Under the pieces are notes generated by a model that ran no database searches, was not told the origin of the DNA, and saw nothing but the letters and a program-made list of their open reading frames with translations. A stretch of DNA of 64,000 nucleotides, taken from contig NZ_CH724159.1 in the NCBI RefSeq assembly GCF_000153045.1, forward strand, positions 187,357 through 251,356. Reading direction: 5' to 3'. How positions within the stretch are numbered: the first letter of the stretch is position 1; each line of letters opens with the position of its first letter. Shown here piece by piece: positions 1 through 64,000 of the stretch. The translations under genes and the position numbers were made by a program. The stretch is from Synechococcus sp. WH 5701 (GTDB lineage: Bacteria; Cyanobacteriota; Cyanobacteriia; PCC-6307; Cyanobiaceae).

Positions 1-105
1 TCCCGCCAGGCTGAGCAGCAGGGCGGCTACCACCAGCAGAGGCCGCAGCGGGCCATTGCCGGCAGACAGCTTGAGTCTTCTCCTGGAGCTGGTGGGGGTC
101 GCCAT
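1..105 (-). CDS. Exported or membrane protein, N-terminus only (runs off window)
   Basis: Reading the minus strand from an ATG at 105 gives 35 open codons to the window edge. The peptide begins with a basic stretch (SSRRRLKL) and then a hydrophobic run (RPLLVVAALLLSLAG), as in a signal peptide or first membrane helix. It is divergent from the OmpR-like regulator, so it could be a target of that two-component system, but this is only positional inference. The family cannot be recognised from this fragment. Confidence 0.55.
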   Translation of the reverse strand, partial: MATPTSSRRRLKLSAGNGPLRPLLVVAALLLSLAG

Positions 106-288
106 GGCGATCACCTTATGGAGATCGGCGGGCCGGGTCAGCCCCTGCGGCCGCGGCTGCTGGGGTCAAGCCATGACCGGAGCTGTCTGCAGGGCCGGGC
201 AGTCACCTTTGGCAAGGCGAGCCGGGGGGGAGGCCCCTGGGCGCGATGGGTTCCACTCCATACAGTCGTGCCAGCTGCGGCCCCCGCC

Positions 289-1014
289 TTGAGCCGAACC
301 CACACGATCTGGGTGGTCGATGACGACCCCGAACTGCGCCAGTTGCTGGGCACCTACCTCACCGACCAGGGCTATGAGGTGCGCTGCCTCACAGACGGTC
401 GCCAACTGATGGCCCGGCTGGAGTTCCAACGCCCCGATCTGGTGGTGCTCGATCTGATGCTGCCCGGTGACGACGGCCTCACCCTGCTGCGGCGCCTGCG
501 TGATTCCAGCGACGATCTGCCCGTGGTGATGCTCACGGCCCGCGGCGAGGCGGTCGACCGGATCATCGGCCTGGAGCAGGGCGCCGATGACTACCTGGCC
601 AAGCCATTCCTGCCACGGGAGCTGATGGCCCGCATCGAAGCAGTGCTGCGCCGCCGCGGCACCATGCCGGCCGGCACCCCCCTCGCCGATGGCGAGCTGG
701 TGCACTTCGGCGACAACGTGCTGGATCTCTCCGCCCGCACCCTGGAGCGGCAGAATCAGCCGGTGACGATCACCAGCGGTGAATTCAGCCTGCTGGCCGC
801 CTTCGTGCAGCACCCGCACCGTCCCCTCTCGCGGGAGCGCCTGATCGAGCTGGCCCGTGGCCCCGCCAGCGACACCGACACCCGCAGCATGGATGTGCAG
901 GTGTCGCGGGTGAGGCGGCTGGTGGAGCCTGACCCGAGCCGGCCGCGCTATCTCCAGACGGTCTGGGGCTATGGCTACGTCTTCGTTCCCGACGGCCAGC
1001 CCCGCAACCGCTGA
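289..1014 (+). CDS. OmpR-family response regulator
   Basis: DNA-binding response regulator of 241 aa: receiver domain (about residues 5-120) followed by an OmpR-type winged helix (about 140-236, ending in a QTVWGYGYVF wing). The open frame extends upstream, but I chose the TTG at 289. From it the acidic pocket (VVDDD), the phosphorylated Asp55 (VLDLMLPG), Thr83 (MLTARG) and Lys105 (AKPF) fall at the residue numbers of E. coli OmpR. GTG at 268 is an alternative. The receiver looks closer to proteobacterial OmpR than to cyanobacterial RpaA/RpaB (by eye). The stop lies 3 nt before the kinase start, so the two genes form one operon. The divergent exported protein at the window edge is a plausible target. 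Signal unknown. Confidence 0.9.
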   Translation: MSRTHTIWVVDDDPELRQLLGTYLTDQGYEVRCLTDGRQLMARLEFQRPDLVVLDLMLPGDDGLTLLRRLRDSSDDLPVVMLTARGEAVDRIIGLEQGADDYLAKPFLPRELMARIEAVLRRRGTMPAGTPLADGELVHFGDNVLDLSARTLERQNQPVTITSGEFSLLAAFVQHPHRPLSRERLIELARGPASDTDTRSMDVQVSRVRRLVEPDPSRPRYLQTVWGYGYVFVPDGQPRNR

Positions 1015-1017
1015 GCC

Positions 1018-2382
1018 ATGGCCCCCTCGATCCGCTCCGCTGCCCTGTCGTTGCGTCTCGGGGGGTTCTTTCTTGGGGGATGGGCCCTCAGCCTGATGTT
1101 GCTTCAGGCCCTGCTGGGCAGTCGGATCGGCCAGGCCCAGATCGCCCAGATGGGCCCCCAGGTGGCCCTGAACCTGAGGCTCTCGGAGCTGGCGCTGGAG
1201 CGTTTTCCGCCGGCCACCGTCTCCCAGCTCAGCGGCCTGCAGCTGGGAGTGGGTCAGCCGCCGCGCCCTCCCCGGCGCTGGGGTCTGCTTGGTCAGGGGG
1301 ATGATGTACGCCTCGAGCGGCAAGCCGATCAGCTGCAGCTGGAGCTGTGCCGCCGGCTGCCCCGCTGCCCCGAGGTGGTGCCGAACCACGGCGCGGCCCG
1401 CGGTGTCTGGATCGAGCTGGCTTCGCCCCTGGAGCCGGTCTGGCTCTATGCCCCCATTCGGCCCCGTTTCGGCTGGCCGCCCGATCCGTTGCTGGTGACG
1501 CTCTCTCTGGCGAGCGGCAGTGTGATGGCCGGGGCTCTGTTCCTGCTGCTGGAGGTGCAGCGGCCGCTGCAGCAGTTGGAGCGAGCCCTGGCGCGGGTGG
1601 GCCTTGACGCACAGCCGGAGCCGATGCCCCAGCGGGGCGCTCCCGAGGTGCGCCGCCTGGCCCAGCGCTTCAATGCCATGCTCCAGCGCCTGGAGGACAG
1701 TGAGCAGGAGCGGGCCACGATGCTCGCCGGTATCGCCCACGACCTCAAGACACCGCTCACGCGTCTGCGGCTGCGCCTGTCGCTGCTTGGGGATGCCTCC
1801 GCCAGCGCCCGGGCCGGCGCGGATCTCGACGACCTTGAGCGGATCACGGGCCAGTTCCTGCTCTTCGCCGGCGGCGGGGGAGGGGAGGCGGCGGTGAGCG
1901 TGCCCCTGGCGGAGCTGCTGGCGGAGCTGGCGGCCCGTTACGACGGCCAGCCGGTGGAGCTGGATCTGGCCCCGGTCACGGCCACGGTTCAGCCGATCGC
2001 CCTGGGCCGCGCCGTGGCCAACCTGATCGACAATGCCCTCAGTTATGGGCAGCCGCCCGTGCGGCTGGTGCTTCGGGCCTGGCAACAGGACGGCTTCGAG
2101 CTGCAGGTGTGGGATCAAGGGCAAGGCATCGCGGAGGATCAGCGCTCCCAGGCGCTGATGCCCTTCCAGCGGCTTGATGAGGCCCGCAGCGGCCACGGTC
2201 ATTGCGGTCTGGGTCTGGCGATCGCCCAGAGGGTGGCCCGCACCCATGGCGGTGAATTGCGGCTGGGGGCTGAGCCCCTGGTGGATCTCTCGCCGCAGGA
2301 GGCTCCCGGGACGTTCTGCGTGAGCCTGAGTGGCCATTCCCTGGCCGATGGCCGTGTCAGGGCCTCAACAATCTGTCTTTAA
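1018..2382 (+). CDS. EnvZ-like sensor histidine kinase
   Basis: Membrane histidine kinase of 454 aa, partner of the adjacent OmpR-like regulator. Visible order: a first membrane helix (about 14-34), an extracytoplasmic domain of about 120 residues, a second helix (about 157-178), a HAMP-like linker, a dimerisation/phosphoacceptor segment with His241 in HDLKTPLTRL, then an HATPase domain with an N box (NLIDNALSYG), a G1 box (WDQGQGI) and a G2 box (HCGLGLAI). The H-box context is EnvZ-like (HDLRTPLTR in E. coli). The pair probably responds to an envelope or osmotic signal by analogy only. A small stem-loop follows the stop. Confidence 0.9.
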   Translation: MAPSIRSAALSLRLGGFFLGGWALSLMLLQALLGSRIGQAQIAQMGPQVALNLRLSELALERFPPATVSQLSGLQLGVGQPPRPPRRWGLLGQGDDVRLERQADQLQLELCRRLPRCPEVVPNHGAARGVWIELASPLEPVWLYAPIRPRFGWPPDPLLVTLSLASGSVMAGALFLLLEVQRPLQQLERALARVGLDAQPEPMPQRGAPEVRRLAQRFNAMLQRLEDSEQERATMLAGIAHDLKTPLTRLRLRLSLLGDASASARAGADLDDLERITGQFLLFAGGGGGEAAVSVPLAELLAELAARYDGQPVELDLAPVTATVQPIALGRAVANLIDNALSYGQPPVRLVLRAWQQDGFELQVWDQGQGIAEDQRSQALMPFQRLDEARSGHGHCGLGLAIAQRVARTHGGELRLGAEPLVDLSPQEAPGTFCVSLSGHSLADGRVRASTICL

Positions 2383-2401
2383 CCCATCCCCTGTTCACGA
2401 G

Positions 2402-2424
2402 AATGCCTCTAGACAGGAGGCATT
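2402..2424. terminator. Stem-loop between kinase and PPK2 genes
   Basis: Perfect 8-bp inverted repeat, arms AATGCCTC (2402-2409) and GAGGCATT (2417-2424), with a 7-nt loop. It lies 19 nt after the kinase stop and 24 nt before the PPK2 start. There is no U tract, so it may be a weak terminator, an RNA processing element or an operator. Confidence 0.35.
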
Positions 2425-2448
2425 GTTGGGGGTTCGGAGCTGAGCTTG

Positions 2449-3417
2449 ATGGGGAAAGGCAAAGGCAAAGGCAAGTCCAAGGCCAAAAAGGGCAGCCATG
2501 CGGAGTCCAGCCTGGAGTCCTTTGTGGCCAGTTCCCATTCTCCTTACCCTCCCAACGGCCAGCAAGATCGCTACCACCCTTCCCATTTGGTAGGGGAGAG
2601 TGAAGACGATCTGGGAGCTCCCCCCGAAGATAAAATTGTCAAACTCAGCCGCAAGTTTTACGAGAAAGAACTGGAGAAACTCCAGGTCGAGCTGGTGAAG
2701 ATGCAGTACTGGGTGAAACATGTCGGCTTTCGCCTGATCATTCTCTTCGAGGGCCGCGATGCAGCGGGCAAGGGCGGTGCGATCAAGCGCATCACCGAAC
2801 CGCTCAATCCACGCGGCTGCAACGTCGTTGCCCTGGGTACGCCCTCGGATCAGCAGCGCACCCAGTGGTATTTCCAGCGCTATGTGGAGCACTTCCCAGC
2901 TGCCGGTGAGATCGTCATGTTCGATCGCAGCTGGTACAACCGTGCCGGCGTGGAGAGGGTGATGGGCTTCTGCACCGACGAGCAGGTGGAGGAGTTCATG
3001 CAATCGGCCCCCCAGTTCGAGCGCATGTTGGTGCGCTCCGGCATCGTTCTGCTCAAATACTGGTTCTCGGTCAGCGACGAGGAGCAGGAAGTCCGCTTCC
3101 GCTCCAGGCTGGATGATCCAGCCCGCCGCTGGAAGCTCTCACCGATGGATCTGGAGTCGCGCGACCGCTGGGTGGAGTTCTCGAAGGCCAAGGACCAGAT
3201 GTTCGCCCACACCAACATCCCAGAAGCGCCCTGGTTCACCGTTGAGGCCGATGACAAGCGCCGGGCCCGCCTCAATTGCATCCGCCATCTGCTCTCCAAG
3301 ATCCCCTACGAGGACATGACGCCCGCTCCGATCGAACTTCCACCTCGTAAGACCGTCGGTGATTATAATCGCCCACCGATGAATGAGCAGTTCTTCGTTC
3401 CCAACGCCTATCCCTGA
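2449..3417 (+). CDS. ppk2: Polyphosphate kinase 2 (class I-like)
   Basis: Cytoplasmic PPK2-family enzyme of 322 aa that transfers phosphate between polyphosphate and nucleotides. It shows the Walker A loop GRDAAGKGG, a GTPSDQQRTQWYFQRY segment, the Walker B/lid region MFDRSWYNRAGVERVMGF and a C-terminal NRPP element, typical of single-domain class I PPK2 (nucleoside diphosphate as acceptor). The first 25 or so residues are Lys/Gly/Ser-rich and probably disordered. The ATG at 2449 is preferred over a TTG one codon earlier. A second, different PPK2 lies in the accessory island at 48.9 kb. Confidence 0.92.
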   Translation: MGKGKGKGKSKAKKGSHAESSLESFVASSHSPYPPNGQQDRYHPSHLVGESEDDLGAPPEDKIVKLSRKFYEKELEKLQVELVKMQYWVKHVGFRLIILFEGRDAAGKGGAIKRITEPLNPRGCNVVALGTPSDQQRTQWYFQRYVEHFPAAGEIVMFDRSWYNRAGVERVMGFCTDEQVEEFMQSAPQFERMLVRSGIVLLKYWFSVSDEEQEVRFRSRLDDPARRWKLSPMDLESRDRWVEFSKAKDQMFAHTNIPEAPWFTVEADDKRRARLNCIRHLLSKIPYEDMTPAPIELPPRKTVGDYNRPPMNEQFFVPNAYP

Positions 3418-3452
3418 ATCCACAGCCCCTACCGCTCCATTGCCCCCTGGCC

Positions 3453-3779
3453 ATGACCCGCTCCGACGATGACCCGGCCCTTGGTCCGGACTCTTCCCTG
3501 ACCGTTCCTGCCACGGCTCCCCTGCGGGGGCCCGAGGGCAGCCTGCTCTACACGGGCAGTGATGGCCGCCAGTACATCGTCTGTGGGGATCCTTCCCAGG
3601 CTCTCGATCAGGACCTGATGGCCTCCTTTCAGGCCCTGCGCTCGGGAGCGCTAGGCCTGGAGGCCCTGATCCAGGCCGCCCAGGACTGGGTGAAGGAAGC
3701 CAGCGACCAGGGCCTCAGCCCGGAGGTGGCCCGCCGCACGCTGCTCTCGCGTCTCAGCCAGGCCCTCGACGATCAGTAG
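3453..3779 (+). CDS. Conserved hypothetical protein, 108 aa
   Basis: Small soluble acidic protein with no recognised motif. The N-terminal 30 residues are Pro/Ser/Asp-rich, then a GSDGRQYIV strand and a helical C-terminal half (SFQALRSGALGLEALIQAAQ, then LSRLSQALDD). Codon use matches its neighbours, and it follows PPK2 by 35 nt in the same direction, so co-transcription is possible. Function unknown. Confidence 0.65.
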   Translation: MTRSDDDPALGPDSSLTVPATAPLRGPEGSLLYTGSDGRQYIVCGDPSQALDQDLMASFQALRSGALGLEALIQAAQDWVKEASDQGLSPEVARRTLLSRLSQALDDQ

Positions 3780-3785
3780 GGCTGA

Positions 3786-3896
3786 TCAGTGCAGGCGATC
3801 GAACCAGAACCCCGCCAGTTGCCAGCTGCTCCAGAGAAAGATCAGCAGAAACAGCCAGTTCAGCCAGGGGGGGCGTTGCTTGTTCTCCAAACCCAT
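3786..3896 (-). CDS. 36-aa single-pass membrane protein
   Basis: A short minus-strand frame from ATG at 3896 to TGA at 3786. The peptide starts MGLENKQRPPWLNW and has one strongly hydrophobic, Trp-rich helix (LFLLIFLWSSWQLAGFWF) ending in DRLH. Size and composition are like the small single-helix subunits of photosynthetic complexes, but it matches none that I recognise. It is convergent with the upstream unknown gene, 6 nt between stops. Confidence 0.45.
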   Translation of the reverse strand: MGLENKQRPPWLNWLFLLIFLWSSWQLAGFWFDRLH

Positions 3897-3956
3897 CGGC
3901 CTGTGGCGGCGGCAAGGGGTCAAACCTATCGGCTCGGCTGCCATTGAGCACCCGGC

Positions 3957-4472
3957 TCAGTCCTCAGGCCTCTCGGGGCCGCAGGGGGCCAGCTCCCCGG
4001 AGGAGTCGCTCTGACACAGCCCCCAGCGCTGGCCGCTGGCTTCATCCACCCAGCGCAGCACTTGCGGCCCGCCATGGTTGCCTGCCGCGGACGGTACGGT
4101 GATCACCGCAAGCCTGGTCCTGCCCCTGCGGTAATCGAAGCGGCAATAGCCCAGCCCCGTGCCGGAGCAGCCACTGAGGCTGGCCAGGCGGCTGCCGGAG
4201 AGCTCCTGGTCAAGGTCATCGGCTCTGGCGGCCGCAGCGGGCTGCCAGCCCAGCTGCAACAAGCGTTGGTCGGCCGCGACGATCGGTTCACCCACCCGCA
4301 GGAGGGAGGCCAGGCCGAGGGCGTTGCCGCTGCGCTGCTGGGCCAGGGCCAGCCCGGCAGCGCCCAGCAGCGCCAGCAGCAGCACGCCCCCCAGGCAGCG
4401 GCCGCCCCAGCGCTCGATGGGACAGCGGGGGCATTGAGGAAGCGGACCTTCTCGAGCCGTTGCCATGGACAT
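3957..4472 (-). CDS. Hypothetical membrane-anchored or secreted protein
   Basis: Up to 171 aa. The N-terminus has two CxxC-like cysteines (PQCPRCP) followed by a hydrophobic helix (CLGGVLLLALLGAAGLALA), then a soluble domain with several Cys residues (GCSGTGLGYC, WGLCQSD, APCGPE) that could form disulfides outside the cytoplasm. The start is ATG at 4472 or 4466; the latter shares a CCATGG with the divergent gene. Family not recognised. Confidence 0.6.
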   Translation of the reverse strand: MSMATAREGPLPQCPRCPIERWGGRCLGGVLLLALLGAAGLALAQQRSGNALGLASLLRVGEPIVAADQRLLQLGWQPAAAARADDLDQELSGSRLASLSGCSGTGLGYCRFDYRRGRTRLAVITVPSAAGNHGGPQVLRWVDEASGQRWGLCQSDSSGELAPCGPERPED

Positions 4473-4869
4473 CCCCGCGGTGTATTCCTTCCTGGGTTTT
4501 CCCGGCTGGGGACCTGTTCATCTCTACCTTCCCCGTCAGGGGGATCCGGCCGGGGCGGCCCTGAGGCTGGGCGCTGCCCTTGAGGCCTGCCAGGCTGATG
4601 GCAACGGTCCCGGCGGTCTGTTGGCCGGATTCCTGCGCTGCCATCTCCAGGCTGAACCCCTGGGGTCACCGGAGTTTCGCCGCGACTGCCGCTATCGCTA
4701 TCTGATCGTGTACAGGCCTCAGGGGCGCTGGGCGCTTCGGATCACTGCCTGGCGGCACCCGATGGCTCAGCAGGGCTGGCGGCGGCGCTGCGGACCGATC
4801 GAGCTGGATGGGTTCCTCAGGCGCTTCCATCCCTGCCGGGGAACGCAGCGGCTGGCTTGGTCCGCCTGA
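4465..4869 (+). CDS. Hypothetical protein, 134 aa
   Basis: Starts at an ATG inside a CCATGG that also supplies a start for the opposite-strand gene. No membrane segment. It contains an RDCRYRYLIVYRPQGRWALR strand-rich segment and basic patches (WRRRCGP, FLRRFHPCRG). Its 3' end overlaps the convergent small gene by 53 nt. Function unknown. Confidence 0.55.
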   Translation: MDIPAVYSFLGFPGWGPVHLYLPRQGDPAGAALRLGAALEACQADGNGPGGLLAGFLRCHLQAEPLGSPEFRRDCRYRYLIVYRPQGRWALRITAWRHPMAQQGWRRRCGPIELDGFLRRFHPCRGTQRLAWSA

Positions 4870-5026
4870 GGTCGTGGAGGCCCTCCAGCTGGTTGTAGAC
4901 CGCCAACAACTGCATGCGGATGTGATCGGTGTTCTCGAGCTTGGCGAGGTTGGCCAGGACCGCTTCGATCTGGTCCTTGCTGTCGATCAGCAACCGGCAT
5001 TCACTGGTACCAGGTTCGTAACTCAT
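4817..5026 (-). CDS. Conserved small protein, 69 aa
   Basis: Starts MSYEPGTSECRLLIDSKDQ and continues with a helical region predicted to be amphipathic (IEAVLANLAKLENTDH, MQLLAVYNQLEGLHDL). Soluble, no known motif. The first 55 residues look protein-like, while the last 15 overlap the 3' end of the convergent gene. About 107 nt of sequence without recognisable features separates it from the next gene. Confidence 0.55.
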   Translation of the reverse strand: MSYEPGTSECRLLIDSKDQIEAVLANLAKLENTDHIRMQLLAVYNQLEGLHDLRRTKPAAAFPGRDGSA

Positions 5027-5133
5027 GGCGACTCGTGGGTGGGAAGGAACGGAATGGCGAACGCCCTCTGCATCGTGCTGTGAACATCATCCAAAGGAAA
5101 GGCTGGCGCTGACGCTGTTGGATCGGTTGCATT

Positions 5134-5385
5134 TCAACCGATGTCATCCGGTCCTGACAGGTCGCTCAGCTGACGGGGCATCAGCACCAGGAACAGCCAC
5201 CACCACAGCAGCACCCCTGTGGCGAATGGAACGGTAAACCACCAACGGCCGAGCCAGAACCAGCTGCCGGCGATCAGGAGCACCCCGGTGAGCAGGATTG
5301 ACCAGGGCTGGCACCACCAGGGTTTGAGCTGCCAGATCGACACCGCTCCCGGCGCTGGGGCGGTGTTGCCGGGGGGCTCACTCAT
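5134..5385 (-). CDS. Two-helix membrane protein (DUF6737-like)
   Basis: 83-aa protein with a soluble Pro-rich start, the striking motif QLKPWWCQPWSI at residues 19-30, and two hydrophobic helices (LLTGVLLIAGSWFW; FATGVLLWWWLFLVLMP). From memory this KPWWCQPWS signature belongs to a cyanobacterial family of unknown function (I believe DUF6737), probably thylakoid or plasma membrane. ATG at 5385 is used because the signature follows directly. It lies 13 nt downstream of another small gene in the same direction. Confidence 0.7.
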   Translation of the reverse strand: MSEPPGNTAPAPGAVSIWQLKPWWCQPWSILLTGVLLIAGSWFWLGRWWFTVPFATGVLLWWWLFLVLMPRQLSDLSGPDDIG

Positions 5386-5398
5386 CGGTTCGGGTGCA

Positions 5399-5641
5399 TC
5401 AGGAATGGAACAGAAGCACCAGCCCCATGCGCAACTGATGGAACTCCCGTTCCTCACGGCTGAGATCCAGCCCCACGGCGAGCCCTTCCTTGAGGGCGGT
5501 CTCGTACGGGGGAATGGATGGTGCCGCTCCAGCACGCCAGAGGGCAGCGATTCCCACGGGGGTGGCATGCCAGCTGAAGCATGGGGTGAGCCCGATCGAG
5601 GGCTCCTCGAGGGCATCTTCAAGCAGGTCGCGGATTGGCAT
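5399..5641 (-). CDS. Conserved hypothetical protein, 80 aa
   Basis: Soluble protein starting MPIRDLLEDALEEPSIGLTP, with no recognised motif. It probably forms a two-gene unit with the downstream KPWWCQPW membrane protein (13 nt gap). Upstream, 5642-5745 is a short divergent intergenic region shared with the glycosyltransferase. Confidence 0.6.
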   Translation of the reverse strand: MPIRDLLEDALEEPSIGLTPCFSWHATPVGIAALWRAGAAPSIPPYETALKEGLAVGLDLSREEREFHQLRMGLVLLFHS

Positions 5642-5745
5642 GGCTGGCTGGGCTCAGTTCAGCATCCAGATCCAGGCCTGGGCACGCAATCAGCTGAGAG
5701 TTTTCGTGATGTGATCGCCCAGGCTCGGGGCCCTACCGTGCCGCC

Positions 5746-6957
5746 ATGTCAGGACTTCCCAGCCGGATCGCCCTCGTGCATGAGTGGTTCACGCCCCGCT
5801 CGGTTGGTGGGTCTGAACTGGTGGTGCAGCAGATCGATCGGCTGCTTGGCGAGGGCCGCCCCGCCGCCAGCCTCTTTGCCCTGGTGGATGGCGAGAGTTC
5901 CCGGTCGGGCGGCTGGCTGGAGGGCCGGCGCATCCAGACCACCTTCATCCAGCGCCTGCCCTGGGGGGTGAGCCATGTGCAGCAGTACCTGCCGCTGCTG
6001 CCCCTGGCGATCGAGCAGCTGGATCTGGCCGGCTATCCCCTGGTGCTCAGCAGCAACCACCTGGTGGCCAAGGGGGTGCTCACCGGCCCCGACCAGCTCC
6101 ACATCAGTTATGTGCACACACCGGTCCGCTACGCCTGGGACCAGATGCAGGCCTACCTGGCCGGTTCCGCCATCGCCAGAGGCCCCCTGGGCCCGTTGGT
6201 TCGCTGGCAGCTGCATCAGCTACGCCAGTGGGATGTGAGCAGCAGTGCCCGGGTCGACCATCTGCTGGCCAACTCGCGCTTCACGGCACGGCGGATCTGG
6301 CGCTGCTGGCGCCGCTCCAGCCAGGTGCTGCATCCGCCGGTGGCGGTCGACCGCTTTCGCTGGGACCAGCCCCGGGACGATTTTTACCTCTCCCTCTGCC
6401 GCCTGGTGCCCTACAAGCGGGTGGACCTGGTGATCGAGGCCTGCAATCGCCTGGGGCTGCCCCTGCTGGTGGTGGGCGACGGTCCGGAGCGGGCTCGACT
6501 GCAGGCCCTGGCCGGCCCCACCGTGACGCTGCTGGGGGCCTGTTCGGCCGAGCGGGTGACGGATCTGATGGGCCGTTGCCGGGCCTACCTCTACGCCGGT
6601 CTGGAGGATTTCGGCATCGCCCCGGTGGAGGCCATGGCCGCGGGCGCTCCAGTGATCGGCCTCGGTCAGGGGGGGCTGCTCGACACCGTCCGCTGCCTGA
6701 CCGCCGAGGCCCCCCATCCCACCGGCCTGCTGTTCGAGCAGCAGAGCGCCACGGCCCTGGTCCAGGCACTGGAGCATTTCGAGCAGGGACAGTTGTGGCA
6801 CCGCCTGCCGGCGGAGCGCCAACGCCAGTGGGCCGAGCGCTTCTCGCCGGAGCGCTTCCGCCAGCGGTTGCAGGCGGTTCTGGAGCGCCGCTGGCAGGGG
6901 CATCAGCGGCGCCTGCGGCGCTGTGCCTCTGGGGTGAGTGACCGCGAGGGCTGGTGA
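5746..6957 (+). CDS. GT4-family glycosyltransferase
   Basis: 403-aa GT-B fold enzyme that likely transfers a sugar from a nucleotide donor during exopolysaccharide or O-antigen assembly. N-terminal acceptor domain with HEWFTPRSVGGSE and SYVHTPVRYAWDQM; C-terminal donor-binding domain beginning at CRLVPYKRVDLVIEA, then VVGDGPERARL and the E-x7-E motif in EDFGIAPVEAMAAGAPVIG. These match WbaZ/mannosyltransferase-like GT4 proteins, but the donor sugar cannot be told. It is followed by an undecaprenyl-phosphate sugar transferase in the same direction, which supports a polysaccharide role. Confidence 0.9.
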   Translation: MSGLPSRIALVHEWFTPRSVGGSELVVQQIDRLLGEGRPAASLFALVDGESSRSGGWLEGRRIQTTFIQRLPWGVSHVQQYLPLLPLAIEQLDLAGYPLVLSSNHLVAKGVLTGPDQLHISYVHTPVRYAWDQMQAYLAGSAIARGPLGPLVRWQLHQLRQWDVSSSARVDHLLANSRFTARRIWRCWRRSSQVLHPPVAVDRFRWDQPRDDFYLSLCRLVPYKRVDLVIEACNRLGLPLLVVGDGPERARLQALAGPTVTLLGACSAERVTDLMGRCRAYLYAGLEDFGIAPVEAMAAGAPVIGLGQGGLLDTVRCLTAEAPHPTGLLFEQQSATALVQALEHFEQGQLWHRLPAERQRQWAERFSPERFRQRLQAVLERRWQGHQRRLRRCASGVSDREGW

Positions 6958-7001
6958 GTTGACCAATCAATTTTTAGAGTTCCCTCACCTTGGGGGCGTT
7001 G

Positions 7002-7760
7002 ATGTCCGGAACGTCGCTCAGTGCCTATGAAGCCGCCGGCCCCGTCGCCCGGCCTCTGCACCTGGTTCCCCAGCTCGTGGTTGCTGATTCGATGACCACG
7101 GCGGTGCCCACGGCCGAGCAGTTGATCCGGGCACAGTCGAAGCGCTCCCGCGTGTTCAAGCGCAGCGGCGACATCGTGTTCTCCCTGGCGGTGCTGGCCC
7201 TGGGCAGTCCCCTGCTGCTGCTGCTGGCGGTGCTGGTGAAGCTCAGCTCGCCCGGGCCGGTCTTTTACGTTCAGCGCAGGATCGGCCGGGGCTACAAGGG
7301 CTTCGGCTGCATCAAGTTCCGCACGATGCGCAAGGACGCTGACCGCATCCTCAAGACCCTGCTGGAGCAGTCTCCCGAACTCAAGGCGGAGTTCAAAAAA
7401 GACTTCAAGCTCAAGGCCGACCCGCGGATCACCCCGATCGGTGTTTTCCTGCGCCGCTCCAGTCTCGATGAGCTGCCCCAGTTCATCAACGTGCTCAAGG
7501 GCCAGATGAGCGTGGTCGGCCCGCGGCCGATCGTCTGGGACGAACTGGAGCGCTACGGCCGCCAGATGGATGAAGTGCTGGCGGTGCGTCCTGGCCTCAC
7601 GGGCCTCTGGCAGGTGTCAGGGCGCAATAACCTCAGCTACGACGCCCGGGTCCGGCTCGATGTCAGCTACGCCCGCCGCCGCACTGTCCTGCTGGATCTG
7701 GCGATCATCCTGCGCACGGTTGGGGTGATCCTCTATCCGCGTGATCGCGGCGCCTACTGA
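7002..7760 (+). CDS. Undecaprenyl-phosphate sugar-1-phosphate transferase
   Basis: 252-aa initiating glycosyltransferase (WbaP/EpsL C-terminal-domain type) that loads the first sugar phosphate onto undecaprenyl phosphate at the inner membrane. Visible: one hydrophobic helix (VFSLAVLALGSPLLLLLAVL), the FYVQRRIGRGYKGF and IKFRTMRKDAD signature, LRRSSLDELPQFINVL, the SVVGPRPI motif and a C-terminal PGLTGLWQVSGRNNL. It lacks the multi-helix N-terminal half of long WbaP proteins. The ATG at 7002 is chosen; a TTG four codons earlier is possible. It forms a pair with the upstream GT4 enzyme. Confidence 0.92.
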   Translation: MSGTSLSAYEAAGPVARPLHLVPQLVVADSMTTAVPTAEQLIRAQSKRSRVFKRSGDIVFSLAVLALGSPLLLLLAVLVKLSSPGPVFYVQRRIGRGYKGFGCIKFRTMRKDADRILKTLLEQSPELKAEFKKDFKLKADPRITPIGVFLRRSSLDELPQFINVLKGQMSVVGPRPIVWDELERYGRQMDEVLAVRPGLTGLWQVSGRNNLSYDARVRLDVSYARRRTVLLDLAIILRTVGVILYPRDRGAY

Positions 7761-7772
7761 CAGCCCTGCGCC

Positions 7773-8864
7773 TCAGCCAGCCAGCCCGCGCACCTGACTC
7801 AGAGCAATCAGCAGGGGCAGGCTCAGGGCCAGCCAAAGGGCCTCGAGGCGGGCGCTCAGCGTCAGGATCAGGTCCACGGCTGTGGGATCGGCCTTCGGGA
7901 AGCCCCGGCCGAGGATCGGTTTGGGCCTGGCCACTCCGCCGTAGTGGTTCACGCCCCCCAGCTGAACCCGGGCCGCCAGCGCAAAGGCCGCCATCGACAC
8001 CCCGGCGTTGGGGGAGGGATCGCCCCGCCCCTGGCGGAGAGCCTCCCGCCCCAGCTGAAGGCTCTGAGCAAACCGGCCGGCTGCGGCCGGCAGCGTGAAC
8101 GCCACCACCCGGGCGGGCAGCCAGGTGAGCAGGTCATCGAGCCGGGCTCCGGCGGTGCCCAGCCAGCGCAGGCGGCCGCGCCGGTAGCCGAGCATCGAAT
8201 CGAGGGTGCTGGAGGCCTTGTACATCCAGGCCAGGCTCAGGGGGCCTGGAGCCCCATCAGCCACCCCCAGGGCCGTCCAGAGCCCGGCGCCGGCCAGCAT
8301 CCAGAACAGGGGGCCGAAGAGGCCATCGACGGCATTCTCTGCGGCGGTCTCGGCCGCCGCGCGCATCAGCTCTGCCCGGCTGAGGCCCTCCACATCCCGG
8401 CCCACGATCCAGGCCAGGTGTCGGCGCGCCTGTTTCAGCTGATCCTCCTCCTCGGCTACTGGCGGCGGCGGACCGCTGATCGGGGCCAGCACCGTCCGCA
8501 CGGCCTTCTCCAGGCTGCCGGCGGCCAGGGCACTGGCCAGGGCCACCAGCAGCACCGGCAACCCGAGCCAGGCCACGGGGGCCGGCAGGGACAGGGGTGA
8601 GGCGGAGCCCAGCGCCAGTTGTTCAATGGTCCAGCCGGCCAGGCCGCTGACGCTCACCACCACGGCGGTGAGGCCCAGTCCCACCAGGCGCAACCGGCGG
8701 GGGTGATCTCCGGCCCAGCGCTCCCCGGGGGAGCGCAGCCGCTGGATCGCCCAGCCCATCGCCTGCACCGGATGGGGCCAGCTGATCGGATCGCCCACTA
8801 CGCGATCCAAGGCGCCGGCCAGCAGCATCAGCAGCCAGAGCTGGATTGGCGCCACCAACGCCAT
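7773..8864 (-). CDS. cbiB: Adenosylcobinamide-phosphate synthase CbiB/CobD
   Basis: 363-aa membrane protein of cobalamin (or pseudocobalamin) synthesis that attaches the aminopropanol or aminoethanol arm to adenosylcobyric acid. It has the family start LLAGALDRVVGDPISWPHPVQAMG, the ENAVDGLFGPLFW block, YKASSTLDSMLGYR, and GDPSPNAG near the C-terminus, with several hydrophobic helices. ATG 8864 overlaps the stop of the upstream membrane protein by 1 nt (TGATG), so translation is likely coupled. Confidence 0.93.
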   Translation of the reverse strand: MALVAPIQLWLLMLLAGALDRVVGDPISWPHPVQAMGWAIQRLRSPGERWAGDHPRRLRLVGLGLTAVVVSVSGLAGWTIEQLALGSASPLSLPAPVAWLGLPVLLVALASALAAGSLEKAVRTVLAPISGPPPPVAEEEDQLKQARRHLAWIVGRDVEGLSRAELMRAAAETAAENAVDGLFGPLFWMLAGAGLWTALGVADGAPGPLSLAWMYKASSTLDSMLGYRRGRLRWLGTAGARLDDLLTWLPARVVAFTLPAAAGRFAQSLQLGREALRQGRGDPSPNAGVSMAAFALAARVQLGGVNHYGGVARPKPILGRGFPKADPTAVDLILTLSARLEALWLALSLPLLIALSQVRGLAG

Positions 8865-9268
8865 CACAGCGTCCTTGGTGACAGCCCCATGGCCAGGCTG
8901 CCAAGAAGGGCGCCGATGGCCCCCGATCGCGCCAGGGTCTGCCAGCGCAGGGGTTCATCGCCCAGGTGAAACAGGCCCCTCACCTGGGCCAGATCGCTGG
9001 CCTGGGCCAGGCCGCCCATCGGCAGGAATATCAGCAATGAACCCCAGCCCGGCAGCCAGCGGGTCGCGATCAGCAGCATCACCCCGGCCAGGGGGCGACG
9101 GATCAGGGGCAGCAGCGCCGGCAGGGTGACCAGGGCAGGCAGCAGGCTGTTCACCAGAGGTGAGGAGCTCAGGCCGATCACCATCCAGGTTGCTGCAGCG
9201 AGGGTGAGGCTTGTGCTGGCCTGGGCACTGCCCCAGGCCAGCACGGGCAGATTCAACCTGGGGCCCAC
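8864..9268 (-). CDS. Small membrane protein, possibly a truncated MFS-like transporter
   Basis: About 134 aa if the GTG near 9268 is the start; the open frame continues to 9409 inside ilvC, where it is unlikely to be coding. It contains three or four hydrophobic segments (LAAATWMVIGL, ALVTLPALLPLI, SLLIFLPMGGLA, GAIGALLGSLAM). The opening pattern (AQASTSLTLAAATW) resembles the first half of a major-facilitator exporter, so this may be a shortened relic or a separate small protein. It sits between ilvC and cbiB and overlaps cbiB by 1 nt. Confidence 0.5.
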   Translation of the reverse strand: MGPRLNLPVLAWGSAQASTSLTLAAATWMVIGLSSSPLVNSLLPALVTLPALLPLIRRPLAGVMLLIATRWLPGWGSLLIFLPMGGLAQASDLAQVRGLFHLGDEPLRWQTLARSGAIGALLGSLAMGLSPRTL

Positions 9269-9294
9269 GTTTGAGCCACCGGGGTGATCCGGCT

Positions 9295-10320
<1,026 letters not shown>

Positions 10321-10340
10321 TTAGGGTCGTGCCTGGCCGC

Positions 10341-10943
10341 TCAGGCTTCGCTGGGGTGGGAGATCACCCGATCGATCAGGCCGTAGTCCTTGGCCTCGGC
10401 CGCACTGAGGAAGTAGTCGCGGTCGGTGTCCTTGGTCACCTTCTCAAGGCTCTGACCGCACATGTCGGCCAGGCTCTGGTTGAGCATGTCCTTGATGCGC
10501 AGGATCTCGCGGGCCTCGATCTCGATGTCGCTGGCCTGGCGCTGGCTGGTGCCGCCCAGGGGCTGGTGGATCATGATCCGCGCGTGTGGCAGGGCCAGAC
10601 GCTTGCCCTTGGTGCCCGCCGCCAGCAGGAAGGCGCCCATGCTGGCCGCCAGGCCCACGCAGATGGTCACCACATCCGATTTGACGTACTGGATCGTGTC
10701 GTAGATCGCCAGCCCGGCGGTGACCGATCCCCCCGGGGAATTGATGTAGAGGTAGATCGGCTTGCTGCTGTCCTCGGAATCCAGGTACAGCATCTGGGCC
10801 ACCAGGCTGTTGGCGATGCCGTCGTTGACCTCCTGGCCAAGGAAGAGGATCCGCTCCACGCCGAGGCGGGTGTAGATGTCGACCCAGCGCTCGTACTGGC
10901 TGCCGGGCAGGCGATAGGGAACGCTGGGGGTGCCGATGGGCAT
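10341..10943 (-). CDS. clpP: ATP-dependent Clp protease proteolytic subunit (ClpP3-like)
   Basis: 200-aa serine protease subunit with all three catalytic elements: Ser in [10 protein letters not shown], His in [12 protein letters not shown] and Asp in KDTDRDYF, plus the INSPGGSV oxyanion-loop motif. In cyanobacteria the ClpP3 and ClpR subunits form a mixed core that works with ClpC. The gene lies downstream of clpR in the same direction (83 nt apart), the arrangement expected of a clpR-clpP3 operon. Confidence 0.95.
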
Positions 10944-11026
10944 GGCGGTGGGTGCGGAACGGGGTGGTGACGGAGTGAAAGACGAGCGGGGGGCAGGCTC
11001 TGCTCAGCGAGCTCAGCGGGCCTGGT

Positions 11027-11701
11027 TCAGACCGAGCCGGCCAGGGGCACCGGCAGCGGCTTCTGGCTGGTGAGGATCCGGTCGATCAGGCCGTATTCCA
11101 GGGCCTCCCGCGGCGTGAGGTAGGTCATGCGGTCGGAATCCTTCGAGAGCTGCTCGACACTGCGGCCGGTGTTGTGGGAGAGCATCTCCAGCATCACGCG
11201 CTTGTTGTGCAGCACTTCCTGGGCGCGGATCTGGATGTCGCTGGCCTGGCCGCGGGCACCGGAGCGGGGCTGGTGCAGCACGATCGAGGCGTGGGGCAAG
11301 GCGGCCCGGTGGCCCTTGGCTCCCGCCGAGAGGATCATCGCGGCGGTACCCATGGCCTGGCCGATGCAGATGGTGTGCACCGGCGGTTTCACGTAGCGGA
11401 TCGTGTCGCAGATGGCGAAGGCCTCGGTTTCGAAGCCGATGGCATCGCCGGAGTACCAGCTGGTACCGGTGGAGTTGATGTAGAAGAAGATCGGTTTCTC
11501 GGGATTGTCGAACTCGAGAAAGAGAAGCTGAGCAATGATCAGCTGAGTCACATCGATCCCCATCTGACGCTTGGCGTCGTCATCGGAGAAGAGGGGCAGG
11601 CCGAGGTAGACGATCCGCTCCTTGAGCAGCAGCGACGGCAGATCGGGCGGCGGTGTGCGCATCACGGCGGAATCGCCGTAGTAAGGGGCCGACACCGACA
11701 T
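11027..11701 (-). CDS. clpR: Clp protease subunit ClpR (catalytic Ser absent)
   Basis: 224-aa ClpP paralogue. The nucleophile region reads CIGQAMGTAAM, where active ClpP has AASMGA, so the catalytic Ser is missing, while the His region (HASIVLHQPRSG) and the Asp region (KDSDRMTYL) remain. There is a characteristic insertion around NSTGTSWYSGDAIGFETEA in place of NSPGG. These are hallmarks of cyanobacterial ClpR, a structural and essential subunit of the ClpP3/R core. First gene of the clpR-clpP3-ilvC run. Confidence 0.95.
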   Translation of the reverse strand: MSVSAPYYGDSAVMRTPPPDLPSLLLKERIVYLGLPLFSDDDAKRQMGIDVTQLIIAQLLFLEFDNPEKPIFFYINSTGTSWYSGDAIGFETEAFAICDTIRYVKPPVHTICIGQAMGTAAMILSAGAKGHRAALPHASIVLHQPRSGARGQASDIQIRAQEVLHNKRVMLEMLSHNTGRSVEQLSKDSDRMTYLTPREALEYGLIDRILTSQKPLPVPLAGSV

Positions 11702-11733
11702 CTGAAAACGCTCTACAGGGCCTGAAGGGGAGC

Positions 11734-12846
11734 CTAGCGGGGGCCCGTCGGCTGCTGGATGGCAGCGGGCTGTTTCGGCCCCTCCTGGTCGCAGCGGGCG
11801 AAGACCATGCGCCCGGCTGGGGTCTGCAGAGCTCCGGTCACGGTCACGGGCAGGCGCTGGCCGATGCGCGCCCTGGCGGATTCCACCACCACCATCGTGC
11901 CGTCCTCCAGGTAGCCCACCCCCTGGTTGGCCTCCTTGCCCTCGCGCACGATCTTGAGCTGCAGGGCGTCGCCGGGCTGCACCTCGGGTCGCAGGGCGAT
12001 CACCAGGGCGCTCAGGTTCATCACCCTGAGATCCTGCACCTCGGCCACCTTGGCCAGGTTGTAATCGGCTGTGAGCAGGGTGCCGCCGGTGTCGGCGGTG
12101 AGCTTGAGCAGCTTGTCGTCGGCGCCGTTGCCCTCGTAGCGGGTGCTGTTCACCACCAGGCGGCGGCCGTAGGTCTCGCGCAGGGCGGCCAGCAGGTTCA
12201 GGCCGCGCCGGCCCTTCCCCCGCTTCTCGGCATTGCCCGAATCGGCCAGCTGCTGCAATTCATCGATCACGGCCTGGGCCACGATCACCTGACCCTCCAG
12301 CAAGCCCGACTCCAGCAGTCCGCGGATGCGTCCGTCGATGATCACGCTGGTGTCGAGGATCTTGGCGGTGGCCGGTTGCAGCACCCCATCGGCCACCAGC
12401 AGCGCCTCGGTGCTGGAAGGGTTGAACAGCCGCAGCAGCGTGCGCCCGTGCACCTCGGCGAGGTTGTAGCCCAGCACCCCGAAGAACACGTTGCTCAGCA
12501 CCGCCGCCAGCGGCTTCACGAAAATCACTTCCCAGGGCAGCGGCAGCAGCAGGATCGGTGCCAGCAGCAGGTTGGCCACCAGCAGCCCCAGGATCAGCCC
12601 CACGGCGCGGCTCACCAGAAGGTCGGTGGGCATCGAGCGCACCTGGCGCATCAGGCGGCGCCGCAGCAGCTGGAAGAAGAACCCGGCCAGCAGCCCGAAG
12701 AAGGCCCCGAAGCCTCCGAGCACCCAGCGCAGGCCATCGAGGTTGGTCACCTCGATCAGCAGATTCTCCGGCAGCAGATCCACCCCCAGCCAGCCGGTGG
12801 CTGCGCCGGAGATCAGGAACAGCAGCAGGATGAGCGGGTCCACCAT
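11734..12846 (-). CDS. Membrane PIN/TRAM-domain protein (YacL-like)
   Basis: 370 aa. About four N-terminal membrane helices (ILLLFLISGAATGWLG; LGGFGAFFGLLAGFFF; AVGLILGLLVANLLLAPILL; a segment near VLSNVFFGVLG) are followed by a PIN nuclease-like domain (LDTSVIIDGRIRGLLESG with acidic residues, VIDELQQLADS, LLTADYNLAKVA) and a C-terminal TRAM domain (LKIVREGKEANQGVGYLEDG). The combination is typical of YacL-type proteins, probable membrane-anchored RNases. Divergent from hemW. Confidence 0.88.
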   Translation of the reverse strand: MVDPLILLLFLISGAATGWLGVDLLPENLLIEVTNLDGLRWVLGGFGAFFGLLAGFFFQLLRRRLMRQVRSMPTDLLVSRAVGLILGLLVANLLLAPILLLPLPWEVIFVKPLAAVLSNVFFGVLGYNLAEVHGRTLLRLFNPSSTEALLVADGVLQPATAKILDTSVIIDGRIRGLLESGLLEGQVIVAQAVIDELQQLADSGNAEKRGKGRRGLNLLAALRETYGRRLVVNSTRYEGNGADDKLLKLTADTGGTLLTADYNLAKVAEVQDLRVMNLSALVIALRPEVQPGDALQLKIVREGKEANQGVGYLEDGTMVVVESARARIGQRLPVTVTGALQTPAGRMVFARCDQEGPKQPAAIQQPTGPR

Positions 12847-12920
12847 GTGCCTGTTGTGGGCTGCCCAGGGCCGGGAAACCGCAGCATGGCTGATCCCGCC
12901 CCATTTGACCGGGAAAGGTA

Positions 12921-12940
12921 TCCGTACATTTGCCTACGGA
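12921..12940. promoter_or_regulatory. Inverted repeat between the PIN/TRAM gene and hemW
   Basis: TCCGTA (12921-12926) and TACGGA (12935-12940) form a perfect 6-bp inverted repeat with an 8-nt spacer in the 141-nt divergent gap. The size fits a repressor half-site pair. No matching operator is known to me. Confidence 0.3.
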
Positions 12941-12987
12941 CATGTGGCGAATCCTGAAGGCGACCGCACCCAACCCCATTCCAGGCC

Positions 12988-14208
12988 GTGACCGCACCCC
13001 GCGCCGCCTACCTCCACATCCCCTTCTGCCACCGCCGTTGCTTCTACTGCGACTTCGCGGTGGTGCCGCTGGGGGACCACGCCGACGGTGCCCATTCCGC
13101 CTCGATCGCTGCCTATCTGCCGCTATTGCAGGCCGAGATCGCCGCTTCCCCGAACCCGGCCCCTCTCTCCACTGTGTACATCGGTGGCGGCACCCCCTCG
13201 CTGCTCACCCCAGAGCAGATGGGGGAGCTGCTGGATGGCCTGCGCCAGCGCTTCGGCTTCTCCCCTGGAGCTGAGATCACCCTGGAGATGGATCCGGCCA
13301 GCTTTGATCGCCCGCGGTTGGAGGGGATGCTGGCGCTGGGCATCAACCGGGTAAGCCTGGGGGGGCAGAGCTTCGATGACGCGGTGCTGGAGCGCCTGGG
13401 CCGTCGCCATCGCCGTCGACACCTGCTCCAGGCCGCCGCCTGGCTGCGCCAGGCCCAGGCCGCCGCTGATCTGGCCAGTTGGAGTCTGGATCTGATTCAG
13501 GGGCTTCCCGAGCAGGATCTGCCCCACTGGCGGCAGCAGCTGCAGCAGGCCCTCGAGCTGGAGCCACCCCATCTCTCCGTCTACGACCTGATCGTGGAAC
13601 CCGGCACTGTGTTCGAGCGCCTGCAGCAGCGCGGGCAGCTGCCCCTGCCGGATCCGGATCTGGGGGCCGACCTGATGGACCTCACCGGGGAGCAGCTGCG
13701 GAGCGCCGGCTACGGCCGCTACGAGATCTCCAATTACGCCCTGCCTGGGCACGCCTCCCGCCACAACCGCGTCTACTGGAGCGGGGCCGGTTGGTGGGGT
13801 TTCGGCCTCGGGGCCACGTCGGCCCCCTACGGCCAGCGCCTGGCCAGGCCCCGCACCCGGGAGGCCTATGCCGCCTGGCTGCAGACCGGAGCGGCCAGCA
13901 CGGCGGCGGGGCAGCCGCCGTTCGATGAGTGGCTGATGGTGGGTCTGCGCCGGCGCGAAGGGGTGAACCTGGAGCGGCTCGCCAAGGCCGCGGGCCTGAG
14001 CATGGCTGATCGCGCGTCGCTGCTGGGCTGGATGGCCCCCTGGCGCGAGCGGGGGCTGCTGCTGGTGGAGGGCCGGCGCTGGCGGCTGGCGGATCCGCAG
14101 GGACTGGCCCTCAGCAATGCGGTGCTGAGGGAGCTTCTGGCCTGGTGGGAAGCCCATCAACCTCCCGAGACGCAACTGGCGGAGTCGCCGATTGCAGCCA
14201 GCCCCTGA
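12988..14208 (+). CDS. hemW: Radical SAM haem chaperone HemW-like
   Basis: 406-aa radical SAM protein. The N-terminal cluster motif is [10 protein letters not shown] (CxxxCxxC followed by D-F, as in HemW rather than the extra Cys of HemN). It continues with [20 protein letters not shown] and a [11 protein letters not shown] segment, and a HemN C-terminal domain ([10 protein letters not shown]). HemW proteins bind haem and are thought to act as haem chaperones rather than coproporphyrinogen dehydrogenases. The start is GTG. The 3' end overlaps the convergent panB by 98 nt. Confidence 0.9.
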
Positions 14209-14953
14209 GGGCCTCCACGCAGAGCTGGCGCCCCGCCAGCAGCGGCGGGCTGAAGGGCGGTTGGCTCGGGGTCAGGCCCAGCAGGTCGGCCGTGACCCGC
14301 ACCTGGCCGTCGCAGTCATCGCCGGCGCCGATGCCGATCACGGGAATGGCCAGCTGGCGCCGCAGGCTGCCGGCCAGATCCGCCGGCACGTGTTCCAGCA
14401 CCAGGGCGAAGCAGCCGGCGGCCTCCAGATCCAGGGCCTGGCGCCGCAGGCGTTCCTGGCTGATCGGATCCCTGGCCTGGCGCCGGTAGCCCAGCCGGTG
14501 AACCGACTGGGGGGTCAGGCCGAGATGCCCCATCACCGGGATCCCACTGCGCACCAGCCGGTCGACCACGGCCACGGTTTCCGGCTCACCGCCTTCCAGC
14601 TTCACGGCGGCCGCCGCACTTTCCTTGAGCACCCGGCCGGCGGCGGCCACGGCCTGATCACTGCCGCACTGGTAGCTCAGGAAGGGCAGATCGCAGATCA
14701 GCAGCGGTTGCTGGCCCTGGGGCCGGCGCAGACCTCGGGCCACGGCCTGGGTGTGGCCGATCATCTCCGCCAGGGTCACCGGCAGGGTGGTGGCGTGGCC
14801 GAGCACCACCATCGCCAGGGAGTCGCCCACGAGGACCACTTCGGCACCGGCCTCCTCGACCAGCGCCGCCGAGAGCGCATCCCAGGCGGTGAGCATCAGG
14901 ATCGCCACCCCAGCCTGCTTGCGGGCCACCAGATCACCGGGTCTCAGGGGCAC
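14111..14953 (-). CDS. panB: 3-methyl-2-oxobutanoate hydroxymethyltransferase
   Basis: 280-aa PanB, first step of pantothenate synthesis: ketoisovalerate plus methylene-THF to ketopantoate. It has the Mg2+-binding [11 protein letters not shown], the KLEGGE motif, [11 protein letters not shown] and [11 protein letters not shown], and [16 protein letters not shown]. The C-terminal 25 residues look non-conserved and lie antisense to the hemW 3' end. Upstream is the divergent SRP RNA gene. Confidence 0.95.
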
Positions 14954-14993
14954 AGGCAGGAACCTCTCGGGCTTCCATTGCTAACATCATCTC

Positions 14994-15090
14994 GACTCGG
15001 ACCCACGCGGCCCGGACGCCCAAATCTGGTCAGGACCGGAAGGGAGCAGCCACACGGGATGCTCCAGGCAGGCGTGGACTCCGGGTCACC
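14994..15090 (+). ncRNA. ffs: Signal recognition particle RNA (small bacterial type)
   Basis: The sequence at about 15027-15055 carries the SRP domain IV signature (GGTCAGGACCGGAAGGGAGC, with the GGAA tetraloop and conserved internal loop). The flanks pair: GGACCCACGC near the 5' end with GCGTGGACTCC near the 3' end, making a single long hairpin of about 97 nt. A TAACAT box at 14982-14987 could be its -10. The ends are approximate. It lies between panB and ftsZ, facing ftsZ. Confidence 0.88.
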
Positions 15091-15112
15091 CCCTTGAATC
15101 AGTGGTCGCTTT

Positions 15113-16312
15113 TCAGCTGTCGCTGGAGCGGCTCTGGCGGTTGAGCAGGAAGGGAGGAATCTTGGCGCCGCGCTGGTCAGCCTCGGCTTCGGTGTGGGTG
15201 AGCTCGGGGCTGGCGGCGAAGGTCGCTCGGGGGCGCTCGGTGCGGTAGGTGCTGCCTGCCTCGAAGCCGGTGGCGATCACGGTCACGTGGATCTCGCCTT
15301 CGAGCTTCTCGTCGACGACCGCGCCCACGATGATGTTGGCGTCGGGATCAACCACGTCGTAGATCACTTCGGAGGCCGTGGTCATGTCCTCGAGGGTCAT
15401 GTCCTTGCCGCCGCTGATGTTGATCACGCAGCCCTTGGCCCCATCGATCCGGGCCGCTTCGAGCAGGGGGCTGCTGATGGCGGCCTGGGCTGCTTCCACG
15501 GCCCGTGAGCGACCGGAGCCCACTCCGATACCCAGGAGGGCCGTGCCCGCCAGGGTCATCACCGAGCGCACATCGGCGAAGTCGACGTTGACCAGGCCAG
15601 GACGGGTGATGATGTCGCTGATGCCCTTGACGCCCTGACGCAGCACATCGTCGGCGGCGCGGAAGGCCTCCTGCAAGGGTGCGCCGGAGATGGCGTCCCG
15701 CAGGCGGTCGTTGGGGATCACGATCAGGGTGTCGACATGCTCCGCCAGCCGGGCGATACCTTCCTCGGCCTGCTTCATGCGCTTGCGCCCCTCGAAGCCG
15801 AAGGGCTTGGTGACGATGCCGACGGTGAGGGCGCCGCATTCCTTGGCCACCTCGGCCAAAATGGGTGCAGCTCCGGTGCCGGTACCTCCACCCATACCAG
15901 CGGCGATGAACACCAGGTCCGCCCCTTCAAGGGCTTCCTGAAGCTCGTTGCGGGATTCCTCGGCCGCCTTCTGGCCGATCATGGGGTTGCCGCCAGCCCC
16001 AAGTCCCCGGGTGAGCTTCTGGCCGAGCTGCACCCGACGCTGGGCGGCCGATTGCAGCAGGGCCTGGGCGTCGGTGTTGAGCACCCCGTAGCCCACCCCT
16101 TCGAGATCCGAGGCGATCATCCGGTTGACCGCATTGCTGCCGCCACCACCTACGCCGATCACTTCGATCCTGGCGCTCTGGCTGGGAACAATGCCGTTGC
16201 TGGAGGGCGAGGAGGTCAATGGGGTTCCGAGTAAAGCGTCAGGTGGGATGGGGTGTTGTCCTGCGGTGGGGTGGTCGCCCTGGGAACCGTTAACACTCAT
16301 CTCGGGCAGCAT
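15113..16312 (-). CDS. ftsZ: Cell division protein FtsZ
   Basis: Tubulin-like GTPase that forms the division ring. It has the nucleotide loops [15 protein letters not shown] and the tubulin signature [10 protein letters not shown], then NDRL and an ADVRSVM region. The C-terminal tail is variable and ends in a conserved hydrophobic/basic peptide ([12 protein letters not shown]) that binds FtsZ partners. There are several candidate starts: ATG at 16312 or 16300 gives the usual length (about 395 aa), while the frame stays open to 16381. The N-terminal extension before RIEVIGVGG (about 45 residues) is typical of cyanobacteria. Confidence 0.96.
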
Positions 16313-16432
16313 TATGTCGTCGGCGGGCTGGAAAAATCCTGTGCGATGCGGCACTTTTGCGTGAAATCGGTTTTCTCGCAATGGTGCTGTGCGGGTTTGC
16401 GGGCCATTAGGGAGTCTGCGGCCTGAACGGCA

Positions 16433-17272
16433 TCAGTCCACGCCTTGCCCTGCTTGTTTCGGATTGGCGGAATTGACTGCGGGAGCTGGCAGCCCCAGTT
16501 CGGGTTGGTCCGGGTCGCTCAGGTCGATGGAGCGCACCCCCTGGCCCTGGACCTGCTTCGGCAGTTCCCCGGACAGGTAACGCAAGACATCCAGGCGGCG
16601 AGCGAGGTCGCCGTCAGGCCCACCCAGTTTCACCTCCCCCAGAGTGCCGGTGGTCAGCCAGAGGGTGCCATCGGGCTCAAAGCGGATCGTCTTGAGTGGG
16701 CTGCCCAGGTCGTCGCGGCGGTTGATCAGCTTGACGATGGTGGGCTTGAAGCGGGCCTGCCATCCCTGCACCCGGATCGCCGTTTCGGGCTGGCTGTCGC
16801 TGGATCCCATGGCCTGCTGGCTGCTGCTGATCCAGTTGCCCAGTCGGTCGACATAGCCCTGCTCATTCCCCTTGGCTGTGCGCCGCTCCGCCCGCGCCAC
16901 CACCTGGCGATCCACCAGCTCGATGCGCAGGCGGGGCGGGAGGATCAGTCGCTGCACGGTCACCTGCTCCACTGGCAGGGCGTCCAGGAGTTCGGAGCGC
17001 AGCAGCCGGGGATCGAGGGTCAGCAGGGGCATGGGGAAGCGCAGCTCGGCGGCGGCGATCGCCTGCTCACGGCTCACGCGTTCGCTGCCGCTCACTTCCA
17101 CCTGGGACGGACCGTTCAGGGTCCAGCCCTGACGCAGCAGTCCATAGCCAAGGCCCGCTGCGGCCGCCGAGAACACCACGAGCCGCCAGACGTTGCGCAG
17201 GCGTTCCTGACGGCGCTGCAGCCGCAGCTGACGCCTTCGTTCAACTCCTGGTGCTTGGGAAACGGGGCTCAC
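16433..17272 (-). CDS. ftsQ: Cell division protein FtsQ
   Basis: 279-aa single-pass division protein. A basic cytoplasmic start (ERRRQLRLQRRQERLRN) precedes a membrane helix (LVVFSAAAAGLGYGLL), then a POTRA domain (QVEVSGSERVSREQAIAAA through LPVEQVTVQRLI) and an FtsQ/DivIB-type domain with YVDRLGNWI. Its overlap with the upstream gene and its position just before ftsZ are standard. About 120 nt separate it from ftsZ. Confidence 0.9.
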   Translation of the reverse strand: MSPVSQAPGVERRRQLRLQRRQERLRNVWRLVVFSAAAAGLGYGLLRQGWTLNGPSQVEVSGSERVSREQAIAAAELRFPMPLLTLDPRLLRSELLDALPVEQVTVQRLILPPRLRIELVDRQVVARAERRTAKGNEQGYVDRLGNWISSSQQAMGSSDSQPETAIRVQGWQARFKPTIVKLINRRDDLGSPLKTIRFEPDGTLWLTTGTLGEVKLGGPDGDLARRLDVLRYLSGELPKQVQGQGVRSIDLSDPDQPELGLPAPAVNSANPKQAGQGVD

Positions 17273-17679
17273 AGCTCACAACGGGACCGGGCCATCAGTT
17301 CATCCATCCAGCGCCGGGCCCGTTCGGCATCGGAGAAAGGCAGGTCTTTTTGCTGGCCATCGCCCACCAGCCGCACCCGGCAGCTGCCCTGGCTTTCGTC
17401 GGTGAGGGGTGCATCACCCGATCCCAGGGACATCAGCTCCAACAATTCCAGTTTGCTGATGACGAAGGATCCCTGGGGTTTGAGCACCCCGGCTTCGAAG
17501 GTGCTCCAGGTCAGGACCCCATCGGCGAGCCGTGCCGCGCCGCAGCCATCGAGTTTCGAGAGTTCCGAGCCCGCAGCCCAGTCACGGAACAGCCGTTGAC
17601 GACGCCGCTCCAGCCAGCCGAGGGCCGTGAGCAGCACGAAGACCACCAGCAGGGGCAGCCAGAGCAAGCCGTGACTCAT
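17269..17679 (-). CDS. Conserved membrane-anchored protein between ddl and ftsQ
   Basis: 136 aa from ATG 17679, which overlaps the ddl stop by 4 nt (ATGA). One N-terminal membrane helix ([20 protein letters not shown]), then a soluble domain ([39 protein letters not shown]). It also overlaps the ftsQ start by 4 nt, so ddl, this gene and ftsQ are translationally coupled. A role in cell-envelope synthesis is inferred from location only. Confidence 0.75.
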
Positions 17680-18797
17680 TCCGCCGGGTCCTCTTGAGAT
17701 GATCCACGGTCCCATTCTCCCGCGCTCTCCACCAGCTGGTGCACGAGATCCACCAGCGGTACGCCGCTGGCTGCCCACAGCATCGGGTACATGCTCTGGC
17801 TGGTGAAGCCGGGAAGAGTGTTGATCTCGTTCAGCCAGAGCCGCTGCGCTGCTTCGTCGTAGAAGAAATCCACCCGGGCCAGCCCCTCAGTCGCCACGGC
17901 GGCGCAGGCCTGAAGCGCCATGGCACGCAGCCTTTCGCTCACGGCCTCGGGCAGCTCAGCGGGAATCACCGTGGAGCTCAGCCCCGCGGTGTACTTCGTC
18001 TCGTAGTCATACCAGTCGGCGGAGAAGCGGATCTCCCCCACCACCGAGGCCTTCAGGCCGCCCCCGGCAGCCGCCCCCTGGCCGAGCACGGCGCACTCCA
18101 GTTCCCTGGCCGTCACCCCCTGCTCCACCACCAGGCGCGGATCCAGGGCAGCGGCCAGTTCCAGCCCCTGCAGCAGAGAGCTGCGGTCGCTGGCCTTGCT
18201 GATGCCCACCGACGAGCCCATGTTGGCCGGTTTGACGAAGCAGGGGTAGCCCAGATCACGCTCCAGGCGCTGCAGAAGCCCCTCAGGGTCATGGCGCAGG
18301 TCTGCCGCCTGAACGGCCGCATAGGGCACCTGCGGCAGACCTGCGGCGGCAAATGCTGCCTTCATGGCCTGCTTGTCCATGCCCAGGGCCGAGCCGAGCA
18401 CGCCAGAGCCCACGAAGGGCACCTGCATCAGGGCGAACAGCCCCTGGATGGTGCCGTCCTCGCCGTTGGGCCCATGCAGCACCGGAAACCACACGTCAAC
18501 GCCAGCGGCCTCGGGGGGAAGGCCCTGGAAGCCAGCGCCCCCCAGGGGCTGATCGGCGGCGGTCTCGTTCAGCTGCTCGTCGGGGGCTGGCTCAGCGCTG
18601 GAGAGCACGGCCTCGGCCAGCTCGGGGCCCCACCAGCGGCCACGGCGATCGATGTAGAACGGCCGAACCCGGTAGCGCAAAAGGTTCTCCCCTTCCCTGA
18701 GGCCGCCCACCACGGTGATGGCCGAGCGGATCGAGACGGCGTGCTCATCCGATGCCCCCCCGAACACCAGGCCAACGCAGCGGGGGGAGCTGGGCAT
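17676..18797 (-). CDS. ddl: D-alanine--D-alanine ligase
   Basis: 373-aa ATP-grasp enzyme making the D-Ala-D-Ala dipeptide of peptidoglycan. It shows the N-terminal [31 protein letters not shown], the MDKQAMK segment, the glycine-rich loop [14 protein letters not shown], and the metal ligands in [13 protein letters not shown]. First of the three coupled genes leading to ftsQ. Confidence 0.96.
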
Positions 18798-18847
18798 GGG
18801 GTCGGCTGGGTCCGGATCGGCGCCAAACGTATCAGCGCCGCCGCGTC

Positions 18848-20272
18848 TCAGCCCAACGCCACGCCGGTGAGGGAGAAAGCGCGCACTTTCTCAATACGCA
18901 CGTTCACAAGATCCCCCGGCTGAATGATGCCGCCTTCGAGCTCAGCGGGGCTGCGGGATGGGGCCAGGTCCGGGAAGAAGGTCAGCCGGTTGGTGCGGGT
19001 GCGTCCCATGCGCTGGCCGGGGTCTCTGGGGTTCGTGCCTTCCACCAGTACCTGCTCGATGCGCCCCAGGTAGCGCTCGCTGCGCTGGCGCGCCGTGCGC
19101 TCCACCAGGGCGTTGAGCTCCTGCAGCCGCTCCACCTTCACGGCCTCCGGCAGTTGATCGGGCCAGTCAGCGGCGGGAGTGTTGGGTCTGGGCGAGTAGG
19201 CGGCGGTGTTCACCTGGTCGAAGCCGATCGCCTCGATCAACGCCAGGGTGCGGCGGTACTGAGCGTCGCTTTCGCCTGGGAAGGCCACGATCACATCGGC
19301 GCTGATCGCCGCATCGGGCATGCGCTCCCGGATGCGCTCGAGGATGCGCCGGTAGCGATCCACGGTGTAGCCGCGCGCCATCGCTTTGAGCACGTCGTCA
19401 TCACCGCTCTGGAAGGGGATGTGGAAGTGCTCGCAGAGCTTGGGCAACTCGGCGCAGGCATCGATCAGGCGCTCGGTGAAGTAGCGGGGATGGCTGGTGG
19501 CGAAGCGGATCCGCTCGATTCCCGCCACGTCGTGGACGTGGTGAAGCAGGTCGGTGAGGGTGTGCTGGCGGCGGCCCTGGGGAGTGATGCCGGGCAGGTC
19601 GCGGCCGTAGGCATCGATGTTCTGCCCCAGCAAGGTGATCTCCTTGAATCCCCGCTCCGCCAACCCTTCCATCTCCAGGCGGATGGCCCCGGGGCTGCGG
19701 CTCTGTTCCTTGCCGCGCACCGAGGGCACCACACAGTAGGTGCAGCGCTCGTTGCAGCCGTAGATCACATTCACCCAGGCGCACACCTGGGAATCGCGAC
19801 GGGCTGTGGTGATGTCCTCGAGGATGTGATGCTCGCCAGTGGCCACCACCTGCTGGCCGCTGGCCACCTGCTCCAGCAGGGTGTCCAGCCGGTTGGCATG
19901 CTGGGGCCCCATCACCAGGTCGAGCTCGGGAACTCGCCTCAGCAGGGATTCCCCCTCCTGCTGGGCCACGCAGCCCGCCACCACCAGGGTGAGGTGGGGA
20001 TTGGTCCGTTTGCGCTGGGCCTGACGCCCCAGGTAGCTGTAGACCTTCTGCTCGGCGTTGTCGCGGATCGTGCAGGTGTTGTAGAGCACCAGATCGGCAC
20101 TGTGCTCATCGCTCCCGGGCTGATAGCCCATGCCTTCGAGGATTCCGGCCATGCGCTCGGAATCGGCCTTGTTCATCTGGCAGCCGAAGGTGGTGATCCA
20201 GTAGCTGCCGCGCTGCCCGGCCTGGGCTGGGGCCGCTGCTGTGGCACTCGCTGTTGTGGTGGTCGCGCTCAT
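18848..20272 (-). CDS. miaB: tRNA-2-methylthio-N6-dimethylallyladenosine synthase MiaB
   Basis: 474-aa radical SAM methylthiotransferase that modifies A37 of tRNAs. The N-terminal UPF0004 domain carries the three cluster cysteines ([34 protein letters not shown]), the core has [15 protein letters not shown], and a C-terminal TRAM domain ([11 protein letters not shown] and after) binds RNA. The frame is open well upstream. ATG 20272 is used because the longer forms are encoded through the 40-bp palindrome at 20270-20309, and conserved sequence begins only after about 20 more residues. Confidence 0.95.
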
Positions 20273-20309
20273 CCCACAAGTTTCGACCATGGCCGAAACT
20301 TGTGGGATG
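20270..20309. promoter_or_regulatory. Perfect 16-bp palindrome spanning divergent miaB/dgcA starts
   Basis: Left arm CATCCCACAAGTTTCG (20270-20285) and right arm CGAAACTTGTGGGATG (20294-20309) are perfect complements around an 8-nt centre (ACCATGGC). Each outer end supplies an ATG: 20272 on the minus strand for miaB and 20307 on the plus strand for the epimerase gene. The centre CCATGG supplies a second ATG on each strand. It looks like a shared operator or an mRNA hairpin covering both start regions. Confidence 0.7.
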
Positions 20310-21437
20310 CAGGCACGCCTTCGCTGGATCGCGCTCACCAAGGCGGTGCCCCTGGCGATCAGCCGGGGCACCACGGCGTCGGTGCGGCGGCTGGTGGTCG
20401 AGTTGGAGCACGAGGGGCTGGTGGGGCGTGGCGAAGCCGGCGGTTTCGAAACCGGTCACCGGGCCTACGCCACCGAAGCGGTCGCCGCGGAGCTGGAGGC
20501 CCTGCTGCCGCGCTTCGCCTCCGCCGAGGGGCTCGCCCTCGCCGCGGAACTGCCGGCCTTTCAAGCCCTTGATCCCTGGCTGTCCCCACTGTCGCCACCG
20601 GCCCGTTGCGCCATCGATCTGGCCCTGCACGACTGGTGGGGCCAGAAGCTGGGCCAGTCCCTCTGGCGTCTCTGGGGCCTGGATCGGGCCGCCTGCAGCC
20701 CCACCAGCGTCACCCTCGGCCTGGCTGGAGTGGGGCAGGTGCTGGCCCGGCTGGATCGCTGGCAGGACCGCCTGGGCTGCTGGCCCCAGCGGGTGAAGCT
20801 GAAGCTGGGCAGCCCTGATGGCCCAGGCCATGACCGGGCCCTGGTGCTGGCGGTGGTGCAGAGGCTGCAGGAACGGGCCGATGCTGCCGGCATGGTCAGT
20901 GAGCTGCAGGTGGATGCCAACGGCGGCTGGGATCTGGTTACAGCCCAGCAGCTGATCCCCTGGCTGGCGGAGCAGGGGGTGGTGCTGGTGGAGCAGCCGC
21001 TGCCCGCCCAGCTCGACCCCGAGGCCGATGCGGCCAGCTTCGCGGCCCTTGATCTGAGCTGCCCGATTCCCCTGGTGGCTGATGAGAGCTGCTGGAACCT
21101 GTCCGACCTGCTGCGCCTGGCCCCCCATGTGGATGGGGTGAACATCAAGCTGCTCAAGAGTGGCGGTCTCAGTGAGGCTCTGCTGATGGCCCAGACCGCT
21201 CGGAGCCTTGGACTCGATCTGATGCTGGGCTGCTACTCCGACAGCGCTCTGCTCAATGGCGCCGCCTCCCAGTTGCTGCCACTGGTGCGCTGGCCCGACC
21301 TCGACAGTCACCTGAACCTGATCGACGACCCCTTTGAAGGCCCTGAGCTTCAGGCCGACTGCCTGCTGCCCTCCAACCGTCCGGGCCTTGGGGTGATCGA
21401 GCTCTCTGGCCCCACCGCGGCGAGTGCCCCGTGCTGA
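20307..21437 (+). CDS. dgcA: Enolase-superfamily dipeptide epimerase / DgcA-like
   Basis: 376 aa. MR/MLE-type enolase-superfamily fold with the catalytic Lys pair in RVKLKLGS, metal ligands Asp in LQVDANGGW, Glu in VLVEQPLP and Asp in LVADESC, and the second Lys in [10 protein letters not shown]. This is the L-Ala-D/L-Glu epimerase layout. Its overlap (7 nt) with a DUF1611 gene matches the dgcA-dgcN pair, in which DgcA epimerises N-acetyl-D-glutamate to the L form. Peptidoglycan dipeptide recycling is the alternative. Start 20307 lies at the edge of the palindrome; ATG 20289 is also possible. Confidence 0.85.
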
Positions 21438-22546
21438 GCGCCGATGCGCCGGTGGTGCTGCTGCTCCACGGCGGCCTCGACAACCTTTCCGGCAAGACGG
21501 GCCTGGCGATGTTGCGCTACCGGCAGGGTCCGGTGGTGGCCGTGGTGGATCCGGCCCATGCCGGCGCTGAACTGGAGCCCATCACCGGGATCCCCCGGCG
21601 GGTGCCGATCGTGGCCGACCTCAACGCTGCCCTGGCTTACAGGCCAGCGGTGGCGGTGGTGGGGCTGGCTCCATCCGGAGGGCAGCTGCCGCCGGAGCTG
21701 AAGGCCGATCTGGCGGCGGCCCTGCGAGCCGGGCTGCACCTGGCCAGCGGTCTGCACACCCCCCTGGCGTCCGATCCGGAGCTGGCAGCCCTGCGGGGGC
21801 CTGGGCAGTGGATCTGGGATCTGCGCCAGGAGCCTCCTGGTCTGGAGGTGGCCGCGGCCCGGGCGGCAGCGCTGCCTGGCGAGCGGGTTCTCGCGGTGGG
21901 AACCGACATGGCCGTGGGCAAGATGAGTGCCTGCCTGGAGTTCACTTCGGCCGCCAGGCGGGCCGGGCTGGATGCCCGTTTCGTCGGCACCGGCCAGGCT
22001 GGCATCCTGATCAGCGGCAAGGGTGTTCCCCTGGATGCGGTCCGCGTCGATTACGCCGCCGGTGCGGTGGAGCGTGCCCTGTTGGAGGTGGCTTCAGAGA
22101 CGGCCTGCACGGAGGAGAGCCTGCTGTTCGTGGAGGGCCAGGGTTCCCTCTGCCACCCCGGCTCCTCAGCCACCCTGCCCCTGATTCGCGGCAGCCAGCC
22201 CACGGCACTGGTGCTGGTCCACCGGGCCGGCCAGAGCCATGTGAACAAGCATCCCCAGGTGGGCATCCCGCCCCTGGCGGAGCTGATCAGTGTGCTGGAG
22301 GGGCTGGCGGCCCTGGGAAGGCCCCATGGCACGCCGTCCCCACGGGTGCAGGCCGTGGCCCTGAACACCGCAGGGTTGTCAGAGGACAGCGCTGCCATGG
22401 CCTGTGCCGCCATCAGTGACGCGCTGGGACTTCCCTGCGCGGATCCCGTGAGGAATGAACCAGCAGCCGATCGACTGCTGGCCTCAATCAGGGCGAGCGA
22501 GGGGATTCGAACCCCCGGATGGCGGCACCACAAGCCGCTGCCTTAA
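21431..22546 (+). CDS. dgcN: DUF1611 family protein, D-glutamate N-acetyltransferase DgcN-like
   Basis: 371 aa, GTG start overlapping the epimerase. N-terminal Rossmann-like domain (VVAVVDPAHAGAELEPITGIPRR with the bias of the DUF1611 N-domain), then a P-loop-like domain (AVGTDMAVGKMSACLEF, RFVGTGQAGILISGKGVPLDAV, LLFVEGQGSLCHPGSSATLP). In characterised pairs DgcN acetylates D-glutamate and DgcA epimerises the product; assignment here is by family and context. The last 18 or so codons run antisense through the tRNA-His gene, so the C-terminus (IRTPGWRHHKPLP) is tRNA-derived sequence. Confidence 0.85.
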   Translation: MLSADAPVVLLLHGGLDNLSGKTGLAMLRYRQGPVVAVVDPAHAGAELEPITGIPRRVPIVADLNAALAYRPAVAVVGLAPSGGQLPPELKADLAAALRAGLHLASGLHTPLASDPELAALRGPGQWIWDLRQEPPGLEVAAARAAALPGERVLAVGTDMAVGKMSACLEFTSAARRAGLDARFVGTGQAGILISGKGVPLDAVRVDYAAGAVERALLEVASETACTEESLLFVEGQGSLCHPGSSATLPLIRGSQPTALVLVHRAGQSHVNKHPQVGIPPLAELISVLEGLAALGRPHGTPSPRVQAVALNTAGLSEDSAAMACAAISDALGLPCADPVRNEPAADRLLASIRASEGIRTPGWRHHKPLP

Positions 22547-22565
22547 CCACTTGGCGACGCCCGCC
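22492..22565 (-). tRNA. tRNA-His (GUG)
   Basis: Minus-strand cloverleaf: acceptor GCGGGCG pairs with CGCTCGC, the anticodon loop contains GUG in CTTGTGGT, and the T arm is GGGGGTTCGAATCCCC. The extra G at position -1 (22565) opposite C73 (22492) is the His identity element. It overlaps the 3' end of dgcN on the opposite strand by about 55 nt. Confidence 0.93.
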
Positions 22566-22606
22566 GTGGTCTTTGCCAATGTATCAAGCAGCCTTGCACC
22601 CTCCCC

Positions 22607-23056
22607 TTGCGGCCAGCCTCTTCACTTCGCCTCGCCCGCTGGTGCTCTGCTCTGGCCGTGGGTGGAGGGGTCACCGGGGTTGCCCTGGCCTTCACCAACC
22701 CTGGACCCGAGGAGTTCGAGAGCTTCGCCGGTGATCAGCTGGCTGAACTGGCGGTGGAGGAGGTCTGCGCTCATCGCCTGCCGATGCCCCTGAAACTGGC
22801 GATCCAGAACTGCCCTGATCTGGTCCGCAGCCAGCACAAGGTTCTCGGTGACCTGGCCCGTCGCAACACCCGGCGGCAGAACTTCGGACTGTTCAGCCTC
22901 TACCGCACCGAGATTGGAGGCCCTTCGGTGCTGCCGTTTCTTGAGCTCCCCCTCTACCGGGTGCTCACGGTGGCGGCTGCGGGGCACTTCAGGATCCTGA
23001 GAACCTCCAGCGACAACGACCCTGACAGCGCCACCGCCGATCGTGCGCCGTGGTGA
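22607..23056 (+). CDS. DUF4359-like exported protein
   Basis: 149 aa with an N-terminal hydrophobic segment (WCSALAVGGGVTGVALAF) and then the cyanobacterial DUF4359 pattern: NPGPEEFESFAGDQLAELAVEE, a Cys pair (EEVC...NCPDL), and RRNTRRQNFGLFSLYRTEIG. The protein is probably periplasmic or lumenal, function unknown. The TTG start at 22607 is uncertain, since the signal-like helix leaves little room for alternatives. The stop overlaps the next gene. Confidence 0.7.
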   Translation: MRPASSLRLARWCSALAVGGGVTGVALAFTNPGPEEFESFAGDQLAELAVEEVCAHRLPMPLKLAIQNCPDLVRSQHKVLGDLARRNTRRQNFGLFSLYRTEIGGPSVLPFLELPLYRVLTVAAAGHFRILRTSSDNDPDSATADRAPW

Positions 23057-24372
23057 GCGCGGCTGAGTCGCTGCCGCCGCTGCTGCTGCCGCGCGCCCTG
23101 ATCGACCCCCGCTGCCGCGACCTGCCCCCGGCGGATGCGGGCGGCCTGGTGGCCGTGCGTCTGAGCCATCAGGATGGGCGGATCACGGCGATCGAGACTC
23201 ACCCCCAAGGCGATGGGGAGCTGCTGCCGTTGGCGCTCACCCCTCTGGTGGAGACCCATGCCCACCTCGACAAGGCCTTCAGCTGGGAGCGCCACCCGAA
23301 CCCGGCGGGCACCATGCAGGGGGCCCTGGCGGCCAACCAGGCGGAGCACCAGGAACGCAGCCTCGAGCAGGTGCTGGAGCGGGGTGAGCGCGCCCTGGAG
23401 CGGGCCTGGCGCTATGGCCTGAGGGCCGTGCGCAGCCACATTGACAGCCTCGGCCCAGGCGCCGAGCCGGGATGGGAGGGACTGCTGCTGCTGCAACGCC
23501 GCTGGGCGCCGCGGCTGGCGCTGCAGCTGGTGGCTCTGGTGCCGGTGCGGCACTGGGGCACGGCGGCGGGAGGGGCCCTGGCCCGCCGGCTCGTCAGCAG
23601 CGGTCCGCGCGGATCGGTACTGCTGGGGGGGGTGCTGGGTGCCCCCCTGGCCCCCAGCCGTGCCGATGGTGAGGGGCTGCTGGCCCTGTTGCAGCTGGCC
23701 GACAGCCTCGGAGCTTCGGTGGATCTGCACGTCGATGAGAGTGGCGAGGGGGGCGGTGCGGGGGTGGCCCTGGTGGCCAGGCTGGTGCGGCGGCACCGCA
23801 TCGGCGTGCCGGTCACCTGCAGCCACAGCTGCTCGATGTCGCAGTTGAGGGCTCCCCGCTTGAGCCGGCTCGCCGACGCCATGGCGGAGGCCTCCCTGAC
23901 GGTGGTGGCCCTGCCCCCCACCAACCTCTGGCTGTTGGGACACCGCGCTGGAGACACCCCAGCCACCCGGCCCATGGCCCCGATCCGCCAGCTGCAGCGC
24001 GCTGGTGTCACGGTGGCTGTGGGGGGCGACAACGTTCAGGATCCCTGGTATCCGGGCGGGGATTTCGATCCACTGGAACTGCTGCGCTTCTGCCTGCCGG
24101 CGGCCCACCTGGCCCCCTGGCAACGGCAGGGGCTGGCCCCCTTCACCACCGCCGCCTCCCGGCTGATGGGTCTGGAGTGGGATGGGGTGCTGCGCACCGG
24201 GGCGCCTGCCGATCTGGTGGTGCTCGCCGCCGGCAGCTGGAGTGAGCTGCTGGCCCGCTCTCCCCAGCGGAGGGTGCTGCGCGCTGGCCAGTGGCTGCCC
24301 GCGCCGGCGGGCCCGGAGCTGGCGGCACGGCTGGAGGCGATGGCCGCGGCTATGCCCAGCGGGGCTGAGTAG
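23050..24372 (+). CDS. Amidohydrolase, cytosine-deaminase-like
   Basis: 440 aa, GTG start (23050 or 23053) overlapping the preceding stop. TIM-barrel amidohydrolase: the HxH metal site in PLVETHAHLDKAFSW, a VRSHIDS strand, DLHVDESGEG, TCSHSCSM and the catalytic Asp in VGGDNVQDPWYPGGDFDP. Spacing and the HLDKAF motif match CodA-type deaminases (cytosine, N-isopropylammelide). The actual substrate cannot be told. It is followed closely by an FAD-linked oxidase. Confidence 0.82.
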   Translation: MVSAAESLPPLLLPRALIDPRCRDLPPADAGGLVAVRLSHQDGRITAIETHPQGDGELLPLALTPLVETHAHLDKAFSWERHPNPAGTMQGALAANQAEHQERSLEQVLERGERALERAWRYGLRAVRSHIDSLGPGAEPGWEGLLLLQRRWAPRLALQLVALVPVRHWGTAAGGALARRLVSSGPRGSVLLGGVLGAPLAPSRADGEGLLALLQLADSLGASVDLHVDESGEGGGAGVALVARLVRRHRIGVPVTCSHSCSMSQLRAPRLSRLADAMAEASLTVVALPPTNLWLLGHRAGDTPATRPMAPIRQLQRAGVTVAVGGDNVQDPWYPGGDFDPLELLRFCLPAAHLAPWQRQGLAPFTTAASRLMGLEWDGVLRTGAPADLVVLAAGSWSELLARSPQRRVLRAGQWLPAPAGPELAARLEAMAAAMPSGAE

Positions 24373-24421
24373 ACCGGAAGGAGGCGCGAGCCTCCGCCTG
24401 CCGTTCGCTGCAACCGCTGCT

Positions 24422-25903
24422 TTGCCCCTCGATCCAGCCACCCGGCCCCCTGCCCTGGCCGTCGCCACCCAGCTGCCGAACGATCTGCCAGCGCCCGCCA
24501 CGGACGCCCAGCTTGAGGCTCTGGTGGCCGAGCTGAGTTCAATGGCCGCTGTTAGGACCGCCTCCGCCGCCACGGCTGGTGAAGCCGGCGCAGGGATGGC
24601 CCTGATCCGCACCGGACCTGAGCTGGAGCGCCTCTCCAGGGATTTCTTCAGCTACTCCCCGGTGCTGACCCCCCTGCTGCAGGACAGGCTGGCCCAACTG
24701 GTGGTCAAGGCCAGCCGCACCGAGCAGGTGCGGCTGGTGGCGGGAGCCTGCGCCCGTCATGGGGTGCCGCTCACGCTGCGGGGAAGCGGCACCGGAAACT
24801 ATGGCCAGTGTGTCCCTCTGGCGGGGGGGGTGGTACTCGACCTCAGCGGCCTCAACCAGGTGCGGCAGCTGGATCCCCTCACCGGGGTGCTGACCGCCGA
24901 GGCGGGCTGCCTGCTGGCCGACCTGGAGCAGCAACTCGCCCCCCATGGGCGGGAGTTGCGCCTCACCCCGAGCACTCGCCGCAGCGCCAGCCTGGGGGGA
25001 TTCATCGCCGGAGGCTCAGGCGGTATCGGCTCGGTGCGCTGGGGCTTCCTGCGCGACCCCGGCCATCTGCTGGGGCTGGAAGTGGTCACGGTGGAGCCTG
25101 AGCCCCGGTTGCTGCAGCTCGATGCCAGCGCCAGCGCCCCCCTCAACCACGCCTACGGCAGCAACGGCATCCTCACCGCCGTGACCATGGCCACGGCCGC
25201 AGCGGTGCCCTGGCAGCAGGTGGTGATCGATTTCAGCAGCTGGACTGCAGCGGTCGCGGCGATCCGTACCCTGCCCGCCACCGCCCTGCTGCTCAATGGC
25301 CTCTGCCTGCTGGAGGACGCGGTGGCCCGGCGTCTGCCCTGTCCGGGGGGGCACGGCCCGGCCATCTGTCCACCGGCCGATGGGCATCGCCTGCTGCTGC
25401 TGGCGGCACCCGACGCCCTGCCGGCCCTGGAGCCGCTGCTGGCGGCCATGGGTGGGCGGCTGGTCTGGCAGGCGCCGGAGCAGGGCAGCCGCGGCGTGCC
25501 CCTGCGGGAACTCTGCTGGAACCACACCACCCTGCACATGCGGGCCCATGACCCCGGTTGGACCTATCTGCAGATGCTCCTGCCTCAACCGGAGACCCCG
25601 GCGCTCGAAGCCCTCAAGCAACGCTGGGGGGATGATCTGCTCTGGCACCTTGAGGCCGTGCGCCAGCAGGGCTGCCAGCGGCTGGCGGGCCTCCCCCTGG
25701 TGCGCTGGCGCGGCAGGGAGGCTCTGCTGGAGCTGATGGAGCAGGCCCGGCAGCTGGGGGCCTTCCTGTTCAACCCCCACGTGCTCACGGTGGAAGATGG
25801 GGGCCTGGGAGTGATCGACGCCGACCAGGTGGCGGCCAAACAGGCCTACGACCCTGCGGGTCTGCTCAACCCCGGCAAGTTGCGGGGCTGGGGTGAACGC
25901 TGA
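24422..25903 (+). CDS. FAD-binding oxidoreductase (GlcD/PCMH type)
   Basis: About 493 aa from a TTG at 24422. It carries the PCMH FAD-binding domain: TLRGSGTGNYGQCVPLAGGV, LNQVRQLDPLTGVLTAEAG, the STRRSASLGGFIAGGSGGIG loop, and a C-terminal PDPAGLLNPGKL-like ending (YDPAGLLNPGKLRGW). These are glycolate oxidase subunit GlcD / D-lactate dehydrogenase-like features, but the 2-hydroxy acid substrate is not identifiable. The first 60 residues are poorly conserved, so the start could be as late as ATG 24542. Same direction as the amidohydrolase. Confidence 0.82.
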   Translation: MPLDPATRPPALAVATQLPNDLPAPATDAQLEALVAELSSMAAVRTASAATAGEAGAGMALIRTGPELERLSRDFFSYSPVLTPLLQDRLAQLVVKASRTEQVRLVAGACARHGVPLTLRGSGTGNYGQCVPLAGGVVLDLSGLNQVRQLDPLTGVLTAEAGCLLADLEQQLAPHGRELRLTPSTRRSASLGGFIAGGSGGIGSVRWGFLRDPGHLLGLEVVTVEPEPRLLQLDASASAPLNHAYGSNGILTAVTMATAAAVPWQQVVIDFSSWTAAVAAIRTLPATALLLNGLCLLEDAVARRLPCPGGHGPAICPPADGHRLLLLAAPDALPALEPLLAAMGGRLVWQAPEQGSRGVPLRELCWNHTTLHMRAHDPGWTYLQMLLPQPETPALEALKQRWGDDLLWHLEAVRQQGCQRLAGLPLVRWRGREALLELMEQARQLGAFLFNPHVLTVEDGGLGVIDADQVAAKQAYDPAGLLNPGKLRGWGER

Positions 25904-25908
25904 ATGGC

Positions 25909-26520
25909 CTAAGGGCAGTCGAGGCTGAGGCGGGTGCTCACGCCCGTGGTGGGATTGGTGCCCTGGGCCCGGCGGCAAAGGGCGCGCTGATCGGAGCGAT
26001 CCAGCAGGGCGTCGCTGAAGTCGGCGTCATCGATCACGGCGCCGCTGAAGCTGCTGCCGGCGGCGATCACACCCCGAAGCAGGGCTCCGCTCAGGTCGGT
26101 GCCGCTGAAGTCGGCCCGGTCCATCAGGGCATCGGAGAGGTCGGCTCCGCTGAAATCGGAGCGCAGGAAAGCGGCCTGGGTGAGGATCGATCCGTGCAGA
26201 TCCGCGCCACTGAAATCGGCATCCCGGGCCATCACCCCGGCGAAGGAGGTGTTGGCCAGCTGCTGACCGCTGAAGTCCTTGCCGTCCTGGTTGGTGAGGG
26301 TGTAATCGACCCTGTCCTGAAACAGGGCGCGATCCTGCAAGCCCACCCCTGCACTGGTGTCGAGGGCGAGGGCGGGAGGGCTCCAGGGGGAGCCCAGCAG
26401 CGAGGCCGCCAGCAGGGCCAGTAGTGCGACGGTCAGGGCTCCGGGCCAGCCGCGACGGTGTTGCTGGGGGGCCTGGTCGTGGCCTTCCTGGGGCTGGATC
26501 GGGTGCGTGGCAGGGGTCAT
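25909..26520 (-). CDS. Lumenal-type pentapeptide-repeat protein
   Basis: 203 aa. An N-terminal hydrophobic export signal (ALTVALLALLAASLLGS) ending near ALALDTSAG is followed by about 18 pentapeptide units of the A(D/N)LXX type (FSGADLHGSI, FLRSDFSGADLSDALMDRAD, FSGTDLSGAL) that fold as a right-handed beta-helix, and a C-terminal capping region with two Cys (CRRAQGTNPTTGVST...DCP). The layout resembles thylakoid-lumen pentapeptide proteins of cyanobacteria and chloroplasts. It lies 38 nt downstream of folC in the same direction. Confidence 0.85.
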   Translation of the reverse strand: MTPATHPIQPQEGHDQAPQQHRRGWPGALTVALLALLAASLLGSPWSPPALALDTSAGVGLQDRALFQDRVDYTLTNQDGKDFSGQQLANTSFAGVMARDADFSGADLHGSILTQAAFLRSDFSGADLSDALMDRADFSGTDLSGALLRGVIAAGSSFSGAVIDDADFSDALLDRSDQRALCRRAQGTNPTTGVSTRLSLDCP

Positions 26521-26558
26521 GGCGCTGCGGCGGGATGCTGCCTCCACTCTCCCCCGGA

Positions 26559-27812
26559 TCACCCCGATTGCTGGAGGGCGCCTGAACCGATCAGGGCACC
26601 GATCAGGTAGAGCGATCCCGCCACGACCACCACCCCTCCGTCGGCACTGGCCGTAGCGGCGCTGAGGGCCTCCGCCAGCGAGGGGCTCGCCCAAAGGCGT
26701 CCGGCCAGCGCGGGCGCCTCCGCCAGCAGCGCCTCCAGGCTCCAGCAGGGATGCTCAGGCACCGGCACCAGCCAGGCCCGATCGGATGGGGCCAGCAGGG
26801 CCCGGACCATGGCTGGCGCGGGCTTGTTGGCCAGCACCCCCAGCACCCAGCAGCGTTCGCGCTCGTTGGCCTCGCCCTGATCAAGTTCCTGGCGCAGGGC
26901 TTCGGCTGCAGGCAGGTTGTGGGCCCCATCCAGCAGCAGGGGTTGACCCCGCCAGAGCACCGGTTGCAGCCGCGCCGGCCAGCGGGCTGCCTTGAACCCC
27001 TCAACGATGGCCTGATCGGGGATCGTCCAGCCCCGTTGGCGCAGGGCTTGCACCAGGCCGAGGGCCACGGCTGCGTTGTGGCGCTGCACCAGTCCGGGCA
27101 GGCCGCTGCGCCAGCGCAGATGCCCGGCCACCAGATCCCCCTCGGCTGTGGCGAGCGGGTCGACCCAGCGCAAGCTGCTCCCGCTCTCGACGGCGCGCCG
27201 GCGCAGCACGGAAGCGGCCTCGGGGTGCTGAGGGCCGCTCACCGCCAGGCTGCCGCGGCTGAAGATCCCCGCTTTTTCAGCGGCGATGGCCGCGATGCTG
27301 GAGCCGAGCACTTCGGCATGGTCCATGCCGATGGCGGCGAAGCCCAGCACCTGGCGCTCGGGATGGACGGTGGTGGCATCCAGCCGTCCCCCCAGGCCCA
27401 CCTCCAGCACCACCAGATCGAGGCCTGCCTCGGCGAAGGCCTGAAAGGCCGCCAGGGTCACCAGCTCGAAGGGGGTGAGATCGTGGCGCCGGGCCAGGGG
27501 CTGCAGATCGCTCAGCAGCCGGCGCAGCTCCGGGGCGGTGATCGGTTGGTCCCCCAGCTGGATCCGCTCGCACCAGCTCACCAGGTGGGGAGAGGTGTAG
27601 AGCCCGGCCTGCAGGCCACTGGCCAGCAGGGCTGCGTGCACCAGGGTGCAGATCGATCCCTTGCCGTTGGTGCCCGCCACCTGCACCGCTGCGAAGCGGC
27701 GCTCGGGATGGCCCAGCTCCGCCAGGGCCCTGCGCATCCGCTCCAGTCCCAGGTCAACACCGCGGCGGCTGAACGGCTCGATCAGATCGGCGAACGAATC
27801 GATGGCTGGCAC
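26559..27812 (-). CDS. folC: Folylpolyglutamate / dihydrofolate synthase
   Basis: 417-aa Mur-ligase-fold enzyme adding glutamate to (dihydro)folate. It has the P-loop VAGTNGKGSICTLVHAALL, the YTSPHLVSWCERI omega loop, LEVGLGGRLDATT, the GMDHAEVLGSSIAAIAAEKA block and LLDGAHN in the C-terminal domain. Short divergent spacing to nothing: its upstream neighbour argD is 31 nt away in the same direction, suggesting a run argD-folC-pentapeptide gene. Confidence 0.95.
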   Translation of the reverse strand: MPAIDSFADLIEPFSRRGVDLGLERMRRALAELGHPERRFAAVQVAGTNGKGSICTLVHAALLASGLQAGLYTSPHLVSWCERIQLGDQPITAPELRRLLSDLQPLARRHDLTPFELVTLAAFQAFAEAGLDLVVLEVGLGGRLDATTVHPERQVLGFAAIGMDHAEVLGSSIAAIAAEKAGIFSRGSLAVSGPQHPEAASVLRRRAVESGSSLRWVDPLATAEGDLVAGHLRWRSGLPGLVQRHNAAVALGLVQALRQRGWTIPDQAIVEGFKAARWPARLQPVLWRGQPLLLDGAHNLPAAEALRQELDQGEANERERCWVLGVLANKPAPAMVRALLAPSDRAWLVPVPEHPCWSLEALLAEAPALAGRLWASPSLAEALSAATASADGGVVVVAGSLYLIGALIGSGALQQSG

Positions 27813-27843
27813 CGGATTGAAGGCAGTCAGTGGCCGCCTCGAT

Positions 27844-29031
27844 TCAGGTGCCCGCGCTGATCGCCAGCAGGGCTTGCTCCAGCAGCGCCACGGCCTGGCG
27901 GAGCTGGCGGGGCTGAATCACCAGGGGCGGCACCAGCCGCACCACCCTTGGCCCGGCGGGCACCACCAGTAAGCCCTTCTCAAGCGCCGACTGCACGATC
28001 TGCGGGGCGGTGGGGGCTTCCGGCCTGAGCACCAGGCCTTGGAGCAGGCCCCAGCCGCGCACCCCCTCCAGAAGCTGGGGGTGGCGGCTCACCAGCTCAG
28101 CCAGCAACTGCTGCAGCAGCTCGCCCATGCGCTGCACGTGGGGCACCAGAAGCCGCCGCTCCAGCTCCTGGGCCACGGTCAGGGCGGCGCGGCAGGCCAG
28201 GGGGTTGCCCCCGAAGGTGCTGGCGTGGTCGCCGGGACGGAAGTGATCGAAGGCCTGCTTCACCGCCAGGGCGCCGATCGGGAAGCCCCCGCCCAGCCCC
28301 TTGGCCGTGGTGAAGGCATCGGGCTCGACGCCCAGTTTTTCGTAGCCCCAGAGACAGCCGCTGCGGCCCATGCCGATCTGGACCTCGTCGAAGATCAGCA
28401 GGATGCGGTGCTGATCGCAGAGCTGGCGCACCCGCTGGAAGAAGGCCGGATCGCCGGGGTTGACGCCCCCCTCCCCCTGCAGGGGCTCCAGCATCACGGC
28501 CGCCACACGTGGACCGTCGGCTTCGCTGCGGCTGAGCAGAGCTTCGAAGGCGGCGGTGTCGTTGTAGGGAAAAAAGTGGAATCCCTCCACCATCGGCTCG
28601 AAGCCTTTGTGGTATTTGGGTTGACCGGTGGCGCTCACGGTCGCCAGGGTTCGGCCATGGAAACTGGCCTGGGCTGTGAGGATCAGCGGCCGCTCGATCC
28701 CACGCACCTGATGGCCGTGCTTGCGGGCCAGCTTGATGGCGGCCTCATTGGCTTCGGCGCCGGAATTGCAGAAGAAGACGCGGTCGGCGCAGCTGCGCCC
28801 AACGATCCAGCGGGCCAGTTCCTCCTGCTCGGGGATCTTGTAGAGGTTGGAGACGTGCTGCAGACGGCCCAGCTGTTTGCCCAGGGCCCGCCGCATCACT
28901 CTGTCGCTGTGGCCGAGAGTGCAGGTGGCGATCCCGGCCACGCAGTCGAGGTAGCGACGCCCGTGCTGGTCACGGACCCACACCCCCCGGCCTTTGACGA
29001 GCTCGAGAGGCAGGCGGGCATAGGTGTCCAT
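27844..29031 (-). CDS. argD: Acetylornithine aminotransferase
   Basis: 395-aa class III PLP aminotransferase of arginine synthesis. Visible: YLDCVAGIATCTLGHSD, FCNSGAEANEAAIKLARKHG, SFHGRTLATVSATG, the LLIFDEVQIGMGRSG metal/PLP region and the Schiff-base Lys in FTTAKGLGGGFPIGA. ATG 29031 (MDTYARLPL) fits the conserved start; a GTG about 10 codons upstream could add a short leader, and the frame further upstream runs antisense through tRNA-Leu and is not coding. Confidence 0.95.
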   Translation of the reverse strand: MDTYARLPLELVKGRGVWVRDQHGRRYLDCVAGIATCTLGHSDRVMRRALGKQLGRLQHVSNLYKIPEQEELARWIVGRSCADRVFFCNSGAEANEAAIKLARKHGHQVRGIERPLILTAQASFHGRTLATVSATGQPKYHKGFEPMVEGFHFFPYNDTAAFEALLSRSEADGPRVAAVMLEPLQGEGGVNPGDPAFFQRVRQLCDQHRILLIFDEVQIGMGRSGCLWGYEKLGVEPDAFTTAKGLGGGFPIGALAVKQAFDHFRPGDHASTFGGNPLACRAALTVAQELERRLLVPHVQRMGELLQQLLAELVSRHPQLLEGVRGWGLLQGLVLRPEAPTAPQIVQSALEKGLLVVPAGPRVVRLVPPLVIQPRQLRQAVALLEQALLAISAGT

Positions 29032-29114
29032 CACCGCCGAAACCGGGGTGTGAGCCACCGCCAGCGGTGCCTGGGGCTGTGGAGGGGGCTGGCTGCTGGC
29101 CCGAGGCAGGGTGA

Positions 29115-29196
29115 TGGGAGCGGTGGGACTTGAACCCACATGCCCGAGGGCGCTCGATTTTGAGTCGAGTCCGTCTACCAATTCCGGCACGCTCCC
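29115..29196 (-). tRNA. tRNA-Leu (CAA)
   Basis: Minus-strand class II tRNA of 82 nt: acceptor GGGAGCG/CGCTCCC, anticodon loop CTCAAAA (CAA), a long variable arm and T arm GTGGGTTCAAGTCCCAC. Discriminator A73 as expected for Leu. It lies between argD and murA. Confidence 0.95.
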
Positions 29197-29228
29197 GCAG
29201 GGGCCACTTTACGCGGGCAGGAGAAAGC

Positions 29229-30530
29229 TCAGGACTCCAGGCGCCGGATCGAGGCGCCGACGGCGTTGAGCTTGCCTTCGAAATCGGCGTAGCCCCGATC
29301 AAGGAACTCCAGTCCCTGAACGGTGGTGATGCCATCAGCGGCCAGGCCGGCCAGCACCATCGCGGCCGAGGCGCGCAGGTCGGTGCCTTGCACGGGAGCT
29401 CCGCTGAGACGGGCCACCCCCTCCACCAGGGCGGTGTTGCCCTGCATGCGGATGTCGGCGCCCATGCGCTGCAGTTCAGCCACGTGCTGGAGGCGGTTCT
29501 CGAAGATGTTCTCCACCACCATGCTGGTGCCCCGCGCGGTGGCCAGCACGCTCATGAACGGGGCTTGCAGATCGGTGGGGAAGCCGGGGAAGGGTTGGGT
29601 GCGCAGGTCGACGGCCTGGATGTGTTCGGCGCGCAGGGTCATGCCCTCGCCGTCGGGAATCAGCTCGCAGCCCACATCCACCAGTTTGTTGAGTACGGCG
29701 CCGAGGTGATCGGGGATCACCGGGGTGACGCGCAGGGCGGAACGGGTGATGGCGGCGGCCAGGAGGAAGGTGCCGGCTTCAATGCGGTCGGGGATCACGG
29801 CGTAATCGGCTCCGTGCAGGCGATCGACGCCATCGATGACGATCGTGGGAGTGCCGGCGCCCTGGACTCGGCCGCCCATGGCGTTGAGCAGGCCGGCCAG
29901 ATCCACCACCTCAGGCTCAAGGGCAGCGTTCTCGATCACCGTTTCCCCCTCAGCCAGGGCGGCGGCCATCATCAGGGTTTCGGTGGCACCGACGCTGGGG
30001 CATTCCAGGTGGATGCGGTCACCCGTGAGGCGCAGGCTGCGGCCCGGCACGGCGGCCGAAACCACTCCATGCTCAATGCTCACCTGGGCACCGAGGGTCT
30101 TGAGGCCTTTGACATGCTCGCTGACGGGCCTGGAGCCGATCTTGCAGCCGCCCGGCAGGGGGACCTTGGCCATGCCGAGCCGGGCGAGCAGGGGGCCGAT
30201 GCAGAAGAAGCTCGCCCGCAGACTGTTCACCAGTTCATAAGGAGGAGTCGACTGGCTCAGGTGGCTGGCGTCGAGCTCCACCCAGTCGAGACCTCGTTTG
30301 ACGCGAACACCAAGCGCGGTGAGGATCTCTCCCATCCCGGCGATGTCCGTCAGGGGGGGCACGTTGGTCAGGCGCAGGGTGTCGCGGCTGAGCAGACAAG
30401 CCGCCATCAGCACCAGGGCGGAGTTCTTGGCACCGCTGACCCGAACCTCACCGGAGAGCCGTCGTCCACCCATGATCTCCAGCTGGGGGGCAAGCAGGGA
30501 GGTGGGCGTCGGTGCGACGGTCAGGGTCAT
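29229..30530 (-). CDS. murA: UDP-N-acetylglucosamine 1-carboxyvinyltransferase
   Basis: 433-aa MurA, first committed step of peptidoglycan synthesis (enolpyruvyl transfer to UDP-GlcNAc). It has the [20 protein letters not shown] start, the catalytic Cys in [14 protein letters not shown] (so fosfomycin-sensitive type), [11 protein letters not shown] and [17 protein letters not shown] 30530 gives the typical start; 14 upstream in-frame residues are unlike the family. Confidence 0.96.
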
Positions 30531-30724
30531 GGCGTTCGGGCCGACTTTTGGTTCCGGAATCTTGACAACCAAGCCGGCGACCGTCTAGGCGTCCGCCCAA
30601 GGAACTGTCATGGTTGGTTGCAAGTCTGCCTGATCGCCTCCAGCGCGGGGTCTGGGCTGTCGTGTCACTGGTCTGTGCGGCCCTCCGTGATTTAAGGTTT
30701 CTCGGTCGCTTCGGCGGCACGCCA

Positions 30725-30808
30725 GCGGATGTGGCGGAATTGGTAGACGCGCTAGTTTCAGGTACTAGTGGCAGCAATGTCGTGGGAGTTCAAGTCTCCC
30801 CATCCGCA
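30725..30808 (+). tRNA. tRNA-Leu (CAG)
   Basis: Plus-strand class II tRNA of 84 nt: acceptor GCGGATG pairs with CATCCGC, the anticodon stem CTAGT/ACTAG closes loop TTCAGGT (anticodon CAG), with a long variable arm and T arm GGAGTTCAAGTCTCC; discriminator A. Confidence 0.95.
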
Positions 30809-30885
30809 CTTTTCCCCAGCCCAGCCCACGCCCTCATCTCCCCCCTGCCGGGGCCAGTGCTTCTAGCCGTGGTGCAGCCTCACCC

Positions 30886-31134
30886 ATGATTGTCATTAAG
30901 ATCACGAATTCTTCTGAGGTTGTTGCCAAGAAGATCGGCAAGTTTCTCGAGAGTCTCACCCCCGATGGCATGGATGAATCCACCATCGAAGACATCGTGG
31001 TGAGCCGGTTGGTGGAAAACCTCAGCAGCGAGGGCATCGAGGGTGAAGTGGCCTCGATCCGGGGTGTCGATCTTGAAGAGTCCGGGATCCTGATCAAGGA
31101 CCCCATGCATGTGCGCCGCCGTCAGTCGTTCTGA
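30886..31134 (+). CDS. Conserved small protein, 82 aa
   Basis: Starts MIVIKITNSSEVVAKKIGKF. Soluble alpha/beta pattern with a C-terminal ESGILIKDPMHVRRRQSF. Highly regular codon use and an overlap of 26 nt with the following methyltransferase argue that it is real. Family name not recalled; no catalytic motif visible. Confidence 0.75.
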   Translation: MIVIKITNSSEVVAKKIGKFLESLTPDGMDESTIEDIVVSRLVENLSSEGIEGEVASIRGVDLEESGILIKDPMHVRRRQSF

Positions 31135-31981
31135 GGCCAGCGATGGGTCCCCCTGGGTCCCCCAGGCTCGTGAGCTGATCACCAGCCGCCGTAATCCGCT
31201 GGTGGGCCGGTTTCGCGCTCTTCACCAGCCCCGTGGCCGCCGTGAGCAGGGCCTGCTGCTGCTGGAGGGCACCCATCTGCTGGAGGAGGCCTTGCGCCTG
31301 GGCCTGCGGCCCAGTCAGGTGCTGGCCAGCCCCGGCTGGATCGAGCGTCACCGCTCCCTTCTGGAGGGCCACCCGCGCATGGCTGCCTTGCTGCAACCGG
31401 TCGCTGAGCCCGTCCTGGAGGCAGTGGCCACCACCGCCCATCCCGATGGGGTGGTGCTGACACTGCCGTGGCCGGAGCCGCCGGCTTGCGAGCGTGTTGA
31501 TTTCGTGCTGGCGCTCGATCGCCTCCAGGATCCCGGCAACCTCGGCACCTTGATGCGCACCGCCCTGGCGGCGGGGGTGGAGGAGCTCTGGCACTCGGAG
31601 GGGGCCGACCCCTTTCAGCCCAAGGTGCTGCGCGCGTCCGCCGGCGCGGCCCTGGCCCTGCCCTGCCGCCGGCTCGAGCAGCTGCTGCCCCGCCTGGAGT
31701 CCGCCCGCACAGGCGGTGTTCAGGTGGTGGCCTCGGTGGTGGCCGGTGGAATTCCCTACTGGCAGCTCGACTGGACCCTCCCCACGGTGCTGCTGCTCGG
31801 CAACGAGGGGGCCGGGCTGGCGCCGGAGTTGCTGGCGGCCAGCAGCCACCAGGTCACCATTCCCCACAGCGGGGCGGTGGAATCGCTGAACGTGGCGGTG
31901 GCCGCCGCGCCGCTGCTGCTGGAGCGCTGGCGTCAGCTGACGGGGGAGAATGCGGGGCAACAACCGCAGCAGCCCAGGTGA
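31109..31981 (+). CDS. TrmH/SpoU-family RNA 2'-O-methyltransferase
   Basis: 290 aa. N-terminal substrate-binding domain (ITSRRNPLVGRFRAL...EGTHLLEEAL) and a SPOUT knot domain with all three motifs: DPGNLGTLMRTALAAG, LLLGNEGAGLAPEL and HSGAVESLNVAVAAA. Methylates a ribose in rRNA or tRNA; the target base cannot be told. It overlaps the preceding gene by 26 nt and the following lpdA by 4 nt (GTGA). Confidence 0.92.
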   Translation: MCAAVSRSEASDGSPWVPQARELITSRRNPLVGRFRALHQPRGRREQGLLLLEGTHLLEEALRLGLRPSQVLASPGWIERHRSLLEGHPRMAALLQPVAEPVLEAVATTAHPDGVVLTLPWPEPPACERVDFVLALDRLQDPGNLGTLMRTALAAGVEELWHSEGADPFQPKVLRASAGAALALPCRRLEQLLPRLESARTGGVQVVASVVAGGIPYWQLDWTLPTVLLLGNEGAGLAPELLAASSHQVTIPHSGAVESLNVAVAAAPLLLERWRQLTGENAGQQPQQPR

Positions 31982-33426
31982 GCGACGCCAGTGCAGCCAG
32001 CTTTGACTTCGATCTGATCGTGATCGGTGCCGGTTATGGCGGCTTCGACGCCGCCAAGCACGCCGCCGACCATGGCCTGCGCACAGCAATCGTGGAGTCG
32101 CGTGACATGGGCGGCACCTGCGTGAACCGGGGCTGCGTGCCCTCCAAGGCCCTGCTGGCCGCCAGCGGCCGCGTGCGCGAGCTGGCCGACGCCGAGCACC
32201 TGCGCGGCTTCGGCATCCACGCAGCTCCGGTGCGCTTCGAGCGCCAGAAGATCGCCGACCACGCCAACCAGCTGGTGGCCACGATCCGCACCAACCTCAC
32301 CAAGACGCTGGAGCGTGCCGGCGCCACGATCCTGCGGGGCAAGGGCAGGCTGGAGGGCCCCCAGCGGGTGGCGGTGCGCGAAGCCAGCGGCATCGAGCGG
32401 GTGTATTCCGCCCGCGACGTGATCATCGCCACCGGCTCCGATCCCTTCGTACCGCCCGGAATCGAAACCGACGGCCGCACCGTCTTCACCAGCGACGAGG
32501 CCATCAGCCTGGAGTGGCTGCCCCGCTGGATCGCGATCATCGGCAGTGGCTACATCGGCCTGGAATTCGCCGATGTCTATACGGCCCTCGGCTGTGAGGT
32601 CACGATGATCGAGGCCCTCGATCGGGTGATGCCCACCTTCGATCCCGACATCGCCAAGATCGCCGCGCGCAAGCTGATCGACGGTCGCGACATCGACGCC
32701 CGCTCCGGAGTGCTGGCCAAGACGGTGACCCCGGGATCGCCGGTGCGGATCGAGCTGGTGGAGATGGCCAGCCGCGAGCCGGTGGAGACCCTGGAGGTGG
32801 ATGCGGTGCTGGTGGCCACAGGCCGGGTGCCCGTGAGCAAGTACCTCAACCTCGAGAGCGTCGGTGTGACGACCAACCGCGGCTTCATTCCGGTGGATGA
32901 GGCCATGCGGGTGCTGGTGGATGGCAACCCCGTGCCGCACCTCTGGGCCGTGGGCGATGTGACCGGCAAGATGATGCTGGCCCACACCGCTGCCGCTCAG
33001 GGGAGCGTGGCTGTGGACAACATCCTGGGCCACCAGCGCCTGATCGATTACCGCTCGATTCCGGCGGCCACTTTCACCCATCCCGAGATCAGTTCCGTGG
33101 GCTTGAGCGAAGCCGACGCCAAGGAGCTCGCCGCCGCCGATGGCTTCGAGCTGGGCCTGGTGCGCAGCTACTTCAAGGCCAATTCCAAGGCGCTGGCGGA
33201 GCTCGAAAGCGACGGTCTGATGAAACTGCTGTTCAACCGCTCCAGCGGTGAGGTGCTGGGGGCCCACATCTACGGTCTGCATGCTGCCGACTTGATCCAG
33301 GAGATCGCCAATGCCGTGGCCCGGCGCCAGAGCGTGCGCGAGCTGGCCAACGAGGTGCACACCCACCCCACCCTGAGCGAAGTGGTCGAGGTGGCCTACA
33401 AGCAGGCGGCCGCGGCCCTGGTCTGA
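31978..33426 (+). CDS. lpdA: Dihydrolipoyl dehydrogenase
   Basis: 482-aa FAD disulfide oxidoreductase (E3 of 2-oxoacid dehydrogenase complexes or glycine cleavage). FAD loop VIGAGYGGFDAA, redox pair Cys48/Cys53 in GGTCVNRGCVPSKAL, NAD loop IIGSGYIGLEFADVY, WAVGDVTGKMMLAH, and the C-terminal catalytic His-Glu in VHTHPTLSEVVE. GTG start overlapping the methyltransferase stop. Confidence 0.95.
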   Translation: MSDASAASFDFDLIVIGAGYGGFDAAKHAADHGLRTAIVESRDMGGTCVNRGCVPSKALLAASGRVRELADAEHLRGFGIHAAPVRFERQKIADHANQLVATIRTNLTKTLERAGATILRGKGRLEGPQRVAVREASGIERVYSARDVIIATGSDPFVPPGIETDGRTVFTSDEAISLEWLPRWIAIIGSGYIGLEFADVYTALGCEVTMIEALDRVMPTFDPDIAKIAARKLIDGRDIDARSGVLAKTVTPGSPVRIELVEMASREPVETLEVDAVLVATGRVPVSKYLNLESVGVTTNRGFIPVDEAMRVLVDGNPVPHLWAVGDVTGKMMLAHTAAAQGSVAVDNILGHQRLIDYRSIPAATFTHPEISSVGLSEADAKELAAADGFELGLVRSYFKANSKALAELESDGLMKLLFNRSSGEVLGAHIYGLHAADLIQEIANAVARRQSVRELANEVHTHPTLSEVVEVAYKQAAAALV

Positions 33427-33524
33427 CCGCCCTGGTCTGACGGTCCACCAGGCAGGACTGTCGCAGGAGATCTCGGCGTCCACCGCTTCTACGATCTGAG
33501 TCCAGCATTCGTTGCCGTCAGCCC

Positions 33525-34409
33525 TTGGAGATCCGTCGTCGCCCGCCCAATCCCCCCGTGCGGGTGGCCCACATGCAATTCGGCATTCCCCATGAGGAGG
33601 CGGCTCCGCGCCACATCCTCGAGGAGATCGTCTGGGAGAAGGACCGGGAGGTGACCGCTTCGCGCGAGCGTGTGCCCCTTGAGAAACTCAAGCAGCAGGT
33701 GGCGGAACTCCCCTCCTGCCGCGACTTCGTGGCCTCCCTGCGGGCCAGTTGCCGCAAGCCGGCCGTGATCGCCGAGGTGAAGAAGGCCAGCCCCAGCAAG
33801 GGCGTGATCCGTGAGGATTTCGATCCTGTGGCTATCGCCCTCGGCTACCAGACCGGCGGCGCCAGCTGCCTCTCGGTGCTCACCGACAAGGCCTTCTTCC
33901 AGGGGGGCTTCGAGGTGCTGGTTGACGTGCGCCAGGCGGTGGAGCTGCCGCTGCTCTGCAAGGACTTCATCCTCACGCCCTACCAGCTGTATCAGGCCCG
34001 CGCCGCCGGGGCCGATGCCGCTCTGCTGATTGCCGCCATCCTCTCCGACCAGGACCTCATCTACCTGCTCAGGGTGGCCCACGCCCTTGGCCTGGCGGTA
34101 CTGCTGGAGGTGCATGACGCCGCTGAGATGGAGCGGGCGCTGGCGCTTGAGGGCGTGGAGATGATCGGCATCAACAACCGCGATCTCACCAGCTTCCACA
34201 CCGATCTGGCCACCACAGCGGAGCTGATGGCCCGCTACGGCGATCGCCTGCGGCAGAAGGGAGCGCTGCTGGTGAGCGAATCGGGGCTGAGCAGCCGCGA
34301 TGATCTCGATCGGGTGATGGGGGCCGGCGCCGATGCGGTGCTGGTGGGTGAAGCCCTGATGCGCGAGGCTGATGTGACCGCCGCGCTGGAAGCCCTGATC
34401 GGCGGCTGA
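33525..34409 (+). CDS. trpC: Indole-3-glycerol phosphate synthase
   Basis: 294-aa TIM-barrel enzyme of tryptophan synthesis. It has [15 protein letters not shown] (catalytic Lys and SPSKG), [15 protein letters not shown], the GINNRDL strand and [12 protein letters not shown]. The N-terminal leader [16 protein letters not shown] is the cyanobacterial form, supporting the TTG start at 33525. Confidence 0.96.
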
Positions 34410-34461
34410 ACTCCAGTGCCCCCGAGCAGAGGGGCACCATCCCCTGCCCGGCGGCTGCGAA

Positions 34462-34509
34462 GAAAAAACCCGTCTGGAGCCTGCACAGGGTGCGAAGGCT
34501 CCAGACGGG
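34462..34509 (-). terminator. Rho-independent terminator of rpsD
   Basis: Perfect 13-bp stem (CCCGTCTGGAGCC at 34469-34481 with GGCTCCAGACGGG at 34497-34509). On the minus strand it is followed by a T tract (complement of the A run at 34462-34468), 17 nt after the rpsD stop. It could also stop trpC transcripts coming the other way. Confidence 0.85.
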
Positions 34510-34526
34510 GATTGGGGTGGGCGAGA

Positions 34527-35135
34527 TCAGACCTTGCGGCTGTAGAACTCAACCACCAGCAGTTCGTTGATCTCGAGGGCCACCCACTCGCGCTCGATCC
34601 GGCCGTTCACCTTGGCGGTGAACTTGTTCTTGTCGAGCTCGAGGTTGGGGGGGATGTTGGCCAGACCCGGGAACTCCAGATTGCCTTCGGCAAGCTGGCG
34701 GCTGGCCTTGCGCTCACGCACCACGATCACGTCGCCGGCACGGCACTGGTAGCTGGGCACATCGACCACACGGCCGTTCACCGTGATGTGGCCGTGGTTC
34801 ACCAGCTGGCGGGCACCGGGCACCGTGGGGCCGAAGCCGAGGCGGAAGCAGATGTTGTCGAGGCGGTTCTCCAGCAGCTTCAGCAGGTTGGTTCCAGTGG
34901 AACCCTCCTGGGCGCGCGCTTTCTTCACGTAGCGCACGAGCTGGCGCTCGGAGATGCCGTAGTTGAAGCGAAGTTTCTGCTTCTCTTCGAGACGGATGGC
35001 GTATTCGGAGCGCTTGCGACGGGCTTGGCCGTGCTGACCGGGGGGATAAGCCCGCTTGGCGGACTTACGGGTGAGACCGGGAAGGTCTCCCAAGCGCCGC
35101 GTGATCCTCAGGCGAGGGCCGCGGTAGCGAGACAT
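34527..35135 (-). CDS. rpsD: 30S ribosomal protein S4
   Basis: 202-aa primary 16S rRNA binding protein and assembly initiator. Start [16 protein letters not shown] at 35135; the body has [47 protein letters not shown] and the S4 domain [21 protein letters not shown]. Upstream in-frame sequence is not part of the family. Divergent from yidD; a strong terminator follows. Confidence 0.98.
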
Positions 35136-35208
35136 GCAGACAGGAACAGAGGACGGGGTTCTGGAACGAAGCGCGCAGGCTGACCGTGGGCCAGGCCTTC
35201 CGGGGAGC

Positions 35209-35505
35209 ATGCTGGAGGCATTCTCCAGGCACCCGGTCGTGCAACGACAGTTGTCGATCTTATCCGTTGGCTTCTCCGCCCTCAGCCAGGGGTTGCAGGT
35301 GGCCCTGCTCGCGCTGATCTCCGGCTACCGCCGCTGGATCTCGCCCGTTCTCGGTCCCCGCTGCCGGTTCATTCCTAGCTGCAGCGCCTATGGCCTTGAG
35401 GCGATCCAGCGCCATGGCCCCTGGCGGGGGGGCTGGCTCACCCTGAGGCGCCTGCTGCGCTGCCACCCCTTCACCCCCTGCGGTTGCGATCCGGTGCCCG
35501 AGTGA
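35209..35505 (+). CDS. yidD: Membrane protein insertion efficiency factor YidD
   Basis: 98 aa. Amphipathic N-terminal helix ([21 protein letters not shown]) and the YidD cysteine motif [19 protein letters not shown] followed by [18 protein letters not shown]. It assists YidC-dependent membrane protein insertion. ATG 35209 is chosen over a start at 35134 because family members are 70-110 aa. The stop overlaps the next gene by 4 nt (GTGA). Confidence 0.93.
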
Positions 35506-35807
35506 ACCTGCCCGCCCCCCCCCTGCCAGAGCTGCTGCTCTACAGCCGCGATGGCTGTTGCCTGTGCGAGGGCCTGGAAGAACGCCTGCGGGCCCTCGTG
35601 CCACCTCCACCGCTGCAGGTGGTGAATGTGGATCACGATCCCGAGCTACAGGCCCGCTATGGGCTGGAGGTACCGCTGCTGGCGGTGCTGCGGCAGGGGC
35701 GGCCGCAGCTGTTGCCGCGGGTGGGGCCGCGGCTGGGGGGCGATGGCCTCCAGCGCTGGCTGTGGAAGTGTCTGGCCGAGCTGCCCGGCCCGCCTCCAAG
35801 CGCCTAA
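35502..35807 (+). CDS. Glutaredoxin-like (DUF836) thiol protein
   Basis: 101 aa with a thioredoxin-fold start: [20 protein letters not shown] carries a CxxC (C-L-C type, DGCCLCEG) and [23 protein letters not shown] has the cis-Pro. The pattern is DUF836/glutaredoxin-like. GTG start overlapping yidD by 4 nt. Partner unknown. Confidence 0.82.
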
Positions 35808-35858
35808 AACTGCGCGAACTCAAAAATGCCAGTCCCCGCCCCAGGGGATCACCTCCCG

Positions 35859-37385
35859 ATGCCCCAGCTGCTTCATTCCCTTCTGCAGGACTGCGCTGTG
35901 GCGATTCCTGCCCAGTTGCCTGATGCCGTGGTCACCGGCCTGAGTTGTGATTCCCGCCGCGTGGCCGCCGGCACCCTGTTCATCGGCCTGCCCGGGAGCC
36001 AGGTGGATGGGGGCAGCTTCTGGCCCGCCGCCCTGGAGCGGGGGGCGGCGGCGGCGTTGATCGGGCCGGCGGCGGCGGCCCAGTGCCCGCCGGGGCCGGC
36101 CGATCCGGTCCTGGTGCTGGAGGACCCCGTGGCGGAATGGGCCGGCCGGCTGGCGGCCTCGTTCTGGCATGACCCCAGCCGGCGCCTGGCCCTGATCGGC
36201 GTGACCGGCACCAACGGCAAGACCACCACCACCCACCTGATCGAGCACCTCAGCGCCGGCTGCGGCAAGTCCACGGCCCTGTTCGGCACCTTGATCAACC
36301 GCTGGCCGGGACACAGCGTCACGGCGTCGCACACCACAGCCTTCGCCGATGTGCTGCAGGGTCAGCTGGCCCGGGCGGTGGAGGCCGGAGCTCAGCTGGC
36401 GGCCATGGAGGTGAGTTCCCACGCCCTCGACCAGCGCCGGGTGGCTGGCTGTCACTTCGCCGGGGCGGTGTTCACCAACCTCACCCAGGACCACCTCGAC
36501 TACCACCCCTCGATGGAGGCCTACTTGGAGGCCAAGGCGAGGTTGTTCTCCTCGGAGCTGCTGGATGGCTCCGCGGTGGTCAACATCGACGATCCCTGGG
36601 GCGCCCGGCTGGCCGAGCGGCTCTCGGGGCAATTGGGGGAGCGGCTCTGGCGCAGTTCCCTGGCTGTGGCGGCCGCTGAAGTGGGTCCCGAGGATCTGCC
36701 CGAGCTGCGCCTGGACGACCTGGTCTTCGCCGCCGATGGGGTGAGCGGCACCCTGATCACACCCCTGGGGTGCGGGGCGTTCCGCTCTCCGCTGGTGGGC
36801 CGCTTCAATCTGATGAACCTGCTGCAGGCGGTGGGGGTGCTGCAGCAGCAGGGCCTGCCGCTGGCCCAGCTGCTGGAGGCCATCCCCAGTTTCCGGGGCG
36901 TTCCCGGACGGATGGAGCGGGTGATGCTCCCAGAGGCCGCTGAGCTGCCAGCGGTGCTGGTCGACTACGCCCACACTCCCGATGGTCTTGAAAATGCGCT
37001 GGCGGCCTGCCGTCCTTTCGCCAGGGGCCAGCTGGTGTGCGTGTTCGGCTGCGGCGGTGACCGCGACCGGGGCAAGCGCCCCCAGATGGCCGCGATCGCC
37101 GCGCGCCTGGCCGACCGGGTGGTGGTGACCTCCGACAACCCCCGAACCGAGGATCCCCAGCGCATCCTCGACGACGTGGTGGCCGGCATTCCATCCGGCA
37201 CCGACCTGACGGTGGAGGTGGATCGGGCTGCGGCGATCGCGGCGGCCGTCGCCATGGCGGGCCCGAGCGATCTGGTGCTGATCGCCGGCAAGGGCCATGA
37301 GGATTACCAGATCCTGGGCACCACCAAGGTCCACTTCGACGACCGGGAAGAGGCGGAGAAGGCCCTGCGGGCGCGGCTCAGCTGA
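35859..37385 (+). CDS. murE: UDP-MurNAc-tripeptide synthetase
   Basis: 508-aa Mur ligase adding the third residue to the peptidoglycan stem. P-loop [49 protein letters not shown], and the DNPR substrate motif ([12 protein letters not shown]), which specifies meso-diaminopimelate. ATG 35859 matches the family start ([13 protein letters not shown]); the ATG at 35826 adds 11 Pro-rich residues. Confidence 0.96.
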
Positions 37386-37410
37386 GCCTAACTGGGCGTG
37401 ACAGAACCAT

Positions 37411-37443
37411 TGATATCAGGGGGAATTCGCTGATGGATATCAG
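37411..37443. promoter_or_regulatory. GATATCAG direct repeat upstream of aqpZ
   Basis: GATATCAG occurs at 37412-37419 and again at 37436-37443, 24 nt apart (just over two helical turns), with the first copy inside the palindrome TGATATCA. It lies 48-80 nt before the aqpZ start. A regulator binding site is plausible but unproven. Confidence 0.3.
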
Positions 37444-37490
37444 TCTGTCGAGTATCTTGCCCCACGTTGAGTTCTTCAATTAGCGATTCC

Positions 37491-38231
37491 ATGTCTTCCC
37501 CCGTGCCCATGTCGAGGAAATTCCTCGCTGAGATGATCGGCACCTTTTGGTTGGTGTTCGGAGGTTGCGGCAGTGCTGTCCTGGCCGCTGTGTTTCCTTA
37601 CGACCAAGCCGGGGCCAATCCCCTTGGGCTCGGTTTCCTTGGGGTTTCGCTGGCTTTCGGCCTCACCTTGTTGACCATGGCTTACGCCATCGGCCACATC
37701 TCCGGTTGCCACATCAATCCAGCGGTTACGTTCGGCCTCTGGGCCAGCGGCCGCCATCCTGGTTCGCAGCTGCTTCCTTACATCGCCGCCCAAGTGCTGG
37801 GGGGGCTGATTGCTGGGGGCCTCCTTCTGGGCATCGCCGGTGGTCGTCCCGGCTTCGAGCTGACGGGTAGCAACCCCCTCGCCACCAACGGTTTCGGGGC
37901 CCACTCCCCCGGTGGTTACGGCCTGGTGTCAGCTCTGGTGATCGAGGTGGTTCTCACCTTCATCTTCCTGCTCATCATCCTGGGGGTCACCCACAAGGAT
38001 GCGATCAAGGACCTGGCCGGCGTGCCGATCGGCCTCAGCCTGGTGCTGATTCACCTGATCAGCATCCCGATCACCAACACCTCGGTCAACCCGGCCCGCA
38101 GCACTGGCGTGGCGTTCTGGGCAGGCGGCGATGCCATGGGTCAGCTGTGGCTGTTCTGGCTGGCGCCGATCGTCGGCGCCCTGCTGGCCGGCTGGGTGCA
38201 GCGCAACCTGCTGGATGGTCCGAAGGACTGA
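37491..38231 (+). CDS. aqpZ: Aquaporin Z
   Basis: 246-aa MIP-family water channel with six membrane helices and both NPA loops ([12 protein letters not shown] and [11 protein letters not shown]). Selectivity-filter candidates (Phe early, His in the fifth helix region [10 protein letters not shown], and Arg after the second NPA) fit an AqpZ-type water pore, in which osmotic adaptation is the usual role. ATG 37491 is used; in-frame ATG/other codons up to 37467 could add eight residues. A repeat-rich region lies upstream. Confidence 0.95.
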
Positions 38232-38243
38232 GCTCACAGGCTC

Positions 38244-39509
38244 CTAGGTGGGCCTGGTGAGTTCGGCCAGGGTCGCAAGAAGCACCTCCAGCTCCGCTCC
38301 CGTGGTGGTGATGTGGGTGCAGGCCCTGAGGCAATGGGGATCGTCGAGGGTGCGCAGCCAGATGGCTCGCTCTCCCAGCTGGCTCACCAGATCCCCTGGA
38401 GCGGCTCCCTCCACCACGAAGCTCACCAAGCCAGCCGGAGGTGGAACCTCCAGGAGGGGGTGCACACCCGGCAGCTGACTCAGGCCATGCCAGAGCTGCT
38501 GGCTGCGCTTCTGAATCAGCTCCAGCCGCTCCGGTGCCGGGGCCACCGCCTCCAGCAGCTCCAGCGACCGGCGCAGCCCGGCCAGCAGGGGCACGCAGGA
38601 TGTGGCCACCTCAAAGCGCCTGGCATCTTGATGCCAGGCGCTTCCTTGATCATTTTCCTGGGCAAGGCTGCGCCAGCCGCCCATGGTGGGCTGTGCCTCA
38701 GCCAGCAGCCGCTCCGAGAGCGCCACTCCGCCCAGCCCCTCGGGGCCGCAGCACCACTTGTGGCCGGTGAAGGCATAGATGTCGGCCACGGCCGCCGCAC
38801 CAGCGCCGCCAGTATCCGCCTCGTGCTCCGCCAGCGGCAGGCTCCCCACAGACTGGGCCGCGTCCACCAGCAGCCATGGCCGCCTGGGGTGCTGCTTCAG
38901 CCGGTGGGCCACGGCCTTGATCGGCATCAACTGGCCGGTGTTCCAGAGCAGGTGGGAGAGCACCACCAGGCGGGTGCGGGGGGTGAGGCTGGCCCCTAGG
39001 GCCTCCAGCACCGAGGCATTGGTACTGGCCAGATCGCCCCGCAGCCCTTTCACCGCCAGGGTGGAGATGCTGAGCCCTTCGCGGCGGGCCAGCTCCCGGC
39101 AGGCCGCCACCACGCCCGGATGCTCACAATCGCTGATCAGCAGCTCATCGCCCGCCTGCCAGGGCAGGCCCCACAGGGGCAGTACACAGCCACTGGTGAC
39201 GTTCTCGGTGAGGGCCAGGCGCTCCGGCGGCACCCCGCAGAGCGCGGCCAGTGCCCCCCGCAAACTCCTCACTTCCCCCTCAAGCCACGGCCAGATGTCG
39301 GCGGTGAAGGGCCCAAGCTCCTGGATGGTCCGCCAACTGGCCGTGATTGCCTCAAGCGAGGCGTTGGGCAGGGGGCCCTGGCCGCCGTAGTTGAAGTAAG
39401 TCTTGTTGGCCAGGGCGGGCATCAGCTCCCGCAGTTGCTCTGGGCTGAGGGGGCTGCTGAGATGGCCGGGCTCGCGGTTCACAGATCGATCGTGCTGTTG
39501 CCGAAGCAT
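38244..39509 (-). CDS. Class V aminotransferase, cystine/cysteine C-S lyase-like
   Basis: 421-aa PLP enzyme. The start KTYFNYGGQGPLPNASLEA, the TENVTSGC region, WLLVDAAQSVGSLPL and the Schiff-base Lys in FTGHKWCCGPEGLGG place it in the NifS/SufS superfamily. The YFNYGGQGP motif is one I associate with cyanobacterial C-DES (cystine lyase), which releases a persulfide. Plain cysteine desulfurase is the alternative. Convergent with aqpZ (12 nt). Last core gene before the IS-bounded island. Confidence 0.8.
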   Translation of the reverse strand: MLRQQHDRSVNREPGHLSSPLSPEQLRELMPALANKTYFNYGGQGPLPNASLEAITASWRTIQELGPFTADIWPWLEGEVRSLRGALAALCGVPPERLALTENVTSGCVLPLWGLPWQAGDELLISDCEHPGVVAACRELARREGLSISTLAVKGLRGDLASTNASVLEALGASLTPRTRLVVLSHLLWNTGQLMPIKAVAHRLKQHPRRPWLLVDAAQSVGSLPLAEHEADTGGAGAAAVADIYAFTGHKWCCGPEGLGGVALSERLLAEAQPTMGGWRSLAQENDQGSAWHQDARRFEVATSCVPLLAGLRRSLELLEAVAPAPERLELIQKRSQQLWHGLSQLPGVHPLLEVPPPAGLVSFVVEGAAPGDLVSQLGERAIWLRTLDDPHCLRACTHITTTGAELEVLLATLAELTRPT

Positions 39510-39865
39510 GGCAGCGCGATCACCATTCAGAACACAGTGGCGGAGGGGAGGGCAGCTCCGGGATCAACTGACTGGCAGACGAGCCATTGGGTATCGGCAC
39601 CAACTGGGAGGTTCCAGCATTTATCTTCGTCATGATCGTCTTGGCGTCGTGACAACACGATCAACGGGTTGAATTCAGAAGTCCATTCGGAGTGTCTTCT
39701 GTGGTGTGAAAGAATTGCTGGACATAGGCATGCTGTCCATGGAGCGCATTCTCGGAATGCGGGCCCGTGGTGACTGAAGGCAACAGTTTCCAGGCCTCAC
39801 TTTGCCGTTCCAGGATATCCATGAGCTGCCATAGGTGGAGGAATGATTGTCCTTCCAAAGCCTTG
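39510..39865. other. Degenerate stretch left of IS copy 1, no convincing gene
   Basis: About 350 nt without a supportable gene. The minus strand from about 39870 to 39661 can be read as a peptide of about 60 aa (HLWQLMDILERQSEAW...), which looks somewhat protein-like and may be a relic, but it has no start, no recognised family and runs into IS sequence. A 7-bp hairpin with a TCG loop (CGCATTC at 39745-39751, GAATGCG at 39755-39761) is present. Confidence 0.5.
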
Positions 39866-39911
39866 GGAACCCCAGAAAAACCCACTAAGGAACCCCTGAA
39901 AAACCCGCTAA
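39866..39911 (+). repeat. Tandem duplication of the IS left end
   Basis: Two adjacent 23-bp units, 39866-39888 and 39889-39911, both starting GGAACCCC and ending CTAA, differ at two positions (by eye). The second is the true left end of IS copy 1. The first looks like the end of an older copy. Confidence 0.75.
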
Positions 39912-40308
39912 AATCAATCCAGATCCAAGACTGAGGCTGGAACGGATGGCCGCCCCTCTCCAGCTGGGCTTCACGGACTACGAGCAGATCTACGTCAAAA
40001 GGGGGACGCGTCGCCAGCGCTTCTTGGATGAGATGGAGATCACGGTTCCCTGGGAGGCGTTTCTGGCCTTGATTGAGCCCGTGTATCACAAGCCGTCCAG
40101 CAAAGGAGGCCGTCCGCCGATTCCTTTGGAGGTGATGCTGATCGATACGCCCTGCTTCCGCCGCTTCGCAGGGATCGAGACGATGGAAGGGAGGATCCCT
40201 GATGAGACGACGATTCTCAACTTTCGCCATCTGCTGGAAGAGCACCGGATCGCCGAGCAGATCCTCGAGGGTGTGAACCAGATGCTGAGCGAGAGGGGAG
40301 TGATGCTG

Positions 40309-40332
40309 TAGACGAAGTCGGCCGGAGGCCAT
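40309..40332. repeat. Double-hairpin mini-insertion 1 (24 nt)
   Basis: Absent from the intact IS copy. It folds as GAC-GAA-GTC (40311-40319) immediately followed by GGCC-GGA-GGCC (40320-40330), both with 3-nt loops. It introduces a TAG stop into the transposase. Confidence 0.7.
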
Positions 40333-40382
40333 GGGAAGGCACGATCCTTGATGCCACGATCATCAATGCCCCCAGCTCCACC

Positions 40383-40421
40383 CTTACCGAGGCCGCAGGC
40401 CGAGCGTGGCGGAGCCACTAG
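40383..40421. repeat. Double-hairpin mini-insertion 2 (39 nt)
   Basis: Replaces AAG of the intact copy. Hairpins GGCC-GCA-GGCC (40391-40401) and GTGGC-GGA-GCCAC (40406-40418), each with a 3-nt loop, 4 nt apart. Confidence 0.7.
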
Positions 40422-40481
40422 AACAAGGCTAAGGAGAGAGATCCTGAAATGCACTCGGTGGCCAAGGGCGAGCAGTGGTTC

Positions 40482-40508
40482 CACTGCTGCGCAGAAGGCT
40501 TCGCCTAT
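40482..40508. repeat. Double-hairpin mini-insertion 3 (27 nt)
   Basis: Replaces TTT of the intact copy (net +24). Hairpins CTGC-TGC-GCAG (40484-40494) and AGGC-TTC-GCCT (40496-40506), 3-nt loops, 1 nt apart. Confidence 0.7.
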
Positions 40509-40658
40509 GGAATGCTTTGCCATATCGGCGTTGATGCCGCATCTGGCCTGGTCCACTCGCTTGAGAGCACCGCGGCCAATGTTCATGAGCTGAACACAGC
40601 AGCTGAGCGGCTCCATGGGGATGAACGCCTCATCTACGGCGATGCAGGCCACATCGGC

Positions 40659-40685
40659 AACCGCTGCGGGGAAGCCGTTGGCTAC
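40659..40685. repeat. Double-hairpin mini-insertion 4 (27 nt)
   Basis: Replaces ATC of the intact copy (net +24). Hairpins CCG-CTG-CGG (40661-40669) and AGCC-GTT-GGCT (40673-40683), 3-nt loops, 3 nt apart. Confidence 0.7.
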
Positions 40686-41225
40686 GAGAAGCGAAACGAC
40701 TTCCAGAACTGCGAGGCTGAGTTCAGGATTGCCATGAAGCCCGGCCTGCGCAGAGTGCTTCCAGAGACACCAGAGGGCAGGCTTCTGGATCTGATTGAGA
40801 CGGCGAAAGCCCACTTTTGCACCAAAGTTGAGCATCCCTTTCGAATCATAAAATGTCAGTTTGGCTTCCGGAAGGTCTTCTGCATAGGTATCTGCAAGAG
40901 CGACCTCAAGCTGAAGCTGCTCTTTGCCCTGGCAAATCTCTGGATGGTACGGGAGCGAATACCTGATTCTGCGTAGTGCAAGGGTTTAGTGTGTCTTAAA
41001 GGTCGACATTCATCCAGAAATTAAGCCAAAATGCATGGTGGAAACTACCTGAAGTCTTTTCAAGGACTGCTCTGAGCGGAAAGTGGGTCAAATCTGCTCA
41101 GCATCGTCTCATTGGCGAGAATGAGGCTAGATTGCTCGGATTAAGATGTCTTGATCAGAGGTTCCCTAGGCTTCCACATGTTCACCACATGCTGACGGCC
41201 TGTCTGCATTCCTTAAGAGAACAGA

Positions 41226-41321
41226 ATGGTTGCTCTCATTGGGCGCTTTCAGGTCTACACTCTCATTGACGGGATCACCATCCACCATGCGCCCAGATTC
41301 CATTCAGCAGGTCTGAGATGA
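41226..41321 (+). CDS. 31-aa ORF overlapping the V-ATPase B gene start
   Basis: ATG 41226 to TGA 41321; the stop overlaps ntpB by 4 nt (ATGA). The peptide begins MVALIGRFQVYTLIDGITIHH. The region just upstream (41166-41225) is the flank of IS copy 1. It could be a leader peptide that couples translation into ntpB, or the tail of a gene cut by rearrangement. No family recognised. Confidence 0.35.
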   Translation: MVALIGRFQVYTLIDGITIHHAPRFHSAGLR

Positions 41322-42667
41322 GCATCCTGATCAGCTACTCCAAGATCCTTGAGATCGTCGGTGACATCATCCGAGTGGAGGTACCGCCCGGTGGCCACGA
41401 CAGCGAGACAGCCCCTCGCTTCAACGACCTGGCGGTGGTGCAGGGAGCCGATGGCAGGGTATCCCTGGCCCAGGTGATCGAGCTGCGGGAGACGGTGGTG
41501 GCCCTGCAGGTGTTCCAGGGCACCAAGGGTGTTTCCACCGATTCCCAGGTGCGCTTCCTCGGCCACCCGATGACCGTCACCTATTCAGGCAACATTCTGG
41601 GTCGGGTGTTCCGTGGCACGGGCGAGCCGATCGACGGTGGCCCAAGCCTTTCGGAGGATGCCCGCGTTGTGATTGGTGGCCCTTCTGTCAATCCGATGCG
41701 TCGCATCCTGGCGTCAAAGATGATCCGCACCAATGTGCCGATGATCGATATCTACAACTGCCTGGTGGAAAGCCAGAAGATACCGATCTTCTCTGTTTCC
41801 GGTGAGCCCTTTAACAACTTCCTTGCCCGGATTGGCATTCAGGCCGATGCCGACGTGGTGGTGTTCGGCGGGCTTGGGCTGATTTTCGACGATTACTATT
41901 CCTTCCGCAAGACCTTCGAGGAGGCCGGTGTATTCCCTCGTACGGTGATGTTCGTGAATCTTGCTTCCGATCCCGTGGTGGAGCGCACGTTGATTCCAGA
42001 CATGGCCTTGGCGGTGGCGGAACGCTTCGCAGTGGAGGAGGGCAAGCGGGTGCTTGTGCTGCTCACGGACATGACCGCGTTCGCCGATTCCCTCAAGGAG
42101 ATCAGCATCGCCATGGATCAGGTGCCGGCCAACCGCGGCTATCCCGGCAACCTCTATTCCCAGCTGGCCCGTCGCTACGAGAAAGCCGCCGACTACGCCC
42201 AGGGTGGATCGGTCACCGTGCTCACGGTCACCACCATGCCCGGCGACGATGTGACCCATCCGGTTCCCGACAACACCGGCTACATCACGGAGGGCCAATT
42301 CTACCTCCATGATGGGATGATTGATCCCTTCGGATCGCTATCACGTCTCAAGCAGAATGTGATCGGCAAGGTGACGCGGGAAGATCACAATCAGGTGATG
42401 AACACCACCATTCGCCTCTACGCCGGTGCCCGGGATGCGCAGCAGAAGCAGGCCATGGCCTTTGAGCTTTCCGAGTTCGATACCAAGCTGATCAAGTTCG
42501 GTGACCTGTTCCGTACCCGCTTCATGGACATCAATGTGGATCTTCCCCTGGAAGCTGCTCTCGATCTGGCCTGGCAGACGATGGCGGAATGCTTCGAGCC
42601 CGAGGAGCTGCTGATGAAGCAGCCCCTCATCGACAAGTATTTCCCCAGGCAGGCGCAGAAGCCATGA
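41318..42667 (+). CDS. ntpB: V-type ATPase subunit B
   Basis: 449-aa regulatory nucleotide-binding subunit of the V1 head. It has the EVPPGGHDSETAPRFNDLA start region, FLGHPMTVTYSGNILGRVF, GEPIDGGP, and the SVSGEPFNNFLARIGIQA region where the catalytic A subunit has a P-loop, here without GKT as expected for B. Further on PDMALAVAERFAVEEGKRVLVLLTDMTAFADSLKEIS and QLARRYEKAAD. First gene of a B-D-I-K-E-X-A operon in which most neighbours overlap. Confidence 0.95.
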   Translation: MSILISYSKILEIVGDIIRVEVPPGGHDSETAPRFNDLAVVQGADGRVSLAQVIELRETVVALQVFQGTKGVSTDSQVRFLGHPMTVTYSGNILGRVFRGTGEPIDGGPSLSEDARVVIGGPSVNPMRRILASKMIRTNVPMIDIYNCLVESQKIPIFSVSGEPFNNFLARIGIQADADVVVFGGLGLIFDDYYSFRKTFEEAGVFPRTVMFVNLASDPVVERTLIPDMALAVAERFAVEEGKRVLVLLTDMTAFADSLKEISIAMDQVPANRGYPGNLYSQLARRYEKAADYAQGGSVTVLTVTTMPGDDVTHPVPDNTGYITEGQFYLHDGMIDPFGSLSRLKQNVIGKVTREDHNQVMNTTIRLYAGARDAQQKQAMAFELSEFDTKLIKFGDLFRTRFMDINVDLPLEAALDLAWQTMAECFEPEELLMKQPLIDKYFPRQAQKP

Positions 42668-43269
42668 GCAGGCTTTCCCTGACCAAGGCCTCGCTGACGC
42701 GCCAGAAGGGCCTGTTGAAGACCTACCACGATGTTCTTCCCTCCCTCGATCTCAAGCGGCGACAACTCAGTGCCGAGCGTGATCAGGCCAGCCAGTCGGT
42801 GAAGGCCCTTGTGGAGCGGCTCCGCTCCCTGGAGGAGGAGGTGGGCAGGGTCTGCCCGATGCTGGCCCACACGGAGATCCTGCTCGACGGCCTCGTCCGT
42901 CTCACCGACGTGCAGGTGGGGGAGGAGAACCTGATGGGTACCCGCCTGCCCCGGGTGGATCGGGTGAGCGTGGCGGTGGCGGATTACGGCCTGCTCTCCC
43001 TGCCCTTCTGGGTCGACCGGGTGGTGGAGTGTCTCAAGGACGCTCTGCGCACCAGGATCGAACTCCAGGTGGCTGAGCAGCGGCTCGAGCGGCTGCGGGA
43101 GGCCGAGCGCACGGTGACCCAGCGGTTCAACCTGTTCGACAAGGTGCTGATCCCCCGCACCCGCGGCACGATCAAGACGATCGCGATCTACCTCGCCGAC
43201 GCCGAGCGGGCCGGAGTGGTGAACTCCAAGATCGCCAAGCGCAAGAAGGAGAAGGTGCTGGGCCGATGA
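42664..43269 (+). CDS. ntpD: V-type ATPase subunit D (central stalk)
   Basis: 201 aa, two long coiled-coil helices: the N-terminal helix (SLTKASLTRQKGLLKTYHDV, then DLKRRQLSAERDQA) and a C-terminal helix ending NLFDKVLIPRTRGTIKTIAIYLADAE, the typical D-subunit signature. It forms the rotor shaft that couples V1 to the K ring. Overlaps ntpB and ntpI by 4 nt each. Confidence 0.93.
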   Translation: MSRLSLTKASLTRQKGLLKTYHDVLPSLDLKRRQLSAERDQASQSVKALVERLRSLEEEVGRVCPMLAHTEILLDGLVRLTDVQVGEENLMGTRLPRVDRVSVAVADYGLLSLPFWVDRVVECLKDALRTRIELQVAEQRLERLREAERTVTQRFNLFDKVLIPRTRGTIKTIAIYLADAERAGVVNSKIAKRKKEKVLGR

Positions 43270-45074
43270 GCATTGTTCCGCTGGCGCGCGTCACCGTTGT
43301 CGGCCTCTCGGCCGACAAGGACGACCTGATCGATGGGCTGCAGCGGCTCGGCTGCGTGCATCTGATTTCCCTGGCGGCGCCTCCGGAAGAGGGCACCTTC
43401 GTTACCGCCCGGCCGATCGAGGACGCGCGGCAGGCGCTGCGTTACCTGAACGACGTGCGGCGGCGTCGCCATCAGACCCGCGTGGATGCCGACTTTGATT
43501 TCGATCGCCTCATTGCCGAGGCCCTGGCCACACGGCAGCGCCAGCGGGAGGCCGAGGATCGGCTCCTGGCCCTGGAGGCCCGGCTGCGGGAGCTCGAGCC
43601 CTGGGGTGATGTGGCCCTGCCCGACCTCGATCAGCTGGGCGGACAGCGCCTCTGGTTCTATCGGGTGCCCCATCCGAAGGCCAAGCCGTTCCGCGAGGCC
43701 CTGGCCAACCTGGAGGTGCCGTTTCAGCTTCTCTACGCAAGCCCCCGCCACCTCTACTTCGCCCTGATCGCCTCCTCGGAGCCTGATCCGGAGGCCCTGC
43801 CCGTGCCCCGGTCCCATGTCGGCTCCGAGCCCACCGCCGTGGTGCGGCGGCAACTGGATGCAGCCCGCACGGCCCTCGAGGAGGTGGAGGCGGACCATGA
43901 AGCCCTGAGCCGCTGGATCTTCCTGTTGTCGCGGCACCTGGCCCGAGCCGAAGACTCCCAGGCCCGCGCCCAGGCCAGTGGCATGACCCAGGACGACGGC
44001 ACCCTGCTGCAGCTCCAGGGCTGGTTGCCCAGGCGCGAGCTTGTCCGTCTCGATGCGTTCGCCCAGCAGCACGGTCTGGCCTTCCTGGCGGAGAAGCCCG
44101 AACCGAAGGATTCACCGCCCACGCTCCTGTCCAATCCGGTCACCCTGAGCGGAGGGCAGGACCTGGTGACCTTCTACGAAACCCCTGGCTATCGCGACTG
44201 GGACCCTTCGATCGTGGTCTTTTTCTCCTTTGCCCTCTTCTTCGCCATGATCCTGGCCGATGCCGGCTATGCCCTGGTGCTGGCTGTTCTGGTGGGCCTG
44301 TTCTGGAAGGGGATGGGGCGCAGCCCGGGGGGGCGCCATTTCCGCATCGTGGCGGTTGTGGGGCTCAGCTTCGCGCTGCTCTATGGCGTGCTGGCGGGAA
44401 GCTATTTCGGTATTGAGCCCCCGGCGGCATCGCCTCTGGCGCGGCTGAAGCTCCTCAACCTGAATGACTACGACGAGATGATGAAAGTCTCGCTCGTGGT
44501 GGGCTGCCTTCACCTGCTGCTCGCCAACGGCATCGTGGCCATCCGCGGGCCTGGTGTGGCGGCCAGGGCGAAACCGATCGGCTGGATGGCGGTGATCCTT
44601 GCCGGCCTTGTGGTTTATCTCGGAGCGGGCACGGCCTGGGCGGGGAATGTGGGCGTGGGCCTGGGGGCCGGTGGGTTGCTCACCATTCTTCTGCTGAGCA
44701 GCGAGCGGCCGATCGCCCATCCGGCTGATCTGATCCTGCGACTTGTTGATGGTCTGGGATCACTGACCAATATGTCCAAGCTGTTCGGCGATGTGATGAG
44801 CTACCTGAGGCTCTTTGCCTTGGGCTTGGCCAGCGCATCTCTGGCGGTTACGTTCAATCAACTTGCTGCGCAAATCTATCATTCAGACTTACCATTGGGT
44901 CTGCCGATTGCCATTCTGATTCTTCTGCTTGGTCATGGCATTAATTTGGTGCTGGCGATCATCAGTGGATTTGTGCATGGCCTGCGTCTGAACTTCATCG
45001 AATTCTTCAATTGGAGCCTTTCCGAGGAGGGGTATCCCTTTCAACCTTTCGTCAAAAAGGAGCCTGTTTCTTGA
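43266..45074 (+). CDS. ntpI: V-type ATPase subunit I (a-type stator)
   Basis: 602 aa. A soluble N-terminal half (about 1-310; coiled coils such as ARTALEEVEADHEALSRW) acts as the peripheral-stalk anchor; the C-terminal half has about seven membrane helices and the ion half-channels. The conserved Arg lies in MSYLRLFALGLASASLAVTFNQLA. Length is shorter than many I subunits but complete. Overlaps D upstream (ATGA) and K downstream (TTGA). Confidence 0.93.
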   Translation: MSIVPLARVTVVGLSADKDDLIDGLQRLGCVHLISLAAPPEEGTFVTARPIEDARQALRYLNDVRRRRHQTRVDADFDFDRLIAEALATRQRQREAEDRLLALEARLRELEPWGDVALPDLDQLGGQRLWFYRVPHPKAKPFREALANLEVPFQLLYASPRHLYFALIASSEPDPEALPVPRSHVGSEPTAVVRRQLDAARTALEEVEADHEALSRWIFLLSRHLARAEDSQARAQASGMTQDDGTLLQLQGWLPRRELVRLDAFAQQHGLAFLAEKPEPKDSPPTLLSNPVTLSGGQDLVTFYETPGYRDWDPSIVVFFSFALFFAMILADAGYALVLAVLVGLFWKGMGRSPGGRHFRIVAVVGLSFALLYGVLAGSYFGIEPPAASPLARLKLLNLNDYDEMMKVSLVVGCLHLLLANGIVAIRGPGVAARAKPIGWMAVILAGLVVYLGAGTAWAGNVGVGLGAGGLLTILLLSSERPIAHPADLILRLVDGLGSLTNMSKLFGDVMSYLRLFALGLASASLAVTFNQLAAQIYHSDLPLGLPIAILILLLGHGINLVLAIISGFVHGLRLNFIEFFNWSLSEEGYPFQPFVKKEPVS

Positions 45075-45526
45075 ACGACCACCTCTCCCCCCTGGTGCTT
45101 GGTTGGATCGGCATCTACGCACCGGTCGCCCTCGGGGCCATGGGAGCGGCCATCGGCTGCACCATCGCCGGCCAGGCCGCCATCGGCGCCATGATGGAGG
45201 TGAACAGTGGCTATGGACGTTTCGTCGGTCTATCGGCCCTGCCCTCCTCGATGTCGATCTACGGCATTGTGGTGATGTTCATTCTCAACCGCCCGGTCAG
45301 CCCGGAGAATGCCGGAGGCCTCTTCGGCATCGGCGTGCTGGCCGGGGTTGCGTTCCTGGTGTCCGCCATTTACCAGGGTCTGTGTTGTGCCTCGGCGATC
45401 GCGGGCTCGAAGTCGAAGCCTGAGATCTTCGGCCTCTCCCTCGCGCCGGCGGCGATCGTGGAGGGCTTCGCGGTGTTCGCCTTCGTGTTCGCCCTGGTGG
45501 CCGCCGGCGGCATCCCGGCCACCTAG
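45071..45526 (+). CDS. ntpK: V-type ATPase proteolipid subunit K
   Basis: 151-aa rotor-ring subunit with two fused hairpins (four membrane helices), starting at a TTG that overlaps ntpI by 4 nt. The ion-carrying Glu131 is present in the last helix (APAAIVEGFAVFAF), and Gln102 (SAIYQGL) is kept in helix 3. Helix 2 reads ALPSSMSIYG: at the place of the Na+-ligand Gln65 of Enterococcus hirae NtpK (LLPGTQGLYG) there is Met61, with Ser60 for Thr64. This argues against a complete Na+ site, so H+ may be the coupling ion (inference). Confidence 0.92.
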   Translation: MNDHLSPLVLGWIGIYAPVALGAMGAAIGCTIAGQAAIGAMMEVNSGYGRFVGLSALPSSMSIYGIVVMFILNRPVSPENAGGLFGIGVLAGVAFLVSAIYQGLCCASAIAGSKSKPEIFGLSLAPAAIVEGFAVFAFVFALVAAGGIPAT

Positions 45527-45578
45527 CGCCGTTCGTTTCATCTCGTTCCCCCGGCCCCACCGCTGCAGGAGTCATCCC

Positions 45579-46280
45579 ATGCCCAGATCAGGATCCAGTC
45601 GCCAGGAGACCCCCGCTCAGGTGGCCGCCGGGGTGGAGCAGCTGATCGCCCGGCTGCGCGATCAGGGGGTGGAGGCGGGCCGCAGCCAGGCCGACCAGAT
45701 GGTGGCCGAGGCGCGGCAGGAAGCCCAGCGCACCGTGGACCAGGCGCGGCAGCAGGCTGACCAGATCCTGGCGGAGGCCCGTCAGGAGGCCGAGAATCTG
45801 CAGACCTCCGGCCGTCACGCCCTGGAGCTGGCTCTGCGGGATGCGGTGCTGGCCATGAAGACCCGCCTGATGGAGCGCTTCCGCGGTGAGGTGCGGCAGC
45901 TGGTGGGGGAGGAGCAGCAGAAACAGGAGATTCTGGAAAAGATGATCCTGGAGGTGGTGGGCCGGGTGCGGCCGGAGGCGGACCGCTCCGAGCAGATGGA
46001 GGTGCTGCTGCCCCGCCATGTGGCCGGCCTGACCGAACTCAGCCAGAACCCCGAGGAACTCGAGAAGGGAGTGCTCACCCACTTCGTTCAGCTGATTTCC
46101 CGCTCCATGCTGCGGGATGGGATCAGTTTCGGCGTGGCCCGCGACGGCGGGGCGGGGATGCGTCTGCGGCTGGAGGATCGTGACGTGGTGCTGGATCTCA
46201 CCGACAGAGCCGTGGCCGAGTCCATCCTGGAGCATCTGCAGCCCCGCTTCCGGGCCCTGCTGGAGGGCGTCGTGAAATGA
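45579..46280 (+). CDS. ntpE: V-type ATPase subunit E (peripheral stalk)
   Basis: 233 aa. N-terminal half is a long Gln/Ala/Glu-rich coiled coil (SQADQMVAEARQEAQRTVDQ and onward), C-terminal half a globular domain (DRDVVLDLTDRAVAESILEH) typical of E subunits. The gap of 52 nt after ntpK is the only break in the operon larger than a few bases. ATG 45579 is the first start after ntpK; it overlaps the next gene by 4 nt. Confidence 0.88.
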   Translation: MPRSGSSRQETPAQVAAGVEQLIARLRDQGVEAGRSQADQMVAEARQEAQRTVDQARQQADQILAEARQEAENLQTSGRHALELALRDAVLAMKTRLMERFRGEVRQLVGEEQQKQEILEKMILEVVGRVRPEADRSEQMEVLLPRHVAGLTELSQNPEELEKGVLTHFVQLISRSMLRDGISFGVARDGGAGMRLRLEDRDVVLDLTDRAVAESILEHLQPRFRALLEGVVK

Positions 46281-46972
46281 CCCCCCGGTACACCACCCTG
46301 ATGGCCAGCCTGCCGCCCCTCGGCGGCCTGTTCGAGGCCCGCTCTCCGGCGATCTCCCGGCTGAAGCTGGAGCGACGGCTCACTCTGCTGGAGGACGGTG
46401 ACCGTCGCAGCCTTGACCTGGCCATCAGCATCCTCTCCCAGTCAATGCGGCCCCAGGATCCGGACGGCGGCCCCAGCGATGCCCGCCTGCTGGAGGAGAC
46501 CCGGGCCTTCTTCGCTCAGGTCACCAATCCCCTGCTGCGTCACCTGGTGAGCCATCGCCTCGATCTGCGCACTGTGCTGGCGGCCCTGCGCCGCCGCCAT
46601 CGGGGGGAGGTGGATCCGCCGCTGGGCCAGCCATGGGGATTCGGCCCCTGGGTGGCCACGATCGAGCGCCACTGGAAGGAGCCCGCCTTCCGGCTGGAGG
46701 CGGTGTTCCCCTGGATCGTCGAGACCGTGCGCCTGCTGGAGGCCGACGATCTGATCAATCTCGAGCGGCTCCATTTCTCGGTGATCTGGAAGGACATCGA
46801 CCGTGTGGCCCTCGGGCACCACTTCGATTTCGAAGCCGTGATGATCTACCTGGCCCGCTGGAGTCTGGTGGAGCGCTGGTGCAGTTTCGACGCCCAGGCC
46901 GCCACGGTTCGCTTCCGCCAGCTTGTTTCCGCCGGTCTCGGCCCCGTCACCGAAATCCCTGCCGCCTCCTGA
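46277..46972 (+). CDS. V-ATPase-associated protein (DUF2764/C-like)
   Basis: 231 aa starting MTPRYTTLMASLPPLGGLFE. Mostly helical, with RLDLRTVLAALRRRHRGEVDPP and INLERLHFSVIWKDIDRVALG. It sits between E and A, exactly where the Chlamydia and spirochaete operons carry a DUF2764 protein thought to replace the C (d-type) subunit linking the stalk to the K ring. The assignment rests on position and the YxxLxASLPPL-type start. Confidence 0.8.
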   Translation: MTPRYTTLMASLPPLGGLFEARSPAISRLKLERRLTLLEDGDRRSLDLAISILSQSMRPQDPDGGPSDARLLEETRAFFAQVTNPLLRHLVSHRLDLRTVLAALRRRHRGEVDPPLGQPWGFGPWVATIERHWKEPAFRLEAVFPWIVETVRLLEADDLINLERLHFSVIWKDIDRVALGHHFDFEAVMIYLARWSLVERWCSFDAQAATVRFRQLVSAGLGPVTEIPAAS

Positions 46973-48837
46973 TGACCGATTCCTTCAACTCCGCCCGCGT
47001 GGTCGCTGTTCAGGACGACCTGGTGACCATTGCCATGGCGACCACGGCGCCGCGGCCGATCCTCAAGAACGAGGTGCTCTACATCCTTCCGAAGCACAGG
47101 GAAGGGGAGCGACAGGAGCGGCTCAAGGCCGAGGTGCTGCGCGTGCATGGCAGCACCGCCGATGCCCAGGTGTTCGAGAGCACCCGGGGGGTGGGGATCG
47201 GGGATCCCGTGGAGCAGACGGGCGAGCTGCTCTCGGTGAAGCTGGGCCCTGGGCTGCTCACTCAGGTGTACGACGGTCTGCAGAACCCCCTGGCTGGCCT
47301 CGCCGCCGGCTACGGCACCTTTCTGCCCCGCGGGGCTGCGGTGGCCCCCCTCGACACCGAGAAGACCTGGTCGTTTCAGCCCACGGCCCGGATGGGCGAA
47401 ACCCTGCGGGCCGGCGATGTGATCGGCACCGTGCAGGAGGGGCGCTTCACCCACAAGATCATGGTGCCCTTCAACCAGTCCGGCACGGTCACCCTGGACT
47501 GGATCCAGCAGGGTTCGTTCACAGTGGACACGGTGGTGGCCCGCGTCACCGACACCAGTGGCCACAGCCGCTCCCTCACCCTGGCGCAGGACTGGCCGGT
47601 GCGGCGGGCCCTGCCGGAGCTCCTGCTGCAGAACCGCTATTGCGAACGGCTCTATCCCGAGGAGCCGATGATCACCACCCAGCGGATCGTCGACACCTTC
47701 CTGCCCATTGCCCGTGGCGGCACCGGCTGCATTCCCGGCCCGTTCGGTGCTGGCAAGACCGTGCTGCAGAACCTGATCTCCCGCCACTCGGATGTGGATG
47801 TGGTGCTGGTGGTGGCCTGCGGCGAGCGGGCGGGTGAAGTGGTGGAGACCATCACCGAATTCCCGAAGCTCACCGATCCCAAGACAGGGGGATCCCTGAT
47901 GGATCGCACGATCATCATCTGCAACACCTCCTCGATGCCCGTGGCGGCCCGGGAGGCCTCCATCTACACCGGTCTCACCCTCGGCGAGTACTACCGCCAG
48001 ATGGGCTGCAATGTGCTGCTGATCGCCGATTCCACCTCCCGCTGGGCCCAGGCCATGCGCGAGACCTCCGGCCGTCTCGAGGAGATCCCCGGTGAGGATG
48101 CCTTCCCCGCCTACCTGGATTCCGCCATCAAGGGGGTGTATGAGCGCGCCGGCATCATCCGCACCAACGACGGAAGCGTCGGCAGTCTCACGATGATCGG
48201 CACGGTGTCGCCCGCCGGCGGCAACTTCGAGGAGCCCGTCACCCAGTCGACCCTCAGCACGGTGAAGGCCTTTCTCGGCCTGAGCGCAGAGCGGGCCTAC
48301 AAGCGCTGCTATCCGGCGGTGGACATCCTGCTCTCCTGGTCGCGCTATTTCGGCCAGCTGGAGGGGTGGTTCGCCAGCCATGTGGCTCCCGACTGGGTCG
48401 ATCGGGTGAAGGCAATGAATGATCTTCTCCGCCGCGGCGATGCCGTCAACCAGATGATCCAGGTCACCGGCGAGGAGGGTGTCACCCTCGAGGACTTCAT
48501 CCTCTGCCAGAAGGCCCAGTTCCTCGACATGGTGTACCTGCAGCAGGACGCCTTCGATGACGTGGACGCCAGCTGCCCGATCGATCGGCAGAAGCGCTCC
48601 TTCGAGCTGGTCTGCGCGCTGATTAACCGCAGCTACCACTTCGAAGACAAGACGGCCGTCAGGGACTACTTCACCCGTCTGACCGGTCTGTACAGGAACC
48701 TCAACTATGCCGCGGAAGAATCACCCACCTACGCCGCCTTCCGCAAGCAGATCGACGACCTGGCCGCAGCGGCGAGCCAGCGGCAGCAGCCTCTTCCGGA
48801 GAAGCATCCCGTGGCAGATTCGACAACCAAGGCCTAG
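46972..48837 (+). CDS. ntpA: V-type ATPase catalytic subunit A
   Basis: 621-aa catalytic subunit. Walker A is GPFGAGKT at residues 256-263 (V-type usually GPFGSGKT), Walker B region NVLLIADSTSRWAQAMRE, a long non-homologous insert (about 100-190, QNPLAGLAAGYGTFLPRG through the GRFTHKIMVPFNQSG region), and PGEDAFPAYLDSAI. ATG 46972 overlaps the stop of the preceding gene by 1 nt. Being last rather than before B is unusual (see findings). The gene ends 27 nt before the convergent PPK2. Confidence 0.95.
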   Translation: MTDSFNSARVVAVQDDLVTIAMATTAPRPILKNEVLYILPKHREGERQERLKAEVLRVHGSTADAQVFESTRGVGIGDPVEQTGELLSVKLGPGLLTQVYDGLQNPLAGLAAGYGTFLPRGAAVAPLDTEKTWSFQPTARMGETLRAGDVIGTVQEGRFTHKIMVPFNQSGTVTLDWIQQGSFTVDTVVARVTDTSGHSRSLTLAQDWPVRRALPELLLQNRYCERLYPEEPMITTQRIVDTFLPIARGGTGCIPGPFGAGKTVLQNLISRHSDVDVVLVVACGERAGEVVETITEFPKLTDPKTGGSLMDRTIIICNTSSMPVAAREASIYTGLTLGEYYRQMGCNVLLIADSTSRWAQAMRETSGRLEEIPGEDAFPAYLDSAIKGVYERAGIIRTNDGSVGSLTMIGTVSPAGGNFEEPVTQSTLSTVKAFLGLSAERAYKRCYPAVDILLSWSRYFGQLEGWFASHVAPDWVDRVKAMNDLLRRGDAVNQMIQVTGEEGVTLEDFILCQKAQFLDMVYLQQDAFDDVDASCPIDRQKRSFELVCALINRSYHFEDKTAVRDYFTRLTGLYRNLNYAAEESPTYAAFRKQIDDLAAAASQRQQPLPEKHPVADSTTKA

Positions 48838-48864
48838 AGAGCAGGGATTCTGTTCGGCTTGAGC

Positions 48865-49785
48865 TTACTCATTCAAAAGATCTTCTTTTGCCTTTTCCAG
48901 ATCTTTGCGTGCCGCATCGCTAACTTCCGGGTAGTGCAGGCCCAATGAATCCAGGGCTTCAACAACGGCCGCCGCAACCACCACGCGGGTGAACCATTTA
49001 TTGTCAGCAGGCACAACGTACCAGGGTGCGCGCTCTGTCGCTGTGTGGCGAATGGTGTCTTCATAGGCGTTCATGTAGTCATCCCAGTAGGCGCGCTCAC
49101 GGATGTCATTGGCGGAAAACTTCCAGTTCTTGTCTGGATTCTCAAGCCGTTGGAGGAAGCGTTTCTTCTGCTCTTCCTTGGAGACGTGCAGGAAAAACTT
49201 TCGAACCACGATGCCGTTGTTGGTGAGATAGCGCTCGTAGTTCCTGATGTCGCGGAAGCGATCCTTCCAGATGTCTTTGCCGAGCAATGCCTTTGGCAGG
49301 GTCTGCCTGGCGAGCATTTCAGGGTGAACACGAACCACGAGGGTCTCTTCATAGTAGCTGCGGTTGAAAATGCCAATCCTTCCCCGCTCGGGCAACATGA
49401 CGTTGCTGCGCCAAAGGTAGTCATGGTCGAGATCCACGGCTGAAGGAGCTTTGAAAGAGCTCACCTGGCAGCCCTGAGGATTCACCCCACTCATCACATG
49501 CTTGATGGTGCCGTCTTTCCCGGCTGCATCCATCGCCTGGAAGATCAGTAGCAGGGCCCAGCGATCCTGGGCATAGAGAAGGTCCTGAAACTGAGCAAGC
49601 AATTGCACGCCCATGTCAAGGTCTTCTTTGGCTTGAGACTTGTGCTCTTTGCCAAACTGAAGAGTGTTGCCAGGATCAACCTGTTTCAGGTGAAACTTCT
49701 CTCCATCATCAATGCGAAAGGGTTTCGAGAACTTCTTCGCGCGGCCAATGAGGTCTTGCTGTTCACTGTTGAAGATCTTGCTCAT
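48865..49785 (-). CDS. Polyphosphate kinase 2, second paralogue (class III-like)
   Basis: 306 aa. Walker A is MDAAGKDGTIKHVMSGVNPQ (Lys-Asp-Gly form), followed by DLDHDYLWRSNVMLPERG, FNRSYYEETLVVRVHPE and WKDRFRDIRNYERYLT. This pattern matches the PPK2 subgroup that uses AMP and ADP (class III); nucleotide preference needs assay. The codon use is visibly less GC-rich than the core genes. Convergent with the ATPase operon. Confidence 0.9.
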   Translation of the reverse strand: MSKIFNSEQQDLIGRAKKFSKPFRIDDGEKFHLKQVDPGNTLQFGKEHKSQAKEDLDMGVQLLAQFQDLLYAQDRWALLLIFQAMDAAGKDGTIKHVMSGVNPQGCQVSSFKAPSAVDLDHDYLWRSNVMLPERGRIGIFNRSYYEETLVVRVHPEMLARQTLPKALLGKDIWKDRFRDIRNYERYLTNNGIVVRKFFLHVSKEEQKKRFLQRLENPDKNWKFSANDIRERAYWDDYMNAYEDTIRHTATERAPWYVVPADNKWFTRVVVAAAVVEALDSLGLHYPEVSDAARKDLEKAKEDLLNE

Positions 49786-50138
49786 GACGACTGGATACGA
49801 CTACCCTCAGCATCGGGGTCGGCGGGCTGGTGCATCCTCCTTCCGTCGAAAAACGTTGGAGGGAACGGTGACTGCCGTTGAGGTTGGGTCGTGATGGTCT
49901 CCTGCACGCCTCAACAGGCTTACCTTGAGGGCCTTCTGCCGGTTGATCAGGGAGGAGCAGGCTGGTCGCGCTGCCCGGTGTCAACTACGTAGGCGGGCGC
50001 GCCTGCCTAGAGGGCCACCGGGAGGCCCGGCGGCTGCTCCCTGTCAGGGCTGTGCAGGCGGCGTCCTGCGCCTTTGGCAGACAACCGCCAGCATGGGAGC
50101 CTGTGGATGACAGGCAAGGAACAGCACGGATCGATGTG
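49786..50138. other. Intergenic stretch upstream of a broken xfp fragment
   Basis: About 350 nt between the divergent PPK2 and the phosphoketolase scrap. I see no gene, RNA or strong terminator here. It should contain the PPK2 promoter on the minus strand. Confidence 0.5.
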
Positions 50139-50283
50139 GATCGCGATCAGGATCTCCAGGTCCTGAACGCCTGGTGGAGCGCAGCCAACCATCCGGCGGT
50201 GGGGTTGATCCAGCTGCGGGACAACCCCCTTCTGCGGGTGGCCACTGAGGAGGACGGGGTGATCGTCCGCAGCCACGGCGCCC
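50139..50283 (+). pseudogene. Phosphoketolase N-terminal fragment
   Basis: The frame reads LQVLNAWWSAANHPAVG then LIQLRDNPLL, closely matching [17 protein letters not shown] and [10 protein letters not shown] at the start of the intact xfp gene at 60.2 kb. Similarity fades after about 45 residues and the frame closes without the rest of the 807-aa enzyme. A decayed piece of a second xfp copy. Confidence 0.75.
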
Positions 50284-50310
50284 TGGATGGCTGGGTGCAA
50301 GATGGGAACC

Positions 50311-51000
50311 ATGTCCCATCCTCGCTGGCTTCGCGTGTCGCAGGAAACCCCACCGCTGTTCGGAAAAACCAAGTTTCTTGAAGCGCAGATTGATGAATTT
50401 CTCGACAAGGTCGCGGAAGGATCGATCTATTTCGAAAACGGTCTGCTGGTACTGATCGATCAGGGCCTGACAGCGGCTTGTGAAGAGAAACTGCAGCAGG
50501 TGCTGGGTCTTCAGGAGCGCTGCAATGAGCTGCGCCGTTCCGTGGTGAGCACGTTATACACAGAAATGCTCATCCCGGACTTCCGCGGCAATGTCCTGAG
50601 CTTGCTGAGCAATCTCTATGGATTGCTCAGGGTCCTCACCAAGTCGTTTCAGGAGTTCATGATCGAGCATGCCACGACTTCGATTTCTGCAGAGGACAAG
50701 GTCGAAATTGAGGCCTTGATCGGCTTTGTTGTTAAATCCATTCAGTCCACGATCATTGCATCTCGCGCGTTCTTTAGAAATCCGCCGGCAGTGCGCGATC
50801 ACATCTACGAAATCAGAGTGTTTTCCGCAGAGGCAGGCAAGGTGGCGCTCCGGCTCAAGACAAGAATCTTCAGCTCTGCCATGCCCTTGGAGCGGATGAT
50901 GCATGCCCGTGATTCGATTGACATCATCGCCGCCATCTCCGAAATGGCGGAAGAGATCAGCGACGACCTTTCCATTTATGCGATCAAGCGGATCCTTTGA
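50311..51000 (+). CDS. PhoU-like DUF47 protein, PiT accessory
   Basis: 229 aa, all-helical DUF47 (YkaA/PhoU-like) protein: GKTKFLEAQIDEFLDKVAEGSIYF, then long helices (QQVLGLQERCNELRRSVVST; AIISEMAEEISDDLSIYAIK-like ending). Members sit next to PiT transporters and modulate phosphate uptake, and here the PiT gene follows 81 nt downstream. ATG 50311 is used; the frame is open 24 nt further up. Confidence 0.82.
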   Translation: MSHPRWLRVSQETPPLFGKTKFLEAQIDEFLDKVAEGSIYFENGLLVLIDQGLTAACEEKLQQVLGLQERCNELRRSVVSTLYTEMLIPDFRGNVLSLLSNLYGLLRVLTKSFQEFMIEHATTSISAEDKVEIEALIGFVVKSIQSTIIASRAFFRNPPAVRDHIYEIRVFSAEAGKVALRLKTRIFSSAMPLERMMHARDSIDIIAAISEMAEEISDDLSIYAIKRIL

Positions 51001-51081
51001 TTCCCTGCATCATCCGCTCCCGCTCGTCCCGTTCAGACAGCCAGAGGCACCAATAGTGGAATCCATCACACGGGGGCAATC

Positions 51082-52593
51082 ATGGAATTGATTGCCAGTC
51101 TCTTTTTCCTCTCCAGCGGACTCTTTCTTGGCTGGTCGCTGGGAGCCAATGATGCCTCCAATGTGTTCGGTTCTGCCGTAGGCAGCCGCATGGTGCGGTT
51201 TTCGACCGCGGCCTTTCTCTGCAGCGTCTTCGTGATCATCGGGGCCGTCTCGGCCGGTGCCGGCGCCTCCGGTGGCCTCGAGGCCCTGGGTTCTGTGAAT
51301 GCCCTGGCCGGTTCGTTCACCACAGCGCTGGCAGCGGCGGTCACGGTCTACTGGATGACCCGACTGGGGCTACCGGTCTCCACCACCCAGGCCGTGGTTG
51401 GGGCCATTGTGGGTTGGAACTGGTTCAGTGGGTCGATCACCGATCCGGGGCAACTGGCCAAGATCGTCGGCACATGGGTCTTCTGCCCCATTCTCGCTGG
51501 ACTGTTCTCAGCGTTGTTGTACTTCCTCGCCGTCCGATGGATCGGTCGGCTGAAGCCCCACCTGCTGCGCCTCGATGCCAATGTGCGCTTCGGCCTTCTC
51601 CTGGGGGGCATCTTCGGCTCGTACAGCCTGGGGGCGAACAACATCGGCAATGTGATGGGTGTGTTCGTGGATTCGTCACCCTTCAGAGACATCAGATTCG
51701 AGAATGGCTGGGAGTTTTCAGGCCTTCAGCAGTTATTCCTGCTCGGCGCCATCGCGATTGCCGTTGGTGTCTATACCTTTTCAAGGCGGGTGATGATGAC
51801 TGTGGGAGGCAGTCTGATGACCCTCTCCCCCATGGGTGCCCTTGTTGTGGTGGTGTCGAATTCCCTCGTGCTGTTCATCTTCTCCTCCAGCGCGCTCTCC
51901 AACCAGTTGGTGAACGTTGGACTACCAGCAATACCCCTGATTCCTGTTTCCAGTTCCCAGGCCGTGATCGGAGCCGTGATCGGGATCGGCTGCCTGCAGG
52001 GGATCAAGGGCCTGCGTCAGGTGCGCTGGGGTGTCCTGGTCAGGATCGCTTCCGGCTGGGTCACCACCCCGCTGATCGCCGCGGTGGTCGGACTCTGCAT
52101 GCTCTTCGTCGTGCAGAACGTCTTTGGAGCGCAGGTGTACAAGGAAGTCTTTTTTCAGATCACGCCACCGGTGCTCCAGCGGCTGGCCTCTCAGGGGATT
52201 CCCATCTCCGACCTGCCCGTTCAGGTCAAGCCGATCGGCCAGGCGGTTCGCTTCCGCAAGGAACTTCGCAGACAGGTCCGATTGAGTCCGTCGGAGGAAC
52301 AGTTGGCCATCGCGTCAGCAGAGATCGATCCCACGACGGTCGATTCCAGCAGGCTGAAGGACCTTGACCCCGCCTTCCTGAGCCCCGATCAAAGGGCTGC
52401 GATCGCTGGCCTAGAGGGTCGTTCGTTCCGCCATCGTTGGCAGCTGGAGGAGGCGCTGGCCCAGCAGAGTTCTGCGTGGAGGATGGGGGTCGACAGACCT
52501 GGCAATGAGCACCAGAACAAGCAACTTCAGCAGCAGATGCGCACCCTGGCGAAGCTTTTTCTTGTCAGTGGCGAAAGCTCGGATCACCCCTGA
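51082..52593 (+). CDS. PiT-family inorganic phosphate transporter
   Basis: 503-aa membrane permease, about 10-12 helices, with the two PiT repeat signatures GANDASNVFGSAVGSRM (near the N-terminus) and GANNIGNVMG (middle), plus STTQAVVGAIVGWN and SSSQAVIGAVIGIG. The C-terminal 110 residues are soluble and charged. Low-affinity, metal-phosphate/H+ symport is the family role. It forms a pair with the upstream DUF47 gene; its stop abuts the convergent glgX. Confidence 0.92.
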   Translation: MELIASLFFLSSGLFLGWSLGANDASNVFGSAVGSRMVRFSTAAFLCSVFVIIGAVSAGAGASGGLEALGSVNALAGSFTTALAAAVTVYWMTRLGLPVSTTQAVVGAIVGWNWFSGSITDPGQLAKIVGTWVFCPILAGLFSALLYFLAVRWIGRLKPHLLRLDANVRFGLLLGGIFGSYSLGANNIGNVMGVFVDSSPFRDIRFENGWEFSGLQQLFLLGAIAIAVGVYTFSRRVMMTVGGSLMTLSPMGALVVVVSNSLVLFIFSSSALSNQLVNVGLPAIPLIPVSSSQAVIGAVIGIGCLQGIKGLRQVRWGVLVRIASGWVTTPLIAAVVGLCMLFVVQNVFGAQVYKEVFFQITPPVLQRLASQGIPISDLPVQVKPIGQAVRFRKELRRQVRLSPSEEQLAIASAEIDPTTVDSSRLKDLDPAFLSPDQRAAIAGLEGRSFRHRWQLEEALAQQSSAWRMGVDRPGNEHQNKQLQQQMRTLAKLFLVSGESSDHP

Positions 52594-54642
52594 TCAGCCT
52601 CCTTGCTCCGGTCCGACTCCCGCCCCAGCGATGAGCACAACAACCGAATGCTCCATGGCACGGTAGGGGCCCGCAGGGCATTCCGCTGCCTCCTCCCACG
52701 GCACGATGTCGCTGGGGGAGGGCCTAGAGGTATCGATCCAGCGGTGCCAGGGGCTGGATCCATCCGGTGTGATCATGGGCAGGGCGAACTCGAGGGGTTG
52801 CCAGTAGGCATTGAGGATCAGGTGGAGCCAGGCCTTGTCCTGCAGCAGCTTCACAGTCAGGGAGATGCTGTGGGATTGATCGCCCCAGTCGGGATGGTTC
52901 AGCCGGGTGCCATGCCACGCTTTTGAGGCCCGGCGAATGAGCGTGTTCAGGCTGGTGCGCTCCCGCTCCGAGCGAAGATCTCGCTGCAGGCGGCGAGCGA
53001 TCAGCAGCTTGACGAAGCGATGCAGGTCGCCATGCCGCTGGAGAAGGGCCCAGTCGAACCAGTTGCTGGAGTCGTCGAGACCGTAGGCGTTGTTGTTGCC
53101 ATGCTGGGTACGCCTGACCTCATCGCCCATCAGCAGCATGGGGACTCCCAGCGAGAGCAGGGTGACGGCGAAGAAGTTCCGGATCTGCCGGTTGCGCAGG
53201 TCTTCCACGGCAGAGTCATCGCTGGGTCCTTCCACCCCACAGTTCCAGCTCCGGTTGTCATCGGTCCCGTCACGGTTGTTCTCTCCGTTGGCTTCGTTGT
53301 GCTTGCCGTTGTAGGAAACCAGATCGTTGAGGGTGAATCCATCGTGACAGGTCACGAAATTGATGCTCTGCTCCGCTTCGCGCTCTTTATGTCCGTAGAT
53401 CTGGGGGCTGCCGATGAGGCGATCAGCGAACCTGCCCAGCGAACCAGGCGCAGCGCGAAAGAAGTCACGGGCGTCGTCGCGAAAGCGGCCATTCCATTCA
53501 CGCCAGCTGTCGCCGACGAAACTGCCCACCTGATAGAGCCCTGCTGCGTCCCAGGCTTCAGCGATCAGCTTGGTTCCCGCCAGCAGCGGATCCGACTCAA
53601 TGTCCCAGAGAACGGGGGGATTGGGAAGCACATTCCCCGCAGAATCGCGCGAGAGGATGGAAGCAAGATCAAAACGAAAGCCATCCACATGCATCTCCCC
53701 AACCCAGTACCGCAGGCTGTCGACAATCATCCGTCGCACGACAGGATGGTTGGCGTTCAGGGTGTTGCCACACCCTGAAAAATCGGCGTATTGACTGCCC
53801 CCGTCCCTGAGGAGGTAGTAATTGGGATTGTCGATGCCTCGGAAGCAGAAGGTGGGCCCGTTCACTCCTCCTTCTGCCGTGTGGTTGAAGACCACATCGA
53901 GAATCACCTCAATCCCCGCATGATGCAGGGCCTTGACCATGTCCCGGAATTCATCGACAGCCTCCAGGGGGTCTTCCCCGCAGCTGTAGCCCGGATGGGG
54001 CGCGAAGAATCCCAGGGGTTGGTAACCCCAGTAGTTCACATGGCCGGATGGGGCGGCCTGGCGATCGAAGGCGAACACCGGCAACAGCTCCACAGCTGTG
54101 ATGCCGAGATCCTGGAGATAGGGGATCTTCTCGATCAGACCGGCATAGGTTCCCCGCCGCTCCGCTGAAACGCCCGAATTTGGATGGGCCGTGAATCCCC
54201 GCACATGCATCTCATAGATGATCGTGCGGGCACAGGGATGGCGTAGAGGCTGGTCATCCTGCCAGTCGTAGGCTCCCGGATCGACGACCACACTTTTCAT
54301 GGCTTCGGAGCCCTCCGGGACTGCCACAGCCCTTCCATAGGGATCGAGCAACACCCGGGAGGGATCGAAGTACAAGCCGCGCGAAGGGTCCCAGGGACCA
54401 TGGACCCGGTAGCCATACAGCTGACCAGGCTCCACACCCGGCACGAAGCCATGCCAATAGTGGTAGGTGCGATTCGTCTGGGGATCAAGGGTGACCACCC
54501 GTGATGGGTGGGTCTCGTTCACCCCGTCGAACAGCAGAAGGTCAACGGCTGATGCCGTTCTGGAAAACAGGCTGAAGTTGGCACCACCATGCTCCAGCGT
54601 GGCGCCGATCGGGTGGCTGCGACCCTGGGTGGAATCGTGCAT
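52594..54642 (-). CDS. glgX: Glycogen debranching enzyme GlgX
   Basis: 682-aa GH13 isoamylase-type enzyme hydrolysing alpha-1,6 branches of limit glycogen. N-terminal CBM48 domain (IGATLEHGGANFSLFSRTAS), barrel with the conserved regions VVFNHT, DGFRFDLASIL (nucleophile Asp), LIAEAWDA (acid Glu) and FVTCHDGFTLNDLVSYN. Slightly divergent lineage from typical housekeeping GlgX cannot be excluded. Lies 18 nt upstream-side of the D-lactate dehydrogenase in the same direction. Confidence 0.94.
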   Translation of the reverse strand: MHDSTQGRSHPIGATLEHGGANFSLFSRTASAVDLLLFDGVNETHPSRVVTLDPQTNRTYHYWHGFVPGVEPGQLYGYRVHGPWDPSRGLYFDPSRVLLDPYGRAVAVPEGSEAMKSVVVDPGAYDWQDDQPLRHPCARTIIYEMHVRGFTAHPNSGVSAERRGTYAGLIEKIPYLQDLGITAVELLPVFAFDRQAAPSGHVNYWGYQPLGFFAPHPGYSCGEDPLEAVDEFRDMVKALHHAGIEVILDVVFNHTAEGGVNGPTFCFRGIDNPNYYLLRDGGSQYADFSGCGNTLNANHPVVRRMIVDSLRYWVGEMHVDGFRFDLASILSRDSAGNVLPNPPVLWDIESDPLLAGTKLIAEAWDAAGLYQVGSFVGDSWREWNGRFRDDARDFFRAAPGSLGRFADRLIGSPQIYGHKEREAEQSINFVTCHDGFTLNDLVSYNGKHNEANGENNRDGTDDNRSWNCGVEGPSDDSAVEDLRNRQIRNFFAVTLLSLGVPMLLMGDEVRRTQHGNNNAYGLDDSSNWFDWALLQRHGDLHRFVKLLIARRLQRDLRSERERTSLNTLIRRASKAWHGTRLNHPDWGDQSHSISLTVKLLQDKAWLHLILNAYWQPLEFALPMITPDGSSPWHRWIDTSRPSPSDIVPWEEAAECPAGPYRAMEHSVVVLIAGAGVGPEQGG

Positions 54643-54660
54643 GGGATCGGTCTGCAGGAA

Positions 54661-55671
54661 TCAAGTGAGCACGGAGCCCTCCACGAAGGGATCTCCTGTC
54701 ACAAGAGCCCGTAGGTTTGCTCCTGTGGTGCGCGCAATGTCCATCAGGGCTTCATGGGTGAGAAAGGCCTGATGGGCCGTGATCAGCACATTTGGGAAAG
54801 TCAGCATTCGTGCCAGAAGATCGTCCTGTAGCACGGTTCCGGAAAGATCTTCGAAGAATACCCCTTCCTCCTCTTCATAGACGTCAAGTGCAACGCCACC
54901 GAGACGGCCGGACTTCAGGGCTTCGATCAGGGCTGCGGTATCGATGAGTGCCCCTCGACTCACATTCACCAGGATCACACCAGGTTTCATGCAGTCGATT
55001 GTTTCGCGGCGAATGATATGGTGCGTTTCCGGAGTCAGCGGAATGTGGAGGGAAATGACATCGCTGAGACTTGCCAGAGTGAACGGATCCACGTAGGTGA
55101 TGCCTTCACGGGCTGCCCATGCTGCATCGGGGTAGGGGTCGTAGGCGACAACCACCATGCCGAAGCCGCGCAGGATGCGAGCAACGATGCGGCCGATCTT
55201 GCCGGTTCCTACAATTCCCGCAGTTTTGGCGTTCAGATCAAACCCAACCAGCCCCTGCAGAGAGAAATTCAGTTCTCTGACGCGATTGAAGGCGCGGTGG
55301 ACCCTGCGGTTGAGAGCAAGCAGCAAGGCCACGGCATGTTCCGCTACGGCGTAAGGCGAATAGATGGGAACCCGGGTGACAGTGATCCCAAGTTCACGGG
55401 CTGCGGCGAGATCGACATTGTTGAACCCGGTGCAGCGCAAGGCAAGCAGTTCCGTGCCCTGGGCGGAAAGCTGCTTCAGGCACTCCCTGTCAACGACGTC
55501 ATTGACGAACACGCAGACGGCGCGGTCACCACGGGCGGCGCCTGCGGTCTCGGCACTGAGACGAAAGGAGAGAAAACGCAGGTGAATGTCTGCGCCCGCT
55601 GCAGCAGGTAGGTGAATGCGGTCGTAAGGCTTGGTGTCAAAGATTGCTGCGGAACAGCCAGCGGGTCCCAT
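54661..55671 (-). CDS. ldhA: Fermentative D-lactate dehydrogenase
   Basis: 336-aa NAD-dependent 2-hydroxyacid dehydrogenase reducing pyruvate to D-lactate. It has the early IFDTKPYDRIHL start, the Rossmann loop GIVGTGKIGRIVARILRGFG, the catalytic Arg in VNVSRGALID, Glu in DVYEEEEGVFFED and His in ITAHQAFLTHEAL. ATG 55671 follows an AGGAG 7-9 nt upstream, which decides it over a GTG five codons earlier. Just upstream of glgX in the same direction. Confidence 0.92.
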   Translation of the reverse strand: MGPAGCSAAIFDTKPYDRIHLPAAAGADIHLRFLSFRLSAETAGAARGDRAVCVFVNDVVDRECLKQLSAQGTELLALRCTGFNNVDLAAARELGITVTRVPIYSPYAVAEHAVALLLALNRRVHRAFNRVRELNFSLQGLVGFDLNAKTAGIVGTGKIGRIVARILRGFGMVVVAYDPYPDAAWAAREGITYVDPFTLASLSDVISLHIPLTPETHHIIRRETIDCMKPGVILVNVSRGALIDTAALIEALKSGRLGGVALDVYEEEEGVFFEDLSGTVLQDDLLARMLTFPNVLITAHQAFLTHEALMDIARTTGANLRALVTGDPFVEGSVLT

Positions 55672-55925
55672 GCTGCTCTCCTGCACTGGCGTTCAAAGAC
55701 TCTTGGTAATCTAGCCAGCTTCCCGCACAGGCCTGAACTCAGTCAAAGACAGCAGAGCATCTCACAGCGTGCAGGATCAATGGGGGTCTCCACGATTGAC
55801 CAGTGCGAAGGTCGAATGCAGGGTTGTAGCGAACGCTGATGTTGCGAAAACATCCACGGTGACACAAGCCCCACCTTGATAACGGCGGCTGCGCGTGGCG
55901 TCGTCAGCCTGAACTGTTGCGAGGT

Positions 55926-56816
55926 TCATTCCCCAAACGTCACCTGGCAGGAGGCATTGAGCAACTGGGCTTCCTCGGGGGTTCCTGGCGGCTCCCCATC
56001 CAGCAGGCCCTGCTCGCAGTCCGCCGTGAGCTGATAAATCGTGCCCTCTCGCTCTGCCCAGAACTTGGTTGCTGAGGCCCCGACCGGCTCAACGCTCTCG
56101 TAGCGAAGGCCGATGTCCGTTTCGGGAACGATCACCGTTGGGTTCCCAGACTCAGTAGCCACGTCGACCAGGTTGTTGATCACCGACGTGGCCGCCAGAG
56201 CACCGAGACCCCAGCCCACTGCCCTGGAATCCCACCATCCCCAGGCAGGTCTGCGCGAGCGTCCATACCAGCCCCAGCCCCAGGGACGGGCACGTCGCCA
56301 GCCCCGTCGCGCCCACCCGGGTGTGCGCCGATCAATCCGGTTGGGACGAACCGCCCGCCGCCAGAGATCGGACGAGCGTCCGCCGCGCCAGACAGTCCCG
56401 GGCCTGCCCCGGTTGATGTTGCGAATGGTCCGGTTCAGGTTGTTCCGTCGACCGGAGTTGATCCCTCTGACGCCCCGTGTGCTTCGGCTCCAGCCGCCGC
56501 TGGGCCTGAAGCTGCCACGATTCACTCCCTGCCTGCCGAAGCCCGTTCGCCCGCGGCCACCCGGAGACAACCTCATTCCGCCCCCGCGACGGCCACCTCC
56601 TCCTCCGCGACGGCCACCTCCACCTGCGCCTCCTCGTCTGGCGATGGTCTCGTTCAGGTCAGACGCCGGAAGGACGTCGACACCGACAGCAACGCTCTGG
56701 CTCCAGTGTTGCGACTGAGGATGGATCACCTCCGCACCGCAAGGTGTTCCAACCACCACACTCAGCAGCAGCGACGTGGCGGCCAGAGCAAGGCTGGAGG
56801 GACGCTTGAGTGTCAT
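55926..56816 (-). CDS. Secreted Gly/Arg-rich low-complexity protein
   Basis: 296 aa with a signal peptide (SLALAATSLLLSVVVGTPCGA). Residues about 60-200 are strongly biased: RGGAGGGGRRGGGGGRRGGG, then many N-R-G, R-G and W-x-R units (RPSGGWSRSTRGVRG). A short membrane-like stretch (WGLGALAATSVINNLVDVA) and a folded C-terminal part (YESVEPVGASATKFWAEREG) follow. The basic character suggests binding to anionic polysaccharide, polyphosphate or nucleic acid outside the cytoplasm (inference). It overlaps the upstream gene by 4 nt. Confidence 0.75.
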   Translation of the reverse strand: MTLKRPSSLALAATSLLLSVVVGTPCGAEVIHPQSQHWSQSVAVGVDVLPASDLNETIARRGGAGGGGRRGGGGGRRGGGMRLSPGGRGRTGFGRQGVNRGSFRPSGGWSRSTRGVRGINSGRRNNLNRTIRNINRGRPGTVWRGGRSSDLWRRAVRPNRIDRRTPGWARRGWRRARPWGWGWYGRSRRPAWGWWDSRAVGWGLGALAATSVINNLVDVATESGNPTVIVPETDIGLRYESVEPVGASATKFWAEREGTIYQLTADCEQGLLDGEPPGTPEEAQLLNASCQVTFGE

Positions 56817-57328
56817 AGACCCGCTCCGATGGCCTGGCCGCAGCCGTCATCAAAACAGGAGGTTTTCACCCGGCCGTCGGCGTCGAACAGGACCTTGACC
56901 AGATCACGCTCCCGGTATTCACCGGGGCGCTGCTCATAGAGGCTGCTCAGGAAATTGGGATTGACCACACAGAATTCACGTCCGTTGAAGCAGACCGTAT
57001 TCGTCGAAAACTGCGCTGAGGCCGAGGCAACGGATTTCCACGTCTTCGTCTGTGGGTTGAAGCGCTCGATCCGGTTTTCGGGATCGTCGGAGATTCTGAT
57101 CAGCTCAACCTGATTGCCGATGCGGTGGCGGTAGTAGGTGATGGTGCCCTGATCGTAGACATCGACCAGGCATTTCTGAATGGGACCCTGCTTGATGGAG
57201 CAATCGGTCTCAAGTTCGTACAGGGGTTTCTGGTCTGGCGGGATGCTTTGGGCCGTGGCAGGAGAGGCCAGAAACGATGCCCCTGCAAGCAGCAGCGCGA
57301 AGAATCGCCTTGCGGGAAGTGGCATCAC
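56813..57328 (-). CDS. Secreted protein, 171 aa, operon partner
   Basis: Signal peptide (FFALLLAGASFLASPATAQ) and a mature domain with paired Cys (ETDCSIKQGPIQKC, FNGREFCVVN, KTSCFDDGC) that look disulfide-bonded. Start is ATG 57328 or 57325. Its last codons overlap the start of the Arg/Gly-rich gene (ATGA), so the two are made together and may act together. Family not recognised. The 270 nt upstream hold no supportable gene. Confidence 0.75.
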   Translation of the reverse strand: MMPLPARRFFALLLAGASFLASPATAQSIPPDQKPLYELETDCSIKQGPIQKCLVDVYDQGTITYYRHRIGNQVELIRISDDPENRIERFNPQTKTWKSVASASAQFSTNTVCFNGREFCVVNPNFLSSLYEQRPGEYRERDLVKVLFDADGRVKTSCFDDGCGQAIGAGL

Positions 57329-57599
57329 TGGTGCTTACTTAATCTTTGTACTGCAGCCTCGCAGAGAGAGGCGCCTTTGTGGTGGATCCGAAGGCAATGA
57401 AGCATATCTTCACGGCCTGCCTCGGCGAAGTGTGAAGTGGAGTGAATTCCGGAGAAATCTGCCATTGGTTTGATTTGTCCAGGCAATACTTCCGGTTCTC
57501 TTCGTGCCGGGGATTCTCCTTGTCCTCAGGATCCTGATCGTGTGCCATGCAGCGGCTCCATTGACCAGAACAGCACTGGGGCCTTCTCAGTGCCTCGCC

Positions 57600-58511
57600 T
57601 CAAAGAGGATCTCGGCAGGTCAGCACAAGCTCTAGGGCAAGATTCTCAAATCGTTGACGGCACGTCCGCTCCAGCCGATCCCGCAACAGATCCACATCCA
57701 GGGCCGACAGGGCCGTTTGGGGATCGATGTACAGCACTCCCAGAACGGCACGACCTGAGCTGAACACGGCGTCGTCAACCAGCCGGATGTCCTGCGATTC
57801 CAGTTCCTGCCTGGCCATGGCGTGAACTGCCTGCCGGACCGTGGAACTGGCGGCAACGCCACCCAGCTCACGCAGCGCATGCCTGAGGCTCCGCAGCGGT
57901 CTCACCACCAACAACCCACACAACAGCAGAACGATCCAGGCATCACTCACCGGCACCATCCCCGCCAGTGGCGTTTCAAGCAGAAGGGGAGTGATGGCAA
58001 AGGCGATTCCCAGGCCGGCACTGAGGGCTGCACCCACCAGAGTGGCTCGCCGTTCCATGGCCAGCAGCTGGCTTTGCCTGCCGCCGCGCCGCCAGTGCTG
58101 GTGATGATTCCAGGCGATCAACAGACCGAGAGCCACCATCACAAGGGAGTACAGCACGATTCCTCCAATCCAGGGCGCGACGACTTTCGTGCCCTGGAGA
58201 TGGCCCAGAATCCGGTCGATGGAGCTGATCGAGGCGAACAGTAGGATTCCCAGCAGCAGGAGTGATCGACTCCCGGTGTACAGGGTTTCCAGTGCCCAGT
58301 AGCCGAAGGGATACCGGCGGTTAGGCGGCCGCAGCAGCTGGCTGCTCAATCGTGCCGCCACGAGAATCATCAGCGCATTCAAGCCTGATACCAGGCCATC
58401 CAGGGCCAGTGCCTGTGCACTGCAGATCCAGGATGCGATCGCTCCTGTCAGGGCCATGATCAGGTTGATTCCGACCGCGAACTGCAGAGACCGCGATTCT
58501 TGATTGACCAT
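57600..58511 (-). CDS. CDF-like membrane protein, metal ligands not conserved
   Basis: 303 aa, about six membrane helices and a C-terminal cytoplasmic domain, in the cation diffusion facilitator layout (RYPFGYWALETLYT matches the YPFGxGRxE motif). In zinc CDFs (YiiP) four residues bind metal: D45 and D49 in helix 2, H153 and D157 in helix 5. Here helix 2 reads ALALDGLVSGLN (the second Asp is Ser) and helix 5 reads RRATLVGAALS (no His or Asp). Zinc transport is therefore doubtful. Divergent from the chimeric ORF near IS copy 2. Confidence 0.75.
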   Translation of the reverse strand: MVNQESRSLQFAVGINLIMALTGAIASWICSAQALALDGLVSGLNALMILVAARLSSQLLRPPNRRYPFGYWALETLYTGSRSLLLLGILLFASISSIDRILGHLQGTKVVAPWIGGIVLYSLVMVALGLLIAWNHHQHWRRGGRQSQLLAMERRATLVGAALSAGLGIAFAITPLLLETPLAGMVPVSDAWIVLLLCGLLVVRPLRSLRHALRELGGVAASSTVRQAVHAMARQELESQDIRLVDDAVFSSGRAVLGVLYIDPQTALSALDVDLLRDRLERTCRQRFENLALELVLTCRDPL

Positions 58512-58581
58512 ACCGAGCCTGGAGTGCTCTGTTCATGAATGGAGAACAGTACTTCGGTTCTCAGCCAAAGGAGGATCTGAG

Positions 58582-58917
58582 TTGCCCATTTTCATGGACA
58601 CCAATCAGATCTTCAAGGGAGTGAATACCGAGGCTGTGATGAACTGCTGCGGGGCATTGATCGAGCACCAGTTACCAATCGTGGATTCACGGCTCTTGCG
58701 TTTGACGTCACTGTCCCAGGGGATCGAGCGCCACCACCCGCGACGGCTGCGTGTCGTTCACCCAGCCGAATACGGCTGGACGATCGGCTGCTCCCCCTTC
58801 GTGCTGGTGGTGGAATCCCCGAACCGCCGTACCTCCCACGGCAGCCGCTCTGGCCTGGGATCGAGAGCGATCGCATCCTCAGCCCCGTGCGGGGTCTGCT
58901 GGAGTGATGGCTCCTGA
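58582..58917 (+). pseudogene. Chimeric ORF: DUF4242-like start joined to antisense glgX scrap
   Basis: A strong Shine-Dalgarno (AAGGAGGAT at 58567-58575) precedes a TTG at 58582. The first 20 or so residues (PIFMDTNQIFKGVNTEAVMN) resemble the start of DUF4242 proteins. From about 58680 the frame is unrelated and reads antisense to glgX-like sequence, so the true gene has been cut and fused to other DNA. Confidence 0.45.
58720..58761 (-). pseudogene. glgX N-terminal fragment
   Basis: On the minus strand one frame reads VNDTQPSRVVALDP, against VNETHPSRVVTLDP of the intact glgX (11 of 14 identical by eye). Flanking frames keep weaker similarity. The piece is too short to function. Confidence 0.6.
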
Positions 58918-58967
58918 GGGGTCGTCGACCCAAAGCACTTAACGGATTCTTGACGCCGGCGACTTAG

Positions 58968-60196
58968 GGAACCCCTGAAAAACCCGCTAAAATCAGTCCA
59001 GATCCAAGACTGAGACTGGAACGGATGGCCGACCCTCTCCAGCTGGGCTTCACGGACTACGAGCAGATCTACGCCAAAAAGAGGACGCGCCGCCAGCGCT
59101 TCTTGGATGAGATGGAGGCCACGGTTCCCTGGGAAGCGTTTCTGGCCTTGATTGAGCCCGTGTATCACAAGCCCTCCAGCAAAGGAGGTCGTCCGCCGAT
59201 TCCTTTGGAGGTGATGCTGCGGATCCATCTGCTGCAGCAGTGGTTCACGCTTTCAGATCCATTGATGGAGGAGATGCTGATCGATACGCCCTGCTTCCGC
59301 CGCTTCGCAGGGATCGAGACGATGGATGGCCGGATCCCTGATGAGACGACGATTCTCAACTTTCGCCATCTGCTGGAAGAGCACCGGATCGCGGAGCAGA
59401 TTCTTGAGGGTGTGAACCAGATGCTTAGCGAGAGAGGAGTGATGCTGAGGGAAGGAACGATCCTTGATGCCACGATAATCAATGCCCCCAGCTCCACCAA
59501 GAACAAGGCCAAGGAGAGGGATCCTGACATGCACTCAGTGGCCAAGGGCAAGCAGTGGTTCTTTGGAATGCGCTGCCACATCGGAGTTGATGCCGCATCT
59601 GGCCTGGTCCACTCTGTTGAGAGCACCGCCGCCAATGTTCATGAGCTGAACACAGCAGCTGAACGGCTCCATGGGGATGAACGCCTCATCTACGGCGATG
59701 CCGGCCACATCGGCATCGAGAAACGAAACGACTTCCAGGACTGCGAGGCTGAGTTCAGGATTGCGATGAAGCCCGGCCAGCGCAGAGTGCTTCCAGAGAC
59801 ACCTGAGGGCAGGCTTCTTGATCTGATTGAGACGGCGAAAGCCCACTTCCGCGCCAAAGTGGAACATCCCTTTCGAATCATCAAATGTCAGTTCGGCTTC
59901 CGGAAGGTCTTCTACAGAGGTATCCGCAAGAACGACCTCAAGCTGAAGTTGCTCTTTGCCCTGGCAAACCTCTGGATGGTACGGGAACGGATACCTGATT
60001 CAGCGTAAAGCAAGGGTATAGTGTGTCTAAAGACCGATAATCATCCAGAAATCAAGCCAAAACGAATGGTGGGAACTGCCTGAAGTCTTTTCAAGGGCTT
60101 CTCTGAGCGAAAAGTGGGCTAAATCTGCTCAGTATCGTCTCATTGATGAGAATGAGACTAGATTATTCGGATTAAGGCGTCTTGATCAGAGGTTCC
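58968..60196 (+). mobile_element. IS5-family element, copy 2 (intact)
   Basis: 1229 bp. Left end GGAACCCCTGA, right end TCAGAGGTTCC (10 of 11 matched as inverted repeats). Flanked by a perfect 4-bp duplication TTAG (58964-58967 and 60197-60200), matching the YTAR target of IS5-type elements. Same orientation as copy 1. The right end lies 36 nt before the xfp start. Confidence 0.93.
59025..60008 (+). CDS. IS5-family DDE transposase
   Basis: 327-aa transposase. Predicted catalytic triad: Asp148 in TILDATIINAPSSTKN, Asp225 in IYGDAGHIG and Glu280 in AKVEHPFRIIKCQFGF. N-terminal DUF772 region with RRFAGIETMDGRIPDETTIL. No frameshift; ATG 59025 lies 57 nt inside the left end. The 190 nt after the stop, before the right end, hold no other gene. 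Confidence 0.95.
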   Translation: MADPLQLGFTDYEQIYAKKRTRRQRFLDEMEATVPWEAFLALIEPVYHKPSSKGGRPPIPLEVMLRIHLLQQWFTLSDPLMEEMLIDTPCFRRFAGIETMDGRIPDETTILNFRHLLEEHRIAEQILEGVNQMLSERGVMLREGTILDATIINAPSSTKNKAKERDPDMHSVAKGKQWFFGMRCHIGVDAASGLVHSVESTAANVHELNTAAERLHGDERLIYGDAGHIGIEKRNDFQDCEAEFRIAMKPGQRRVLPETPEGRLLDLIETAKAHFRAKVEHPFRIIKCQFGFRKVFYRGIRKNDLKLKLLFALANLWMVRERIPDSA

Positions 60197-60232
60197 TTAG
60201 GTTCTGACCAACAACCAGTGGAGAGTGAAGGC

Positions 60233-62656
60233 ATGGTGTCCACCACCCAGTCCTCAGATCCGGCGGCCACCCCCGCCGATTCCGATCAGGAGCTCACTCT
60301 CCTCGACGCCTGGTGGCGCGCCGCCAACTATCTGGCGGTGGGGATGATCTACCTGCGCGCCAACCCCCTCCTGGCCGAACCCCTGCGCCATGAGCACATC
60401 AAGGCGAGGCTGCTGGGGCACTGGGGGTCATCGCCGGGCCAGGCCTTCCTGTGGGCCCATGCCAACCGGGTGATCCGTCGCCACGACCTCGACATGATCT
60501 ACCTGTCGGGTCCGGGCCACGGCGCGCCCGGCGTACTGGGTCCGACGTACCTCGACGGCAGCTACAGCGAGGTGTATCCCGACAAGAGTCGGGACACCGA
60601 AGGGATGCAGCGCTTCTTCAAGCAGTTCTCCTTCCCTGGCCACATCGGCAGCCACTGCACCCCGGAAACCCCCGGTTCGATCCACGAGGGCGGCGAACTC
60701 GGCTACGTGCTCTCCCATGCCTGCGGGGCGGTGTTCGACAACCCCGACCTGATCGCCCTGGCCTGCGTGGGCGACGGCGAGGCCGAGACCGGCCCCTTGG
60801 CCACCTCCTGGCACATCAACAAGTTCCTCAACCCGATCGGCGACGGGGCGGTGCTGCCGGTGCTGCACCTCAACGGCTACAAGATCGCCAACCCCACCCT
60901 GCTGGCACGGATTCCGCGGGAGGAACTGGCCAGCCTGATGCGGGGCTACGGCTGGGAGCCGCTGTTCGTGGAGGGCCATGAGCCCATGGCCATGCACCGG
61001 GCCATGGCGTCGGCCATGGACGAGGCGGTGGCCCGCATCCTGCAGATCCGGGCCGAGGCCCGCCGCAGCGGCGAGGCGGTGCGTCCCGCCTGGCCGATGA
61101 TCGTGCTGCGCTCCCCCAAGGGCTGGACCGGTCCTGCGGAACTCCACGGCAAGAAGCTGGAGGGGTTCTGGCGGTCCCACCAGGTGCCGCTGCCGGCCCC
61201 GAACAAGGACCCCGAGCAATTGGCGATGCTTGAGGCCTGGCTGCGCAGCTATCGCCCCGAAGAGCTGTTTGACGCCGACGGAACCCTCCGCTCCGAGCTC
61301 CAGGCTCTCTCGCCCCAGGGACCGCGGCGGATGGGCTCCAGCCCCCACGCCAACGGCGGCCTGCTGCGCCGCAAGCTGCGGCTGCCGCCGATCGAGAGCT
61401 ACGCCGTGCCGGTGGAGCGTCCAGGGCAATCGGAGCACGAGAACACCGCCCCCCTTGGGGCCCTGCTGCGCGACATCATCGGCACGAACCCCGATTCGAT
61501 GCGGGTGTTCGGCCCCGATGAGACCGCTTCCAACCGCCTGCAGGCCATCTACGAGGTGAGCAAGAAGGTCTGGATGGAGGAGCTGCTGCCGGAGGACGCG
61601 GGGGGCAGCGAGCTGGCCCGCAGCGGCCGGGTGGTGGAGATGCTCAGCGAGCACACCCTGGTGGGAATGATGGAGGGCTACCTGCTCACCGGCCGCTACG
61701 GCTTCTTCCACACCTACGAGGCCTTCGCCCATGTGATCGCCTCGATGTTCAATCAGCACGCCAAGTGGCTGGAATCCTGCATCCACCACGCACCGTGGCG
61801 GGCACCCATCGGCCCCTGGAACTGTCTGATCTCCTCCACCGTCTGGCGCCAGGACCACAACGGCTTCACCCACCAGGATCCCGGCTTCATCGATCTGGCC
61901 GGCAACAAGAGCGGCGAGGTGGTGCGCGTCTATCTGCCGCCGGATGCCAACTGCCTGCTGGCGGTGGCCGAGGAGGCGCTGATGGAGACCAACGTCTGCA
62001 ACATCATCGTCTCCGACAAGCAGAAGCATCTGCAGTACATGACCCTCGAGCAGGCCCGCGCCCATGTGAGCAAGGGCATCGGCATCGTGTCCTGGGCCAG
62101 CAACGACGACTGCGGCACCGACCCCGATGAACCAGATGTGGTGATGGCCTGCGCCGGCGACATCCCCTCCAAGGAGACCCTGGCGGCGGTGGAGATCCTG
62201 CGGAGGGAGATTCCCCAGCTCAAGATCCGTGTGCTCAATGTGGTGAAGCTGTTTGCCCTGACCCAGCCGAGCGAGCATCCCCACGGCCTCTCCGACCGTG
62301 ATTTCGACACCCTGTTCACCACCGACAAACCGGTGATCTTCAATTTCCACGGCTATCCCTGGCTGATCCACCGGCTCACCTACCGACGCACCAACCATGC
62401 GAACCTGCACGTGCGGGGCTACAAGGAAAAGGGCAACATCAACACGCCGCTGGAGCTGGCGATGAACAACCAGATCGACCGCTTCAATCTGGTGATGGAT
62501 GTGATCGATCGTGTGCCCGCGCTCGGCTACAGGGTCGCCCACGTGAAGGAACGGATGAAGGATGCCATCCATCGCCACCGTGAGTACGCCCACACCCACG
62601 GCCAGGACTCGCCGGAGGTGACCGACTGGCGCTGGACTCTTCCGCTCGAGAGCTAG
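60233..62656 (+). CDS. xfp: Xylulose-5-phosphate/fructose-6-phosphate phosphoketolase
   Basis: 807-aa TPP enzyme cleaving xylulose-5-P (or fructose-6-P) with phosphate to acetyl-phosphate plus a triose- or tetrose-phosphate. It has the [15 protein letters not shown] motif, [28 protein letters not shown]-type [20 protein letters not shown] and [20 protein letters not shown] 60233 gives the normal length; longer frames start inside the IS end and are artefacts. Followed by ackA after 2 nt: together they turn sugar phosphate into acetate and ATP. The IS end just upstream may influence its expression. Confidence 0.96.
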
Positions 62657-62658
62657 GA

Positions 62659-63777
62659 GTGGGCCACCCGGTGCCAGCCGCTCGCGGGCAGGCGGCCGTT
62701 CTGGTCCTGAACGCGGGCAGCTCCAGCCTCAAGGCGGCGCTGTTCAGCCGGGACGGAGACTGCCTCTGGCGCGAGCAACGCTCCTGGTGCCCCGACCCCC
62801 ACTCCGGCGACGGCCAGGGCAGCGGGTCCATGGAACAGGTGCTGGATCACTGGCTGCCCCCAGCTCTGGCGGGTCAGGACAGTGACCTGCTCCTGGCGGC
62901 CCATCGGGTCGTTCATGGCGGTGAGCGTTTCACCGCCCCCACCCGGCTCGATCCAGACGTGCTCGGTGTGCTGGAGGAGCTGGTGAGCCTGGCACCGCTG
63001 CACAACGGTCCGGCCCTGAGGTTGATGCGCTGGTTGATCCGCTGGCGTCCCCACCTGCCCCAGTGGGCCTGCTTCGATACGGCCTTCCACAGCACCCTGC
63101 CACCGGAAGCCAGCACCTATGCCCTGCCGCAGGCCTGGAGGGAGCAGGGTCTGCGCCGGTTCGGCTTCCACGGTCTGAGCCATCAGCATGTCAGTGAAAC
63201 GGTCAGCCACCGCTGCACAGGCCGTGAGCCGGCAGCCGCTGGGCCTCTTCGTCTGATCAGCTGCCATCTGGGAGCCGGCTGCTCGCTCTGTGCCATTAGA
63301 GCTGGCCGAAGCCTGGCCACCACCATGGGGTTCACGCCCCTGGAAGGGCTGGTGATGGCCACCCGCAGCGGCTCGGTGGATCCGGGTCTGTTGCTGCATC
63401 TGCTGCGGCAAGGTCTTTCACCCGCCCGGCTGGAGCAGTCCCTCCAGAGCGAGAGCGGGCTGCTCGGGCTCTCCGGCCTGAGTGGCGACATGCGTGAGCT
63501 GAGGCGGGCCGCGGAGGCTGGCCATGACGGCGCCACCCTGGCCCTGGCCGTGTTCCGTCAGAGTCTGCTCTGCGGCATCGGGGCGATGGCCGCATGCCTG
63601 GGGGGAGTGGATGTGATCGCCCTGACCGGCGGCATCGGCGAACACGACGACGCCCTGCTGGCGGACCTGGAGGACGCCCTGGCCTGGCTGAGGCCTTTCG
63701 AGCTGCTGCGCATCCCGGCCGATGAGGAGGGGGTGATCGCCCGCAGTTGCCTGGCCCGGATGCAGGCGGCCCCGTGA
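62659..63777 (+). CDS. ackA: Acetate kinase
   Basis: 372-aa ASKHA kinase converting acetyl-phosphate and ADP to acetate and ATP. It has VLVLNAGSSSLKAALF, VVHGGERF, FDTAFHSTLP (catalytic Asp), RRFGFHGLSHQHV, the MATRSGSVDPGLL Arg region and ALTGGIGEHDD. Shorter than the usual ~400 aa, with small internal loops missing but all motifs present. GTG start, 2 nt after xfp, same operon. Confidence 0.95.
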   Translation: MGHPVPAARGQAAVLVLNAGSSSLKAALFSRDGDCLWREQRSWCPDPHSGDGQGSGSMEQVLDHWLPPALAGQDSDLLLAAHRVVHGGERFTAPTRLDPDVLGVLEELVSLAPLHNGPALRLMRWLIRWRPHLPQWACFDTAFHSTLPPEASTYALPQAWREQGLRRFGFHGLSHQHVSETVSHRCTGREPAAAGPLRLISCHLGAGCSLCAIRAGRSLATTMGFTPLEGLVMATRSGSVDPGLLLHLLRQGLSPARLEQSLQSESGLLGLSGLSGDMRELRRAAEAGHDGATLALAVFRQSLLCGIGAMAACLGGVDVIALTGGIGEHDDALLADLEDALAWLRPFELLRIPADEEGVIARSCLARMQAAP

Positions 63778-63805
63778 TCCGGCCATGGGGCCAGCGCAGC
63801 CGCGG

Positions 63806-64000
63806 CTAGAGCACCTGACCGACCATCACGGCGGCGAGGGCAGAGAAGAGGGTGATCCCCAGGGCCGTGAGGGGGTTCTGTCCCTGGGCCACCGCGAAAC
63901 TGGTGACGACGCCGGCTCCAAGACAGGCGACGACGATTTGAGTGGCGGCGGAGGGACGATCCACGCGGATGGCTACGACTGAGCGGAACCGTAGGGAGCG
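63806..64000 (-). CDS. Two-helix membrane protein, C-terminal part
   Basis: The minus strand is open for 64 codons from the window edge to a TAG at 63806. It reads a basic start (RSLRFRSVVAIRVD) followed by two hydrophobic stretches (IVVACLGAGVVTSFAVA; LTALGITLFSALAAVMVG) separated by QGQNP. Probably a small membrane protein whose start lies beyond the window. Convergent with ackA. Family not recognised. Confidence 0.6.
   Translation of the reverse strand, partial: RSLRFRSVVAIRVDRPSAATQIVVACLGAGVVTSFAVAQGQNPLTALGITLFSALAAVMVGQVL

Follow-up and report, generated by a model that had tools for sequence, protein, structure and literature searches.

Double-hairpin inserts in a dead IS5-type insertion sequence of Synechococcus sp. 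WH 5701 and the very small element families to which they probably belong

RESULTS

We analyzed a 64,000-nt stretch of the Synechococcus sp. WH 5701 genome (contig NZ_CH724159.1, positions 187,357 to 251,356), here called the window, which holds a dead and an intact copy of the same IS5-type insertion sequence (IS) (Table 1). The N-terminal piece of the dead copy, copy 1, matches DUF772. Alignment of copy 1 with the intact copy gave net gains of 23, 36, 24, and 24 nt and one 60-nt loss, and we placed the limits of the four inserts from empty sites. The initial annotation of this DNA had described four short insertions in copy 1 at positions that proved right within 1 to 3 nt. The insert sizes that it gave (24, 39, 27, and 27 nt) are replaced by these net gains and by the element lengths in Table 1, and the 60-nt loss was missing from it. 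The two consecutive mini-hairpins with 3-nt loops that it reported for each insert are present in all four, with one mismatched pair in stem 1 of insert 4. Insert 1 introduces both an in-frame TAG and a frame shift into the transposase.

Table 1. Coordinates of the IS copies and inserts in the window
Feature	Position	Strand	Length (nt)	Description
Dead IS5-type IS copy (copy 1)	39886..41170	+		Carries the four inserts and lacks 60 nt; 87-95% identity with the intact copy over ungapped pieces
Insert 1	40309..40332	+	24	TA-GAC-gaa-GTC-GGCC-gga-GGCC-AT; hairpins GAC-gaa-GTC and GGCC-gga-GGCC, spacing 0; GNA loops on the + strand
Insert 2	40383..40420	+	38	CTTACCGA-GGCC-gca-GGCC-GAGC-GTGGC-gga-GCCAC-TA; hairpins GGCC-gca-GGCC and GTGGC-gga-GCCAC, spacing 4; GNA loops on the + strand; second family
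Insert 3	40482..40507	+	26	26-nt family; TT replaced; hairpins CTGC-tgc-GCAG and AGGC-ttc-GCCT, spacing 1; loops TNC on the + strand, GNA on the - strand
Insert 4	40659..40684	+	26	26-nt family; AT replaced; second loop GTT
Intact copy of the same IS	58965..60201	+		Without inserts
Transposase ORF of the intact copy	59025..60008	+		327 aa; DUF772 and DDE_Tnp_1

Seven full-length or nearly full-length copies of this IS in the genome, including the intact copy in the window, are 100% identical and gap-free, and all seven lack all four inserts. The insert-free form is present in relatives too. The four gains are therefore insertions into copy 1. Related genomes carry the inserts in other combinations. 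A copy of the IS in genome G002 shares inserts 2, 3, and 4 and their sites with copy 1 and holds two additional inserts, and a copy in a genome of another genus (G013) has inserts 1, 2, and 3 and lacks insert 4. In G002, the 42 nt around insert 2 recur elsewhere in the same IS, and insert 3 recurs at a third place. The WH 5701 genome also holds a second degraded copy of the IS (L051, G000:C9:422900-425400), whose middle is missing and which is split near its 3' end by about 1.25 kb of unrelated DNA. Rfam models gave zero matches in positions 39800-41300 of the window at E values up to 1, and a plasmid search with positions 40290-40700 as the query likewise gave zero matches.

The shared tri-loop architecture, which the initial annotation had taken as evidence for a family of elements, did not stand out from chance. 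Tri-loop hairpin pairs with summed stems of at least 8 numbered 45 in the window versus a mean of 43.75 in eight order-3 Markov copies. The combination of TA with two tri-loop hairpins was counted 16 times in 864 kb, 17 times in a single Markov copy, and 71 times after reversal of the sequence. Paired hairpins as such are no commoner than chance in this GC-rich genome, and we rejected them as a stand-alone signal because they showed no enrichment over the Markov copies. Taken alone, the architecture thus falls to a refuting condition named in the initial annotation, that shuffled sequence would give tri-loop pairs as often. In a search of the window, a covariance model, R1, matched inserts 3 and 4 with E values of 2e-9 and 2e-7, both inserts being among the 13 sequences from which the model was built, and gave nothing further below E 0.03. 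These 13 sequences had been found largely by a pattern fixing GAAG and CTA. A motif grammar that left the loops free gave 177 forward matches versus 0 in the same sequence reversed (2.38 Mb, overlapping loci included), and reversed-pattern controls gave 0 matches. The signal above chance is a family of sequence plus structure, not architecture alone.

The four inserts had been said to differ in sequence, which is true of insert 2 relative to inserts 3 and 4 but not of the last two, which belong to one 26-nt family with the consensus N-A-CYSC-TNC-GSRG-A-AGSC-TNC-GSCT-A. The covariance model gave nine matches to this family in the WH 5701 genome at E values up to 0.0022, with the next at 0.18. 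Of the 60 genomes searched, 13 had matches below E 1e-3, namely G000-G008, which are the nine of the genus, and G010, G013, G026, and G031. We list 113 of the 123 model matches; the others were six duplicates that arose where loci overlap and the four weakest matches. A scan with a 25-nt pattern returned at least 120 stretches. Among the 120 listed, 117 are cyanobacterial, with Synechococcus, Cyanobium, and Vulcanococcus as the main sources, and L254, L317, and L351 are the exceptions. The 26-nt family occupies many unrelated sites in freshwater Synechococcus/Cyanobium-type genomes. We also assembled a set of 149 strict copies, for which a perfect first stem and T-C loop ends were demanded and which include copies from the stretches listed in the pattern scan.

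The 26-nt unit folds into two 4-bp hairpins with 3-nt loops and has single A residues as linker and flanks. The initial annotation had proposed looking for compensatory changes in the stems and for empty sites in close relatives, and both were found. In an alignment of 90 distinct copies, which was fitted to the covariance model, 97.5% of the 711 pair cells held standard pairs and 18 were unpaired. Stem cells were changed on both sides in 89 cases and on one side in 5. None of 500 shuffles scored as high, and the signal was lost when the partners were slid. The stem variants are CCGC/GCGG, CTGC/GCAG, and CTCC/GGAG in hairpin 1 and GCC/GGC, GGC/GCC, and GAC/GTC in hairpin 2.

A census that left the loops free and fixed the remaining motif letters found the loop TNC, which is GNA on the other strand, in hairpin 1 of 173 and in hairpin 2 of 152 of the 177 copies. 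GNA is the loop of unusually stable DNA mini-hairpins. Nearest-neighbor folding did not favor the GNA strand (-4.7 versus -5.1 kcal/mol as DNA and -6.3 versus -7.2 kcal/mol as RNA), and the folding z-scores of the element strands were only -0.7 to -1.9. Because the nearest-neighbor energies do not single out the GNA strand, it is only the conservation of the loops that points to a role for this strand. Elements that share a site also vary: across 83 filled same-site pairs from different genomes, the middle loop base differs in 31%, the flanks in 14%, and the stems in 8%, and some of these pairs hold elements with compensated stem changes. The same-site loop variation could reflect repeated insertion, conversion between elements, or constraint acting in place.

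We determined what the elements replace by searching the left and right flanks of the 149 strict copies separately across all sequence used. An empty counterpart was found for 89 copies, with the flanks exactly 2 nt apart in 84 of the 89, and was not found in the sequence searched for the other 60. When each in-register site was counted once, exact 2-nt replacement was seen at 43 of 47 sites. At least 62 of the 113 listed model matches likewise had an empty counterpart. The lost dinucleotides were TT (47), AT (14), GT (9), CT (8), AG (4), and TA (2), from which we take an NT target rule. No target duplication was seen at the filled/empty junctions, and none of the 149 strict copies (0/149) used a HIP1 octamer as the insertion site. 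Between the first base of the element and the base that was lost there is a mismatch in 42 of 84 pairs, compared with 2 to 17 of 84 at six neighboring positions. The element's first base depends on the target, following the purine/pyrimidine class of the lost base: it is A in 19 of 27 purine losses and in 1 of 57 pyrimidine losses. G is the first base in 0 of the 149 strict copies and in 2 of the 113 model matches. One insertion is nearly fresh. In an IS256-type transposase gene, the element is present in G007 only, and TT stands at that place in WH 5701 (G000); the pair aligns over about 575 bases with six other differences (about 99% identity) and has two elements in common.

Insert 2 is a member of a 38-nt family that reads CTTACCGA-GSCC-GNA-GGSC-GAGC-GTGGC-GGA-GCCAC-TA and was found by strict pattern in six distinct contexts and at three or more sites. 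GCC/GGC and CCC/GGG covary in its first stem. On the strand with the 3' end TA, the loops are GCA, GGA, and GTA in hairpin 1 and GGA in hairpin 2. Empty counterparts indicate that the AA (or CAA) of C-AA-GAA is replaced. Insert 1 was seen at one site, which is filled in two genera (L026 represents the other genus), and model R1 gave no match on it. It looks like a shortened relative of the 26-nt family that is read from the other strand and has a shortened link. The initial reading of the inserts as a family of extremely small mobile palindromic elements thus holds for inserts 2, 3, and 4, where copies scattered over unrelated sites, empty sites that fit exactly, compensatory changes in the stems, and an insertion of very recent date bear it out, and insert 1 is a candidate member.

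Of 194 cyanobacterial genomes, 32 carry a 22-nt form with a shorter second hairpin, AGC-NA-GCT, in up to 42 copies per genome, and the reversed control gave 0 matches in the 194 genomes. The first stem of the 22-nt form has the same variants as the 26-nt family, plus CCCC/GGGG, and the base at +1 is C in 31 of 33 copies, giving GTAG there. The 22-nt form may be related to the 26-nt family by descent or only by architecture, and it may correspond to one of the published small dispersed repeats (SDRs) or of the GTAG families 12, 15, and 16.

Some of the 22-nt copies lie within tRNA genes (loci L378, L381, L382, L386-L389, L417, L418, L420, L422, and L423), in seven genomes (G041, G050, G088, G107, G129, G183, and G221). 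The tRNA-borne copies lie in a complete T arm, where they take the exact place of U55, with T54 on one side and C56 on the other. Our tRNA-context test scored the T-loop position only; this position was occupied by 10 of 31 copies from automatically returned loci and by 21 of 51 copies when picked regions were included, 20 of the 51 coming from regions that had been picked partly as tRNA arrays (11 of the 20 positive). Several tRNA species of the tRNA arrays carry 22-nt inserts. ARAGORN identified up to 26 tRNA genes in such arrays and no tRNA in L426 of G088. One array resembles stretches of Nostoc plasmids, with 72-84% identity in the best rows, none of which extends over 80% of the length. 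The T-loop sequence GTTC fits the NT target rule and therefore provides independent support for it.

We examined the genes that host the 26-nt elements using 144 flank pieces, which were picked by length and GC3 and some of which are in wrong frames. Among the first 25 families listed, the Pfam matches were to DDE_Tnp_1 (14), DUF772 (11), Mutator (8), and rve (6). The NCBIfam matches, also among the first 25 listed, were to IS1182, IS5, ISAs1, IS3, IS256, IS481, IS630, IS66, and others. Toxin-antitoxin, sugar-dehydrogenase, and restriction genes were matched by one or two flank pieces each. Two of the nine copies in the WH 5701 genome lie in the IS of the window, one lies in another IS5-type gene, and two lie in one IS256-type gene. 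The remaining four adjoin HNH-like, Fic-like, or helix-turn-helix pieces or nothing recognized, and both the HNH-like and the Fic-like matches fall under the Pfam cutoff.

The insertion phase could be counted for 97 of the 149 strict copies, after exclusion of 41 whose flanks disagreed and 11 that gave no call. The phase that places TAG in frame was taken by 31 of the 97 copies, and the two common open phases were taken by 30 and 31. The phase shares were only roughly as expected: phase +2, with an expected share of 0.157, was seen in 3 of 97 copies, and phase -2, with an expected share of 0.184, was seen in 31. Copies in the two common open phases were found in stop-free runs of 137-1094 codons (27 of 27). 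We rejected an in-frame protein role for the elements because the TAG phase is as frequent as the common open phases. For the same reason, the many transposase genes among the hosts seem to reflect how well dispensable genes tolerate damage; alternatively, the elements may truly prefer IS DNA. In-frame TAG elements occur at the same codon position in several genomes in one cluster of loci (L192, L198, L199, L246, L285, and L336) and likewise in another (L153, L155, L288, L293, L295, L314, L337, and L359). Both clusters are in transposase-like genes, which are IS1182-like and IS481-like by eye.

DISCUSSION

The inserts in copy 1 are very probably copies of very small non-coding mobile elements that have two mini-hairpins as their whole content. 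That they are chance palindromes or local template-switch scars would agree with the lack of enrichment of tri-loop pairs as such, but the recurrence of the same sequences at unrelated sites, the reversed controls with 0 matches, and the covariation lead us practically to dismiss it. We also consider it very improbable that the inserts lack mobility of their own and came down with old IS lineages or are peptide modules maintained in frame. Such an origin would fit the distribution of the 149 strict copies on 76 in-register sites, so that many share a site, and the stop-free runs around all copies scored in the two common open phases. However, the same element stands at many unrelated sites and in many families, one insertion is fresh, and the TAG phase is as common as the open phases.

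For the route of movement alone, we modestly favor a single-stranded DNA intermediate over an RNA intermediate, although we would put the DNA route at slightly under an even chance. The strand with GNA loops would be the active form, and it may be copied out as a folded single-stranded oligonucleotide. Host or other enzymes could then join this oligonucleotide to the DNA at an NT site where a gap of 2 nt is open, and the process would use neither an IS200/605-type transposase nor a resident RVT_1 reverse transcriptase. PF01797 (Y1 transposases) was found in 0 of 25 Cyanobiaceae genomes, which include 11 of the 13 carriers, and RVT_1 was absent from 11 of the 13 carriers and present in G004 and G031; unassembled plasmids could escape both searches. 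These absences argue against RAYT-type mobilization and against a resident reverse transcriptase. The routes that remain are folded single-stranded DNA entering a 2-nt gap, RNA without RVT_1, and an undescribed recombinase. The HNH-like flanks had suggested a link to group II introns, which we dropped in view of those 11 carriers without RVT_1.

Movement through RNA, followed by reverse transcription or by patching of the RNA into DNA, is possible, if rather doubtful. The hairpins also fold as RNA, the 22-nt relatives lie within tRNA genes, and there is no target duplication, an argument applied to the Allomyces mitochondrial elements in passages of PMC2800124. The lack of RVT_1 in most carriers counts against it, and so do the stem changes, where the 5 one-sided changes are of the G-U type, compared with the 89 two-sided ones; DNA pairing rules fit these numbers at least as well. 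The elements could instead be moved by an undescribed recombinase or transposase encoded in the carriers, perhaps from one of the IS families hit. The host-gene matches are mostly to transposases of many families and the carriers are IS-bearing genomes, but we regard this route as unlikely, since the alignments show no ends common to element and IS and the exact 2-nt replacement without duplication is unlike the products of DDE transposases, which are not known to leave such junctions. It is less likely still that the inserts are REP-type repeats moved by a RAYT or another IS200/605 (Y1) transposase, even though they are short palindromes with a TAG end. Together with the flanking base, the GNA strand reads GTAG in 96 of the 149 strict copies, CTAG in 38, and ATAG in 15, the TAG end being required by the strict-set pattern and hence conserved there; the 22-nt relatives read GTAG at nearly every copy scored, and cyanobacterial GTAG families 12, 15, and 16 appear in passages of PMC3733652. 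Besides the absence of PF01797, the tag takes its G from the target (54 of 84 empty sites have C there), and the elements have two 4-bp stems, whereas REP stems are given in the same passages of PMC3733652 as mostly 6-9 bp, with the shortest at 5.

Elements of this kind are already known, as very small cyanobacterial mobile repeats and as fungal mitochondrial double-hairpin elements. Rickettsia palindromic elements are short palindromic in-gene inserts of about 100-150 nt that often keep the frame open. The elements described here resemble them as short palindromic inserts inside genes that often leave the frame open, and they differ in measuring 24-38 nt and in showing no sign of selection for an open frame. 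The Nostoc SDRs described by Elhai and colleagues in 2008 are reportedly 21-27 nt long, cyanobacterial, and mobile. Several SDR families (SDR4, SDR5, and SDR6) are said to share a secondary structure backed by compensatory changes. An RNA intermediate has reportedly been suggested for the SDRs, and the same question of how such tiny elements move is said to have been raised for them. The 26-nt family is like an SDR in its length, its nine copies in the WH 5701 genome, and its covarying structure, and the 38-nt insert 2 is longer than the SDRs. Unlike the SDRs as described, it belongs to a Cyanobiaceae lineage, has a covarying second hairpin, and makes an exact 2-nt replacement. It also differs from SDR5, whose site is placed between the third and fourth bases of HIP1 in passages of PMC4390886, in having no strict copy in HIP1. 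The "SDR5" in an excerpt of PMC4919922 is an unrelated use of the name.

The double-hairpin elements of Allomyces mitochondria (Paquin et al. 2000, via PMC2800124) are described in passages of PMC2800124 as two consecutive hairpins whose insertions differ between close species and lack a flanking duplication, and an RNA route is suggested for them there. Compared by description, the elements here are alike in having two consecutive hairpins, in being optional between close relatives, and in leaving no target duplication. They are unlike the Allomyces elements in their bacterial chromosome, fixed 26- and 38-nt units, GNA loops, and 2-nt target rule. Short palindromes, a TAG end, and compensatory stem variants are also features of GTAG REPs, of which cyanobacterial families exist according to excerpts of PMC3733652 and PMC3116915. 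In contrast to GTAG REPs, the elements here have two 4-bp hairpins rather than one longer stem, the tag G lies outside the unit, and the carriers tested have no Y1 transposase. We found no description of the Cyanobiaceae family in the open-license literature searched. Judged against that literature, the features that look new are the lineage, the covarying second hairpin, the exact 2-nt exchange, the absence of enzymes that usually move such elements, and, for the relatives, sites in tRNA T-loops.

A wider reading, which we offer tentatively and think unlikely as a whole, is that the 22- to 38-nt elements form a cyanobacteria-wide superfamily without a dedicated transposase or reverse transcriptase, in which host repair would join a folded GNA-loop oligonucleotide with two mini-hairpins into a 2-nt gap at NT sites, including T54-U55 of tRNA genes in arrays. 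If this is true, the superfamily would be among the smallest mobile DNA known and would have single-nucleotide precision at tRNA T-loops. The movement of elements that have no room for coding sequence or for ordinary transposon ends is presented as an open question in passages of PMC2800124. The 26-nt family supplies sharp rules for addressing it: a defined unit, covarying TNC/GNA mini-hairpins, 2-nt replacement, a near-fresh insertion, and enzyme-poor carriers.

The 26-nt elements are clustered in two of the carrier genomes. Nine model matches lie in two stretches (26 kb) of G002:C19:40000-72500 (L182 and L183), and six lie within 5 kb of G031:C1:2739000-2744000 (L196). These clusters are possibly islands of decaying mobile DNA.
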